The notes under the pieces are model-generated. The model had not been told where the DNA came from and did not search any database. It worked only from the letters and a program-made list of their open reading frames with translations. Positions 1 through 43,332 of a stretch of DNA of 43,332 nucleotides are shown here, one piece after another (position 1 is the first letter of the stretch; the number at the start of each line of letters is the position of its first letter). The position numbers were made by a program, and so were the translations under genes. This DNA comes from Opitutus sp. GAS368 (GTDB taxonomy: Bacteria; Verrucomicrobiota; Verrucomicrobiia; Opitutales; Opitutaceae): NCBI GenBank assembly GCA_945874455.1, contig CAMCHO010000018.1, positions 1 through 43,332 of the forward strand, given 5' to 3'.

Positions 1-2
1 GT

Positions 3-143
3 GTTGATCGGATCATTCCGGTGGACGTCTATGTGAGCGGGTGCCCTCCTCGTCCGGAGGCGTTGCTCGACGCTCTCATTAAATTGCAGGCCAAGATCAA
101 GACCGAGCGTTCGGCCAGCGAACTCTTCACGGCCTCTACCTGA
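3..143 (+). CDS. nuoB: NADH-quinone oxidoreductase subunit B, 3' end only
   Basis: Only the last 46 codons are inside the window; the gene begins upstream. The reading frame contains [18 protein letters not shown], the C-terminal signature of NuoB/PSST. Its cysteine is the last ligand of the terminal 4Fe-4S cluster N2, which hands electrons to quinone. In known complexes NuoB sits at the junction of the peripheral arm with NuoD, NuoH and NuoI. It is followed after 31 bp by nuoC, as expected for a nuoB-C-D order. The identification is secure because of both motif and context; nothing can be said about the missing N-terminal part. Confidence 0.93.
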
Positions 144-174
144 GTGGGCTTAGCGATCATTATTAACTATCACG

Positions 175-804
175 ATGTCCGCTTCCGTTGACGCCATCAC
201 TTCCCTCAAGGGCAAGTTCCCCTCGGTTACTGATCGGCTGAGTAGTGATTGTCCGGCGGTCAGCGTGCCGACCGGCGAGCTGATCTCGGCACTGAAGTCG
301 CTGCGCGACGAGCACGCGTTTGATTTGTTGTCCGACGTGACGGCGATCGACTGGGCTGAGGGCGCCTCCCCGCGGTTCACGGCGGTCTATCACCTCTATT
401 CCACGACGTCGCACGCGGCGATTCGCGTCGCCACGCCTTGCACGGGTGATGATGCAGCTCCGACGGTTCCGAGCGTGGTGCCGCTCTGGCCCGGTGCCAA
501 CTGGCACGAGCGCGAGGCCTACGACATGTTTGGGATCACGTTCGAGGGGCATCCTGATCTCCGGCGAATTTTGATGTGGGACGGCTATCCTTACCATCCA
601 TTGCGCAAAGAATTCCCGCTCGCCGGTATCGAGACGGTGTTGCCGGATAGTGAGGTCGCCCAGGAAACCAAGGCCAAGGTGATCCCTGCGCCGATGATGG
701 GTGGCCCGTTCGTTGCTTCCGCCGGAGAAATGAATCTCACCGACGCCGAGCCACGCGCCAAAGACGAAAGCTGGAGCGAGCGTAGCGCGAAACCCGGAGC
801 TTGA
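175..804 (+). CDS. nuoC: NADH-quinone oxidoreductase subunit C (30 kDa subunit)
   Basis: A 209-residue peripheral-arm subunit of complex I. The family signature is visible near the middle: HEREAYDMFGITFEGHPD, followed by RRILMWDGYPYHPLRKEFPL. NuoC has no redox centre; it packs against NuoD and NuoB and supports the quinone-reducing module. Here it is a separate gene rather than a NuoCD fusion as in Escherichia coli. The ATG at 175 is the first in frame and has no obvious Shine-Dalgarno sequence, as for several genes of this operon. The tail after about residue 165 is not part of the conserved core and ends in a charged segment. The next gene starts 12 bp downstream. Confidence 0.95.
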   Translation: MSASVDAITSLKGKFPSVTDRLSSDCPAVSVPTGELISALKSLRDEHAFDLLSDVTAIDWAEGASPRFTAVYHLYSTTSHAAIRVATPCTGDDAAPTVPSVVPLWPGANWHEREAYDMFGITFEGHPDLRRILMWDGYPYHPLRKEFPLAGIETVLPDSEVAQETKAKVIPAPMMGGPFVASAGEMNLTDAEPRAKDESWSERSAKPGA

Positions 805-816
805 TTTAACGACGCC

Positions 817-2049
817 ATGGCCACTGATTTTGCTTTTCCAGATAGCGCGGCGAAAGCCGCCGGCGCCGAGCAGGAGTTCGCGCCCGAGAAAATGTCCCTT
901 TCGATGGGACCGTCGCATCCGGCCACTCACGGGGTGTTGCGCCTTCAGATGGAGCTGGATGGCGAGGTGCTGACGAAGTGCGACCCGGTCGTCGGTTACC
1001 TGCACCGCGGCGACGAAAAGATCGCCGAAAATATGACTTACAATCAGTTCGTGCCCTACACGGACCGGTTGGACTACCTCGCGCCGCTCGCGAATAACAT
1101 GGCCTACGCTATCGCGGTTGAACGGCTCGCGAAATTGGAAGTGCCCGCACGTTGCCAAGCTATCCGCGTACTGACGGCGGAAATGGCGCGGGTCTCGGCC
1201 CATTTGATGGGCCTCGGTGCGTTCGGTCTTGATGTAGGTGCGTGGAGTGTACTCGTGCACTCGCTCAACCAGCGCGAGCATCTCTACAAGCTCTTCGAAG
1301 AACTCACCGGCGCGCGTTTCACGACGAGCTACACGCGCATCGGCGGAGTGAGTCGCGACATCCCGGACGGCTGGCTGACTCGCGTGATTGCGTTCTGCGA
1401 CCAATTCGAGCCCGCGCTCGAAGAAACGCTTTCGCTCCTGACGCGGAACAAGATTTTCCAGGACCGCACCGTGGGTGTGGGCATCATCTCGAGAGCGGAC
1501 GCTTTGGCCTACGGTCTCACCGGGCCCAATCTCCGCGCTTCGGGCGTCTCACTCGATCTGCGCAAGGACAAGCCTTACTCGGGCTACGAACAGTATGCGT
1601 TCGACGTGCCGGTCGGCTCGAAAGGCGACTGCTACGACCGCTACCTCTGCCGGGGCGAAGAAATGCGCCAATCCGTACGCATCATCCGTCAGGTCGTCGC
1701 GGCGTTCCCCGGTGGCGACTGGTATGCGAAGGACGCCCGCAAGATTTTCGCACCGCCCAAGGACAAAATCCTCACCTCGATGGAGGAGTTGATCCAGAAT
1801 TTTATGATCGTCACCGAGGGCCCGCAGATCCCGGCTGGCGAAGTCTATTTCGAGGCGGAGAATCCCAAGGGCGTGCTCGGTTTCTTCATCGTGAGCAAAG
1901 GCGGCGGCGTGCCGTGGCGCATGAAGATCCGCTCCCCTTCGTTCTGTAATTTGTCCATCCTCCCCAAAATTTGCGTCGGCACGATGATGTCCGATGTCGT
2001 CACGTTGCTGGGCTCGCTCGACTTCGTGATGGGCGAGTGCGACCGCTAA
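817..2049 (+). CDS. nuoD: NADH-quinone oxidoreductase subunit D (49 kDa subunit)
   Basis: A 410-residue protein, about the usual length for an unfused NuoD. The N-terminal region carries GPSHPATHGVLRLQMELDGE and YLHRGDEKIAENMTYNQFVP, followed by DRLDYLAPL. The His of the HPATHG segment and the Tyr of DYLAP correspond to the residues known to contact the quinone head group in other complexes. The C-terminus keeps the conserved tail pattern (SLDFVMGECDR). NuoD forms the quinone chamber with NuoB and evolved from the large subunit of NiFe hydrogenases. Metal-ligand cysteines of hydrogenases are absent, as expected. It lies between nuoC (12 bp gap) and nuoE (21 bp gap). Confidence 0.96.
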   Translation: MATDFAFPDSAAKAAGAEQEFAPEKMSLSMGPSHPATHGVLRLQMELDGEVLTKCDPVVGYLHRGDEKIAENMTYNQFVPYTDRLDYLAPLANNMAYAIAVERLAKLEVPARCQAIRVLTAEMARVSAHLMGLGAFGLDVGAWSVLVHSLNQREHLYKLFEELTGARFTTSYTRIGGVSRDIPDGWLTRVIAFCDQFEPALEETLSLLTRNKIFQDRTVGVGIISRADALAYGLTGPNLRASGVSLDLRKDKPYSGYEQYAFDVPVGSKGDCYDRYLCRGEEMRQSVRIIRQVVAAFPGGDWYAKDARKIFAPPKDKILTSMEELIQNFMIVTEGPQIPAGEVYFEAENPKGVLGFFIVSKGGGVPWRMKIRSPSFCNLSILPKICVGTMMSDVVTLLGSLDFVMGECDR

Positions 2050-2070
2050 GTTTTCCGCGAATCCAGCTCG

Positions 2071-2556
2071 ATGAATCTCAAGCCCGCCACTCTCCACAGC
2101 ATCGACGAGGTAATCACGCATTACCCGGTGAAGCGCAGCGCGACGCTCCCATTGCTCCACCTCATCCAAGAAGATGTCGGCTACTTGCCGCCGGAAACCT
2201 GCGAGTGGGTCGCGGCAAAATTGGAGCTCCAGCCGATCAATGTGCTGGAAGTGATCACCTTTTACCCGATGTTTCGGCAGAAGCCCATCGGTCGCCGTCA
2301 CATCAAAGTCTGTCGCACCCTCTCTTGCGCGCTCTTAGGTGGCTACAAGACCTGCGAGCAGTTCGAAAAGGAATTCAATACCCACCGCGGCGAAGTTTCG
2401 CCCGGCGGTGAGGTGACGATTGATTTCGTCGAGTGTCTCGCCAGCTGCGGTACCGCGCCCGTGGTCCTCATCGACGACGACCTCCACGAAAAGGTCGACT
2501 GCGCGAAAGCGAAACAGCTCAGCGATCAGATCAAAGCCGAGGCGAAGAAACGCTAA
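2071..2556 (+). CDS. nuoE: NADH-quinone oxidoreductase subunit E (24 kDa, 2Fe-2S)
   Basis: A 161-residue thioredoxin-fold subunit of the NADH-dehydrogenase module. Four cysteines in the family pattern bind the 2Fe-2S cluster N1a: C81 and C86 in KVCRTLSCALLGG, C122 and C126 in ECLASCGTAP. The N-terminal helical part (residues 8-70) matches the usual NuoE fold that docks on NuoF. Length and spacing are normal. The nuoF start codon follows 5 bp after the stop, so the two are probably translationally coupled. Confidence 0.95.
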   Translation: MNLKPATLHSIDEVITHYPVKRSATLPLLHLIQEDVGYLPPETCEWVAAKLELQPINVLEVITFYPMFRQKPIGRRHIKVCRTLSCALLGGYKTCEQFEKEFNTHRGEVSPGGEVTIDFVECLASCGTAPVVLIDDDLHEKVDCAKAKQLSDQIKAEAKKR

Positions 2557-2561
2557 TCATC

Positions 2562-3923
2562 ATGGCCGCTCCTGCTCAACGCCGCATTATTTTTCAGCAC
2601 ATCGACGAGCCCGGTTACTCGAACGATCTCGCCTGTTATGTCCGCAATGGCGGCTACGAAGTCCTGAAGAAATCCGTCACCCGTCCGCCCGCCGAGTTAA
2701 TCGACGAAGTGAAAAAATCTGGCCTCCGTGGTCGCGGCGGCGCCGGGTTTCCGTGCGGCGTAAAGTGGGGTCTCGTCGACCGCAAGAGCGGCAAACCCAT
2801 TTACTTGATTGTCAACGCCGACGAATCCGAGCCGGGCACATTCAAGGATCGTTACATCATGCATCAGGACCCGCATCAGTTGATCGAGGGCACGATGATC
2901 TCGTGTTTCGCGAACAATGTGAAGCAGGCTTACATTTACATCCGGGGCGAGATGCCTCATGGCGCACGCATCCTCGAGCGAGCCATTGCCGAGGCCCGCG
3001 CTGCCGGCTTCGTCGGGAAAAATATCTGCGGCACGACCTACTCGTGCGACATTTTTGTTCATCGCGGCGCCGGTGCTTACATCTGCGGCGAGGAGACCGG
3101 TCTCATCGAGTCGCTCGAAGGCAAACGCGCCAATCCGCGCATCAAGCCCCCGTATTTCCCCGCCGTCCTCGGTCTCTACCAGTGCCCGACGATCGTGAAC
3201 AACGTGGAGACCCTGTGCCATGTGAAGTACATTGCGGAGCACGGCGGTGACGCCTTCACGAAGATCGGCACGCCTAACAATACCGGTACGCGCATCTTCT
3301 GCGTCAGCGGTCACGTGCAACGCCCCGGTTATTACGAGTTCGAAGCCGGCAAGATCACGATGGGTCAGCTCCTTAATGAGGTCTGCGGCGGACCGCTCCC
3401 CGGGCGCACCTTCAAGGCCGTCATTCCCGGTGGTTCCTCCGCGAAAATTCTCCGCTTCGGCGAACGCTTCAAAGGCAAACGTAAGGTGGGTGCTGAGATG
3501 GTGGACTATGATTGGGGTGTCGATGATGTGCCGATGGATTTCGATTCCCTCGGCATGATTGGCACGATGGGCGGCTCCGGCGGCGTCATCGTAATGGACG
3601 ACACCGTTAACATGGTCGAAGCACTCGCTAACATTAACGCGTTTTACTCCCACGAGAGCTGCGGCCAGTGCACGCCGTGCCGCGAAGGCTCACTGTGGAT
3701 GAAGAAAATCACCACGCGCATGGTCCACGGTCAGGCCCGCAACGAAGATGCCGCGCTCCTCAAGAGCGTCGCCGATCAGATTCCCGGCCGCACGATTTGC
3801 GCCTTCGGCGAAGCTTGCTCGTGGCCGACCCAGAGTTTCATCGCGAAGTTCGGCGACGAGTTTAAGCAGTATCCCGAGACCAAGAAAGCCGCGAAGCCCG
3901 TCGGCGCGCACGAACTCGTCTAA
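2562..3923 (+). CDS. nuoF: NADH-quinone oxidoreductase subunit F (51 kDa, NADH/FMN site)
   Basis: A 453-residue flavoprotein that oxidises NADH through FMN and passes electrons to the 4Fe-4S cluster N3. The glycine-rich nucleotide-binding loop is at residues 57-70 (GRGGAGFPCGVKWG). The FMN-binding stretch with NADESEPGTFKDR is at 85-97. Cluster N3 ligands are C367, C370 and C373 in ESCGQCTPCREG, with C413 in TICAFGEACSW. The frame is open upstream to 2433, but that part overlaps nuoE and is low in family character. The ATG at 2562 gives the normal length and starts 5 bp after nuoE. The nuoG start follows after 16 bp. Confidence 0.96.
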   Translation: MAAPAQRRIIFQHIDEPGYSNDLACYVRNGGYEVLKKSVTRPPAELIDEVKKSGLRGRGGAGFPCGVKWGLVDRKSGKPIYLIVNADESEPGTFKDRYIMHQDPHQLIEGTMISCFANNVKQAYIYIRGEMPHGARILERAIAEARAAGFVGKNICGTTYSCDIFVHRGAGAYICGEETGLIESLEGKRANPRIKPPYFPAVLGLYQCPTIVNNVETLCHVKYIAEHGGDAFTKIGTPNNTGTRIFCVSGHVQRPGYYEFEAGKITMGQLLNEVCGGPLPGRTFKAVIPGGSSAKILRFGERFKGKRKVGAEMVDYDWGVDDVPMDFDSLGMIGTMGGSGGVIVMDDTVNMVEALANINAFYSHESCGQCTPCREGSLWMKKITTRMVHGQARNEDAALLKSVADQIPGRTICAFGEACSWPTQSFIAKFGDEFKQYPETKKAAKPVGAHELV

Positions 3924-3939
3924 CCTTTTTCCTGCTCCG

Positions 3940-5700
3940 ATGATCGCTCCGCCCAAACCCGACCTCGTCACCGTCAACATCGACGGCAAGGAGATCGCCG
4001 TGCCCAAAGGCACTAACGTCATCGAGGCCGCGCGCCTCGTAAACGTCGACGTGCCTCACTATTGCTACCACCCGAAGCTGACCATCGTGGGCAATTGCCG
4101 GATGTGTCTCATCGAAATGGGTATGCCCGCGGTCGATCCCGCTACGAAGGCACCGATCATCGACCCCGTCACCGGTAAGCCCAAGATCAACTGGATCCCG
4201 CGCCCTCAGATCGGCTGCGGTACCAACGTTTCCCCCGGTCTCCACGTCAAGACGACGTCTCCCATGGTCAAGGACGCCCGCGAGGGCGTGATGGAGTTTC
4301 TCCTGATCAATCATCCGCTCGACTGCCCGATCTGCGATCAGGCCGGCGAGTGCAAACTCCAGGAGCAATCCACCGGCTACGGCCGCGGCTACTCGCGTTT
4401 TGTCGAACAGAAAAATGTGAAACCGAAGCGCACCCAGCTTGGGCCGCGCGTCACCCTCGACGACGAGCGCTGCATCCTCTGCTCGCGCTGCATTCGGTTC
4501 TCCAAGGAAATTGCGAAGGACGACGTCCTCGGCTTTGTCGACCGCGGCAGCTATTCGACGCTCACGTGTTTCCCCGGCAAGCAGCTCGCCAATAACTACT
4601 CGCTCAACACCGTCGACATCTGCCCCGTCGGTGCCCTCACGAGCACTGATTTCCGTTTCAAGATGCGCGTCTGGTTTCTCAAGCAGACCAACAGCATCGA
4701 CACCGAGACGTCCGTCGGCGCCAACACCGTCGTGTGGTCACGCGAAGGCCAAATCTACCGGCTTACGCCGCGTCGCAACGACGACGTCAATGATACCTGG
4801 ATGCCCGACTCCGGTCGCGAGCTCTTCAAATCAGTGATGTCGGCTGACCGTCTCGCCGCGACCACCCACCTCGATGCCCGCGTGGCTCAAGCGGCCGAAC
4901 TGTTCAACCTCAACGCGTCTGCCGGCTCCATCGCCGTCGTCGGCTCCGGCCGCAGTTCCGTCGAAGAACAATTCCTCACGAAGAAACTCGCCGCCGCGCT
5001 CAAGGCCTCGACCCAGCTCGTCAGCCGCGTAGGGCAGGGGGATCAGCTCCTGATCTCCGCCGACCGCAACCCCAATGTCCGCGGTGCCCTCGTGACCGGT
5101 CTCATCTCAAAACTACCGAAGATTGGCGACGCACCCGCCGCGTCGCGTTCCGCCAATGGAGATGCCGCCGTGCCGATCCGCACCGGCGGGCTCACCGACC
5201 TCGCCGCGTCGATCGACGCCGGCAAAGTCAAGGTTGTCGTCTCGATCGGCGAAGACCTCGTCGCCGCCGGCCTCACGGCCGCGCAGCTCGCGAAAGTCTC
5301 CGTGGTTTACCTCGGCACGCATGCCAACACCTCGAGCGCAGCCGCGAAGATTGTTTTTCCGACGCTCTCTGTTTTCGAGAAGAACGGCACGTTCGTGAAC
5401 CAGCAATTCCGCCTCCAGAAGTTCGCCAAAGCTGTCCCCGGCCCGCAGGGCGCGACCGACGATTTGATCGTCCTCGCCAAACTCACGGCGGCTGCTTCCT
5501 CCGCTGCGATGGCCTCCGATCTCGGTTCGCTCTGGAAACTGATCTCCGCCGAGGTCCCGGCATTCGCGACGACGTCTTACGCCCAGCTCCCCGAGACTGG
5601 TATCCTCATTGATGCTACGCCGTTCGCGGCGTTGCCGTTTGTCGAAGGGGAAACACTCCACTACAAGCCCGCCGCGCCGGCTGTTGCCCTCACCCCCTAA
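3940..5700 (+). CDS. nuoG: NADH-quinone oxidoreductase subunit G (75 kDa), short form lacking N7 ligands
   Basis: A 586-residue iron-sulfur subunit. The N-terminal ferredoxin domain has C42, C53, C56 and C93 for a 2Fe-2S cluster (N1b). The His-Cys3 set H125, C129, C132, C138 fits cluster N5. C178, C181, C184 and C228 fit cluster N4. At the start of the molybdopterin-type domain (about 250-292) the N7 ligand positions read SIDTETSVGAN and WMPDSGR, so all expected cysteines are replaced. The molybdopterin-like domain is much shorter than in E. coli NuoG (about 900 residues in total). The start at 3940 was chosen because the ferredoxin domain begins there; the open frame upstream overlaps nuoF. 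Confidence 0.94.
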   Translation: MIAPPKPDLVTVNIDGKEIAVPKGTNVIEAARLVNVDVPHYCYHPKLTIVGNCRMCLIEMGMPAVDPATKAPIIDPVTGKPKINWIPRPQIGCGTNVSPGLHVKTTSPMVKDAREGVMEFLLINHPLDCPICDQAGECKLQEQSTGYGRGYSRFVEQKNVKPKRTQLGPRVTLDDERCILCSRCIRFSKEIAKDDVLGFVDRGSYSTLTCFPGKQLANNYSLNTVDICPVGALTSTDFRFKMRVWFLKQTNSIDTETSVGANTVVWSREGQIYRLTPRRNDDVNDTWMPDSGRELFKSVMSADRLAATTHLDARVAQAAELFNLNASAGSIAVVGSGRSSVEEQFLTKKLAAALKASTQLVSRVGQGDQLLISADRNPNVRGALVTGLISKLPKIGDAPAASRSANGDAAVPIRTGGLTDLAASIDAGKVKVVVSIGEDLVAAGLTAAQLAKVSVVYLGTHANTSSAAAKIVFPTLSVFEKNGTFVNQQFRLQKFAKAVPGPQGATDDLIVLAKLTAAASSAAMASDLGSLWKLISAEVPAFATTSYAQLPETGILIDATPFAALPFVEGETLHYKPAAPAVALTP

Positions 5701-5724
5701 CACCCCGACTCCCTCCCTCGCACT

Positions 5725-5955
5725 ATGAGCCGTTCCACTCCCATTTTAGCTCTCGGCCTTGGCTTTATCTTCGGGGGCGTTGCCTTCTTCGTGATGGCTC
5801 GGCGCCTCGGGCAGGCTGCCGCCAAGTCTGCGCCCAAACGCAAATCCGATGAACGCGCCCACCTGATCGATCAAAAGAACAACGCCAAGCTCAGCCTCGG
5901 CGGCGGAATTCTCGCTGGCTTTGGGGCGCTGCTGGTTGCCGTTTCCTTCATCTGA
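5725..5955 (+). CDS. small two-helix membrane protein inside the nuo operon
   Basis: A 76-residue protein I do not recognise as any of the fourteen core Nuo subunits. It has two hydrophobic segments, about residues 7-25 (LALGLGFIFGGVAFFVMA) and 55-75, joined by a basic, polar loop rich in Lys and Arg (residues 26-52). This suggests a hairpin with the loop on the cytoplasmic side. It sits between nuoG (24 bp gap) and nuoH (9 bp gap), exactly where the peripheral-arm genes end and the membrane-arm genes begin. The placement and tight spacing argue that it is translated with the complex. An accessory subunit or assembly factor is an inference from position only. Confidence 0.75.
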   Translation: MSRSTPILALGLGFIFGGVAFFVMARRLGQAAAKSAPKRKSDERAHLIDQKNNAKLSLGGGILAGFGALLVAVSFI

Positions 5956-5964
5956 GGTTCCGAA

Positions 5965-7125
5965 ATGTTCGATTTCTTTTTCCAGCTTCATCCGGTAATC
6001 CAAGGCCTCGCGAAGGGGCTCGCTGTGATTATGGTGATTTTCCCGATTGCCGGCGCGTGCTCGATGGCTGAGCGGAAAGTCGCCGCGTGGATCCAGGATC
6101 GTCCCGGCCCCAATCGAGCCATCGTGCCGTGGGTGGCGTGGATTCCCTTCTTCGGGAAATTCCTCCAACGGCTCGGTATCTTCCACGTGATGGCTGACGG
6201 CGGTAAAATGCTTTTCAAGGAAGACTCGCTGCCGGGCCACGTGAACAAGTTCTACTTCATCCTCGCGCCCATCGTCGCGATGATCCCCGCGCTCACGACG
6301 GTGACCGCCGTTCCCTTCGGTGCCTACTTCGACAGCGCGGGCAAGGTCATCACGCTCGGCCTCGCGCCGCTCGATATCGGCATGTTAGCCGTCTTCGCAG
6401 TCTCCTCGCTCGGCGTCTACTCCGCCATTCTCGCCGGTTGGGCGTCCAACTCGAAGTATCCTTTCCTCGGCAGCGTGCGCGCTTCCGCACAGCTCATCTC
6501 CTACGAACTCTCGATGACGCTCGCCGTTTTGCCCGTCTTCCTTTGGGTCAACGCCCCTGGTCTCCCGGGCACGATGAGCTTCGGTCGCGTCGTGGAATTC
6601 CAAAGCCAGCCCGGTTTCCTAGGCGGTATGTGGTTTGGTTTCTTGATGCCGCTCTCGGCGTTTATCTTCCTCGTCGCCCTCTTTGCCGAAACTAACCGCC
6701 AGCCCTTTGACACCGTCGAGTCTGAGTCAGATCTCGTCGGCAGCTTCCATACGGAATACGGCGCCTTCAAGTGGGGCCTGTTTTTCGTCGCCGAGTATTC
6801 CCACATGATCGTGGGGTCCGGAGTGTTCATGCTCCTCTTTGGCGGCGGCTGGAATCCCCTCCCGTGGGTCTCGCTCGCAATGGCCGTCGACTGGCTCGGC
6901 GCGATTCTCCCGTTCGCCCACGCCCCGCTCTTCGTCGGCGTGCTCTCGATTGCTATCTTCCTCGGCAAAACCCTCGCGATGATCTTCTTCTTCATGTGGG
7001 TGCGTTGGACCCTGCCGCGTTTCCGCTACGACCAAGTCATGAAGATCGGCTGGCAGAAGATGCTCCCGCTCTCAATTGCCAACCTTCTCTTCTACGCGAT
7101 CGCGATCGCCGTCCTTCAAAAGTAA
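5965..7125 (+). CDS. nuoH: NADH-quinone oxidoreductase subunit H
   Basis: A 386-residue polytopic membrane subunit, somewhat longer than the roughly 325 residues of E. coli NuoH. It carries the family signatures AERKVAAWIQDRPGPNRA near residue 33 and NRQPFDTVESESDLVGSFHT near residue 245, followed by EYGAFKWGLFFVAEY. NuoH closes the quinone tunnel from the membrane side and links the peripheral arm to the proton-pumping subunits; the acidic residues in the second signature belong to that linkage. The N-terminus FDFFFQLHPVIQGLAKGL starts the first membrane helix. nuoI follows after 18 bp. Confidence 0.95.
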   Translation: MFDFFFQLHPVIQGLAKGLAVIMVIFPIAGACSMAERKVAAWIQDRPGPNRAIVPWVAWIPFFGKFLQRLGIFHVMADGGKMLFKEDSLPGHVNKFYFILAPIVAMIPALTTVTAVPFGAYFDSAGKVITLGLAPLDIGMLAVFAVSSLGVYSAILAGWASNSKYPFLGSVRASAQLISYELSMTLAVLPVFLWVNAPGLPGTMSFGRVVEFQSQPGFLGGMWFGFLMPLSAFIFLVALFAETNRQPFDTVESESDLVGSFHTEYGAFKWGLFFVAEYSHMIVGSGVFMLLFGGGWNPLPWVSLAMAVDWLGAILPFAHAPLFVGVLSIAIFLGKTLAMIFFFMWVRWTLPRFRYDQVMKIGWQKMLPLSIANLLFYAIAIAVLQK

Positions 7126-7143
7126 CCCTCCTCGCACCGCGCC

Positions 7144-7686
7144 ATGGCCGTCATCACTGTAGAACGCAAGCCGCTCACCTTCCTCGAGCGCACCTACCTC
7201 CCGCAAATCGCGGGTGGCTTGGCTACGACCTTCAAGCATCTCATCGCGCCAAAGAAGACGCTCGAGTATCCTGAACAACGCCCCGCCATTCCTCCCGGCT
7301 ACCGCGGCGTGCCGACACTTGTGCGCGACCCGAACGGCCGCGAAAAATGTGTTTCTTGCCAACTCTGCGAATTCGTCTGCCCGCCCAAAGCGATCCGCAT
7401 CACGCCCGGCGAAATCTCCGCCGACCAGACTGACCGCGCGCACGTCGAGAAAGCCCCGCAGGCCTTTGACATCGACATGCTCCGCTGCATTTACTGCGGG
7501 CTCTGCCAAGAAGTCTGCCCGGAAGAAGCGATCTTTCTCCAAAACCAGTACTCGATGTCCGGCTACACCCGCGCCGAGATGGTTAACCACAAAGACAAAC
7601 TCTACGAACTCGGCGGGACGCTCCCTGACCAGCACTACAAGTGGGACCAAAAGAAAAACGCCCAAGACCACGGCAACGCCCACTGA
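7144..7686 (+). CDS. nuoI: NADH-quinone oxidoreductase subunit I (8Fe ferredoxin type)
   Basis: A 180-residue ferredoxin-like subunit with two 4Fe-4S motifs: C69, C72, C75, C79 in KCVSCQLCEFVCPP and C115, C118, C121, C125 in RCIYCGLCQEVCPEEAI. These form clusters N6a and N6b, which relay electrons from NuoG to NuoB. The amphipathic N-terminal stretch (residues 8-35) fits the helix that lies on the membrane. The C-terminal tail after about residue 150 is polar. The gene is followed by a 122-bp gap with heptamer repeats, the first long gap in the operon. Confidence 0.95.
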   Translation: MAVITVERKPLTFLERTYLPQIAGGLATTFKHLIAPKKTLEYPEQRPAIPPGYRGVPTLVRDPNGREKCVSCQLCEFVCPPKAIRITPGEISADQTDRAHVEKAPQAFDIDMLRCIYCGLCQEVCPEEAIFLQNQYSMSGYTRAEMVNHKDKLYELGGTLPDQHYKWDQKKNAQDHGNAH

Positions 7687-7699
7687 TGAACACGAAAAG

Positions 7700-7805
7700 T
7701 AGCGACCAAAGCGCGGCGTGTAGCGAGCAGGGTGGCCCCACCGCCTCGCGCAGTCTCCGCACGTCAACGACTCGCTACCTGCTACTCGCCACTCGCCACT
7801 GATCA
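7700..7805. repeat. heptameric CTCGCYA repeat cluster between nuoI and nuoJ
   Basis: From 7771 the sequence can be cut into consecutive heptamers: ctcgcta, cctgcta, ctcgcca, ctcgcca, ctgatca (7771-7805). The complementary heptamer tagcgag lies at 7721-7727, with a degenerate copy near 7700, so the array also has inverted-repeat character. The repeats end just before the nuoJ start codon at 7809. This resembles short tandem heptamer families seen in other bacterial genomes. Whether this copy is part of a genome-wide family cannot be judged from one window. Confidence 0.55.
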
Positions 7806-7808
7806 GCC

Positions 7809-8324
7809 ATGGCCAACTTCCTCTTCTACGCCTTCGCTTTCTTCACTGTCGCCACTGCGGCCGGTGTCGTCGCGAGTAAAAACGCCGTCAATGCTGCAAT
7901 GTGCCTGTTGCTCTCGCTCGTCGGCGTCGCCGGTCTCTTCGTGGCGCTCAACGCCTACCTCCTCGCGTTTTTGCTGCTCCTCGTTTATGCGGGCGCCATC
8001 GTCGCACTCTTCCTCTTCATCGTGATGCTCCTCGATATGAAGGAAACCGAATCACGCGGCTTCGGGAAACTTTCCCTCGCCGCCATTATCCTCGCCGCCG
8101 GCCTCCTTGTCACCGGCCTGAGCACTCTGGTGACGCGTGGCCATCTCGACACCGGCAATCCTGCGCTCACGCCCGCACTCGGCACCGATATCAAGCTCTA
8201 CTCGTACCAGCTCTTCACCACCTATCTTCTGCCCGTGCAGGTCATGGGATTCCTCCTCCTCATCGCTATGCTCGGGGTAATCGTCCTCAGCAAACGCTGG
8301 GAAGGCTCCGACGACGTCACATGA
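7809..8324 (+). CDS. nuoJ: NADH-quinone oxidoreductase subunit J
   Basis: A 171-residue membrane subunit with five predicted hydrophobic stretches. The first ([20 protein letters not shown]) and the [20 protein letters not shown] segment are typical of NuoJ. The third helix region, [20 protein letters not shown], contains the glycine-containing turn where the known pi-bulge helix of NuoJ lies. NuoJ sits between NuoH and the antiporter-like subunits and is thought to couple quinone chemistry to pumping. Its stop codon overlaps the nuoK start in an ATGA tetranucleotide (8321-8324), so the two are likely translationally coupled. Confidence 0.94.
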
Positions 8325-8629
8325 CCTCCGCGACTCTCGACCACTACGTGCTGATCAGCGCGCTCCTCTTTGCCATCGGCTTGTTCGGCGTGCTCCTGCG
8401 TCGCAACACCCTCGTCGTGTTTATGTGCCTTGAGTTGATGCTCGTCGCCTCGACCTTGGCGCTGGTCGCCTTCTCGCGCTTCAACGGCACGATGGATGGC
8501 AACGTCTTCGTGTTCTTCATTCTCACGGTGGCCGCCGCCGAAGTCGCCGTCGGCCTCGCTATCATCGTCGCGCTCTTCCGCAAGCGGCAGACCATCCAGC
8601 TCAATGAGCTCAACTCGCTGAAGAACTGA
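8321..8629 (+). CDS. nuoK: NADH-quinone oxidoreductase subunit K
   Basis: A 102-residue, three-helix membrane subunit of normal length. The two buried glutamates known from the family are present, in [11 protein letters not shown] and [18 protein letters not shown]. They form part of the chain of charged residues along the membrane arm. The start at 8321 overlaps the nuoJ stop by 4 bp. The frame is open further upstream but would lie inside nuoJ. nuoL begins 5 bp after the stop. Confidence 0.94.
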
Positions 8630-8634
8630 CCGCC

Positions 8635-10518
8635 ATGACGATGCTCTCGCATGCCATCTTCGTTCTGATCCTCCCGCTGGTCTCGGCGGCGATCATTGCG
8701 CTCTTCCTGCGCCGGTCCGGAGGCGCTGCCGCCGCCGTTTCGACGCTCACTGCCGCTGCCATCGCCGTGATTTCGGTGATCCTCGCCCTCCACAACGAGC
8801 GCTTCACCGCATCCACGGAGTGGATGCGCCTCGGGGGTCTGGTGATCTCGCTCGGCTTCAAGTTTGACGATCTCGCCGCACTCATGCTGGTGATCGTCGG
8901 CATCGTCGGTCTTTGCGTCCATGTGTTCTCGCTCGGCTACATGCACGACGACCCGGCGAAAGGCCGCTACTTCGGAGGCCTCTCGATTTTCATGTTCTCG
9001 ATGCTCGGCATCGTTTTCGCCGACAATCTTTTCATGATGTTCATCTTTTGGGAGCTGGTCGGTTTCAGCTCTTATGTGCTCATCAACCACTGGCACGAGA
9101 AACAATCCGCCTCTGACGCGTCGAAAAAAGCCTTCATCGCGAACCGCGTCGGTGACTTCGGTTTCCTTCTCGGTATTGTGATGTGCTACTGGCTCAACGG
9201 CACCGTCAGCCTCACGGAACTCGCCGCCAAGGGTGAAGCCCACACGCTGGTCTTCTCGACCCTGATTCCTCTCTTCCTGTTCTGCGGCGCCGTCGGCAAG
9301 TCCGCCCAGCTTCCTCTCCACGTGTGGCTCCCCGACGCGATGGAGGGACCGACGCCCGTCTCCGCCCTGATCCATGCCGCGACGATGGTCGCCGCCGGTA
9401 TCTACATGCTCTGCCGGATTAACGTCCTCATGGTGCCCGCTGCGCTCGACGTGATTATGTGGACCGGCACCGCCACCGCGCTCTACGCAGCGCTTTGCGC
9501 CATTACGCAAAGCGACATCAAGAAAGTCCTCGCCTACTCCACGCTCTCCCAGCTCGGATTTATGGTCGCCGCTTTCGGCCTCGGTTCGCTCTCGAGCACG
9601 CATCTGCACGGCACCGAGGCACACACCGTCGTGATCGCCGCCGGGGTCGGCGCCGCGATGTTCCATCTCACGACGCACGCCTTCTTCAAAGCCCTCATGT
9701 TCCTCGGCTCCGGTTCCGTTATTCATGGCTGCCATCACGAGCAGGACATCTTTAAAATGGGCGGCTTGCGCACGCGGATGCCGCTCACTTTTTGGACCTT
9801 CACCATCGGCGTCGCCGCCATTATCGGCTTTCCGTATCTCGCCGGCTTCTTCTCGAAAGATGCGATCCTCTACCTCGCCTTCGAGAAAAACTCTGCCGTC
9901 TTCGCGCTCCTCGCCCTCACCGCCGTCCTCACCTCTCTTTACATGGTTCGCCTCTGGAAACTCACCTTCCTCGGCGCGCCTCGCAGTGACCACGCGTCGC
10001 ACGCCCACGAAGGCGGCCTCACCCTCACTCTGCCCCTCGTGCTCCTCGCGGTGCTTTCGCTCGTCGCCGGTTACACGGCGTTTTACCCGAATGTTTTCTC
10101 CGGCGTCTTCGAGCACATCCCCGAAGCCCACGGCTCCGACCATACGATTATCTTCATCACGAGCCTCGGCGTGATGGCTGTCGGTGCCAGCATTGGCTAC
10201 TTTTTCTACAAATCGACTCCCACCGATACCCTCGCCGACAAAGTCCCCGGCCTCTTCGCGGCGCTTTCGGCTTTCAGGAACTCCTTCGACGGTGCTTACG
10301 ATTACTACGTCGCTAAGATTCAGCAGCGCTTCGCCCTCTTTGTTAATTTCTTCGAGCAAATCTTTCTCGCCGGCCTGATTGTCCGCGGTCTCGCCGGATT
10401 TGTCGGCCTCTGCGGCCTCGGTGCCCGCGCCCTCCACGTCGGTAACCTCAACGCCTACGTCTACTGGTTTTTGTTCGGCCTCGTGGCCCTGTGGCTGTTC
10501 GCGACCGGCGTCCTCTGA
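8635..10518 (+). CDS. nuoL: NADH-quinone oxidoreductase subunit L
   Basis: A 627-residue antiporter-like membrane subunit, the distal proton channel of the membrane arm. Recognisable family features are FWELVGFSSYVLINHWHE, KSAQLPLHVWLPDAMEGPTP with the following VSALIHAATMVAAGIYML, and SDIKKVLAYSTLSQLGFM. They include the glutamate, lysine and histidine residues of the proton path. The C-terminal part (from about residue 500) fits the long lateral helix and the last transmembrane helix. An alternative ATG two codons in (8641) is possible. A 140-bp gap with a dispersed repeat separates it from nuoM. Confidence 0.95.
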   Translation: MTMLSHAIFVLILPLVSAAIIALFLRRSGGAAAAVSTLTAAAIAVISVILALHNERFTASTEWMRLGGLVISLGFKFDDLAALMLVIVGIVGLCVHVFSLGYMHDDPAKGRYFGGLSIFMFSMLGIVFADNLFMMFIFWELVGFSSYVLINHWHEKQSASDASKKAFIANRVGDFGFLLGIVMCYWLNGTVSLTELAAKGEAHTLVFSTLIPLFLFCGAVGKSAQLPLHVWLPDAMEGPTPVSALIHAATMVAAGIYMLCRINVLMVPAALDVIMWTGTATALYAALCAITQSDIKKVLAYSTLSQLGFMVAAFGLGSLSSTHLHGTEAHTVVIAAGVGAAMFHLTTHAFFKALMFLGSGSVIHGCHHEQDIFKMGGLRTRMPLTFWTFTIGVAAIIGFPYLAGFFSKDAILYLAFEKNSAVFALLALTAVLTSLYMVRLWKLTFLGAPRSDHASHAHEGGLTLTLPLVLLAVLSLVAGYTAFYPNVFSGVFEHIPEAHGSDHTIIFITSLGVMAVGASIGYFFYKSTPTDTLADKVPGLFAALSAFRNSFDGAYDYYVAKIQQRFALFVNFFEQIFLAGLIVRGLAGFVGLCGLGARALHVGNLNAYVYWFLFGLVALWLFATGVL

Positions 10519-10591
10519 GCTTCCTTTCCTCCGCACCCTATGCGCGCCCTTTTTATTTACCACAGCATTCACGGATCGGTCCGGATTCAGA

Positions 10592-10633
10592 CCGGATTGA
10601 TCCGTGTCAATCGGAGTAATCCGTGGTTAAACC
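10592..10633 (+). repeat. dispersed ATCCGTG-type intergenic repeat, copy 1
   Basis: The gap between nuoL and nuoM contains gatccgtgtcaatcggag followed by taatccgtggttaaacc. The motif atccgtg/atcggag recurs at about 10-bp spacing. A second copy of the same family is found in inverted orientation at 28734-28766, sharing atccgtgt and atccgtRgttaaa. From general knowledge, strings of this kind are common between genes in Verrucomicrobiota, Planctomycetota and other genomes. The copy lies inside an essential operon without breaking a gene. It also creates an upstream in-frame ATG (10623) that should not be used as the nuoM start. Confidence 0.6.
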
Positions 10634-10658
10634 GTGTCGCTGCCGTTCAGTTTTCGCG

Positions 10659-12185
10659 ATGAGCCCATTGCCCTTCGATCCTCTGCTCGTTTCCATCGCC
10701 GCTCCGCTCGCGCTGGCCCTCGCCATCGCGCTTGGCTTGCCGAAGCGTTGGTCCGTCATGCTAGCCTATGGAGCCTTTGCGATTCCCGTGCTCATGGCAC
10801 TGCATGTGTGGTGGCACTTCGGCGACGCCGCGAAGGACCACGGCTACGCATTTCTCACGCGCTACTCCACCGGCCTCGACGGTCTCGGCATCGGCCTGAA
10901 ACTCGGCCTCAACGGCATTTCGCTCCCGCTCTTCGTGCTCGCCGCTCTCGTTGGTTTCGCCGCCGGCCTTTACGCGATCCAGTCCGGCGCCGAGCGTCTC
11001 AAGATTTACCTCATGCTGCTCCTCGTTATGCAGGGCGGCTTGATGGGGGTGTTCGCCAGCGTCGATATCTTCTTCTTTTATTTCTTCCACGAACTCGCGC
11101 TCATCCCAACCTTTATCATGGTCGGGATCTGGGGCGGTCGCGACCGCAGCTATGCAGCGATGAAGCTGACGATCTACCTCACGCTTGGCGCGATGGTCTC
11201 CTTGCTCGGCTTGATTATGCTCTACGTGAAGAGCGGTGCTCACACCTTCGACCTGATCGCACTCCGCGATCATCTCGCCGCCCACCCGCTCGCCGCGACG
11301 GTGCAAAACAACATCGCCGGCCTCCTCCTCTTCGGTCTCGGCGTCCTCGTCTCACTCTGGCCGCTCCACACGTGGGCGCCCCTCGGCTACGGTGCTGCGC
11401 CGAGCTCCGCCGCGATGCTCCACGCTGGCGTCCTGAAAAAATTCGGCGTGTACGGCCTGATCCAAGTCGCCCTCCCGTTGCTCCCCGACGGACTCGCCTA
11501 CTGGGCTCACCCGCTCGCTTGGCTCGCCGTCATCGGCAACGTCCTGATCGTCGGCCTCATCACCATCGCCCAGCGCGACCTCAAGCAAATGATCGGTTAC
11601 AGCTCGGTCATGCACATGGGCTATGCGTTCCTCGGCATCGCCGCCGGTGGTATCATCGGCCCGGGTGGCGTCGTTTTCCTCATGGTCGCGCATGGTCTCT
11701 CCGTCGCGCTCCTCTTCCTGCTCGCGACCGCGATTTACCACCGCACGCAAACGTTTGCCCTGGATGAGATGGGCGGCCTCGCGCAAAAGACCCCGGTCCT
11801 CGCTGCGTTTTTCGTCGCCGCAACGCTCGCCAGTATCGGCCTCCCCGGCTTTGCCAACTTCTGGGGCGAACTCGCCATCTTCGTCGCCCTGTGGAAATTC
11901 TCCCCGCTCATCACCGCGCTCGCGGTGGCCGGCGTCGTGATCTCTGCGGTTTACGGTCTGCGCTCTGCCGCCCGCGTATTCTTCGGTCCCTCGACCGCTG
12001 GACTCGCCATGGTCACCGCTGCGCATCCCCCCGTCGATATTACCTGGAAGGAACGTTTCCCCGCACTCATTTTACTCGCTGCGCTGCTCTTCATTGGATT
12101 CTGGCCGAAATCCCTTACTACGCCAATCAACGCCGCGTTGACTCCGCAGATATCTGCAAAAATCGGCAACGCTACTGGCCGCTAA
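10659..12185 (+). CDS. nuoM: NADH-quinone oxidoreductase subunit M
   Basis: A 508-residue antiporter-like membrane subunit. Family features include FFYFFHELALIPTFIMVGIW with its essential glutamate, the helix segment LWPLHTWAPLGYGAAPSSAA, and QRDLKQMIGYSSVMHMGYAF with a conserved lysine. The frame opens at 10623, but the first twelve codons lie in the ATCCGTG-type repeat and do not resemble NuoM. The ATG at 10659 (MSPLPFDPLL) is preferred. NuoM is the middle proton channel of the membrane arm. A 101-bp gap without obvious signals precedes nuoN. Confidence 0.94.
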   Translation: MSPLPFDPLLVSIAAPLALALAIALGLPKRWSVMLAYGAFAIPVLMALHVWWHFGDAAKDHGYAFLTRYSTGLDGLGIGLKLGLNGISLPLFVLAALVGFAAGLYAIQSGAERLKIYLMLLLVMQGGLMGVFASVDIFFFYFFHELALIPTFIMVGIWGGRDRSYAAMKLTIYLTLGAMVSLLGLIMLYVKSGAHTFDLIALRDHLAAHPLAATVQNNIAGLLLFGLGVLVSLWPLHTWAPLGYGAAPSSAAMLHAGVLKKFGVYGLIQVALPLLPDGLAYWAHPLAWLAVIGNVLIVGLITIAQRDLKQMIGYSSVMHMGYAFLGIAAGGIIGPGGVVFLMVAHGLSVALLFLLATAIYHRTQTFALDEMGGLAQKTPVLAAFFVAATLASIGLPGFANFWGELAIFVALWKFSPLITALAVAGVVISAVYGLRSAARVFFGPSTAGLAMVTAAHPPVDITWKERFPALILLAALLFIGFWPKSLTTPINAALTPQISAKIGNATGR

Positions 12186-12286
12186 TCCTCGCTCATTTCA
12201 AAACCACGCCCACGCCACTGCTGCCTTGATTAGCTCAGCTTAGCATTCCAGCCCTCTTTCGTCCTCTTTTCCCGTCCGTCACCTTC

Positions 12287-13810
12287 ATGACTCTCGAAGC
12301 CGTCAAACTCGCCGCCGAGGCCAACCAGTGGGGGGCCATTTTCCCCGAGCTCCTGCTCGCCTGCCTGGCGCTCGCCCTCCTCGCCTTGGAGATCGTGCTG
12401 CCGAAGAAGCTCCACGCCTACATTCCTGATGTAGCCCTCGCCGGTCTCGTCGGCACGCTCGGCGGCCTGTTCGTCAATTTCCAATCCGCCACGCTCGGCA
12501 AGGAATCCTTCAACGGTCTGCTCCTCCATAGTCCCGGCGGTCAGGTGATGCGCGTCTTCTTCCTCCTGACCGCGATTCTCGTCTGCATCCTCGCTCGCAT
12601 CTCGCTGGCGAAGCAAAAGGTGCCACGCATCGAGTTCTACCACCTCGTGCTCATCATCACGGGCGCGATGATGCTCCTCGCGCAGAGCAATCACTTCGTG
12701 ATGTTCTTCGTCGCCTTGGAGACCGTTACGATTGGATTCTACATTCTCGTCTCCTACTTCCGCACGAAGACGGCCTCGCTTGAGGCTGGCCTGAAATATC
12801 TTGTGATGGGTGCCCTCAGCTCGGGTATGTTGCTCTTCGGTATCGTCCTCCTCTACGGCGTGGCCGGCAACCCCACGCTCCCTGGCCACTCAGCCTCGGC
12901 CATGCACTACCCGGCGCTCGCGCAATTCCTCGTCGCCAATCCGCACAACTTCCTCGCCGGCGTCGGCATCGTGCTCGTGCTGGTTGGCGTCGCCTTCAAA
13001 ATCGGAGCATTCCCGTTCCAGATTTGGGTGCCCGACGTCTATCAGGGCGCGCCGACACCCGTCACCGCCTTCCTCGCCGTCGGCTCGAAAGCTGCCGGTT
13101 TCGCCGTCTTGCTCGTCCTCACGCGGGACGTCTTCGCGTCTTACGACTGGCTCGTCACCCCGGCGCTCACGGCGATGGCCGCCGCGACGATTCTCTTCGG
13201 TAACATCGCCGCGCTCACACAGCACAATGTCAAACGCCTCATCGGCCTCTCTGGCGTTTCGCATGCCGGCTTCCTCTTGCTCGGCGTCGTCGCGCTCGCG
13301 GGTCCCGTCGCCAGTGTGTCCGCCACGGGAGCGATTTACTTTTATCTCTTTGCCTACCTCATCGCCTCCTTCGCCGTGTTCGGCGTGATGGCGCACATCG
13401 GCGGGGCCGACGATTCCGATCAGACCCTCGACCACTACGCCGGCCTTGCGAAAGAAAATCCTTTTCTCGCCACGATCCTCGCGATTGGCCTCGGCTCGCT
13501 CGCCGGCATCCCGCCGCTCGCGGGCTTTATGGGGAAATTTTTTGTCTTCATCGCCGCCTTCGAGGGAGGTGCTCGCTGGACGCTCGCCCTCGCCGTCGTT
13601 GGTGTGGTGATCTCGATTTATTACTATTTTGGTTGGATCAAAGCCGCATTCTTCGAGCAGTGGACCCCGCCGGCGGACACCGCCGCACCGCGTCCCTCGC
13701 GCACGCCGGTAAACCTCGTTAGCGGCATCGCGCTTGGCTGCCTGGCGCTCGCTTCGATTTTCATCGGCTTCTACCAAGGCCCGCTCGGCCACTGGCTGAC
13801 GATGAAGTGA
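12287..13810 (+). CDS. nuoN: NADH-quinone oxidoreductase subunit N
   Basis: A 507-residue antiporter-like membrane subunit and the last gene of the complex I operon. Signatures include FFVALETVTIGFYILVSYFR with the conserved glutamate, KIGAFPFQIWVPDVYQGAPT, and LTQHNVKRLIGLSGVSHAGF with the conserved lysine. ENPFLATILAIGLGSLAGIP is the late helix pair typical of NuoN. NuoN is the proximal antiporter-like channel next to NuoK. No convincing intrinsic terminator with a T-tract follows it, so the operon end is not defined by sequence. Confidence 0.95.
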   Translation: MTLEAVKLAAEANQWGAIFPELLLACLALALLALEIVLPKKLHAYIPDVALAGLVGTLGGLFVNFQSATLGKESFNGLLLHSPGGQVMRVFFLLTAILVCILARISLAKQKVPRIEFYHLVLIITGAMMLLAQSNHFVMFFVALETVTIGFYILVSYFRTKTASLEAGLKYLVMGALSSGMLLFGIVLLYGVAGNPTLPGHSASAMHYPALAQFLVANPHNFLAGVGIVLVLVGVAFKIGAFPFQIWVPDVYQGAPTPVTAFLAVGSKAAGFAVLLVLTRDVFASYDWLVTPALTAMAAATILFGNIAALTQHNVKRLIGLSGVSHAGFLLLGVVALAGPVASVSATGAIYFYLFAYLIASFAVFGVMAHIGGADDSDQTLDHYAGLAKENPFLATILAIGLGSLAGIPPLAGFMGKFFVFIAAFEGGARWTLALAVVGVVISIYYYFGWIKAAFFEQWTPPADTAAPRPSRTPVNLVSGIALGCLALASIFIGFYQGPLGHWLTMK

Positions 13811-14141
13811 GGTCGGGCGGCCGTGATGCGGTTAAGTTAAGTGAACGCTTCGAACGTAAGACTCCCTCGGGATGGCTTGGCTGTCCGAGCTGAATGACCC
13901 GAAAGCGCGAGGCTGGCCAACACACCGAGACGGTGCCTGTTCGAATGTTCCTCTCCCGAGGCCTCGTCGCGGCGCCAGTGGTTATTTCGCCACTGATTGC
14001 GGATCTCGACGCCCCCCCCCGTGGCCACGCACCAGCGCCTGCCATTGCGTCAAGGTGTCGTCTGCCGCCTTCCACGCTCGACTGTGGACGTCGCGTTCCG
14101 TCGGCCTTGACGGGTGGCGTGGACCGCGGTGCGATACGGTT
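13811..14141. other. 331-bp gap between nuoN and the FKBP gene
   Basis: No gene is supported here, although frames on both strands stay open because of high GC. Visible features are a 6-bp hairpin cagtgg/ccactg (13976-13981 with 13990-13995) and a run of nine C residues at 14012-14020. The promoter of the FKBP gene should lie in this gap, but I see no clear -35/-10 pair. Confidence 0.5.
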
Positions 14142-14477
14142 ATGGATTCTCCTCAAGTGCAGATTGAAAAACTTATTTCCGGCAACGGCGCCTCGCCCAA
14201 GAAGGGCGATTCGGTGACGGTGCATTATACCGGGACTTTCGTCGACGGAGGCAAGTTCGACAGCTCGGTCGATCGCGACGAACCGTTCACATTTATGCTC
14301 GGTATGAAGCAAGTCATCGCCGGCTGGGACCAAGGCGTGGCCACGATGAAGGTGGGGGACAAGGTGAAGATGACGATCCCTCCGGAGCTCGGCTACGGGC
14401 GCGAAGGTTATCCCGGAGCGATCCCGCCCAATGCGACGCTGGTGTTTGAGGTGGAGCTGTTGGGGATCGAATCCTGA
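14142..14477 (+). CDS. FKBP-type peptidyl-prolyl cis-trans isomerase
   Basis: A 111-residue single-domain FKBP without a signal peptide, so probably cytoplasmic. It catalyses cis-trans isomerisation of peptidyl-prolyl bonds in protein folding. The fold is complete: [18 protein letters not shown] (conserved Tyr and Asp of the active pocket), [19 protein letters not shown] (pocket Phe, Val-Ile and Trp), and [11 protein letters not shown] with [14 protein letters not shown] at the end. The frame is open 90 codons further upstream, but that part has no FKBP character; the ATG at 14142 gives the standard short length. Its last 70 bp overlap, in convergent orientation, the 3' end of the DTW-domain gene. 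Confidence 0.9.
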
Positions 14478-15232
14478 TCAAGCGAGCGGGTTGGCCCGGG
14501 TGTCGCGCTGCCGTCGATGCCGGTACGACGGAGAAACGCACTGCGCCGTTGGCCGCTGCGACCTTGGGAGGCGGTGCGTTCACTCGGATCGCTGTAGGGC
14601 TGGCGACGATATCCGCCGCGAGTAAAATCGGCCGCGCAGCGAATTTGAAATCGCTGCATCCGCTCAAAAATACTGAGGAGCTGCGTGGGGAGCGGATAGC
14701 GATCGAGACCCGAACGTTCGAGAGCGAGCAGCAGTTCGTGGGTCGCTTCAAGGGTGGAGAGACAACCGTCATGCGGTTGCTGCTTGATGACGTAGCGGCT
14801 GCGTCCGGTGGGCGTGAACATAATGCGCGGCAGCCGTTGCAGGCTGGGGCTGAGGCGGAGCATTTTTCGTGCACCGCCCCATGTGGAGTCGAGCAGCAGG
14901 ACCACGAGGCGGCGTTCGCCGAGTTCGGCGGGGGGCAATTCTCCCGTGGAGAGGTTGCGAGCCTCCACACCGGGGTAGAGGAGGACGGTGAGGTTGCGCG
15001 GATCTTTGATCAGGGTTTGGACCTCTGCGTGATCGTCAAAGGCTATGCCCATGTAAATCACGCTCTGCGGAAGGCAAAGGTGGGTGAGCCGGCCGGTGTT
15101 GGCTTTCTCTTTCTTGAATTCCTTCGGGTGCATCAAGAACACAATCTTGGTGCGTGTTTCCATCGGTTGGATCGAAGGACACCAGCAGTGCTCCTGCGGC
15201 CAAAAACACCGATAACAGGTCTCGCGGCTCAT
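14408..15232 (-). CDS. DTW-domain protein, probable tRNA-uridine aminocarboxypropyltransferase
   Basis: A 274-residue protein. The family (TapT/DTWD) transfers the aminocarboxypropyl group of S-adenosylmethionine to a uridine in tRNA. Visible motifs are an N-terminal Zn-type cysteine cluster (C6, C9, C16, C18 in [13 protein letters not shown]), HPKE at 35-38 followed by a [13 protein letters not shown] segment, and the DTW-type motif DSTW at 115-118. The conserved core ends near [15 protein letters not shown]. About 50 further residues, low in complexity and rich in Ser/Thr/Gly, run antisense into the 3' end of the FKBP gene, which looks like read-through past a lost stop. The start at 15232 is 31 bp after the DUF1080 gene, so the two are probably co-transcribed. 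Confidence 0.85.
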
Positions 15233-15263
15233 GCCGAACGTGATCGCCGACCAGAGGCGAACA

Positions 15264-16058
15264 TCAGTTCTTGAAGTCGGTGTTCGGGCGGACGAGGTCG
15301 AGCTCCTTGATCCACGCATTGCGATACCGGACGTCGTGGCCCTCGCATTGGAGCTTCAGCCCGCCGGGGACGTCGGTGATGCCCTTGCCGCCCTCGTTGC
15401 CGCCATCGAGGCCGGAGTTGGCTCCGCCCCAGACTTGGTTGATGGTCTGGCTGCTGTGCACTTTGATGCCGTTGAAATAGAGTGTGACCATGGCGGGCTC
15501 GGTGCGCTTGCCGTCCTTAAAGCGGGCGGCGCGGAATTGGATATCGTAGGAGTTCCAATGGCCGAGACCCTTGTAAGCAAAATACGGTGACGGCGTCTCG
15601 TTGATGACAGCGCCCATCCCGTGTTTGGTGGCGTCGCTGTCACAGATCTGAATTTCGTAACGGTTCTGGAGATAAACGCCACTGTTGCCGCCGGTTTTGG
15701 TAATGAGGAATTCAATGTGTAGCCGGAAGTCGCGGTAGGCTTTCTTGGTTACGATGTCGGCGGAGCCGTATTTGCCGCCAGCCGCCGCGGGATCGTCGGT
15801 TTGGAGAACCGTGCCGCGGTCAACGGGATCATCGACGATCTTCCATTTGATCGGCATCGCCGAAGCAAAGCGGGGGCCCGTCCAGTAAGTCCATTTGTCG
15901 TCGAGTAGCTTGCGGCTGCCGTCGATGAGGACTTCGGCGTCGGCCGGGGCCTTGGCACCGAGTCCGATCTGGGCGAACGCGCTGGGGAGCGATGAACAGA
16001 GCAAGGCGAGGAACACAGCACTGGGGAACCGGCGGGAGCGGTTGAGGAGATGATTCAT
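15264..16058 (-). CDS. secreted DUF1080 protein (3-keto-disaccharide hydrolase-like)
   Basis: A 264-residue protein with an N-terminal signal peptide (residues 1 to about 29, ending SAFAQ). The rest is a concanavalin-like beta-sandwich of the DUF1080 / 3-keto-disaccharide hydrolase family. Typical segments are YRDFRLHIEFLITKTGGNSG, VYLQNRYEIQICDS, and the late VTLYFNGIKVH and GGLKLQCEGHDVRYRNAWIK. Members are exported and frequent in Verrucomicrobiota and Planctomycetota; some act on 3-keto-glucosides, but activity of this one is not shown. It diverges from the glyoxalase-fold gene across a 105-bp intergenic region, which must carry both promoters. Confidence 0.85.
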   Translation of the reverse strand: MNHLLNRSRRFPSAVFLALLCSSLPSAFAQIGLGAKAPADAEVLIDGSRKLLDDKWTYWTGPRFASAMPIKWKIVDDPVDRGTVLQTDDPAAAGGKYGSADIVTKKAYRDFRLHIEFLITKTGGNSGVYLQNRYEIQICDSDATKHGMGAVINETPSPYFAYKGLGHWNSYDIQFRAARFKDGKRTEPAMVTLYFNGIKVHSSQTINQVWGGANSGLDGGNEGGKGITDVPGGLKLQCEGHDVRYRNAWIKELDLVRPNTDFKN

Positions 16059-16163
16059 GTCGTGGGTGGGAAAGGGCGGAAGTTTGCGGGAGATCCCTGC
16101 TGAACCGCAAAGCTAGAATGGGTGCGACTGGACGAAACCGAGTTGTCGTGCAGTTTTTGGGAA

Positions 16164-17108
16164 ATGCAACTCTCAGGAATCCATCATCTCACAGCGGTCA
16201 CGGCGAACGCATCGGCCAACCATGCGTTTTATACGCGAACCCTCGGCATGCGCTTGGTCAAGAAGACCGTTAATCAGGACGACGTATCGGCCTATCATTT
16301 GTTCTACGCCGACGGAATTGCCGCGCCGGGAACGGACCTGACGTTTTTCGACTGGCCCGTGCCACCGGAGCGGCGCGGCACGAACAGTGTCGCGCGCACC
16401 GGGCTGCGCGTTGCGAGCGAGTCCAGTCTCACGTGGTGGGCGGCACGGTTTCGCGAGCTGAAGGTGAGACACGGCGATATTATCCAGCACGATGGTCGCG
16501 GAACCCTGGATTTTGAAGATTTCGAGGGGCAGCGCTTCATTTTGGTGGTGGATCGTGCGCCTCGCGAACCGGCGCATCGCTGGGCGAAGAGTCCGGTGCC
16601 GGCGGAACATCAAGTGTTGGGGCTGGGGCCCATCATCCTCAGTGTGCCCGCCTTGGGGCCCACGGACGCGGTGCTGACGAACGTGCTGCAGATGCGACGC
16701 GTGCGGGACTACTCGATCACTGGGGGGACCACGGTGCACGTTTACGAAATGGGTGAGGGTGGCGCAGCGGCGGAGCTACATGTCGTTCTGGAGCCGGAGA
16801 TGCCGCGTGCACGGCAAGGTGCGGGCAGTGTGCACCACGTCGCGTTTCGCACGACCGTGAAAGACTACGCCGCGTGGGCGGAGCGGCTCGTTGAACTTGG
16901 GATGCGCTCGAGCGGTCCGGTCAATCGGTTCTATTTTCAGAGTCTCTATTTTCGCGAGCCGAACGGGCTGTTGTTTGAGTTGGCAACTGATGAACCCGGG
17001 TTTACGGCGGACGAGCCCCTCGATCAACTTGGGGAAAGACTTTCGCTACCTCCTTTCCTCGAAACGCGGCGCCGAGAAATTGAAGCGGGACTCAAGCCGT
17101 TGGCCTGA
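16164..17108 (+). CDS. ring-cleaving dioxygenase / glyoxalase-fold protein (MhqO-like)
   Basis: A 314-residue protein made of two vicinal-oxygen-chelate (glyoxalase/extradiol dioxygenase) modules. The first begins with [20 protein letters not shown] and contains [13 protein letters not shown]. The second begins near [18 protein letters not shown] and ends with [18 protein letters not shown]. The histidines of IHHLTAV and VHHVAF and the glutamate of LLFELATD fit the His-His-Glu metal site. The closest family I know is the MhqO/LinE-type hydroquinone-cleaving group, but the substrate is not readable. The frame opens at a GTG at 16122; the ATG at 16164 places the first beta-strand at the N-terminus as in homologues. 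Confidence 0.85.
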
Positions 17109-17494
17109 TACCAACGTCTCATGATATTTATACGATCGTCGAAATACCACTCGCTCACGCGCGCAACGACCAGCAGTCAAAAACTCAAATGATGTTGTTA
17201 TAAGTGACTCGGCCAAAATTTAGCGGAAAATCTGCCTGGCCTCGCGGTGCGATCCCGCGTCACCGAGTTCAGTGATTGAACTCACCAGCGGCGCCATTTA
17301 TATCGCCGCAATTCGATCCTGCGGCGGGATTCGCCATGGGCGGCGATTTCGTTTCGCTCTGTCATCGATTAGCGCCATTCGGAGTGTTTCCACCTCTTCC
17401 CTTGATTCGAAATTACGCATTCCAGACGGCGATTGCATGTGTCCAGCGGGATGCCACCGAGTTACTTAGAATGCACCGCCACGATGGGCATCAC
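17109..17494. other. 386-bp intergenic region with hairpin potential
   Basis: No gene is supported. The stretch is AT-richer at its start. It contains an 8-bp inverted repeat atcgccgc/gcggcgat (17302-17309 with 17340-17347) that encloses a smaller atcc/ggat hairpin. It separates the + strand dioxygenase gene from the 3' end of the - strand exb cluster, so it is a convergent intergenic region. Confidence 0.45.
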
Positions 17495-17527
17495 AAAAAA
17501 GACCCCAAACTGGAGTTTGGGGTCTTT
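17495..17527 (-). terminator. intrinsic terminator of the exb/coiled-coil cluster
   Basis: A perfect 14-bp inverted repeat (aaagaccccaaact, 17498-17511, with its complement at 17514-17527) leaves a very tight loop. Read on the - strand the stem is followed by six T residues (A-run at 17495-17500 on +). It lies about 26 bp after the stop of the last coiled-coil gene, so it should end the transcript that starts upstream of exbB. Because the stem begins and ends in A/T runs it may also work on the + strand. Confidence 0.88.
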
Positions 17528-17552
17528 CATAACTAAAGCTTTTATTGGCCAA

Positions 17553-18095
17553 TTACTTGGCGATCGGGGGAAGGGGAGGGGGAGGCGGCATGCGCGTCAA
17601 TGAACTGTTCGCCGCCCGGGTGGAAATCATCTCGGTGGTACGTTGAATTTCAAACTCAGCGTTGCGCTTGTTCACTTTTTCCAGCTCAACTTGCTTCGCG
17701 AGTTCGAAGGCCTCGCGGTTCGCCTTGTCCTTCGACTTCCGGAGACTGTCGAGCTCGATGTCTAGTTTGGAGACTTCTTTAGCTGCCTTATCACCCTCAG
17801 CCAACGCTTTGTCGGTCGCGTCCTTTACTTCTTTGTCGGCCGCTGCGAGTTTGGCGAGCTTGGCTGCTATTTTATCAGCATCCTCTTTCTCGCGCGCGGC
17901 TTGGCGTTCTTTGGCGTCGAGCGAGGCCTTCCGCTCGTTGTCTGCCTTGATTTTAGCTTTGTCGGCTTCGATTTTTTGGGCGGCAGCCAAACGAGATTTT
18001 TCTTTCGCTTCAGTCTCCGTTTGGTAACTGAAGAAAAAGATGAGAAAGGCCCCGAGCATGGCGCCTGGGAAAATGAGATACATCCATTTTTTCAT
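17553..18095 (-). CDS. small membrane-anchored coiled-coil protein with proline-rich tail
   Basis: A 180-residue protein of unknown function. Residues 3-23 form one hydrophobic helix (YLIFPGAMLGAFLIFFFSY) and act as a membrane anchor. Residues 25-150 are almost entirely Ala, Lys, Glu, Asp and Arg and read as a long coiled coil, probably periplasmic. The C-terminus ends in a run of prolines (PPPPPLPPIAK). It is the last gene of the exbB-exbD-exbD-tonB-TPR cluster, 17 bp after a second protein of the same plan and just before the terminator. The layout recalls TolA-like stalk proteins, but there is no TolA C-terminal domain. Function is not known to me. Confidence 0.82.
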   Translation of the reverse strand: MKKWMYLIFPGAMLGAFLIFFFSYQTETEAKEKSRLAAAQKIEADKAKIKADNERKASLDAKERQAAREKEDADKIAAKLAKLAAADKEVKDATDKALAEGDKAAKEVSKLDIELDSLRKSKDKANREAFELAKQVELEKVNKRNAEFEIQRTTEMISTRAANSSLTRMPPPPPLPPIAK

Positions 18096-18112
18096 GGGGA
18101 GAATTTATTGGG

Positions 18113-18670
18113 TTATTTTTTGACAGCGGCGGCAGCAGCGGCAGCAGCAGCGGCTTTGGCCGCGGCTTCAGCGGCCACATCGGCAGCGGCGATCCGATCC
18201 AGAACGATAGCGAGACTGCGGGTATTAGCCTCGGCCTTTTTTACGTAGTCACGTTGGAAGGCAACCTCCTCAACCAACTTTTTCTTATCAGATTCGATTT
18301 TCGAGATTTCTTTCTTTTCTTCCTCGATCTCCTTCTTGAGGCGTTTGGCTTGTTGCTCAAGCTTGTCCGTTTCGCGCTGCGCCCGAAATTTAGCCTGCAT
18401 GGCCTTCTCGCGCATATCCTTGTCCGCGAGATCCTTTTTTTCGTTAGCGGCCTTCTCGAGCTTCCGCTTCTCTTGGGAGGCGAGGGCGTCTTTCACGGCC
18501 TTTTCCCGGCCGCGGGCATCCTCGGCGAGCTTTGCTTCGATGACGGCGCGCGCCTTGCGTTCACCTTCAGCCAAACGAGCTTCATATCCGGAGCTGTATT
18601 GCCAGTAAACCGTACCAAAGATCACAAGCCCGATCAAAGGCGGGAAAACATATAAATATTTCGTCTTCAT
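18113..18670 (-). CDS. small membrane-anchored coiled-coil protein with polyalanine tail
   Basis: A 185-residue protein built like its neighbour: one N-terminal hydrophobic helix (residues 5-24, LYVFPPLIGLVIFGTVYW), then a highly charged coiled coil (30-155) with KRLKKEIEEEKKEISKIES, and finally an alanine-rich tail (about 160-183) that includes ten consecutive alanines. The start at 18670 (MKTKYLYVFPP) is chosen because the segment further upstream overlaps the TPR gene and is not hydrophobic. It is 31 bp downstream of the TPR gene. The shared plan with the next gene suggests an old duplication or a pair of interacting stalk proteins. No known family was recognised. Confidence 0.8.
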   Translation of the reverse strand: MKTKYLYVFPPLIGLVIFGTVYWQYSSGYEARLAEGERKARAVIEAKLAEDARGREKAVKDALASQEKRKLEKAANEKKDLADKDMREKAMQAKFRAQRETDKLEQQAKRLKKEIEEEKKEISKIESDKKKLVEEVAFQRDYVKKAEANTRSLAIVLDRIAAADVAAEAAAKAAAAAAAAAAVKK

Positions 18671-18701
18671 TTTAGAATTTAAGCGAGAGGGGTGTACGTA
18701 A

Positions 18702-20135
18702 TCAGAGGCTCTTGGGCGATTTTGAACTGTCGCGATCAGCGATCGCGGCCAGAATGGCATCTTTCAGGCGAGCGAGGTAGGCGTCTTTTTCTTTTTTTGG
18801 ATCACTGAGTGCCTCAGCTTGGCTGATCGACTTAAGTGCCTCGTCGAAGTCCTCAACCTCGTACGAGACGTTGGCCAAGAGTGTGTGCACAGCATAAGGT
18901 CTGTCTAGGCCGCCCTTGCGCAAAGCTTCTCGGTAATGATGGCGGGCATCCTTCATTTTTTCATCTTGCCGGTAGATTTCACCGATCTGGAGGTCGAACT
19001 GGCCATTCGCGGGGAAAAGTTTTGTGGCTTCTTTCAGTACAGACAGTGCGTCGAGATTACGGTTAATTTGCAGATAATAATAGCCGAGATAGATCCAGTT
19101 TTTTGGATCATTTTCGATACCGCCGCCCTTGAGGCCCGCATAGAGGAGGTCAGTCGCCTTACCGAATTGGTTAACTTGAATGTAAAGGCTGACCAAATTG
19201 AAGTTATCTTTGGGAGTATTCATGAAGCCCTGCGCTTGGGCTCGCTCAACGGTGTTGATTGCGCGGATGAAATGGGGCCGAGCTGTCGACTCGTCATTAT
19301 TCTTGTCCGAGGCGAGGTTCAGATAGCTTGCCCAAAGCTGGGGCCAATAGTCTTTCTTCGTCGGAAATTGTTTGACGATCATCTCCAACACTTCGGCGGA
19401 GCGGGCGACATCTGAACCTTGCTGCAAGATTGCCAACAGAAGGAAATAAAGATTTTCCTTCGGACGAATCGACGATTGGAAAAGTTTGTCGATCTCGGCC
19501 CGTGCTAGCTTCAGGAGTTCATGATTGATATTTTTGGGGTCGGCGACGGCCTGCTGAAGTAGAACGGTCGCGTAAAACGACATGATTTCGGGTGTAGGCT
19601 TGGGTGCGGTCGCTAGCCAGCGTTTAATGAACTCCGAAGCTTTCGCGAGGTACTTACGCTGCGCCTCAGGAACTTTGATGGTGGTGGCCTCTTGGTAATT
19701 GATCTGGGCTAAAAACAAAACCATTTCCAGTGTCTTGTTTTTATCGAAGAATTTCGGGGAGCTGGCATCTGAAAGTTGGAGTGCGAGCTCCATCGTCGCC
19801 GCGGATTTAGCCCATTGATCTTTGCCTGCTAACAGCCGAGCCCGCATATCCTGAATAAAGGCTAGATCATAACTAGCGGGACCCACCGTAGGAATTACCG
19901 CATCAAGGAGAGCGATCATCCCGTCCCAGTTTTTTGCGTCCTGGAGTGGTTTGAGCTTTTGGATTTCAGCGCTGACCTTTTCGCTGAGACTCGGAGGTTG
20001 AGCTGGTGGCGCTGGAGGCGGAGTCTGGGCAGAGGACGCTCCGGTCGTAAACACCGCAAGTGCGAGTGCGAGCGACAAAGCAATCTTCGCCGAACGAGCT
20101 TGAGTAGGGCAGGAGGTAAAAAATGAGGCAGTCAC
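18702..20135 (-). CDS. periplasmic TPR-repeat protein of the exb/tonB cluster
   Basis: A 477-residue protein. Residues 1 to about 36 form a signal peptide (basic start, then IALSLALALAVFTTGASSAQ). After a proline-rich linker, the rest is helical repeats; clear TPR-like units include IYLGYYYLQINRNLDALSVL and FDLQIGEIYRQDEKMKDARH, followed by HYREALRKGGL. TPR proteins act as scaffolds. Similar proteins are often encoded beside ExbB/ExbD/TonB in Verrucomicrobiota, so it probably binds the energy-transduction complex in the periplasm. It starts 8 bp after tonB. Base composition is visibly lower in GC than the nuo operon. Confidence 0.85.
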   Translation of the reverse strand: MTASFFTSCPTQARSAKIALSLALALAVFTTGASSAQTPPPAPPAQPPSLSEKVSAEIQKLKPLQDAKNWDGMIALLDAVIPTVGPASYDLAFIQDMRARLLAGKDQWAKSAATMELALQLSDASSPKFFDKNKTLEMVLFLAQINYQEATTIKVPEAQRKYLAKASEFIKRWLATAPKPTPEIMSFYATVLLQQAVADPKNINHELLKLARAEIDKLFQSSIRPKENLYFLLLAILQQGSDVARSAEVLEMIVKQFPTKKDYWPQLWASYLNLASDKNNDESTARPHFIRAINTVERAQAQGFMNTPKDNFNLVSLYIQVNQFGKATDLLYAGLKGGGIENDPKNWIYLGYYYLQINRNLDALSVLKEATKLFPANGQFDLQIGEIYRQDEKMKDARHHYREALRKGGLDRPYAVHTLLANVSYEVEDFDEALKSISQAEALSDPKKEKDAYLARLKDAILAAIADRDSSKSPKSL

Positions 20136-20143
20136 GGGATGAA

Positions 20144-20800
20144 TTAATCCTCGTTAAGGGTGAAGACGATGGGCACCTGCATGTGCGTGTTGACGTTCCG
20201 GCCGCCTTTGCGTCCGGGCTTGAATTTCCACTTGGATACCGCTTGGACGGCGGCAGATTCGAATTCGCGCTGGGACATTTTAACGGCGAATGCATTCTGG
20301 ACGTCACCGTTGGCATCCACGATGAAGTCTACAACGACTTCTCCAGCGATACCCGCGCGGCGCATTTCAAACGGATAGGTAGGCCGACCTTGCAAGCGGG
20401 GAACTGGTTGGTTGTCGAGCATCGACGGGTCGAACACAGCTGCGCCTCGGAATTGGGAGGTATCGCGGTCCCCAGGAATTGTCAGGACGCCGACGGCAGG
20501 CCTCATTCCTTCGGGTGGCGGGGGTTGGACCTTTTGAACAAATGAGGTATCGGTCACGATCTGGGGCACGTCCGTGAGCATAGGGGGCGCTAAGTCCATC
20601 GGCTTGATCGGTTCATCCGTAGCCTCCACTTTTTCCGGCTCATCGGGTTCTAGTTTGGGCATTTCCATCAACAGGACTTTGGGTGCCTCCAAGGCGACGG
20701 GCTTAGGCTTCGGTTCGAACTTGATCAGCATCTCGCCGAAAAAGATACCCCCGTGGATAAACGCTGACAGGAAAACTCCTAGGATGAGGTCGCTACGCAT
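20144..20800 (-). CDS. tonB: TonB-family energy transducer
   Basis: A 218-residue protein with the three-part TonB plan: an N-terminal membrane helix (residues 5-24, ILGVFLSAFIHGGIFFGE), a Pro/Glu-rich periplasm-spanning linker (about 28-75, with EPKPKPVALEAP and KLEPDEPEKVEA), and a C-terminal TonB domain (about 135-215) with YPFEMRRAGIAGEVVVDF and VSKWKFKPGRKGG. TonB transmits proton-motive force from ExbB/ExbD to outer-membrane receptors. The histidine at about residue 16 in the membrane helix corresponds to the one needed in E. coli TonB. It lies 17 bp after the second exbD. Confidence 0.92.
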   Translation of the reverse strand: MRSDLILGVFLSAFIHGGIFFGEMLIKFEPKPKPVALEAPKVLLMEMPKLEPDEPEKVEATDEPIKPMDLAPPMLTDVPQIVTDTSFVQKVQPPPPEGMRPAVGVLTIPGDRDTSQFRGAAVFDPSMLDNQPVPRLQGRPTYPFEMRRAGIAGEVVVDFIVDANGDVQNAFAVKMSQREFESAAVQAVSKWKFKPGRKGGRNVNTHMQVPIVFTLNED

Positions 20801-20817
20801 GGGAAAAGTTCCGGAGG

Positions 20818-21267
20818 TTATTTACCCGTGGGCTGTACGGTGGTTTGAACGGATACTTGGGCGATCCCTGCCTTGCGAATTTCATCAAGAGCAAGGACGG
20901 CAGCCCCAAAGCGGGCTTTGTTGTCGCCCTGCACGAGTACGCGGGGATTGGCTTCGCGGTTCTTGTAATCTACGAGCCGCGGAGCAATTTCGGCTACCGT
21001 AATTAACTCTGGGGCCGAGCCGACGCCCTGCTTCCAATAACAATTTCCCGAGTCGGACACCTGTAGGTAGACCGTGGGATCATTGGGATTGGGCTGGCTG
21101 TTCGGGTTCGCCACGGGGAGATCGACCGGGATCGAAGCGATTTTGTTCAGCGAGAGAGTGAACAATACGAACGTCGCCAAAAGGAAGAAGATGACGTCGA
21201 TGAGGGGGATAATCTCAATGCGCGCTTTTTTCTTGCCATCATCTACGTGTGAGCTGGATCCGGACAT
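20818..21267 (-). CDS. exbD: ExbD/TolR-family protein, second copy
   Basis: A 149-residue biopolymer-transport protein. Residues 15-38 contain the signature IPLIDVIFFLLATFVLFTLS; its aspartate is the protonatable residue equivalent to Asp25 of E. coli ExbD. The periplasmic part (about 45-149) has the expected TolR-like fold with VLVQGDNKARFGAAVLALDE. The first 40 residues are nearly identical to those of the upstream exbD, and the nucleotide sequences match there too, so the pair arose by tandem duplication with partial homogenisation. It lies 35 bp after the first copy. Confidence 0.92.
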   Translation of the reverse strand: MSGSSSHVDDGKKKARIEIIPLIDVIFFLLATFVLFTLSLNKIASIPVDLPVANPNSQPNPNDPTVYLQVSDSGNCYWKQGVGSAPELITVAEIAPRLVDYKNREANPRVLVQGDNKARFGAAVLALDEIRKAGIAQVSVQTTVQPTGK

Positions 21268-21302
21268 AGAATTAAAGAGGGGGATTGATTCTGCCCGAAG
21301 GG

Positions 21303-21731
21303 TTAGCGGCTGATTGCACGAACCTGAGTCTCAATAAAGATCTTCTTGAAGCCAGCCTTACGGGCTTCGTCGAAGACATAAATGGCCTGATTGAAGGGCG
21401 CATTATCATCGCCATTGATCAGGATCCGACCTTCTGGATTCGAAACGTAGTAGGCCTTCAACCGGTTGAGGAATTCATTGAGGTCAACGAATTCTTTATC
21501 CCAAGCGAGACTGCCTTGCTCGGTGACTGATACCGTGGCCGTCCCGGCGGTTTCGCGTTCGACACCACTGTCCGCCTGAGGAAGGACTACCGGCACACCT
21601 TGGGGAGTATTCAGCGAGAGCGTGAACAACACGAAAGTGGCGAGCAGAAAGAAAATAACGTCGATGAGAGGGATGATCTCAATGCGCGCCTTTTTCTTGC
21701 CGCCGCTATTACCGCCTGATGATCCGGACAT
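21303..21731 (-). CDS. exbD: ExbD/TolR-family protein, first copy
   Basis: A 142-residue biopolymer-transport protein with the membrane segment IPLIDVIFFLLATFVLFTLS near residues 19-38 and the periplasmic domain ending ARKAGFKKIFIETQVRAIS. The region after the membrane helix differs from the second copy (GVPVVLPQADS rather than SIPVDLPVANP), so the two likely form distinct or mixed dimers within one ExbB pore. It follows exbB by 49 bp. Confidence 0.92.
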   Translation of the reverse strand: MSGSSGGNSGGKKKARIEIIPLIDVIFFLLATFVLFTLSLNTPQGVPVVLPQADSGVERETAGTATVSVTEQGSLAWDKEFVDLNEFLNRLKAYYVSNPEGRILINGDDNAPFNQAIYVFDEARKAGFKKIFIETQVRAISR

Positions 21732-21780
21732 GGTGGAGGGTGGCTGGAGTGACTAATTTACCGAGAACGGGGTGCAGAAC

Positions 21781-22470
21781 TTAGCGAGCGAACGGCGCAT
21801 TGGTCTCGGACTTCTTGACCAAGATTTCGAGAGCGTGGGAGGCGTCACTGACCTCTTGCTTCGCCTGTTCGGTGCGGGCGTTAAGATAGTTGAACGGGAG
21901 CAGTGCCATGATCGCGATCAAGAGACCTGCCGCCGTGGCGATCAACGCTTCGGCTACGCCGCCGGTGATTGCACCGGACGCAGCCGCCAGATTTCCGCCG
22001 CCGAGGGCGCCGAAGGTTTTCATCATGCCGGTAACCGTACCAAGAAGACCCAACATCGGTGCCGCCGTGATGACGGTATCCAAGGTCGCCATACCCTGGC
22101 TGAAACGCCCGAGCTCTTGTCCAGAAGCGCGGACAAAGGCATTGGACATTGAATATTCCTTGTTATTCAGCGTGTAAACCAAGATGCGGGCGATAAAATC
22201 TTTGCTCTTTTTGCCAATCGCGAGCGCTCCCGCGATGTCGCGCTTCTCGACCAATTCCAGCATCTTCTCGACCGCTTGCGCTTCGCGGGTGCCGTTCTCA
22301 CGGATGATAAAGAGGAGTCGTTCAACCACGACGGTGATGCCGACGAACGACAACAATAAGATTGGCCACATGATTTCTTTGCCGGCGTGAAAGAGGTCCA
22401 TCATGGACATTTCAGTGCCGTCGGGATTCATGAGCAGGATCGCCAAGGGGATTTCGACTAGGTTGATCAT
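21781..22470 (-). CDS. exbB: ExbB/TolQ/MotA-family proton channel
   Basis: A 229-residue membrane protein. The first helix is at about 33-55 (IMWPILLLSFVGITVVVERL), then a cytoplasmic region, then the MotA/TolQ/ExbB domain with TVITAAPMLGLLGTVTGMMK and AEALIATAAGLLIAIMALLP. The threonine in the LLGTVTGM segment and the following helix line the proton path in known ExbB and TolQ proteins. It is the first gene of the cluster; 320-390 bp of non-coding DNA and the two tRNA genes lie upstream on the same strand. A later ATG (about residue 23, MMDLF) is a possible alternative start. Confidence 0.93.
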   Translation of the reverse strand: MINLVEIPLAILLMNPDGTEMSMMDLFHAGKEIMWPILLLSFVGITVVVERLLFIIRENGTREAQAVEKMLELVEKRDIAGALAIGKKSKDFIARILVYTLNNKEYSMSNAFVRASGQELGRFSQGMATLDTVITAAPMLGLLGTVTGMMKTFGALGGGNLAAASGAITGGVAEALIATAAGLLIAIMALLPFNYLNARTEQAKQEVSDASHALEILVKKSETNAPFAR

Positions 22471-22784
22471 AAGAGGTGGACGTTTTTTAGTGGATTATTC
22501 TGTGAGGATTAAGAGAAAGATTCGTAAGGTCAGGCCGGCTGAAGGACGCGCGAGCGATGAAAATGCTCATTAATAAATCTTCAAGGACTCAACTCCATCA
22601 AGCGCTAAGGGACCAAGTGTTGCTGCTAGAGTTTTTCGCGTTAGGCCACGGCGCGCAAGAGATGGCGATCTGGAAATTCAACATGTCTCGGGAGTGTTTT
22701 CGGGGAGCGAAAAAATGAAAAGTGACGAAATAGGTGTGAACGAAACTTGGCTGTCAACTTTCTTTGTGGGGAAGTGTGGTGAAT
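22471..22784 (-). promoter_or_regulatory. exbB upstream region with a candidate sigma-70 promoter
   Basis: This non-coding leader is AT-richer than the genome around it. On the - strand TTGACA is present at 22752-22757 (tgtcaa on +), with TATTTC at 22727-22732 after a 19-bp spacer, about 257 bp before exbB. The spacer is longer than the ideal 17 bp and the -10 is imperfect, so this is a candidate only. The leader of about 250 nt would be long enough for regulatory RNA structure, but I do not recognise one. Confidence 0.35.
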
Positions 22785-22858
22785 AATTTTCCTCGGTGAA
22801 ATCAGAGGAGGAATTACGGAACGTAACGCTCCTTTCGGTTTTTTATTGGAGGAAAATT
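22785..22858. other. nested inverted repeats directly 3' of tRNA-Gln
   Basis: The arms aattttcctc (22785-22794) and gaggaaaatt (22849-22858) are perfect 10-bp inverted repeats enclosing 54 bp. Within them is a second hairpin formed by aggag/ctcct (22806-22810 with 22829-22833) and ttacg/cgtaa (22814-22818 with 22822-22826), followed on the + strand by a T-run (22839-22844). The outer right arm touches the encoded CCA end of tRNA-Gln. It may serve as a processing or termination structure for the tRNA transcript; on the - strand no T-tract follows the inner stem. Confidence 0.5.
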
Positions 22859-22931
22859 GGCTGCCCGACTAGGAGTCGAACCTAGACAAAACGAGTCAGA
22901 GTCGTTTGTGCTACCATTACACAATCGGGCA
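22858..22931 (-). tRNA. tRNA-Gln (anticodon CTG)
   Basis: The - strand folds as a full cloverleaf: acceptor TGCCCGA/TCGGGCA, D-arm GTGT/GCAC, anticodon stem AACGA/TCGTT with loop CTCTGAC (anticodon CTG), and T-arm CTAGG/CCTAG with loop TTCGACT. The discriminator base is G (22861), as usual for tRNA-Gln, and CCA is encoded at 22858-22860. The mature body is 71 nt. It lies 51 bp downstream of tRNA-Thr on the same strand. Confidence 0.96.
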
Positions 22932-22982
22932 GGAAAGATCGCTGGGATGTCGCACAACACGGTCAGGGCAACGTTTGAAAAC

Positions 22983-23057
22983 TGGAGCCGGCGATGGGAT
23001 TCGAACCCGCAACCGCCTGTTTACAAAACAGGTGCTCTACCATTGAGCTACGCCGGC
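22983..23057 (-). tRNA. tRNA-Thr (anticodon TGT)
   Basis: The - strand gives acceptor GCCGGCG/CGCCGGC, D-arm GCTC/GAGC, anticodon stem CCTGT/ACAGG with loop TTTGTAA (anticodon TGT), and a T-arm with loop TTCGAAT. The T-stem has a G-U and one C-A mismatch in its outer two pairs. Discriminator T at 22986 and an encoded CCA at 22983-22985 complete the gene. A TAAATA element lies 8-13 bp upstream of the 5' end on the - strand and could be a -10 box. It is probably co-transcribed with tRNA-Gln. Confidence 0.94.
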
Positions 23058-23588
23058 GAACTACTATTTAGGGTCAAGTTGTGAAGGTTAATGTGGCGGA
23101 TTTCGACGCCTTGTTTCTGTGGTATCTCTACACTCCAGTGACAGCGAAGGGGGAAAGGGGGCGAAAAACATGGGCTGTGAAAGAACAACGGTTCGTGGCC
23201 TGCATCGTCACCGCAAGAACGCTGTTTTCTACGGACGAGAGCCAGAGTGGGGCAAGCAAATTTGCGTAAGTCGAACCCCAATATGTTTTCGGTCGGCACT
23301 CGTCGGCTTAATGACGAGGTCGCGAACATCGCACGATTACGTGGTCGTCTTGCGGCCGTTAGTGCCGGCGCAGGGGCGGTGGAATGCATTGGCGTGAACA
23401 CGCGCCGCTCCCGCCGCGAGCGGTGGAGCGGGCGTAAGAGGAGGACGTGCCGTGCAGGTTGCGTGCGAGGGGGCGAATTCCCCGTTGCTGAGCTGAGGGG
23501 GGCGGTGGGCGTAATTATTGTGATGATACGGGGGCGGCTCTCGCTGGGTGGAACGTCCCACGGCGTGTAACTGGAGGTGAGGTCGCTC
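23058..23588. other. 531-bp non-coding stretch between tRNA-Thr and the transposase relic
   Basis: No gene is supported. Open frames here are proline/arginine/serine-rich and do not resemble known proteins. There is a GC-rich inverted repeat ccgctcc/ggagcgg near 23405-23430. The part nearest 23588 may still belong to the degraded insertion sequence, but I could not find terminal inverted repeats. Confidence 0.4.
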
Positions 23589-24202
23589 GCGGGCCCAAGA
23601 GTTTCCCCAGTGGAGTTTTGCGCGGAGAGTGCGGAGCTGGTGGAGGCCGTGGCGCTCGGCTTCGATCCACTAGGTGCCGGCTTTCTTGATGCGGGCATGG
23701 AGAACGTGGCTGTGGCCGCTTGCCGATGACGCCGGAGCCGATGGCAGATCGAGCGCGAGGGCGCGGGCATAGTCGAGTTGATCGGTGCGATCGCCCAGAT
23801 AGCGAAGCGCGGTGCGCACGGGGGAGTGGTTGTCCGGCTTGTCTGGGGGTTCTTCGCAGAGGCGCAGCGTGGCGAGGACGCTGAGGTGATCGCTAGCGGG
23901 CTGCGGAGCGACGAAGGCTTTGCTGTGGGCTGGGTCGGGCGCGGCGGCGGGATAATGACAGAGGCGAAACTAATCGACACGGCCGTGTGCCGCTGCTCCG
24001 CCCACTGGCCCAGCGCCCACCGACCGAGCGGGCGCAGGCGCTCCACGGTCGCGTCCTCCGCTTCATCGCCGGTGTGGAGCGGGCCGGCGCGGTTTTCCGC
24101 GGCATCGAGCACCGCGGCCATGTGTTCACCCAGCTGCGGATGGCGCTGCAGCCGCGCCACCAAATCCGACACCTTTTCGTCGGACAGAGCGGGACGGTTC
24201 AT
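23589..24202 (-). pseudogene. degraded transposase (IS relic)
   Basis: Two pieces of one transposase are readable on the - strand in different frames. The N-terminal piece starts at 24202 with MNRPALSDEKVSDLVARLQR and runs to GRWALGQWAEQR (about 23985). The C-terminal piece (about 23940-23590) reads VRTALRYLGDRTDQLDYARA, then, allowing two compensating frameshifts, LPIGSGVI..GHSHVLHARIKKAGT, an in-frame TAG where Trp is expected, and WIEAERHGLHQLRTLRAKLH. The catalytic middle is missing. The IGSG..SGH motif is typical of the C-terminus of several DDE transposase groups; ISKra4-like is my best guess, but the family is uncertain. No intact gene or terminal repeats remain. Confidence 0.65.
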
Positions 24203-24339
24203 CCGATTGGACCGTGCTGAACCCCGCCCAATTTGTTTAGCCCAAAGCAGGTTCGTGCTTCCTTCGCGAATTACCGTCTCACCCCAACGCCATTCTTCCC
24301 TTCGATTCTCCCTTCCGCCTTTCTTCCCGACGGCTGACT

Positions 24340-24545
24340 TCACCTCCTGTTAAACGCGGCCATGACGGGGTGGTGATGGCCGGGAGGTGATGGCGGTGTT
24401 GACCGCGGTCGCGGAGTTCTTTGTGCGGTGTCGGGCTGGGCTGAGTCACCATCCGCACGAGGATACCTCGCTGGCGGACCTCGAAATCGCTTTGCGCGTG
24501 ATGGTGGACTTTCTCGAAAGAATGGCCCAGCAACACGCGTCATGA
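24340..24545 (+). pseudogene. 3' remnant of an allantoate amidohydrolase-like (M20) gene
   Basis: The frame at 24355-24381 reads RGHDGVVMA, matching the GHD(A/G)xxMA motif near the C-terminus of AllC-type zinc amidohydrolases. After a frameshift between about 24382 and 24390 the next frame continues VAEFFVRCRAGLSHHPHEDT and SLADLEIALRVMVDFLERMA, matching the family's C-terminal FVxCxxGxSHxPxE motif and last helix. The last frame stays open from an ATG at 24390 (51 codons) to a stop at 24543-24545. That stop overlaps the allantoinase start by ATGA. Everything N-terminal to the GHD motif is gone, replaced by DNA next to a transposase relic. The stub may still matter for translation of the downstream gene. 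Confidence 0.62.
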
Positions 24546-25960
24546 AACGCACTGGTCCGATTGTCAGGGAAAACGCCAAGACAGTTCACGAGCCCGAACG
24601 GCTCGATCTCATCGTGCGCGGGGGGCGCGTCGTGACGCCGGAGGGCGTGCTGGCGGTCGAGATCGGCATCGTGCGCGGCAAGATCGTCCGGCTGGCGCCC
24701 AGCGTCACGGACGCCACGGATGCGGAGTTGAATGCGGAGGGGCGCTACGTGTTTCCGGGCATCCTTGATGCGCACGTGCATTTCAACGAACCCGGTCGTG
24801 CCGATTGGGAGGGGATCGCAACGGGCTCGGCAGCGCTCGCGGCGGGAGGCGGGACGGTGTTTTTTGATATGCCGCTCAACTCGGAGCCGCCGGTGCTCGA
24901 TGCAGCGGGATTGCGTGAAAAGCGCGCGATTGCCGAGGAGAAATCCTGCACCGACTTCGCGTTGTGGGGCGGATTGACCGCGGGGAATCTCGACAAGATC
25001 GCCGGCCTGCGTGATGCGGGTGCGGTGGGGCTGAAGGCATTCATGTGCAACAGCGGGGTCGCGAGCTTCCAGAACGTGGATGCGAAGACGCTGCGGGAAG
25101 GTATGAAGCGGGCGGCTAAGGTCGGTTTGCCCGTCGCGGTGCACGCCGAGGACGACGCGATGGTCGCGGCGCTCACCGAAAAGATCAAAATGGCGGGGCG
25201 CTCCGATGCGCGCGCGTGGCTCGACTCGCGTCCGGTCGGGGTGGAACTCGAGGCGATTCGCACGGCGTTGGAAATCGCGGGCGAGACGCAGTGTGCGCTC
25301 CATATCGTGAATGTGAGCAGCCCGGAAGGCATCGCGCTCATCACGGAGGCGCGGTTGCAACGCGTGGATGTGACGGCGGAAACGTGCCCGCATTATTTGC
25401 TCTTCAACGATAAGGACGTCGTGCGGCTCGGGCCGCTCGCGAAGTGCGCGCCACCGTTGCGCGATGAAAAGCGGCGCAAGGCGCTGTGGGCCGAGCTGCG
25501 AGCCGGGCGTATTCAAACGCTCGGGTCGGATCACTCGCCGGCGCGGCCGGAGATGAAAGATTCGGCGAACATGTTTGCCGTCTGGGGTGGGATCGGGGGC
25601 ATCCAGCACGGTTTTGAGCTATTGATTTCCGAATGCGAAAAGACGGCGGCCCAAGACCTGCCCGTGTTGGCGGCTGTGATGGCGCGCAATGTCGCGCGAC
25701 GTTTCCAGATCGACGATCGCAAGGGGCAGATTGCGTTGGGGCGGGATGCTGATTTTTCGCTCATCGAATATACAAAGGCGCGGACGATCCAAGCGGAGGA
25801 CCTCTGGACGCGGCACCGGATCAGTGCGTACGTGGGTGAAAAGAGCCGGGCCCGGGTGACGCATACGTATGTGCGCGGCACGGCGATCTACGCCGACGGC
25901 CGGTTTACGAATCTGCCGCAGAAGGGGCAGTTTTTGGCGCCGCATCGGCCGCGATGCTAA
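24542..25960 (+). CDS. allB: allantoinase (cyclic amidohydrolase)
   Basis: A 472-residue amidohydrolase. It should open the hydantoin ring of allantoin to give allantoate, in purine/ureide catabolism. The binuclear metal site is complete: H78 and H80 in DAHVHFNEPG, the carboxylated lysine K165 in VGLKAFMCNSG, H201 in VAVHAEDD, H254 in LHIVNVSS and D330 in LGSDHSP. FDMPLNSEPP and DFALWGGLTAGNLD favour allantoinase over dihydroorotase; a hydantoinase-like activity remains possible. The ATG at 24542 is preferred; an open frame upstream reads other sequence. It overlaps the stop of the amidohydrolase stub by 4 bp, as expected from an original allC-allB operon. Confidence 0.85.
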   Translation: MKRTGPIVRENAKTVHEPERLDLIVRGGRVVTPEGVLAVEIGIVRGKIVRLAPSVTDATDAELNAEGRYVFPGILDAHVHFNEPGRADWEGIATGSAALAAGGGTVFFDMPLNSEPPVLDAAGLREKRAIAEEKSCTDFALWGGLTAGNLDKIAGLRDAGAVGLKAFMCNSGVASFQNVDAKTLREGMKRAAKVGLPVAVHAEDDAMVAALTEKIKMAGRSDARAWLDSRPVGVELEAIRTALEIAGETQCALHIVNVSSPEGIALITEARLQRVDVTAETCPHYLLFNDKDVVRLGPLAKCAPPLRDEKRRKALWAELRAGRIQTLGSDHSPARPEMKDSANMFAVWGGIGGIQHGFELLISECEKTAAQDLPVLAAVMARNVARRFQIDDRKGQIALGRDADFSLIEYTKARTIQAEDLWTRHRISAYVGEKSRARVTHTYVRGTAIYADGRFTNLPQKGQFLAPHRPRC

Positions 25961-26418
25961 AGGGGCGGCTCACGGCCGGACCACTCGCTGGCGCTCGCGG
26001 CTACCTGAACCGAGGGAATTTCATCACCACGAGTAGTCCCGGCGGTTAAACCCGCACGGTGTGGTCGCGCGGCAACTCAGGGCGGCCGATCCGCGATGCG
26101 ATGACGGCGGTCTTGGCAACGGGCCCCTCGCGAGTGTGGGGGGGGGCATTCGGCGGGCGGGAGCTTTTCACTTCGTGACGCCGGCGGCGTGGGCGGACGC
26201 AGGCGAGGATGGACAGCGACTTCCTCGACGCAGCATCCATCGGAAATTCAAACGAGCGTGGCGGAGTTCGTCCACGTGCCCGCAATAAAGTCGTCATGAA
26301 GGCGCCGCGCATGGCCGGCGGCTGTTGCCGATCGGGTGGCGCGGGCCTGTGGATTGCCGCCCGCGGTGGTGCGCGAGCGGAATCTGGAGCGGGGAAAATA
26401 TCCGCGAGCTGCGCGGGA
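25961..26418. other. 458-bp convergent intergenic region
   Basis: This lies between the 3' ends of allantoinase (+) and the FAD oxidoreductase (-). Open frames are present on both strands, but their products are Arg/Pro/Ser-rich and unrecognisable. A run of nine G residues lies at 26138-26146. I see no terminator with a T-tract. It may hold eroded remnants of genes, but nothing can be named. Confidence 0.4.
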
Positions 26419-28719
26419 TTATTTCGCGGGCAGCAATTGGACGCCGTCGAGGTGGACGTTGCCATCGGCGTTCGTCGCGTCGACTTCGACGGCGGCGGGT
26501 TGGCCGGCTTTGAAGCGGAAGGTGCCGAGGGAGATCCAGACCTTCTCGATTGTGGCGGGCTTCTTTTGGTTCACGGTGACTGCAGCGGCGCCGTCGGCGT
26601 GGCGGACGGTAACGGCGGTGTTGCTGGCGCGGTTTTCGTGCGGGGCGGTGGCAAAGCGGACTTCGTAGCGGCCGTCGGTGGGGACGGTGAAAGCGAAGCT
26701 GGCTTTGTGGCCGGCGCCGCGGGCGTAAATGTAGTCGGGGCCGACGTGCTCAAGGTTGGTGCCGCTGGTCCAAGAGCCGGTGAGCTTCGCGGTTTTGTTG
26801 TCGACGACGATGCCTTTGAGGTTGGCGAGGCTGGTGGCGCCGCCGCGGCCACCACTGTCGTCAACCGGGGCCGGTGCGGGGCCGCTAATTTGGAAAGGGG
26901 CTTCGAGGCTCGCGCGCCGGGCGCGGCCGGGGAGTTTGAGCAGGCTATCAACTTCCTTCCAGTGCTGCTCGTAGACGCCGCGCGGAGTGGTGTTGCGCTG
27001 GATGGCGACGGCGGCGGCTTTGCCGACGACTTCACCCATCATGCCGATGGTCTTCATGACGCGTACGGTGCCGAGGGCTTGGTCGGAGACGCTGATATTT
27101 CGGCCGGCCATAAACATGTTTTCAATGTTCACGGAATAGAGGCAGCGGTAGGGGACCGGGTAACCGAAATCACGGTCGATGCGGCGGTCGTGCTCGGCGA
27201 CGGAGATGAAGGGATTGTCGGCAAATTTGGTGGCGTATTCCTTCTTAGCGAAATGGAGGTCGATGCTCCAGGTGCTGGGCACGCAGCCGTCGGGGAAATT
27301 CTTTTTTGTGATGATGTCTTCGTGCGTGAGCATGACATCGCCGACGATGCGGCGGGATTCGCGCGTGCCGCCGACGTAGGCGACCCAGTCGAGCTTGGCG
27401 TTAGGGTGCTCGGGTTTGCCGTCGCGGTTTTTCATCGCGTTGAACGCGCCGAAGACGGCGCGGAGGTTCCAATCGCGAATGAGTTCGAGATCGTTGATGG
27501 GGTGTTTATTGAAACCGCTTTCCCAAAACCACTCGCCCTTGCCCTGGGCGGTCATGTCGGCCTTGCCCATTTTGGGGTAAGGGAAGTCGTCCATCTGCAG
27601 GTCGAGGGCCCAGGGCGTTTCTGGATACGTGCGCGGGGCGGTGTCGTTGGACCAGACCCACATGTTGGACATACCGAGGAGGTCTTTGAGTTCGATTTCG
27701 TATTTAGCGCCGGCGAGGTGGGCGAGGCTGCCGTGGCCGGTGCAGTCGACGAAGAGTTTCCCGGAGAATTTTTTCTCGCGGCTCGTGGAGGTGTTGAGCG
27801 ACGTGACGGACATGATTTTTCCGCCGATGGTGGTGGCGGCGTAGACGTGCTCGTTGAGGAAGAGCGAAATGTTTTTCTCGGCGCGCAGGTGCGCTTCCTT
27901 TTTGGCGTCGCCGAATTCCTCGTACGTCCCGGGGGAATTCTTCGCTTTGTCGGCGAACTCTTCGATCATCTCGCCGATGTGTGGGTAGTTGCCGCGGCGC
28001 ACGAGGCCCATGGCCCAGACGCGGATTTCGGAGGAGCCGTTGCCACCGAGGACGGGGCGATTTTGGATGAGGGCCACCTTGAGGCCCATGCGCGCGGCGG
28101 AAAGGGCGCTGCCCATGCCGCCGTAGCCGCCGCCGACGACGACGAGATCGAACTCACCCATGTTCTGCGGTTCGGTGGGGTGGCCGAGGGTGGTCTTGCG
28201 CCAGGCGGAGAGCGGGGCGGTGTCGTTGGGCGGCGGCGTCGTGAGATCGGTGGTGAAGTAAAGCGCGTCGCAGCGGCCGTCGAAGCCGAGGAGGTCGCGG
28301 AGGGCGAGGGTGTTTTCTTTTTTCGCGATCGTGACGGTGCCGCCGTCGTGCCAAAACCACGTGGCGCTCTTGGTGCCGAAGGTTTCGGCGAGAGGTTGGC
28401 CGTTGAGGAGGACTTGAAATTTTCCGGGCGTGCCGGGGGCTTTCCATTCGGCGACCCAGTCTTTCGTGCGGACCCAGACGCGATACGTGCCGGTGGTGGG
28501 GAAGGAGACGGTGGTGGTGGCGTCTTTGACGGGTTGACCGAGACCGTGGGCGATCAGGTAAGGCGAGCCCATGATGTCGATGAACTGCGTGTCGAGGGAC
28601 CAACCGCCGGGGGAGGCGAAGGATTCGGCTTCGACCAAGAGATGGTCGGCAGCGCGGGACGCCGGGGAGGCGGCGAACGCGGTGAGGGCGAGGAGGACAA
28701 GGTGGCGGAGGCGTTTCAT
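26419..28719 (-). CDS. secreted FAD-dependent oxidoreductase with flanking carbohydrate-binding-like domains
   Basis: A 766-residue exported protein. Residues 1-23 are a signal peptide (LVLLALTAFAASPASRAAD). Residues 25-160 form a beta-rich domain with SFPTTGTYRVWVRTKDWVAE, similar to golvesin/xanthan-lyase-associated modules. The FAD domain follows with the dinucleotide loop DLVVVGGGYGGMGSALSAAR (191-210) and RPVLGGNGSSEIRVWAMG. A second beta domain with FAFTVPTDGRYEVRFATAP closes the protein. The FAD part belongs to the large FAD_oxidored family common in Verrucomicrobiota and Planctomycetota; the substrate is unknown. The ATG at 28719 is chosen for the signal peptide. It is 53 bp downstream of the 798-residue protein gene, with a dispersed repeat in its leader. 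Confidence 0.82.
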   Translation of the reverse strand: MKRLRHLVLLALTAFAASPASRAADHLLVEAESFASPGGWSLDTQFIDIMGSPYLIAHGLGQPVKDATTTVSFPTTGTYRVWVRTKDWVAEWKAPGTPGKFQVLLNGQPLAETFGTKSATWFWHDGGTVTIAKKENTLALRDLLGFDGRCDALYFTTDLTTPPPNDTAPLSAWRKTTLGHPTEPQNMGEFDLVVVGGGYGGMGSALSAARMGLKVALIQNRPVLGGNGSSEIRVWAMGLVRRGNYPHIGEMIEEFADKAKNSPGTYEEFGDAKKEAHLRAEKNISLFLNEHVYAATTIGGKIMSVTSLNTSTSREKKFSGKLFVDCTGHGSLAHLAGAKYEIELKDLLGMSNMWVWSNDTAPRTYPETPWALDLQMDDFPYPKMGKADMTAQGKGEWFWESGFNKHPINDLELIRDWNLRAVFGAFNAMKNRDGKPEHPNAKLDWVAYVGGTRESRRIVGDVMLTHEDIITKKNFPDGCVPSTWSIDLHFAKKEYATKFADNPFISVAEHDRRIDRDFGYPVPYRCLYSVNIENMFMAGRNISVSDQALGTVRVMKTIGMMGEVVGKAAAVAIQRNTTPRGVYEQHWKEVDSLLKLPGRARRASLEAPFQISGPAPAPVDDSGGRGGATSLANLKGIVVDNKTAKLTGSWTSGTNLEHVGPDYIYARGAGHKASFAFTVPTDGRYEVRFATAPHENRASNTAVTVRHADGAAAVTVNQKKPATIEKVWISLGTFRFKAGQPAAVEVDATNADGNVHLDGVQLLPAK

Positions 28720-28733
28720 AGAAAGGGAGACGA

Positions 28734-28766
28734 TTTTAACTACGGATGAACACGGATACAGATGGG
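28734..28766 (-). repeat. dispersed ATCCGTG-type intergenic repeat, copy 2
   Basis: On the - strand this reads tctgtatccgtgttca followed by tccgtagttaaaa, the same family as the copy at 10592-10633. It fills the short gap between the 798-residue protein gene and the FAD oxidoreductase gene, ending 15 bp before the latter's start codon. It would therefore lie in the leader of that gene. Confidence 0.6.
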
Positions 28767-28772
28767 ATGCGT

Positions 28773-31169
28773 CTATTCGTAGACGAGTTGGGCGGTGGCG
28801 GTGGTGGAGGTATCGGCGGTGACGCGGAGCCAGTAGGCTTGGTAACCAGCAGGGAACGTGTGATCGTGCGATGGGCCAGCGGGGACCTCGAGGGTGGCGT
28901 AGGTGACCCACCGGCCCGTGCCACTGAGGTCGACTTCCAGGCGGAAGCGCACGGTGGTCGCAGCGGTGTGTGAGACCATGATTTTTTTGCGGTCGTAGCC
29001 AGTGAGGAGGTAGGGATCCGAGGGCGTGTTGGCTGTAACGGATGTGTCTTTCCACGGACCGCCAACGCCGGTGGGTTTACCGAAGGACCAGAGGTCATCG
29101 ACGGCGCCCACCCAGACGGCGGCTTTGCCATCGGCGGAGCGAATGACGTGGGGGTTTTTGACGGAGGCGTCGGTGGTGACGCCGGACATCACGAGGAGGC
29201 CGCGCCAGCTCGCGTAATCGTGGATCGCGCGGTTGTGCGTGGCGACGGGCCGGACCTTGGCGATGCCGCCGGCGTTTTCGGCGGGGAATTCGAAGAAGGT
29301 GCCGCCGGCATTGAGGAGGTCGCGTTCGGTGCAGACTTCGCGGTCGACGCGGATCGGGCCGTGGGGCGAGGTGCCGTCGAACGCGGCGTGACCGCGCGGG
29401 AGGCGCCAGTGTTTTCCCTGCTCGTCGGTGTAGATCACGGAAGCGGCATCGAGGCCGATGGCGGTGGCGGGCGGGGTGAGGTGGGCGTGCGCCCATTTCG
29501 CGGCGGCGGCGTCGTCGGTGCGGATGAGCTGCAGGTCGGGGCCCAGCTCGTAGAACGTGTCGCCGACGGTGACGCCGAGGGGTTTTTTCTCGGCGCCGCG
29601 GGCGTGGAGGAGGGCACCGGTGCCGCTAGTGGTGCCGAGGCCGGCGAAGCGGGCGTCCGCGGTGGTGGTGCGGGCATCGCGATTGCGGTAGGCGAAGACG
29701 GCGGTCGCGTGCGGGAGGTCGCGGGAAGCGCGGACGCGAATCCAGGCCGCCTGCTCGGTGGCCGCGAAGGCGGTGAACGTGTAGCCAGAGGAGGGAACTT
29801 CGACGCGCCGGAGTTCGGTCCACTGGTTGTTGCCGCCGCGGTCGACTTCGAGGGTGAAGGTCACGGGTGCGGCGGCGTCGTGGGTGAGGTGGAGGAGACG
29901 TTCGTCGTAGCCGGAGAAGAGGAAGGCGTCGGAGGGCGCGTCTTTTTTCACGGAGTCATCGAGCCACACGGCGCCGCGGCCGATGACGGGGCCGAGGCGG
30001 TCGAGCTGCGCGGGTTGGATGAACCAGAGGTTGGATTGCGACTGGCCGGGAGCGGCGAGGGTGCCCTTGGCTTTGCGTTTGTTGAGGAACTCGCTCTTGG
30101 CGGTGTCGTCGCAGCCGAGGACGACGCGGTCGCCCCAGCGGGCGAAGTCGCCGATGACTTTGAGGTAATTGGAACGTGGAGACAGGCCGGCGGAGTGGGT
30201 GGAGTCGAAGTTTTTCGGGAAGCGCCAGAATGCGCCGTGCATCGTCATGAGCAGATCGGTTTCACCGATGTCGCGGATGCGGGGCCACTCGGTGTTCCAG
30301 CCGTGGGCGCCATCGTAGGAGTGGCTGGATTTCGGGAGGCGGTAGGTGTGCCACGTGCCGCGGTCGAGGACTTGAAGGATGAGTGAACGGAAATCCCAAC
30401 CGATGGACCAGAGCGGATCGGTAGTGGGATTCTTGTTACCCGTTAGGTCGCCGGGACCGGTGACTTCGGTGAATTGATTGCGGCGGATGACGGACCAGGC
30501 GTCGGACTGGCCGTCCCACGAGGCGAGGACGCCGGAGGGAATGGCGGGATTTACGAGCGCGTCTTTGCCGTGCTCGCCGTTGTTGCCGTAAACGAGGACG
30601 CCTTGGCCGGAGTAGAGGCCCTTGCCGTGGTAACCGGGGAGATTCGCTTTGCGGCCGTCTTTGAGTTGTTCGTCGCGGAAGAGTTCGCTGACGGCGAGCG
30701 TCCGGACGTCGACCTCGTAGAGGCCTTCCTCCATGGAGGCGTAGTAAATCTTGTTGGCGGGATCGGTGAGATGGCGGGCGTTGCCGGTGGGGCGGCCGAA
30801 CATCGCGGAGTAGGGGATCGCGCGGACCTTGCCCTGGGCGTTGACGGCGTAGGGGCCGATGAAAAGCTGCTGGGACTCGGTGTGGATGAAACGATTCGCG
30901 GGGGTGCCGCCGATACTCTCGGGGTGGATCGTTTGCCGAAGAGCGGAGTCGATCGAGTAGAGTTTGTCGTCGGAGCCCTTGGGCGAGTGAGGGGAATAGG
31001 TGACAACCCAGAGTTTGTCGGCCCACGGAACGACGGCGCCGGTGCCGCACTCGCCCTGGGAGTTAAACATCGCGAGGTGCGGGTAGATGCCGCTGAAGGA
31101 AAGCGGCGGTTCGGCGGCAAAGGCCGTCGTGGCGACGGCGAAGAGCAGGGCACTGAGCGGCGGTCGCAT
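28773..31169 (-). CDS. secreted 798-residue protein with internal duplication, coupled to a TonB-dependent receptor
   Basis: I do not recognise the family. Residues 1-19 are a signal peptide (LLFAVATTAFAAE). The N-terminal half reads like beta-propeller blades (KLWVVTYSP, KIYYASMEEGLYEVDVRTL, GLYSGQGVLVYGNN). Two copies of a beta module of about 95 residues are present, at about 398-495 and 700-798. Both show PSD..L..GYD, then a H.AA..V.F.LEVD core, then EVP and a .W.RV. strand near the end. Its start codon overlaps the stop codon of the TonB-dependent receptor by one base, so the two are translationally coupled. A surface or periplasmic partner of the receptor is the natural inference. Confidence 0.8.
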   Translation of the reverse strand: MRPPLSALLFAVATTAFAAEPPLSFSGIYPHLAMFNSQGECGTGAVVPWADKLWVVTYSPHSPKGSDDKLYSIDSALRQTIHPESIGGTPANRFIHTESQQLFIGPYAVNAQGKVRAIPYSAMFGRPTGNARHLTDPANKIYYASMEEGLYEVDVRTLAVSELFRDEQLKDGRKANLPGYHGKGLYSGQGVLVYGNNGEHGKDALVNPAIPSGVLASWDGQSDAWSVIRRNQFTEVTGPGDLTGNKNPTTDPLWSIGWDFRSLILQVLDRGTWHTYRLPKSSHSYDGAHGWNTEWPRIRDIGETDLLMTMHGAFWRFPKNFDSTHSAGLSPRSNYLKVIGDFARWGDRVVLGCDDTAKSEFLNKRKAKGTLAAPGQSQSNLWFIQPAQLDRLGPVIGRGAVWLDDSVKKDAPSDAFLFSGYDERLLHLTHDAAAPVTFTLEVDRGGNNQWTELRRVEVPSSGYTFTAFAATEQAAWIRVRASRDLPHATAVFAYRNRDARTTTADARFAGLGTTSGTGALLHARGAEKKPLGVTVGDTFYELGPDLQLIRTDDAAAAKWAHAHLTPPATAIGLDAASVIYTDEQGKHWRLPRGHAAFDGTSPHGPIRVDREVCTERDLLNAGGTFFEFPAENAGGIAKVRPVATHNRAIHDYASWRGLLVMSGVTTDASVKNPHVIRSADGKAAVWVGAVDDLWSFGKPTGVGGPWKDTSVTANTPSDPYLLTGYDRKKIMVSHTAATTVRFRLEVDLSGTGRWVTYATLEVPAGPSHDHTFPAGYQAYWLRVTADTSTTATAQLVYE

Positions 31170-34100
31170 CAGTAAGACAGGCTAGTGGTGAGCGAATATT
31201 TCCGTGGGGCGTTGAACCATTGCGAGTAGCGAAGCGTGCCGTTGGAGCCGTTGCGCAGGTAGAGGACCTCGTTCGCGTCGAGGAGATTGGCGATGTTCAG
31301 CTGGACGGAGGCGCGCACTTGGCGGGTGGGTTTGAAACGATAGACCGTGTAAAAATCATGGAGCAGGCGGTTGGGAAAATAGAACAACTTCCGCTTACCG
31401 CCGTCGGCGGCGTCGTTAAACATATAGGCGCGGTGGTTCTGGCGCAGGCTGGAGCTGAGGCCGACCACGAGGCCGTTGAGCCGGCCCTCGCTGAACTGGT
31501 AGCGGTTCACGAGGCTGTAGCTGCGCTCGGCGTAGTTGACCGTCTTTTCGCCGGCCTTCTTCACAATGATGGTGCCAGCCGAGGGCGAGACGAAGCCGAG
31601 CTGGTGCTCGGTGATGGGAAGGCCGGTCTCGTTGGTGCCGACGCCGGCGGTGCGCAGGCCGAGCGTCTCCGCATTGAGAATTTGGCCGGACTCGGGGTCG
31701 AGGGTCGCGAAATACTGGCTGCTGGGGTTGCGCAGCATCGCGAGCGAGAGCGGGATCTGCGCCGAAGCGGGATCGCTCGGATCGGCTGGAACGAGCAGCG
31801 GCACGATGGCGGCACCGGCGGCGGCGCGGACGCCGACGACGGCCTGACCACCGACGGTCGTGGTGTTGAACTTGTCGTTGTAGAACTGCGGGAGGACCAC
31901 GTCGGTGCGCTCGCTGCCGTTGGCCGTGGCGAGGTTAATGCGCACTTCCCAGCCTCGAAGCGGCCGCGAGCTGAGCGTGACGTTGTAGCCGTCAGAGGTC
32001 TTGTCGAAGACGTAGTTGCCGCCGCCGTTGCGGCCGTTGATGCCGTTGGGGTCGATGTCGTTCTGCAAGCCGCCGAGGCCTCCGATAAAATTCTGCGCTT
32101 GGGAAACGTAGTAATTTACGTTGCCGGAGATGCGGCGCTCCCAGAGGTCGAACTTGAGGCCGACATCGCGGCTCTCGCCTTTGCCGACCGGGAGAAGCTG
32201 GTCGTAGATATCGCGGCCGGTGTCGAAATTGATCTTCGCGTTGGTGGAATAGTTGCCCGAGACGCGCAGGCCGCGGATGGGCGTGTCGAAGACGAAGCCG
32301 GTCGTGAGGCTGTCGTAGGAAATCGGTCCGCGCTTCACGCCCGTGTTGACGCGAACCGTGCTCGCTTCCTCGGCGCGGTAGCCGGCCATGGTGTCGATGC
32401 GGCCGCCCCACCACTCGCTGAAGAGGCTGAAGCCCTTGCTCGCCTCGCGGGTGTCGTCGAGGGCGCCGCCCGCAGTGGTGACGCCAGCGGCGTTGACCGG
32501 GCCGGAAAGCCCCATCGGATTCCCCGTCGTGCGCGGCACGGCGTCGGAGTAGAACGTCGAAGTGTAGCGGTAGTTCTTGCCGTTGGGATGAGTAAAACTG
32601 GTGAAGGGCCACTCGCGGCCGCCGATGACCTGCGAGGGAAACGCGGGCACCCACACGGCTGGCATTTCGATACGGCCGGAGGTGGAGTTGGTGATGTTGG
32701 CGAGATTTTGGACGAAGGCGCCGTTGGCATCGGTCTCGAAGAAACGCCACGGCTGCGTGTTCACCCACGAGTCCATGTCTTGATAAAATGCGCTCGCCTG
32801 GTGGCGGCCAAACCACTTGCCGAGGTCCTTCTGGTAGGCGAGGGCGGCGCGGAAGCCGCGGGCACCGGTCCAGAAGGGTGAGGCGTTCATGGCGGTGTTG
32901 AGTGCCCACTGGGTGCCCGTCGACCCGGTTACGGGATCGACGTAGTTGTTGCCGATCGCGCCGGGGGCGAAGACGACGGTGCTGGTGGCGCGGAGCGGAT
33001 CGTTGATGCGGGCGTCGTGGCCGTAGCGGAGTTGGAGGGCGAGGCCGGGCGCGAGGGTGGTCTCGGCCACGACGGAGCGAATAATATTAGTGTAGGCGTC
33101 GCGGTGGAATGGGCCGACCGCAGAGTCGACGGTGGTGAGATCGAAGGGGCCGTTGCGGGTGAACTGGGCGACGTCGGGGAACGAGACGAGATAGCGCGAG
33201 TTTTTATTGTCGACGTTGGCGGCAGTGGTGGTGGTGGCGTTACCGGGGGCGTTGACGACCGCTGCGCCAAACGCGTCGCGGGCGGGCAATTGCCAGCTCA
33301 ACGGGGCGCGCACGGTTACGGCTTGGGCGAAAACCGCGTCGCGCGTGAAATAGCGATACTCGCCGCGGATCTGGAGATTCTTCCACGGCTGGAAGGTGGC
33401 GGCGACGTGCACGCCGGCGTTTTGCTGGCGGTGGCCCGGCCGAAAGAAACGCGTGTCACCCTTCGCGGCATTGACCCGCAGCCCGAACATCCGGTTGCTG
33501 GCCTGCGTGTCCAACGTGGAGCGCCAGGATCCTTCGGAGTCTGTTGTCCCCGTGATTGTCGCGGTGGGGCGCCGGTTGAGGTAGGCGCGCTTGGAGGTGC
33601 TGGTGATCGCGCCGCCGGCATCGCCGGAGCCGAAGAGCAGGGAGTTTGAACCGCCGATGGCCTCAACGCGTTCGATGTCGAAGGAGTCCAGCAGCGTGGT
33701 ATCGGAGCGGAGGAAGCCGTCGCGACGCGGGTTATTGATGGCGAGGCCGCGCATCGTCATGGTTTTTGGGTCCTGTCGATCGCCTTCAAGATCGCCGCGG
33801 ACATCTTCGCCGGCCCCGATGACGGCGGAGCCGAGGCCACCGAGCTTCGAGAGCATGTCGGTCATATCGACGACATTGAGTTCATCCATGAGCTGGCGGT
33901 TGAAGACCTTCGCATCGAGCGGGGTTTTACTGAGCAAAGTGTTCGTGCCGGTGACGGAGTTGGTGTTGGTCGCGTCGTAGGTGTCGGAGGCGTCGCCCTT
34001 CACCTCGAAGACGTTGAGGAGGACGGCCTCGGCGGTGGCGGCCTGACCTTTCGCGCCGGTGGGGGAAGCGGTGGAAGCGGGCGCGACCGCTTGGGCGCGC

Positions 34101-34171
34101 AGGGCCGGGGCGAACGAAAGCGACAGGGTGGCGAGGGCGAGGAGCAGCGAGGTGCGGTTGGGGTGGTGCAT
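31169..34171 (-). CDS. TonB-dependent outer-membrane receptor
   Basis: A 1000-residue receptor with a signal peptide (residues 1-26, LALATLSLSFAPALRAQA). After a linker, the plug domain (about 60-230) shows NTLLSKTPLDAKVFNRQLMD, DPKTMTMRGLAINNPRRDGF and FDIERVEAIGGSNSLLFGSG, the usual TonB-dependent plug features. The remainder is a 22-stranded-type beta-barrel, ending with the aromatic terminus YSLTTSLSY needed for outer-membrane insertion. A TonB-box candidate lies near the mature N-terminus (LLNVFEVKG). No SusD-like protein is adjacent. It has its own 334-bp upstream region and is followed, with a 1-bp overlap, by the 798-residue secreted protein. The ligand is not readable. Confidence 0.93.
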   Translation of the reverse strand: MHHPNRTSLLLALATLSLSFAPALRAQAVAPASTASPTGAKGQAATAEAVLLNVFEVKGDASDTYDATNTNSVTGTNTLLSKTPLDAKVFNRQLMDELNVVDMTDMLSKLGGLGSAVIGAGEDVRGDLEGDRQDPKTMTMRGLAINNPRRDGFLRSDTTLLDSFDIERVEAIGGSNSLLFGSGDAGGAITSTSKRAYLNRRPTATITGTTDSEGSWRSTLDTQASNRMFGLRVNAAKGDTRFFRPGHRQQNAGVHVAATFQPWKNLQIRGEYRYFTRDAVFAQAVTVRAPLSWQLPARDAFGAAVVNAPGNATTTTAANVDNKNSRYLVSFPDVAQFTRNGPFDLTTVDSAVGPFHRDAYTNIIRSVVAETTLAPGLALQLRYGHDARINDPLRATSTVVFAPGAIGNNYVDPVTGSTGTQWALNTAMNASPFWTGARGFRAALAYQKDLGKWFGRHQASAFYQDMDSWVNTQPWRFFETDANGAFVQNLANITNSTSGRIEMPAVWVPAFPSQVIGGREWPFTSFTHPNGKNYRYTSTFYSDAVPRTTGNPMGLSGPVNAAGVTTAGGALDDTREASKGFSLFSEWWGGRIDTMAGYRAEEASTVRVNTGVKRGPISYDSLTTGFVFDTPIRGLRVSGNYSTNAKINFDTGRDIYDQLLPVGKGESRDVGLKFDLWERRISGNVNYYVSQAQNFIGGLGGLQNDIDPNGINGRNGGGNYVFDKTSDGYNVTLSSRPLRGWEVRINLATANGSERTDVVLPQFYNDKFNTTTVGGQAVVGVRAAAGAAIVPLLVPADPSDPASAQIPLSLAMLRNPSSQYFATLDPESGQILNAETLGLRTAGVGTNETGLPITEHQLGFVSPSAGTIIVKKAGEKTVNYAERSYSLVNRYQFSEGRLNGLVVGLSSSLRQNHRAYMFNDAADGGKRKLFYFPNRLLHDFYTVYRFKPTRQVRASVQLNIANLLDANEVLYLRNGSNGTLRYSQWFNAPRKYSLTTSLSY

Positions 34172-34505
34172 GAGGTAGGGTTGGTAGGATTAAAGTGAGG
34201 TGGTCTGGGTAAAAACAAAGACGACGACCTGGCGGGGTCCAACGTGATATTCACAAGGGAATTGTCCCGCCGGCGAGAAATAATCTGCCGGTGAAATTAT
34301 TTTCTTATGGGGGTGTTGTCCGGGTGACTTCGCGACAATGGTCCCGCAGCGTCATCAGCTCGGCCGCGGGGCGCCATGGGCGAGAAAGAATGTAGGCTCG
34401 ATAGTCCGCGCGGTCGTTGGGTGGAACCAGGCACCGAATTCGGTGTGAGCGTCGGCCCGTCCGGCGATACCGACGGGCCTGTGCTGGAGGGCAAAGTCGA
34501 GGTCT
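34172..34505 (-). promoter_or_regulatory. upstream region of the TonB-dependent receptor
   Basis: This 334-bp gap holds a GTGA-TAT-TCAC palindrome at 34244-34254, about 73 bp before the receptor start, which could be an operator. Near 34261-34313 is an AT-rich patch with the imperfect inverted repeat gaaataat/attattttc. At 34454-34479 ggcccgt/acgggcc plus cgg/ccg form a strong hairpin just past the stop of the fusion-protein gene. No canonical promoter is evident. Confidence 0.35.
34454..34479 (-). terminator. GC-rich hairpin after the SGNH/dehydrogenase/azurin fusion gene
   Basis: The stem ggcccgt/acgggcc, continued after a single bulged base by cgg/ccg around a 5-nt loop, lies 27 bp past the stop codon of the upstream gene (stop at 34506). 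There is no T-run, so intrinsic termination would be weak; it may instead protect the 3' end of the mRNA. Confidence 0.4.
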
Positions 34506-37500
34506 TCACTCCACGATTAACACTCCGCGCATGATGCGCCAATGGCCGGGGAAGGTGCAGATATACGGATAACGTCCGGGCTGGCTCGGGGCGGTGAACG
34601 CGAGCTCGGCGCGGGCGCCGGGATTTACGAGTGGCGTCGCGTGCAGGACTTTCGGCGAGGCGGGGACGAAGTGTTGGGCGAGACTCGTGGGGTCGCTCGC
34701 CATGTGGTCGGCGAGCACGCCGACCTCCTCGTCGGCGCCCAAGGCCACGAGGACCAGATTGTGAGGCATGGAATCGGGGTTCTCGAAAACGATGCGCACG
34801 GGCTGGCCGGCTTTGACGCGGAGTTCGCGCGGGGCGAACTGCATTTGATTCGGCACGGCCTGCACGCGCAGGGCGTCGGCATCGGCGGCGTGGACTTTTT
34901 CCCAAGTGGCGGCCATGGCGGTGAGGGCGGAGGGGTCGGCCGCGAAGCGGGCGCCCGCGAGTGGTTGCCCGAGCGAATCGTAAATAAACACGGGAGGCGG
35001 GGCGTTGCGCAGGCGGCGGTAGGTGATCTCGATGGTGTTCAAACCGGCGGTGAGCTCGAAGGTGACTTGCTGCTCCGTGCTGTAGGTGCTGTCGGCGGAG
35101 GAGAGTTGGACGCCGTTGGCGGAGATATCGAGGAAGCCGTGTTTGAGGCTGAGGACGGCGGTTTGGGGTGTCGTCGCGTCAATGAATGTTCGATACGTGC
35201 CGCCGGTGGTGGCGGGCGCTTTCCCTTTTTGTTTCGCGGCGTTCTTGGTGACGGGCGCTGGTTCGTTGGCGGACGTGGTGCTGAGGGTCAGCCAGTGATC
35301 GACGCGCGTAGCCGGAGAAACTTCCAGCACGGGAACCGAACGCCCCTTGAGGGGCTTGGTGCCGGCGCGGAGATCGGTGAGCATCTGCTGCACGGCGGGC
35401 TCGGTGGGGTGCAGATGGGCGACGACGGCGTCGAATTCGGGTCGCGACGGACGGAGATGGGCGACGGCGTTGATGGCGGCCATGCGCACGCGCGGATGCG
35501 GATCGGCGGCGGCTTGCGTGAGGCGCGCCAACGCGTCGGGCACGAGGGCGACGGTCAGACGGACGAGCTGCGCCGCGGCCGCGCGCATCAGTGGATCTTC
35601 GGAGCGGGCGAGGTTTGAAATCCACGGCAGGCGGACGGCACCGGTGGTGGCGAGCACCCACGAAGCTTCGAGGTGGGCTTGATCGAAACTGGGTTGCTGG
35701 CGTGGCTGCGCGGCGACCCATGCATCGAGAGCCGGCACGGCGGCCGCGCCGAGTTTGCGGAGGGCAATGCGCGCGTGGTGGCGGACGATATTTTGCGGGT
35801 GGGTGAGCAACGCGATTAAAGCGGCGGCCGGCGCGCCCTCGATTTTTGGCCAGTCCTTTACGAGCGGTTTGCTCGTGTGCACGACGCGCCAGATGCGGCC
35901 GCGCACGTGATTCCACTGGGGATCGCGCATGGCGTGCTGGGCGTGGCCGATGATCAGACTGGAGAAATCGGAAACGTAGAGGGCGCCGTCGAAACCGAAC
36001 TCGACGTCGACGGGGCGAAACGTGCTGTTCTTCGACGATAATACGTCGAGACGATTCGTCGCCACGAGGGGACCGGCGTCTGCGTTCACCGCCGAGAGCG
36101 AAACGATGTAGCTGCCGAGCAGCGAGGCGGAGGCGATGCCCTGTTGGAATGCGTCGGGGAAGTTGGGGCTCGAAATTACACTGAGTGCCGAGCCCTTCGC
36201 GTAGTTGAGTACGGTGGCGTTGCCGTAGGGATGGTAGACGCCGAGTGGGGTCCACGTGAGCGGGACACCTTCGAGCACGTGGCCGCCGCCGTAGCGTTGG
36301 AAAATATTTCCATAGCGGTCGAAGGACACCTTCCACGGATTCGGCGTCGTGCTTTGCCATTCGGTCGTGATGCGTCCGGTGGCGGGATTGAGGCGATAGG
36401 TCGAGGAGTCGATGCCGCGCACGACGCCAAAGGGCGTTTCAAACTGCGAGCGATGAAACACGCCGTCGGAGAAGAGGAGATGGCCGAGCGGGTCGCTGGT
36501 GACCATGCCGCCGTGGTGAGAATCGGTGACGTCGATGCCGCGCAAGAGTTCGGTGCGGGTATCGGCGCGGCCGTCGCCGTCGGTGTCATTCAACACCAGG
36601 AGCCGCGGTTGGGCGGAGACGATTACGCCACGCTCGTGGAAGGCCACGCCGTCGAGAGCATCGAAACCGTCGGCGAAGACCGTGGACTTATCCGCCTTGC
36701 CGTCGTGATCGGTGTCTTCGAGCACAAGGATTTTATCGTGAGGTTGCTCGCCCGGAATGGTGTGCGGAAACGACGGCATGGTGACCACCCAGAGGCGGCC
36801 GCGGGCGTCGAAGCTCAGTTGCACCGGATTGCGGAGCTCGGGAAACTGCTCCTCGGAGGCGAAGAGATTCACGGCGTAGCCGTCGGCTACGACCAACTCG
36901 TGCTGCATGTCGGCGGGCGAGCGAACCGTGCCTCCGGGAAACCGATACGTCGTCGTCTTGCCCGCGGGCATCGCTGGAAGGGAAGGCGCGGGATAATCCG
37001 CGAAACGCTTCGCCGGGTGGGCGGCGAGGTCGTGGACGATGGCGTCGGCCTGGGCGACCAGTTGGTGATAGCGCGGGAGTTCGGCGGAATTTTCCTCGGG
37101 ACGCTTGCGGACGCCGTAGTAGAGCGCGGCGTTCTTGGGGCGAACGAGTTCGGCCAAGTAGCGGTGTTTTTGAGCGGCGGCGCGCGCGAGGTCGGTGAGC
37201 CGGGGGGAAGCGGTTGCGGCGGGCGCGGCGTCGCCGAGGAGCGAGCGTGCGAGGGCGTCGGCGATCGCGCGAGTGCCGGCGGCGTTGAGATGGATACCCT
37301 GTGTCGTGAGCGGCTCGGCGCTGCGAGCGTAGGCATCGCGACTGGCGGCGAAGAGATCGATGAAGGTGGCTCCCTGCGCGCGCGCGAGGTCCGCGATGGT
37401 TTGGGTGTAGAGGGAGACGTCGCGGTTTCGCTCGGCGGCGTCGGTCGTGCTGCGCTCCTCGACGGCGATGGGTGAGAGGAGGACGAGTTTCGCGCCCGGG

Positions 37501-37895
37501 TGGCGCCGAGCGATCTCGCGGAGGTAGACCTGATATTGGGTGCGAAACGCGGGGAGGCCGGCGGCTCCGGCGAAGGACTCGTTCATCCCGTAGCCAAGCA
37601 CGACGACCTGCGCGGGCCACGCGGCGAGCAACGTTTTGAGGTGCTCGACGTAGCCCTCGGGGCGGAGCCGGTAGCCGACCTCGTCACCCGTCCACGCGAG
37701 GCTGCGGATGCGGAGTTTTTTATCGGGGTGAGCGAGGTGCAGGCGCGCCTCGAGGTCACCGGATTCGAGCAGGCGCTCGACCATCCCGCTACCGTAGAAA
37801 AGAAGGCCGTCGCCCGTGCGTAGAGATTCGCCTGCGGCGGAAAAAGCCGCGGCTGGCCACCATACGAGGCAAAGGAGGAGGGCGAGGGTTTTCAT
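34506..37895 (-). CDS. SGNH / PVC-type dehydrogenase / HEAT / azurin-like fusion protein
   Basis: A 1129-residue exported protein (signal peptide 1-20). Residues 28-215 are an SGNH-hydrolase-like domain whose catalytic positions look degenerate: GSGM in block I, GMNE in block III, and QGIH instead of DxxH at the end. From about 300 to 670 comes the PVC-type membrane-bound-dehydrogenase propeller with LWVVTMPSFPH, DTDHDGKAD, NDTDGDGRAD and DSHHGG. A HEAT-like segment follows (about 680-830). After a beta domain, the last 115 residues form an azurin-like cupredoxin with H1045, C1113, H1118 and M1122 (CTFPGHWRIM), a complete type 1 copper set. Related proteins usually end in a haem c domain. It starts 3 bp after the SGNH gene. 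Confidence 0.85.
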   Translation of the reverse strand: MKTLALLLCLVWWPAAAFSAAGESLRTGDGLLFYGSGMVERLLESGDLEARLHLAHPDKKLRIRSLAWTGDEVGYRLRPEGYVEHLKTLLAAWPAQVVVLGYGMNESFAGAAGLPAFRTQYQVYLREIARRHPGAKLVLLSPIAVEERSTTDAAERNRDVSLYTQTIADLARAQGATFIDLFAASRDAYARSAEPLTTQGIHLNAAGTRAIADALARSLLGDAAPAATASPRLTDLARAAAQKHRYLAELVRPKNAALYYGVRKRPEENSAELPRYHQLVAQADAIVHDLAAHPAKRFADYPAPSLPAMPAGKTTTYRFPGGTVRSPADMQHELVVADGYAVNLFASEEQFPELRNPVQLSFDARGRLWVVTMPSFPHTIPGEQPHDKILVLEDTDHDGKADKSTVFADGFDALDGVAFHERGVIVSAQPRLLVLNDTDGDGRADTRTELLRGIDVTDSHHGGMVTSDPLGHLLFSDGVFHRSQFETPFGVVRGIDSSTYRLNPATGRITTEWQSTTPNPWKVSFDRYGNIFQRYGGGHVLEGVPLTWTPLGVYHPYGNATVLNYAKGSALSVISSPNFPDAFQQGIASASLLGSYIVSLSAVNADAGPLVATNRLDVLSSKNSTFRPVDVEFGFDGALYVSDFSSLIIGHAQHAMRDPQWNHVRGRIWRVVHTSKPLVKDWPKIEGAPAAALIALLTHPQNIVRHHARIALRKLGAAAVPALDAWVAAQPRQQPSFDQAHLEASWVLATTGAVRLPWISNLARSEDPLMRAAAAQLVRLTVALVPDALARLTQAAADPHPRVRMAAINAVAHLRPSRPEFDAVVAHLHPTEPAVQQMLTDLRAGTKPLKGRSVPVLEVSPATRVDHWLTLSTTSANEPAPVTKNAAKQKGKAPATTGGTYRTFIDATTPQTAVLSLKHGFLDISANGVQLSSADSTYSTEQQVTFELTAGLNTIEITYRRLRNAPPPVFIYDSLGQPLAGARFAADPSALTAMAATWEKVHAADADALRVQAVPNQMQFAPRELRVKAGQPVRIVFENPDSMPHNLVLVALGADEEVGVLADHMASDPTSLAQHFVPASPKVLHATPLVNPGARAELAFTAPSQPGRYPYICTFPGHWRIMRGVLIVE

Positions 37896-37898
37896 CGA

Positions 37899-39113
37899 TT
37901 AGTTGAGCAGGAGATGGAACACGCGCAGGGCGGTGCCGTGGGCTTTGGCATCGTGGTCGCGGGCAATCCGCACGTTCGCAACGTGGCGGCCGGGCTGCAA
38001 GTTTTCGTCGAGGATCACAGCCCATGGCAAGTGGAGCGAGTGGCTCCAGCGCGTGTAGGTTTCGATCGACCGATACGGCGCGCCGTCGACGCTGAATTCC
38101 AGACGCCCGGCATCCGGCCCAGCGGTGATGAAGAGGCCGCAGCCCGTGCCCTCGAAACTGAATTCAAATTCCGCGCCCGGCTCGGTGCCGACGAGCGCGG
38201 GCACATCTACAAATCCCGCGCGCGTGCCCTTTTTGTCCGCCGGTCTCCAGGTTTTTTCCAGCGTGAAGCCCCGGATGTTTCGCGCGTCGCGGATATCGCC
38301 GAAACGGCCGCGAAAATAACTTGCGGGATCAATCGGCGGCGGCAGCGGGTGCGGTTTTTCGTCCGCGGCCAGTGGCGTTGCGAATGCGGCATTGAGCAGG
38401 CGCGCGACGCTGTGGGCGTACAGTTGATGGCCAAAGGGCGACGGATGGAGGTTTTTGAAATCGTGGTCCCAGGTGAACTGGCCCGCGTTGATGCGGTCGG
38501 TGACTTCGCGCGAGAGATTCAGCGAAGGATTGCCATAGGCGACCGCGACTCTCTCGTGCTGCGCGATCGCCGCGGGCACCTTGCCGCCGTTGTAGTCGGT
38601 CATGTGCTCGGGCATGACAAAGTGAAGTTGGACGATGTCCGTAAGCGGATTCAACGCGCGCACGTGGCGCACCACGCCTTCGATGCCGCGGAGCATGTGC
38701 GCGGGGTCGGCGGTGTTCGAGGTGTCATTCACCGCCGCTTCGAGGAACAGGAGATCGACCGGCCCGTGGGCCAAGACATCGCGTTCCAAGCGAAACGCGT
38801 GGGGCACGGAGCCGAGCGAGCCAATGCCCGCGTTGATGAACGCGAACTTCGTCCCGGGAAATTTCTTCGTGAGATAATCGCAGGTGTGTTGCCGCCAAGC
38901 GCCACCCGCCGTGATCGAACCGCCGAAGAAGACCACGCGCCCGGCGTGCGTGCGCTCGAACGTGCGCCGGCTGTTCGCCAAGCCGTCGCGCAGTTCGAAA
39001 TAGTCATGGCCCTTGGGCAGCACGTTCGGGGCGTAGGCCGGGCGGTCGGCGGCGACGAGCGCGGCAAACGGCGCGAGCAGCAGCGCGATGAGAGCTGTGT
39101 GGAGACGTTTCAT
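37899..39113 (-). CDS. secreted SGNH/GDSL-family hydrolase
   Basis: A 404-residue exported protein with signal peptide MKRLHTALIALLLAPFAALV and following Ala. The SGNH blocks are present: FFGGSITAGGAWR (nucleophile serine), INAGIGSLGS, FLEAAVNDTS and LHPSPFGHQLY (catalytic His). Such enzymes are esterases, often acetyl-esterases on carbohydrates. The C-terminal 130 residues form a beta-sandwich-like domain (EFSFEGTGCGLFITAGPDAG). It starts at 39113; upstream codons overlap the previous gene. Its ATG overlaps the stop of the TIM-barrel gene by ATGA (39110-39113), and the next gene follows after 3 bp, so the three form one transcript. Confidence 0.85.
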   Translation of the reverse strand: MKRLHTALIALLLAPFAALVAADRPAYAPNVLPKGHDYFELRDGLANSRRTFERTHAGRVVFFGGSITAGGAWRQHTCDYLTKKFPGTKFAFINAGIGSLGSVPHAFRLERDVLAHGPVDLLFLEAAVNDTSNTADPAHMLRGIEGVVRHVRALNPLTDIVQLHFVMPEHMTDYNGGKVPAAIAQHERVAVAYGNPSLNLSREVTDRINAGQFTWDHDFKNLHPSPFGHQLYAHSVARLLNAAFATPLAADEKPHPLPPPIDPASYFRGRFGDIRDARNIRGFTLEKTWRPADKKGTRAGFVDVPALVGTEPGAEFEFSFEGTGCGLFITAGPDAGRLEFSVDGAPYRSIETYTRWSHSLHLPWAVILDENLQPGRHVANVRIARDHDAKAHGTALRVFHLLLN

Positions 39114-40084
39114 TTCGACGTTTTTGGACCGGACTTTGGCGATGGGACGGTGGACTTGGGCGGCACTTTGCCGGCGGGCGCAGGCTCTTGCGGCTTCGGC
39201 CCGCCTGATCCGGGCTGACGCAATTCTTTTTGAACCCACTCGAGGCCCTGCAGGTTACCCTTGATGCCCTCGGCGGCGTCGAGGTGGCCGCGTTCGTGGA
39301 TGACGCCGACCGTGCCGCGCCAGCCGCTGGCTTCGACGACTCGGATCATTGCGAGTTCCGAATCATCGGAGCCGATGTAGCGTACGCTGGGATACTGCGT
39401 GGTGTCGGCCCTCATGCCGTTGAGATTCACCGCGAGCAGATAGGGCTGGATCCGTTTGAACAGCGCGGGAAACTCCGCCAGCGAACCGCGCCAGTGGTGA
39501 AAATTGAATACGATGCCCACGTTCGTCACCCCGTCGCGGCGCAGGCGCTCGATGATGGCGATTTGATGATCCTGCTCCTCAAACCACGGCTCGCGATGAT
39601 TGTAGAGTCCCACGTTGCAACCGAGCGCTGCCGCGTCCGCCGCGATGGGCCGGATGCGCGCCGCCTCGGCTTCGAGGCGCTCGGCATGGTTCGTCACTGT
39701 GATGGCGCGTGATCCGCACACCCAGAGCTGCGGATGGATGCCGTGGCGCTTGATGGCATCGAGGATTTCCGGCTTGTGGCTGGGGTACCACCACGCGGTG
39801 ATTTCGATGCCGTGCTTCTGCATCGCTTCGATTTCGGCATTGAAGGTAGGGACGTGTTCGGCGCGCCAATCGTAGGCGAGCTTGGTCAAGCCAAGCTCCC
39901 GCAACATCTGCGCCCGTTCCTCGGGGCCGCGCTTCTTGGCATCGTAAGGCACGATCCACAATGCGGCGATGTTCTGGCGGTCGAACAGCGACGGGGGTTC
40001 AGCCGCCGCGGCGCGCGTGGAGCTTGCTGGCGCGAGGAAAATCAGTGCGAGGAGGCAGCGTTGAACGAGGGGATTTTTTTTCAT
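39110..40084 (-). CDS. secreted TIM-barrel protein of the sugar phosphate isomerase/epimerase type
   Basis: A 324-residue protein with a signal peptide (residues 6 to about 28, LVQRCLLALIFLAPASSTRA). The body is a xylose-isomerase-like TIM barrel: LGLTKLAYDWRAEH, HGIEITAWWYPSHKPEI, GCNVGLYNHREPWFEE, NVGIVFNFHHWRGS and LLAVNLNGM mark successive strands, and several carry likely metal ligands (Glu, His). Exported members are frequent in Planctomycetota and Verrucomicrobiota, but their substrates are mostly unknown. The C-terminus after about residue 292 is a Pro/Lys-rich tail without structure. It is the first gene of a tight three-gene unit. Confidence 0.82.
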   Translation of the reverse strand: MKKNPLVQRCLLALIFLAPASSTRAAAAEPPSLFDRQNIAALWIVPYDAKKRGPEERAQMLRELGLTKLAYDWRAEHVPTFNAEIEAMQKHGIEITAWWYPSHKPEILDAIKRHGIHPQLWVCGSRAITVTNHAERLEAEAARIRPIAADAAALGCNVGLYNHREPWFEEQDHQIAIIERLRRDGVTNVGIVFNFHHWRGSLAEFPALFKRIQPYLLAVNLNGMRADTTQYPSVRYIGSDDSELAMIRVVEASGWRGTVGVIHERGHLDAAEGIKGNLQGLEWVQKELRQPGSGGPKPQEPAPAGKVPPKSTVPSPKSGPKTSK

Positions 40085-40116
40085 GTGGGGAGTTTTTCAG
40101 GAAAATGTGGCCGAGT

Positions 40117-40521
40117 TCATTTTGGTTTGGGTAGCGCGAAGGCCACCCACGCATCGCCCGTGCGGCCGCCGAGTTTACCGCCGCCGATCGCCGCGATCAC
40201 GACGAACTGCCGACCGTCAACTTCGTAGGTCGTCGGGGGCGCGGTGCCGTGCAGGGGCAGCTCGGCCGCCCAAAGCTCCACCCCCGTCTCGGCGGAAAAT
40301 GCCCGGATCTTTTTTTCGCGGGTGATTTGATTGAGCGTGGAGAAACGGTTGGACGTCGGACCGCCGAGTGAGCGGCTCCAATCGCGATAGTGGTCGAGCG
40401 CGGGCCAGCCGTTGGCCGGAGTCAGTTCGTCGGTGCGGGCGGCCGGGATGGTTTGGTCGTCGCCGTCGGCTGCGACGCAAACGGCCCGCAGGGTGGCGAG
40501 GAGTGCGAGACAAATTTTCAT
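40117..40521 (-). pseudogene. internally deleted PQQ-dependent dehydrogenase (quinoprotein) gene, still open
   Basis: The 134-residue open frame joins the two ends of a quinoprotein that is normally about 600-700 residues. Residues 1-18 resemble a signal peptide (ICLALLATLRAVCVAADG). Residues 44-70 read DHYRDWSRSLGGPTSNRFST and LNQITREK, the usual N-terminal start of these enzymes. Directly after residue 70 the sequence is KIRAFSAETGVELWAAELPL and then TTYEVDGRQFVVIAA, the normal C-terminal blade. All intervening propeller blades and catalytic residues are missing, yet the frame is intact across the junction near 40311. It may be a recent in-frame deletion or a reduced but expressed protein; it cannot be an active dehydrogenase. 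Confidence 0.72.
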
Positions 40522-40607
40522 TGATGGCAGGCAGAGGACCGCGTCCGGGTCGATGTGCAGCCGCATCACTCGTGGGCCGTCGTTTCTTTGGTGCGGGTTT
40601 CCTGACG

Positions 40608-40802
40608 TTATGCTTCGTCGGGATGGGTCAGGTGAAGTCGGCACGGAACGATCAAGGTCTCTGCCGAGCGAGCTTCGTGATCGCCCGCGAGGAAGACGAT
40701 GTGCCGGCCCACGCCCGGACCGTGCGTGCCTTGATACACGAGGGGCGCGGCGTTGCCGAACGGAGTGAAGGCAAGGAGGAGAAAGAGGAGGCGTGAGTTC
40801 AT
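40608..40802 (-). pseudogene. 5' fragment of a ThuA-like exported protein gene
   Basis: A 64-residue open frame starts with a signal peptide (SRLLFLLLAFTPFGNAA) and then LVYQGTHGPGVGRHIVFLAG and DHEARSAETL. This matches the beginning of exported ThuA-domain proteins of the PVC group, which carry VYEGxxGPGxGKHIVLxxGD and YRSEE(A/T)LP. After SAETL the similarity stops, and the frame ends within 14 codons. The rest of the roughly 280-residue protein is absent; the next recognisable sequence is the deleted quinoprotein. It lies 58 bp downstream of the DUF1552 gene. Confidence 0.62.
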
Positions 40803-40860
40803 TCGTTGCGTTCCGCGGATCGCGGGAATGGGCGTGCCGATGCCAAAACCCGTTGGACGA

Positions 40861-42165
40861 CTAGGCGAGGAGTTGAGGAATCGTTCCCGAGCTGTCCCCG
40901 TGTCGCTCGACTGCGACCCCCGAACCCCGCAGCAGCGTGAGCCACGCGTTGCAGAGCGGCGTGTCTTTGGACACGACGAGGTTGTGTCCGAGGCGGATGC
41001 CAGCGCCACGGCCGGCGAGGAGGGTGGGGCAGCTGTCGAGGTTGTGGCCGGTCCGAATGTTGCTCCCGTAAACGACCGTCGTGTGATCGAAGAGCGAGCT
41101 GCCATCCGGCTCCGCGGTCGCTTTCAATGTGTCGAGGAAACCGGCGAGGAGCTTGCTTTGTGCCCGGTCGCGTTTCTCGGAGGCCTCCAAATATTCCGCG
41201 CCCTTGCCGAGGTAGTGGCTCATGGTGTGGGCGTCGATACGGACATCGAGACTCGTGAGCAGCGTCGATACCGGCTGCCGATAACTCAGCACGCGCGTGC
41301 TGTCAGTGCGGAGCGCGGCGATCATGATAGCATACATGAGCTCGATCTCCTCGTAGCCCGCCAAGCTGGACTTCGGTTCCGCGAGGCCCGACGCGGGCCG
41401 GGGCGCGCCCAGCCAACGTTCGTCGCGGCTCAGGCGGGTCTCAATGTCGCGGATCCCCTGGAAATACTCGTCCAGTTTCGCGTTGTCGGTTTTGCCGAGC
41501 TGGCGCTGCAATTCGCGGGCGCTCTCCAAGGCGTTGTCGAGGACGCTGCGCCGTTGCAGGAGCATCGTCTTCTGGACCTCGAGCGGTGTGCTGTCCTGGG
41601 CAAAGAGCCGGTGAAACGCCTCGACCGGCGTCTTGGGTCCGGACATCGGCTTGCCCCGGGGGTCCCACGAAAGCGAGAGCCCCTGCCCGTGGCCCGAGGC
41701 ATTTGCCGCCGCGCCGCAATCGAGGATGAGGGAATCAAACCGGGTCTCCTTCCCCAGCGCATCGGCGGCCACTTGATCGACCGAGATCGTGTTGTGAAAA
41801 CTCTGCCCCGGCTCGCCGAATTCGTTGGCGCCGGTCAGCCAGAACGTGCTCCCGGAATGGCCGCCGGAGACGTCCTTATTCACGAGGCCTTGGACGATTG
41901 TGAAGTCGGATTTGTGCCGGGCCAGCGGGGCGAGCCCGGAGGGCAAAGTGTAGCCGGAGCCTTTTTGCGCGACGTCGGGAAACCACGATTGTTCGGTCAC
42001 GCCCCAGCCAAATCCCAGAAAGACCATACGTTTTGGGCGCGCGGCGGCGACCGGCGCCGGTGCGGCTGACGCGAAGCGGCGGAAGCCGAGCGACTCGAAC
42101 ATCGGCAGGGCGATCAAGGCGGTGCTGGTGCGCAGAAAGTGACGGCGGGTGCGGGGAGCATTCAT
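40861..42165 (-). CDS. Tat-exported DUF1552 protein
   Basis: A 434-residue protein beginning MNAPRTRRHFLRTSTALIAL, a twin-arginine signal, so it is probably exported folded. The body matches the DUF1552 family, with PKRMVFLGFGWGVTEQSWFP, NKDVSGGHSGSTFWLTGA and FDHTTVVYGSNI, and the metal-site-like HTMSHY segment near residue 310. Members belong to the sulfatase-like/alkaline-phosphatase-fold group and are nearly always encoded beside DUF1592/DUF1588/DUF1585 proteins, as here (10-bp gap). The biochemical role is unknown; the pair is a hallmark of Planctomycetota and Verrucomicrobiota. Confidence 0.88.
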   Translation of the reverse strand: MNAPRTRRHFLRTSTALIALPMFESLGFRRFASAAPAPVAAARPKRMVFLGFGWGVTEQSWFPDVAQKGSGYTLPSGLAPLARHKSDFTIVQGLVNKDVSGGHSGSTFWLTGANEFGEPGQSFHNTISVDQVAADALGKETRFDSLILDCGAAANASGHGQGLSLSWDPRGKPMSGPKTPVEAFHRLFAQDSTPLEVQKTMLLQRRSVLDNALESARELQRQLGKTDNAKLDEYFQGIRDIETRLSRDERWLGAPRPASGLAEPKSSLAGYEEIELMYAIMIAALRTDSTRVLSYRQPVSTLLTSLDVRIDAHTMSHYLGKGAEYLEASEKRDRAQSKLLAGFLDTLKATAEPDGSSLFDHTTVVYGSNIRTGHNLDSCPTLLAGRGAGIRLGHNLVVSKDTPLCNAWLTLLRGSGVAVERHGDSSGTIPQLLA

Positions 42166-42175
42166 GGTGGTCGGT

Positions 42176-43332
42176 TTATTTTGAGGAGAATTCTTGGCTG
42201 CGGATCAAGGCGTGGATGAACTCGCGGGTCGCGAACGATTTCGTTCCGGCCTGCGCGACGATGCCCGCGATCAGGGGCTCGTCGCTAAACCCGCACGGGC
42301 GGCCGAGGGCGTATTCGATCAGCGCGGAGGCAAAGCCCCGCGCGAAGTTTTCCTGCTTGGCCGCGATGATTGACCGCAGTTCGAAATAGTCGCGGAAGGC
42401 GGGCCCCTTGTGCAGCGCGCCGCCGGCGTCGATGGTCCAGGTCTTCTGCGCGTTTGGGAGCGGTTTACCCGCTTCGTCTCGGGCCTGATAAGTGTCGGTG
42501 GTGCGCCATTGGCCGACGGCATCGAAGTTTTCCAAACCGAAACCGATGGGGTCAATCTTGCGGTGGCAGTTGGCGCATTGCGGTTCCTGCTGGTGAAGCT
42601 GGAGCCGTTCGCGCGCGGTGAGCAATTGGGCGCCGAGGCGCGCGAGTTCCGGGACATTGGCCGGGGCCGGCGGCGGCGGTTCGTGGAGGAGCTTGCGCAG
42701 CACCCACGCGCCGCGCTCCACCGGGTTCGTGTGCTGGCCGTTGCTGCCCATTGCCATGATGGCCGCCATGCCGAGCAGTCCCCCTCGCGGAGAGCCGGCG
42801 GGCAGCGCCACTTTACGAAACGCGTCGCCCGTGACGCCGGCAATTCCGTAGTAGTCGGCGAGCAGCGCATTGATGACTACGTGATCCGCGCCGAGCAATT
42901 CGCCGAGGCGGCCGTTGTCCCGCAGCAGGGTGGCGAAGGTCTCGTAGACTTCCTGCCGCGCAGCCGACTTCACGGAGTCGTCGAATTTTGGATACAGCTT
43001 CCGGTTGAATTGAAACAGATCCAAGCGGTCCAGCGTCAGCCATTGGCCCAGAAAGGGGCGGACGAAGTGCACAGAGCGCGGGTGGTCGAGCAGCCGGTCT
43101 GCCTCAGTCGCGAGTATCTCCGGTTGCTGGAGTTTTCCGGAGGCCGCGAGATCGCGCAGCGTGCGATCCGGCGGGGAACCCCAGAGGAAATAGGAAAGCC
43201 GCGTGGCGAGCTCGAGCCCGTCGAGCGGGCGACGCGCGGTGCCGGCCTCGGGCTCGGCGCGATAGAGAAAGCGGGGCGACGAAAGCACGGCAGCGAGCGC
43301 CTGCTTGAGGGCGTCGCGGTGCGTGCCACCGG
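42176..43332 (-). CDS. DUF1592/DUF1588/DUF1585 cytochrome-like protein, 5' end outside the window
   Basis: The gene runs off the window end; about 385 codons are visible. From the N-terminal side, [13 protein letters not shown] and [15 protein letters not shown] mark DUF1592. [32 protein letters not shown] and [13 protein letters not shown] mark DUF1588. [20 protein letters not shown] carries a CxxCH haem c motif. The final part with [16 protein letters not shown] is DUF1585. Full proteins of this type are 700-1000 residues with a further N-terminal cytochrome domain (PSD1/PSCyt) and act outside the cytoplasm, probably in electron transfer linked to polymer breakdown. The DUF1552 gene follows after 10 bp. 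Confidence 0.9.

Follow-up and report, generated by a model that had tools for sequence, protein, structure and literature searches.

Textbook Ton systems comprise three inner-membrane proteins, and a gene cluster of Opitutus sp. GAS368 raises the question of what a TPR protein and two coiled-coil anchor proteins, here called CC1 and CC2, would add to such a machine. The cluster lies on the minus strand at positions 17553-22470 of the stretch that we analyzed as a whole (contig CAMCHO010000018.1, positions 1 to 43,332; 43,332 nucleotides, hereafter the window), and its seven genes are arranged in the order exbB-exbD-exbD-tonB-TPR-CC1-CC2. A preliminary description of this DNA had reported exbB, a pair of exbD genes, tonB and the TPR gene, followed by two coiled-coil anchor genes, on one strand with gaps of 8-49 bp and a strong terminator, all of which is borne out by the coordinates, by the Pfam matches (MotA_ExbB, ExbD, TonB_C and TPR) and by the energy of the terminator stem. 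The features are as follows:

exbB, 22470-21781, minus strand: 229 aa, MotA/TolQ/ExbB proton-channel subunit (Pfam PF01618, 6.3e-26)
exbD1, 21731-21303, minus strand: 142 aa, transmembrane Asp24 conserved (Pfam PF02472, 2e-26)
exbD2, 21267-20818, minus strand: 149 aa, second, divergent ExbD (Pfam PF02472, 3.5e-20)
tonB, 20800-20144, minus strand: 218 aa, transmembrane helix with His16, proline-rich linker and TonB_C domain (Pfam PF03544, 7.5e-20)
TPR gene, 20135-18702, minus strand: 477 aa from a GTG start, signal-peptide-like N terminus (Pfam TPR_14, 7.9e-11)
CC1, 18670-18113, minus strand: 185 aa, N-terminal transmembrane helix, charged helical stalk of ~140 residues, Ala-rich tail
CC2, 18095-17553, minus strand: 180 aa, transmembrane helix, unbroken helix to residue 163, Pro-rich tail
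Intrinsic terminator downstream of CC2, 17497-17526, minus strand: stem of -22.3 kcal/mol (z -5.35), then a T run

From exbB to CC2, the intergenic gaps measure 49, 35, 17, 8, 31 and 17 bp. The start of CC1 was placed at 18670, the longest open reading frame (from 18760) being one that would overlap the TPR gene. That the seven genes form one operon, with CC1 and CC2 among its members, is strongly supported. The same strand carries, upstream of exbB, the genes for tRNA-Gln(ctg) (22858-22931) and tRNA-Thr(tgt) (22983-23057).

Constancy and distribution of the gene order

The complete order exbB-exbD-exbD-tonB-TPR-CC1-CC2, on one strand, was found at 61/61 loci, comprising the window and 60 fetched loci that cover most of the genera surveyed and were mostly picked by a match to the TPR protein, five of them via matches to the CC proteins. 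Some genomes in this set have between two and four paralogous copies, each in the fixed order, and the median gaps within the set are 16-58 bp. A scan of named genomes, overlapping the first set, yielded 73 loci, with the whole order present at 63; the other 10 were incomplete, most of them lying on short contigs or having their match close to a contig end, and one of them (L173) stops directly after the TPR gene.

The named members of the family to which the window genome belongs are Opitutaceae, and a survey of this family (200 genomes from 49 genera) detected the TPR protein in 162 genomes, CC1 in 150 and CC2 in 153. Among 194 genomes drawn from across the phylum, strong matches to the TPR protein (E below 1e-140) and CC2 (E below 1e-49) were confined to this family and a single genome from another family of the same order, while an order-wide survey of 223 genomes revealed two further families with the module; the same seven genes stand at three loci in other Opitutales families (L132, L234 and L235). 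At the site of a weak CC2 match in one further genome (L236, in G513) there was no cluster. The module is characteristic of Opitutaceae and sporadic in neighboring families.

The preliminary description had allowed that the coiled-coil genes might be unrelated passengers and had proposed comparing the gene order across related genomes. In that comparison CC1 and CC2 stood beside the TPR gene at every one of the 61 loci, and we reject the passenger reading, by which the two genes would be kept by chance. Nothing was found in its favor, other than that short low-complexity genes are easily over-read, and the fixed order, together with the invariant residues and the indel-free length described below, makes it extremely improbable. 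Because they are always encoded together with the Ton motor and the TPR protein, CC1 and CC2 almost certainly belong to the machine as integral parts and are not bystanders.

The Ton motor and its receptors

In known systems an Asp of ExbD and a His of TonB are the motor-coupling residues, and the transmembrane His of TonB is thought essential for this coupling. Among the relatives of the operon, the transmembrane Asp is present in 61/61 sequences of exbD1 and in 60/60 sequences of exbD2 with the column filled, and the transmembrane His in 56/61 TonB proteins; at five loci (L092, L099, L103, L105 and L113) the His is lost and Ile or Leu stands in its place. The host genome (G000; 5.07 Mb in 333 contigs) contains about 105 matches to the barrel of TonB-dependent receptors (PF00593), and its sole full-strength TonB_C match is the tonB gene of the operon. 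Weaker TonB_C matches reach 2.2e-11 (a 146-aa frame) and 3.1e-6, the latter adjoining another ExbB/ExbD pair (locus C20) that is probably Tol-like. From the family membership of the proteins and the number of receptor matches we infer that ExbB and the ExbD pair would act as a proton-driven motor and that TonB would pass force to the outer-membrane receptors; the conserved Asp and His residues, the receptor matches and the single strong TonB_C match indicate that the cell very probably relies on this operon as its main Ton energizer. In two other genomes, frames with tandem TonB_C repeats within one protein were seen (G126:C298 1856-7077 and G088:C254).

Clusters of the PVC group have been described that combine a TPR gene, a TolQ-like gene and two TolR-like genes with a vWA protein as the force transducer (PMC12204202). 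The operon resembles them in having one ExbB/TolQ-like protein, a divergent ExbD/TolR-like pair and a TPR gene, and in occurring in a Verrucomicrobiota-related group; it differs from them in having as its transducer a genuine TonB, with a TonB_C domain, and in possessing the CC pair in addition. A vWA domain was not matched by Pfam in any of the seven proteins.

CC1, CC2 and the TPR protein

Judged by profile comparison, CC1 and CC2 are paralogues (probability 99.3, E 2e-20 over 150 columns). Neither belongs to a family in Pfam, NCBIfam or PDB, and the search for solved relatives returned chance coiled-coil matches only. Both begin with a short Lys/Asn-Lys stretch, continue with one membrane helix, in which Tyr, Pro and Phe are invariant or near-invariant, and proceed into a charged helix. 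Over 40 diverse sequences, roughly 19-80% identical to the window protein, the stalks are practically indel-free (CC1 residues 6-164, CC2 residues 5-168), a pattern that would befit a rod whose length matters. AlphaFold2 models CC2 as a single helix spanning residues 3-163 (161 residues; mean pLDDT of 91, mostly above 90), longer than the coiled coil of 120 residues given in the preliminary description, and the two proteins are predicted to be helical rods. With a rise of 0.15 nm per residue, the part of the helix outside the membrane (~140 residues) would measure about 21 nm, which is near the width of the periplasm. The heptad pattern is strong in the distal half of CC1 (permutation p below 0.0005) and weak, below significance, in the distal half of CC2 (p 0.13). 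The best-conserved stretch of CC2 outside its membrane helix is the near-invariant motif KRNAE(F/L)EIQR at about residues 143-152. The poly-Ala tail of CC1 and the poly-Pro tail of CC2 are probably not the essential part, because they differ among relatives.

Variation in the number of CC genes was observed at a few loci. One related genus carries a third, tandem CC gene in the order CC1-CC1'-CC2 (L099 7966-8526, L103 7967-8509 and L110 3291-3830), and a partial second CC2 lies 1.2 kb downstream at another locus (L093 10094-10420), its C-terminal stretch being nearly that of the intact CC2.

In the TolQ-TolR-TolA (Tol-Pal) system, TolA likewise has a membrane anchor and then, as domain II, a long, charged helix rich in Ala; the host genome has a separate ExbB/ExbD/TonB_C-like locus elsewhere (C20). 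The likeness to TolA raises the alternative that CC1 and CC2 are motor-driven force transducers of the TolA/TonB kind, their helices seated on ExbB and their rods moved or pulled so as to work alongside TonB on peptidoglycan or the outer membrane; the near-invariant distal motif of CC2 could then bind a target, and each operon would offer two ExbDs and three potential transducers. Unlike TolA, however, CC1 and CC2 carry transmembrane helices without a conserved His (the SHLS motif of the TolA family) and, according to the alignments, without an Asp as in ExbD, whereas the TonB of the same operon keeps its His at 56 of the 61 loci. Pfam likewise detected no C-terminal TolA/TonB domain that could bind a receptor in either protein, nothing folded follows the end of the CC2 helix at residue 163 of 180, and the operon already has a TonB. 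Since the membrane helices of the CC proteins are without the His and Asp of TonB/TolA and ExbD, a direct force-transducing role becomes less likely, and we consider it improbable. The preliminary description had noted that the stalks are without the receptor domain of TolA, which agrees with our result, and had proposed them as periplasm-spanning partners of the motor; of this proposal the constant partnership (61/61 loci) and, given the helix of 161 residues, the plausibility of a periplasm-long rod are upheld, but the missing His and Asp speak against coupling of the membrane helices to the motor.

The TPR protein is predicted, from an AlphaFold2 model with a mean pLDDT of 90 and helices from 52 to 472, to be a periplasmic TPR solenoid; Foldseek searches with this model returned generic TPR superhelices alone and were uninformative. 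The TPR protein, CC1 and CC2 share one rate of evolution, with mean identities of 0.36-0.37 versus 0.48-0.64 for the rest of the operon, and their evolutionary distances correlate best among themselves (0.77-0.81), in part through the shared species history of linked genes. That the strongest correlations run among these three proteins, and not with the motor, would also suit a complex of their own, serving a separate envelope task (spacing of the inner membrane from the peptidoglycan, or partnering of CC1 and CC2 with the TPR protein only) and merely co-expressed with the Ton motor. Their linkage to exbB-exbD-exbD-tonB, however, is kept without a break in most genera of the family, also where the operon has paralogous copies, and the whole set occurs together in other families too; a separate task of this kind is unlikely in our estimation.

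Relation to Ttp systems and a proposed scaffold

In Vibrio vulnificus, TonB2 requires TtpB2 (DUF3450), TtpC2 and TtpD2 (TPR) besides ExbB2, ExbD2 and TonB2, and deletions have shown TtpB2 and TtpD2 to be essential for TonB2 function (PMC6957404). The six-gene operon of this TonB2/TonB3 (Ttp) type, which encodes TtpB (DUF3450), TtpC, ExbB2, ExbD2, TonB2 and TtpD (TPR), has in common with the Opitutaceae operon an ExbB, an ExbD, a TonB, a TPR protein and two coiled-coil-rich proteins. The TPR protein resembles TtpD in its place after TonB and in its size (425 aa for Vibrio TtpD2 [PMC6957404] versus 477 aa here), and the coiled-coil proteins form a homologous pair in both systems (probability of 88.6 for TtpB versus the TtpC N-domain and of 99.3 for CC1 versus CC2). 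The description of the locus as an undescribed system must be narrowed to this extent, the overall plan being that of the known Vibrio TonB2 (PMC6957404); it holds for the coiled-coil pair and its family-wide use, and full-text searches of the open-access literature found no description of the pair.

The differences lie in the accessory proteins. The Opitutaceae operon has two ExbDs, no DUF3450 protein and no TtpC, that is, no ExbB fused to a periplasmic coiled-coil domain: the best DUF3450 match in the genome is 3e-4, below the cut-off, the single ExbB of 229 aa is without a TtpC-like N-terminal extension, and no match to the TtpC N-domain was obtained at the genome's remaining ExbB loci. CC1 and CC2, in turn, differ from TtpB and TtpC in being non-homologous, membrane anchored and encoded downstream of the TPR gene. 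Homology of CC1 and CC2 to DUF3450 or the TtpC N-domain was sought by profile comparison and not found (probabilities of 0.2-7.4, those of CC1 and CC2 against the TtpC N-domain being 2.3 and 7.4); single members match PF11932 at 0.001-0.008, a level that they also reach against many unrelated coiled-coil families. The TPR protein matches TtpD by profile (probability 98.7), but its single-sequence scores are no better than those of generic TPR controls from the phylum, and we do not claim that it is a TtpD orthologue. The shared Ttp-like plan can be explained in two ways: (i) the core may descend from a common ancestor, the accessories having been swapped, or (ii) even its shared part may be convergent, because TtpD is no closer to the TPR protein than generic TPR proteins are.

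Ttp-type loci are themselves present in the order. TtpB-, TtpC- and TtpD-like genes occurred together at 9/9 loci examined in other Opitutales families, and in the family of the window all 16 DUF3450 loci examined had TtpB-, TtpC- and ExbD-like genes, with a TtpD-like TPR gene at 15 of them and the contig ending first in the remaining one. DUF3450 exceeded the cut-off in 9 of the 11 genera without CC2 versus 8 of the 38 with CC2 (Fisher p 4e-4, from genus counts with kinship ignored). The CC and Ttp modules are distributed complementarily, although replacement is not strict, because eight genera carry both; one genome (G009) is an exception, lacking both modules and giving no more than a weak TonB_C match. 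Ttp-type Ton clusters are numerous in some Opitutaceae (L214-L229), where a genome can have as many as ten DUF3450 matches, and at four of these loci (L217, L223, L225 and L226) the interval between exbD and TtpD yielded no tonB-like gene.

The reading that we favor, and that we hold to be probable by a modest measure, is that this Opitutaceae lineage uses the operon as its Ton energizer and that CC1 and CC2 are dedicated scaffold subunits, doing the job of TtpB and TtpC with unrelated proteins. The scaffold could be assembled along the following lines: (i) CC1 and CC2 would stand in the inner membrane as anchored alpha-helical rods of fixed length, reaching about 20 nm into the periplasm; (ii) the two rods probably pair with each other; (iii) their conserved distal ends probably bind the periplasmic TPR protein; and (iv) the rigid scaffold of CC1, CC2 and the TPR protein would steady TonB or dock it near the outer membrane, as TtpB (DUF3450) and TtpC might do in Vibrio TonB2. 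We favor a scaffold since the TPR protein, CC1 and CC2 share one rate and correlate best with each other, an argument that is weak in so far as linked genes share their history. A bolder version, which we put forward tentatively, is that the Opitutaceae swapped TtpB and TtpC for an unrelated, duplicated, membrane-anchored rod pair, and that energizing roughly a hundred receptors requires the trans-periplasmic scaffold of fixed length that this pair would form with the TPR protein.

To conclude, what is new here is the coiled-coil pair and its family-wide use, and the module is best read as a lineage-specific variant of a Ttp-type Ton energizer. After Vibrio TonB2, it is a second case of a Ton motor constantly accompanied by a TPR protein and two coiled-coil proteins, and it suggests that some Ton machines generally require a scaffold in the periplasm. 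For the Opitutaceae, a family rich in TonB-dependent receptors, it defines a concrete, testable set of subunits, including two protein families left unnamed by current databases.
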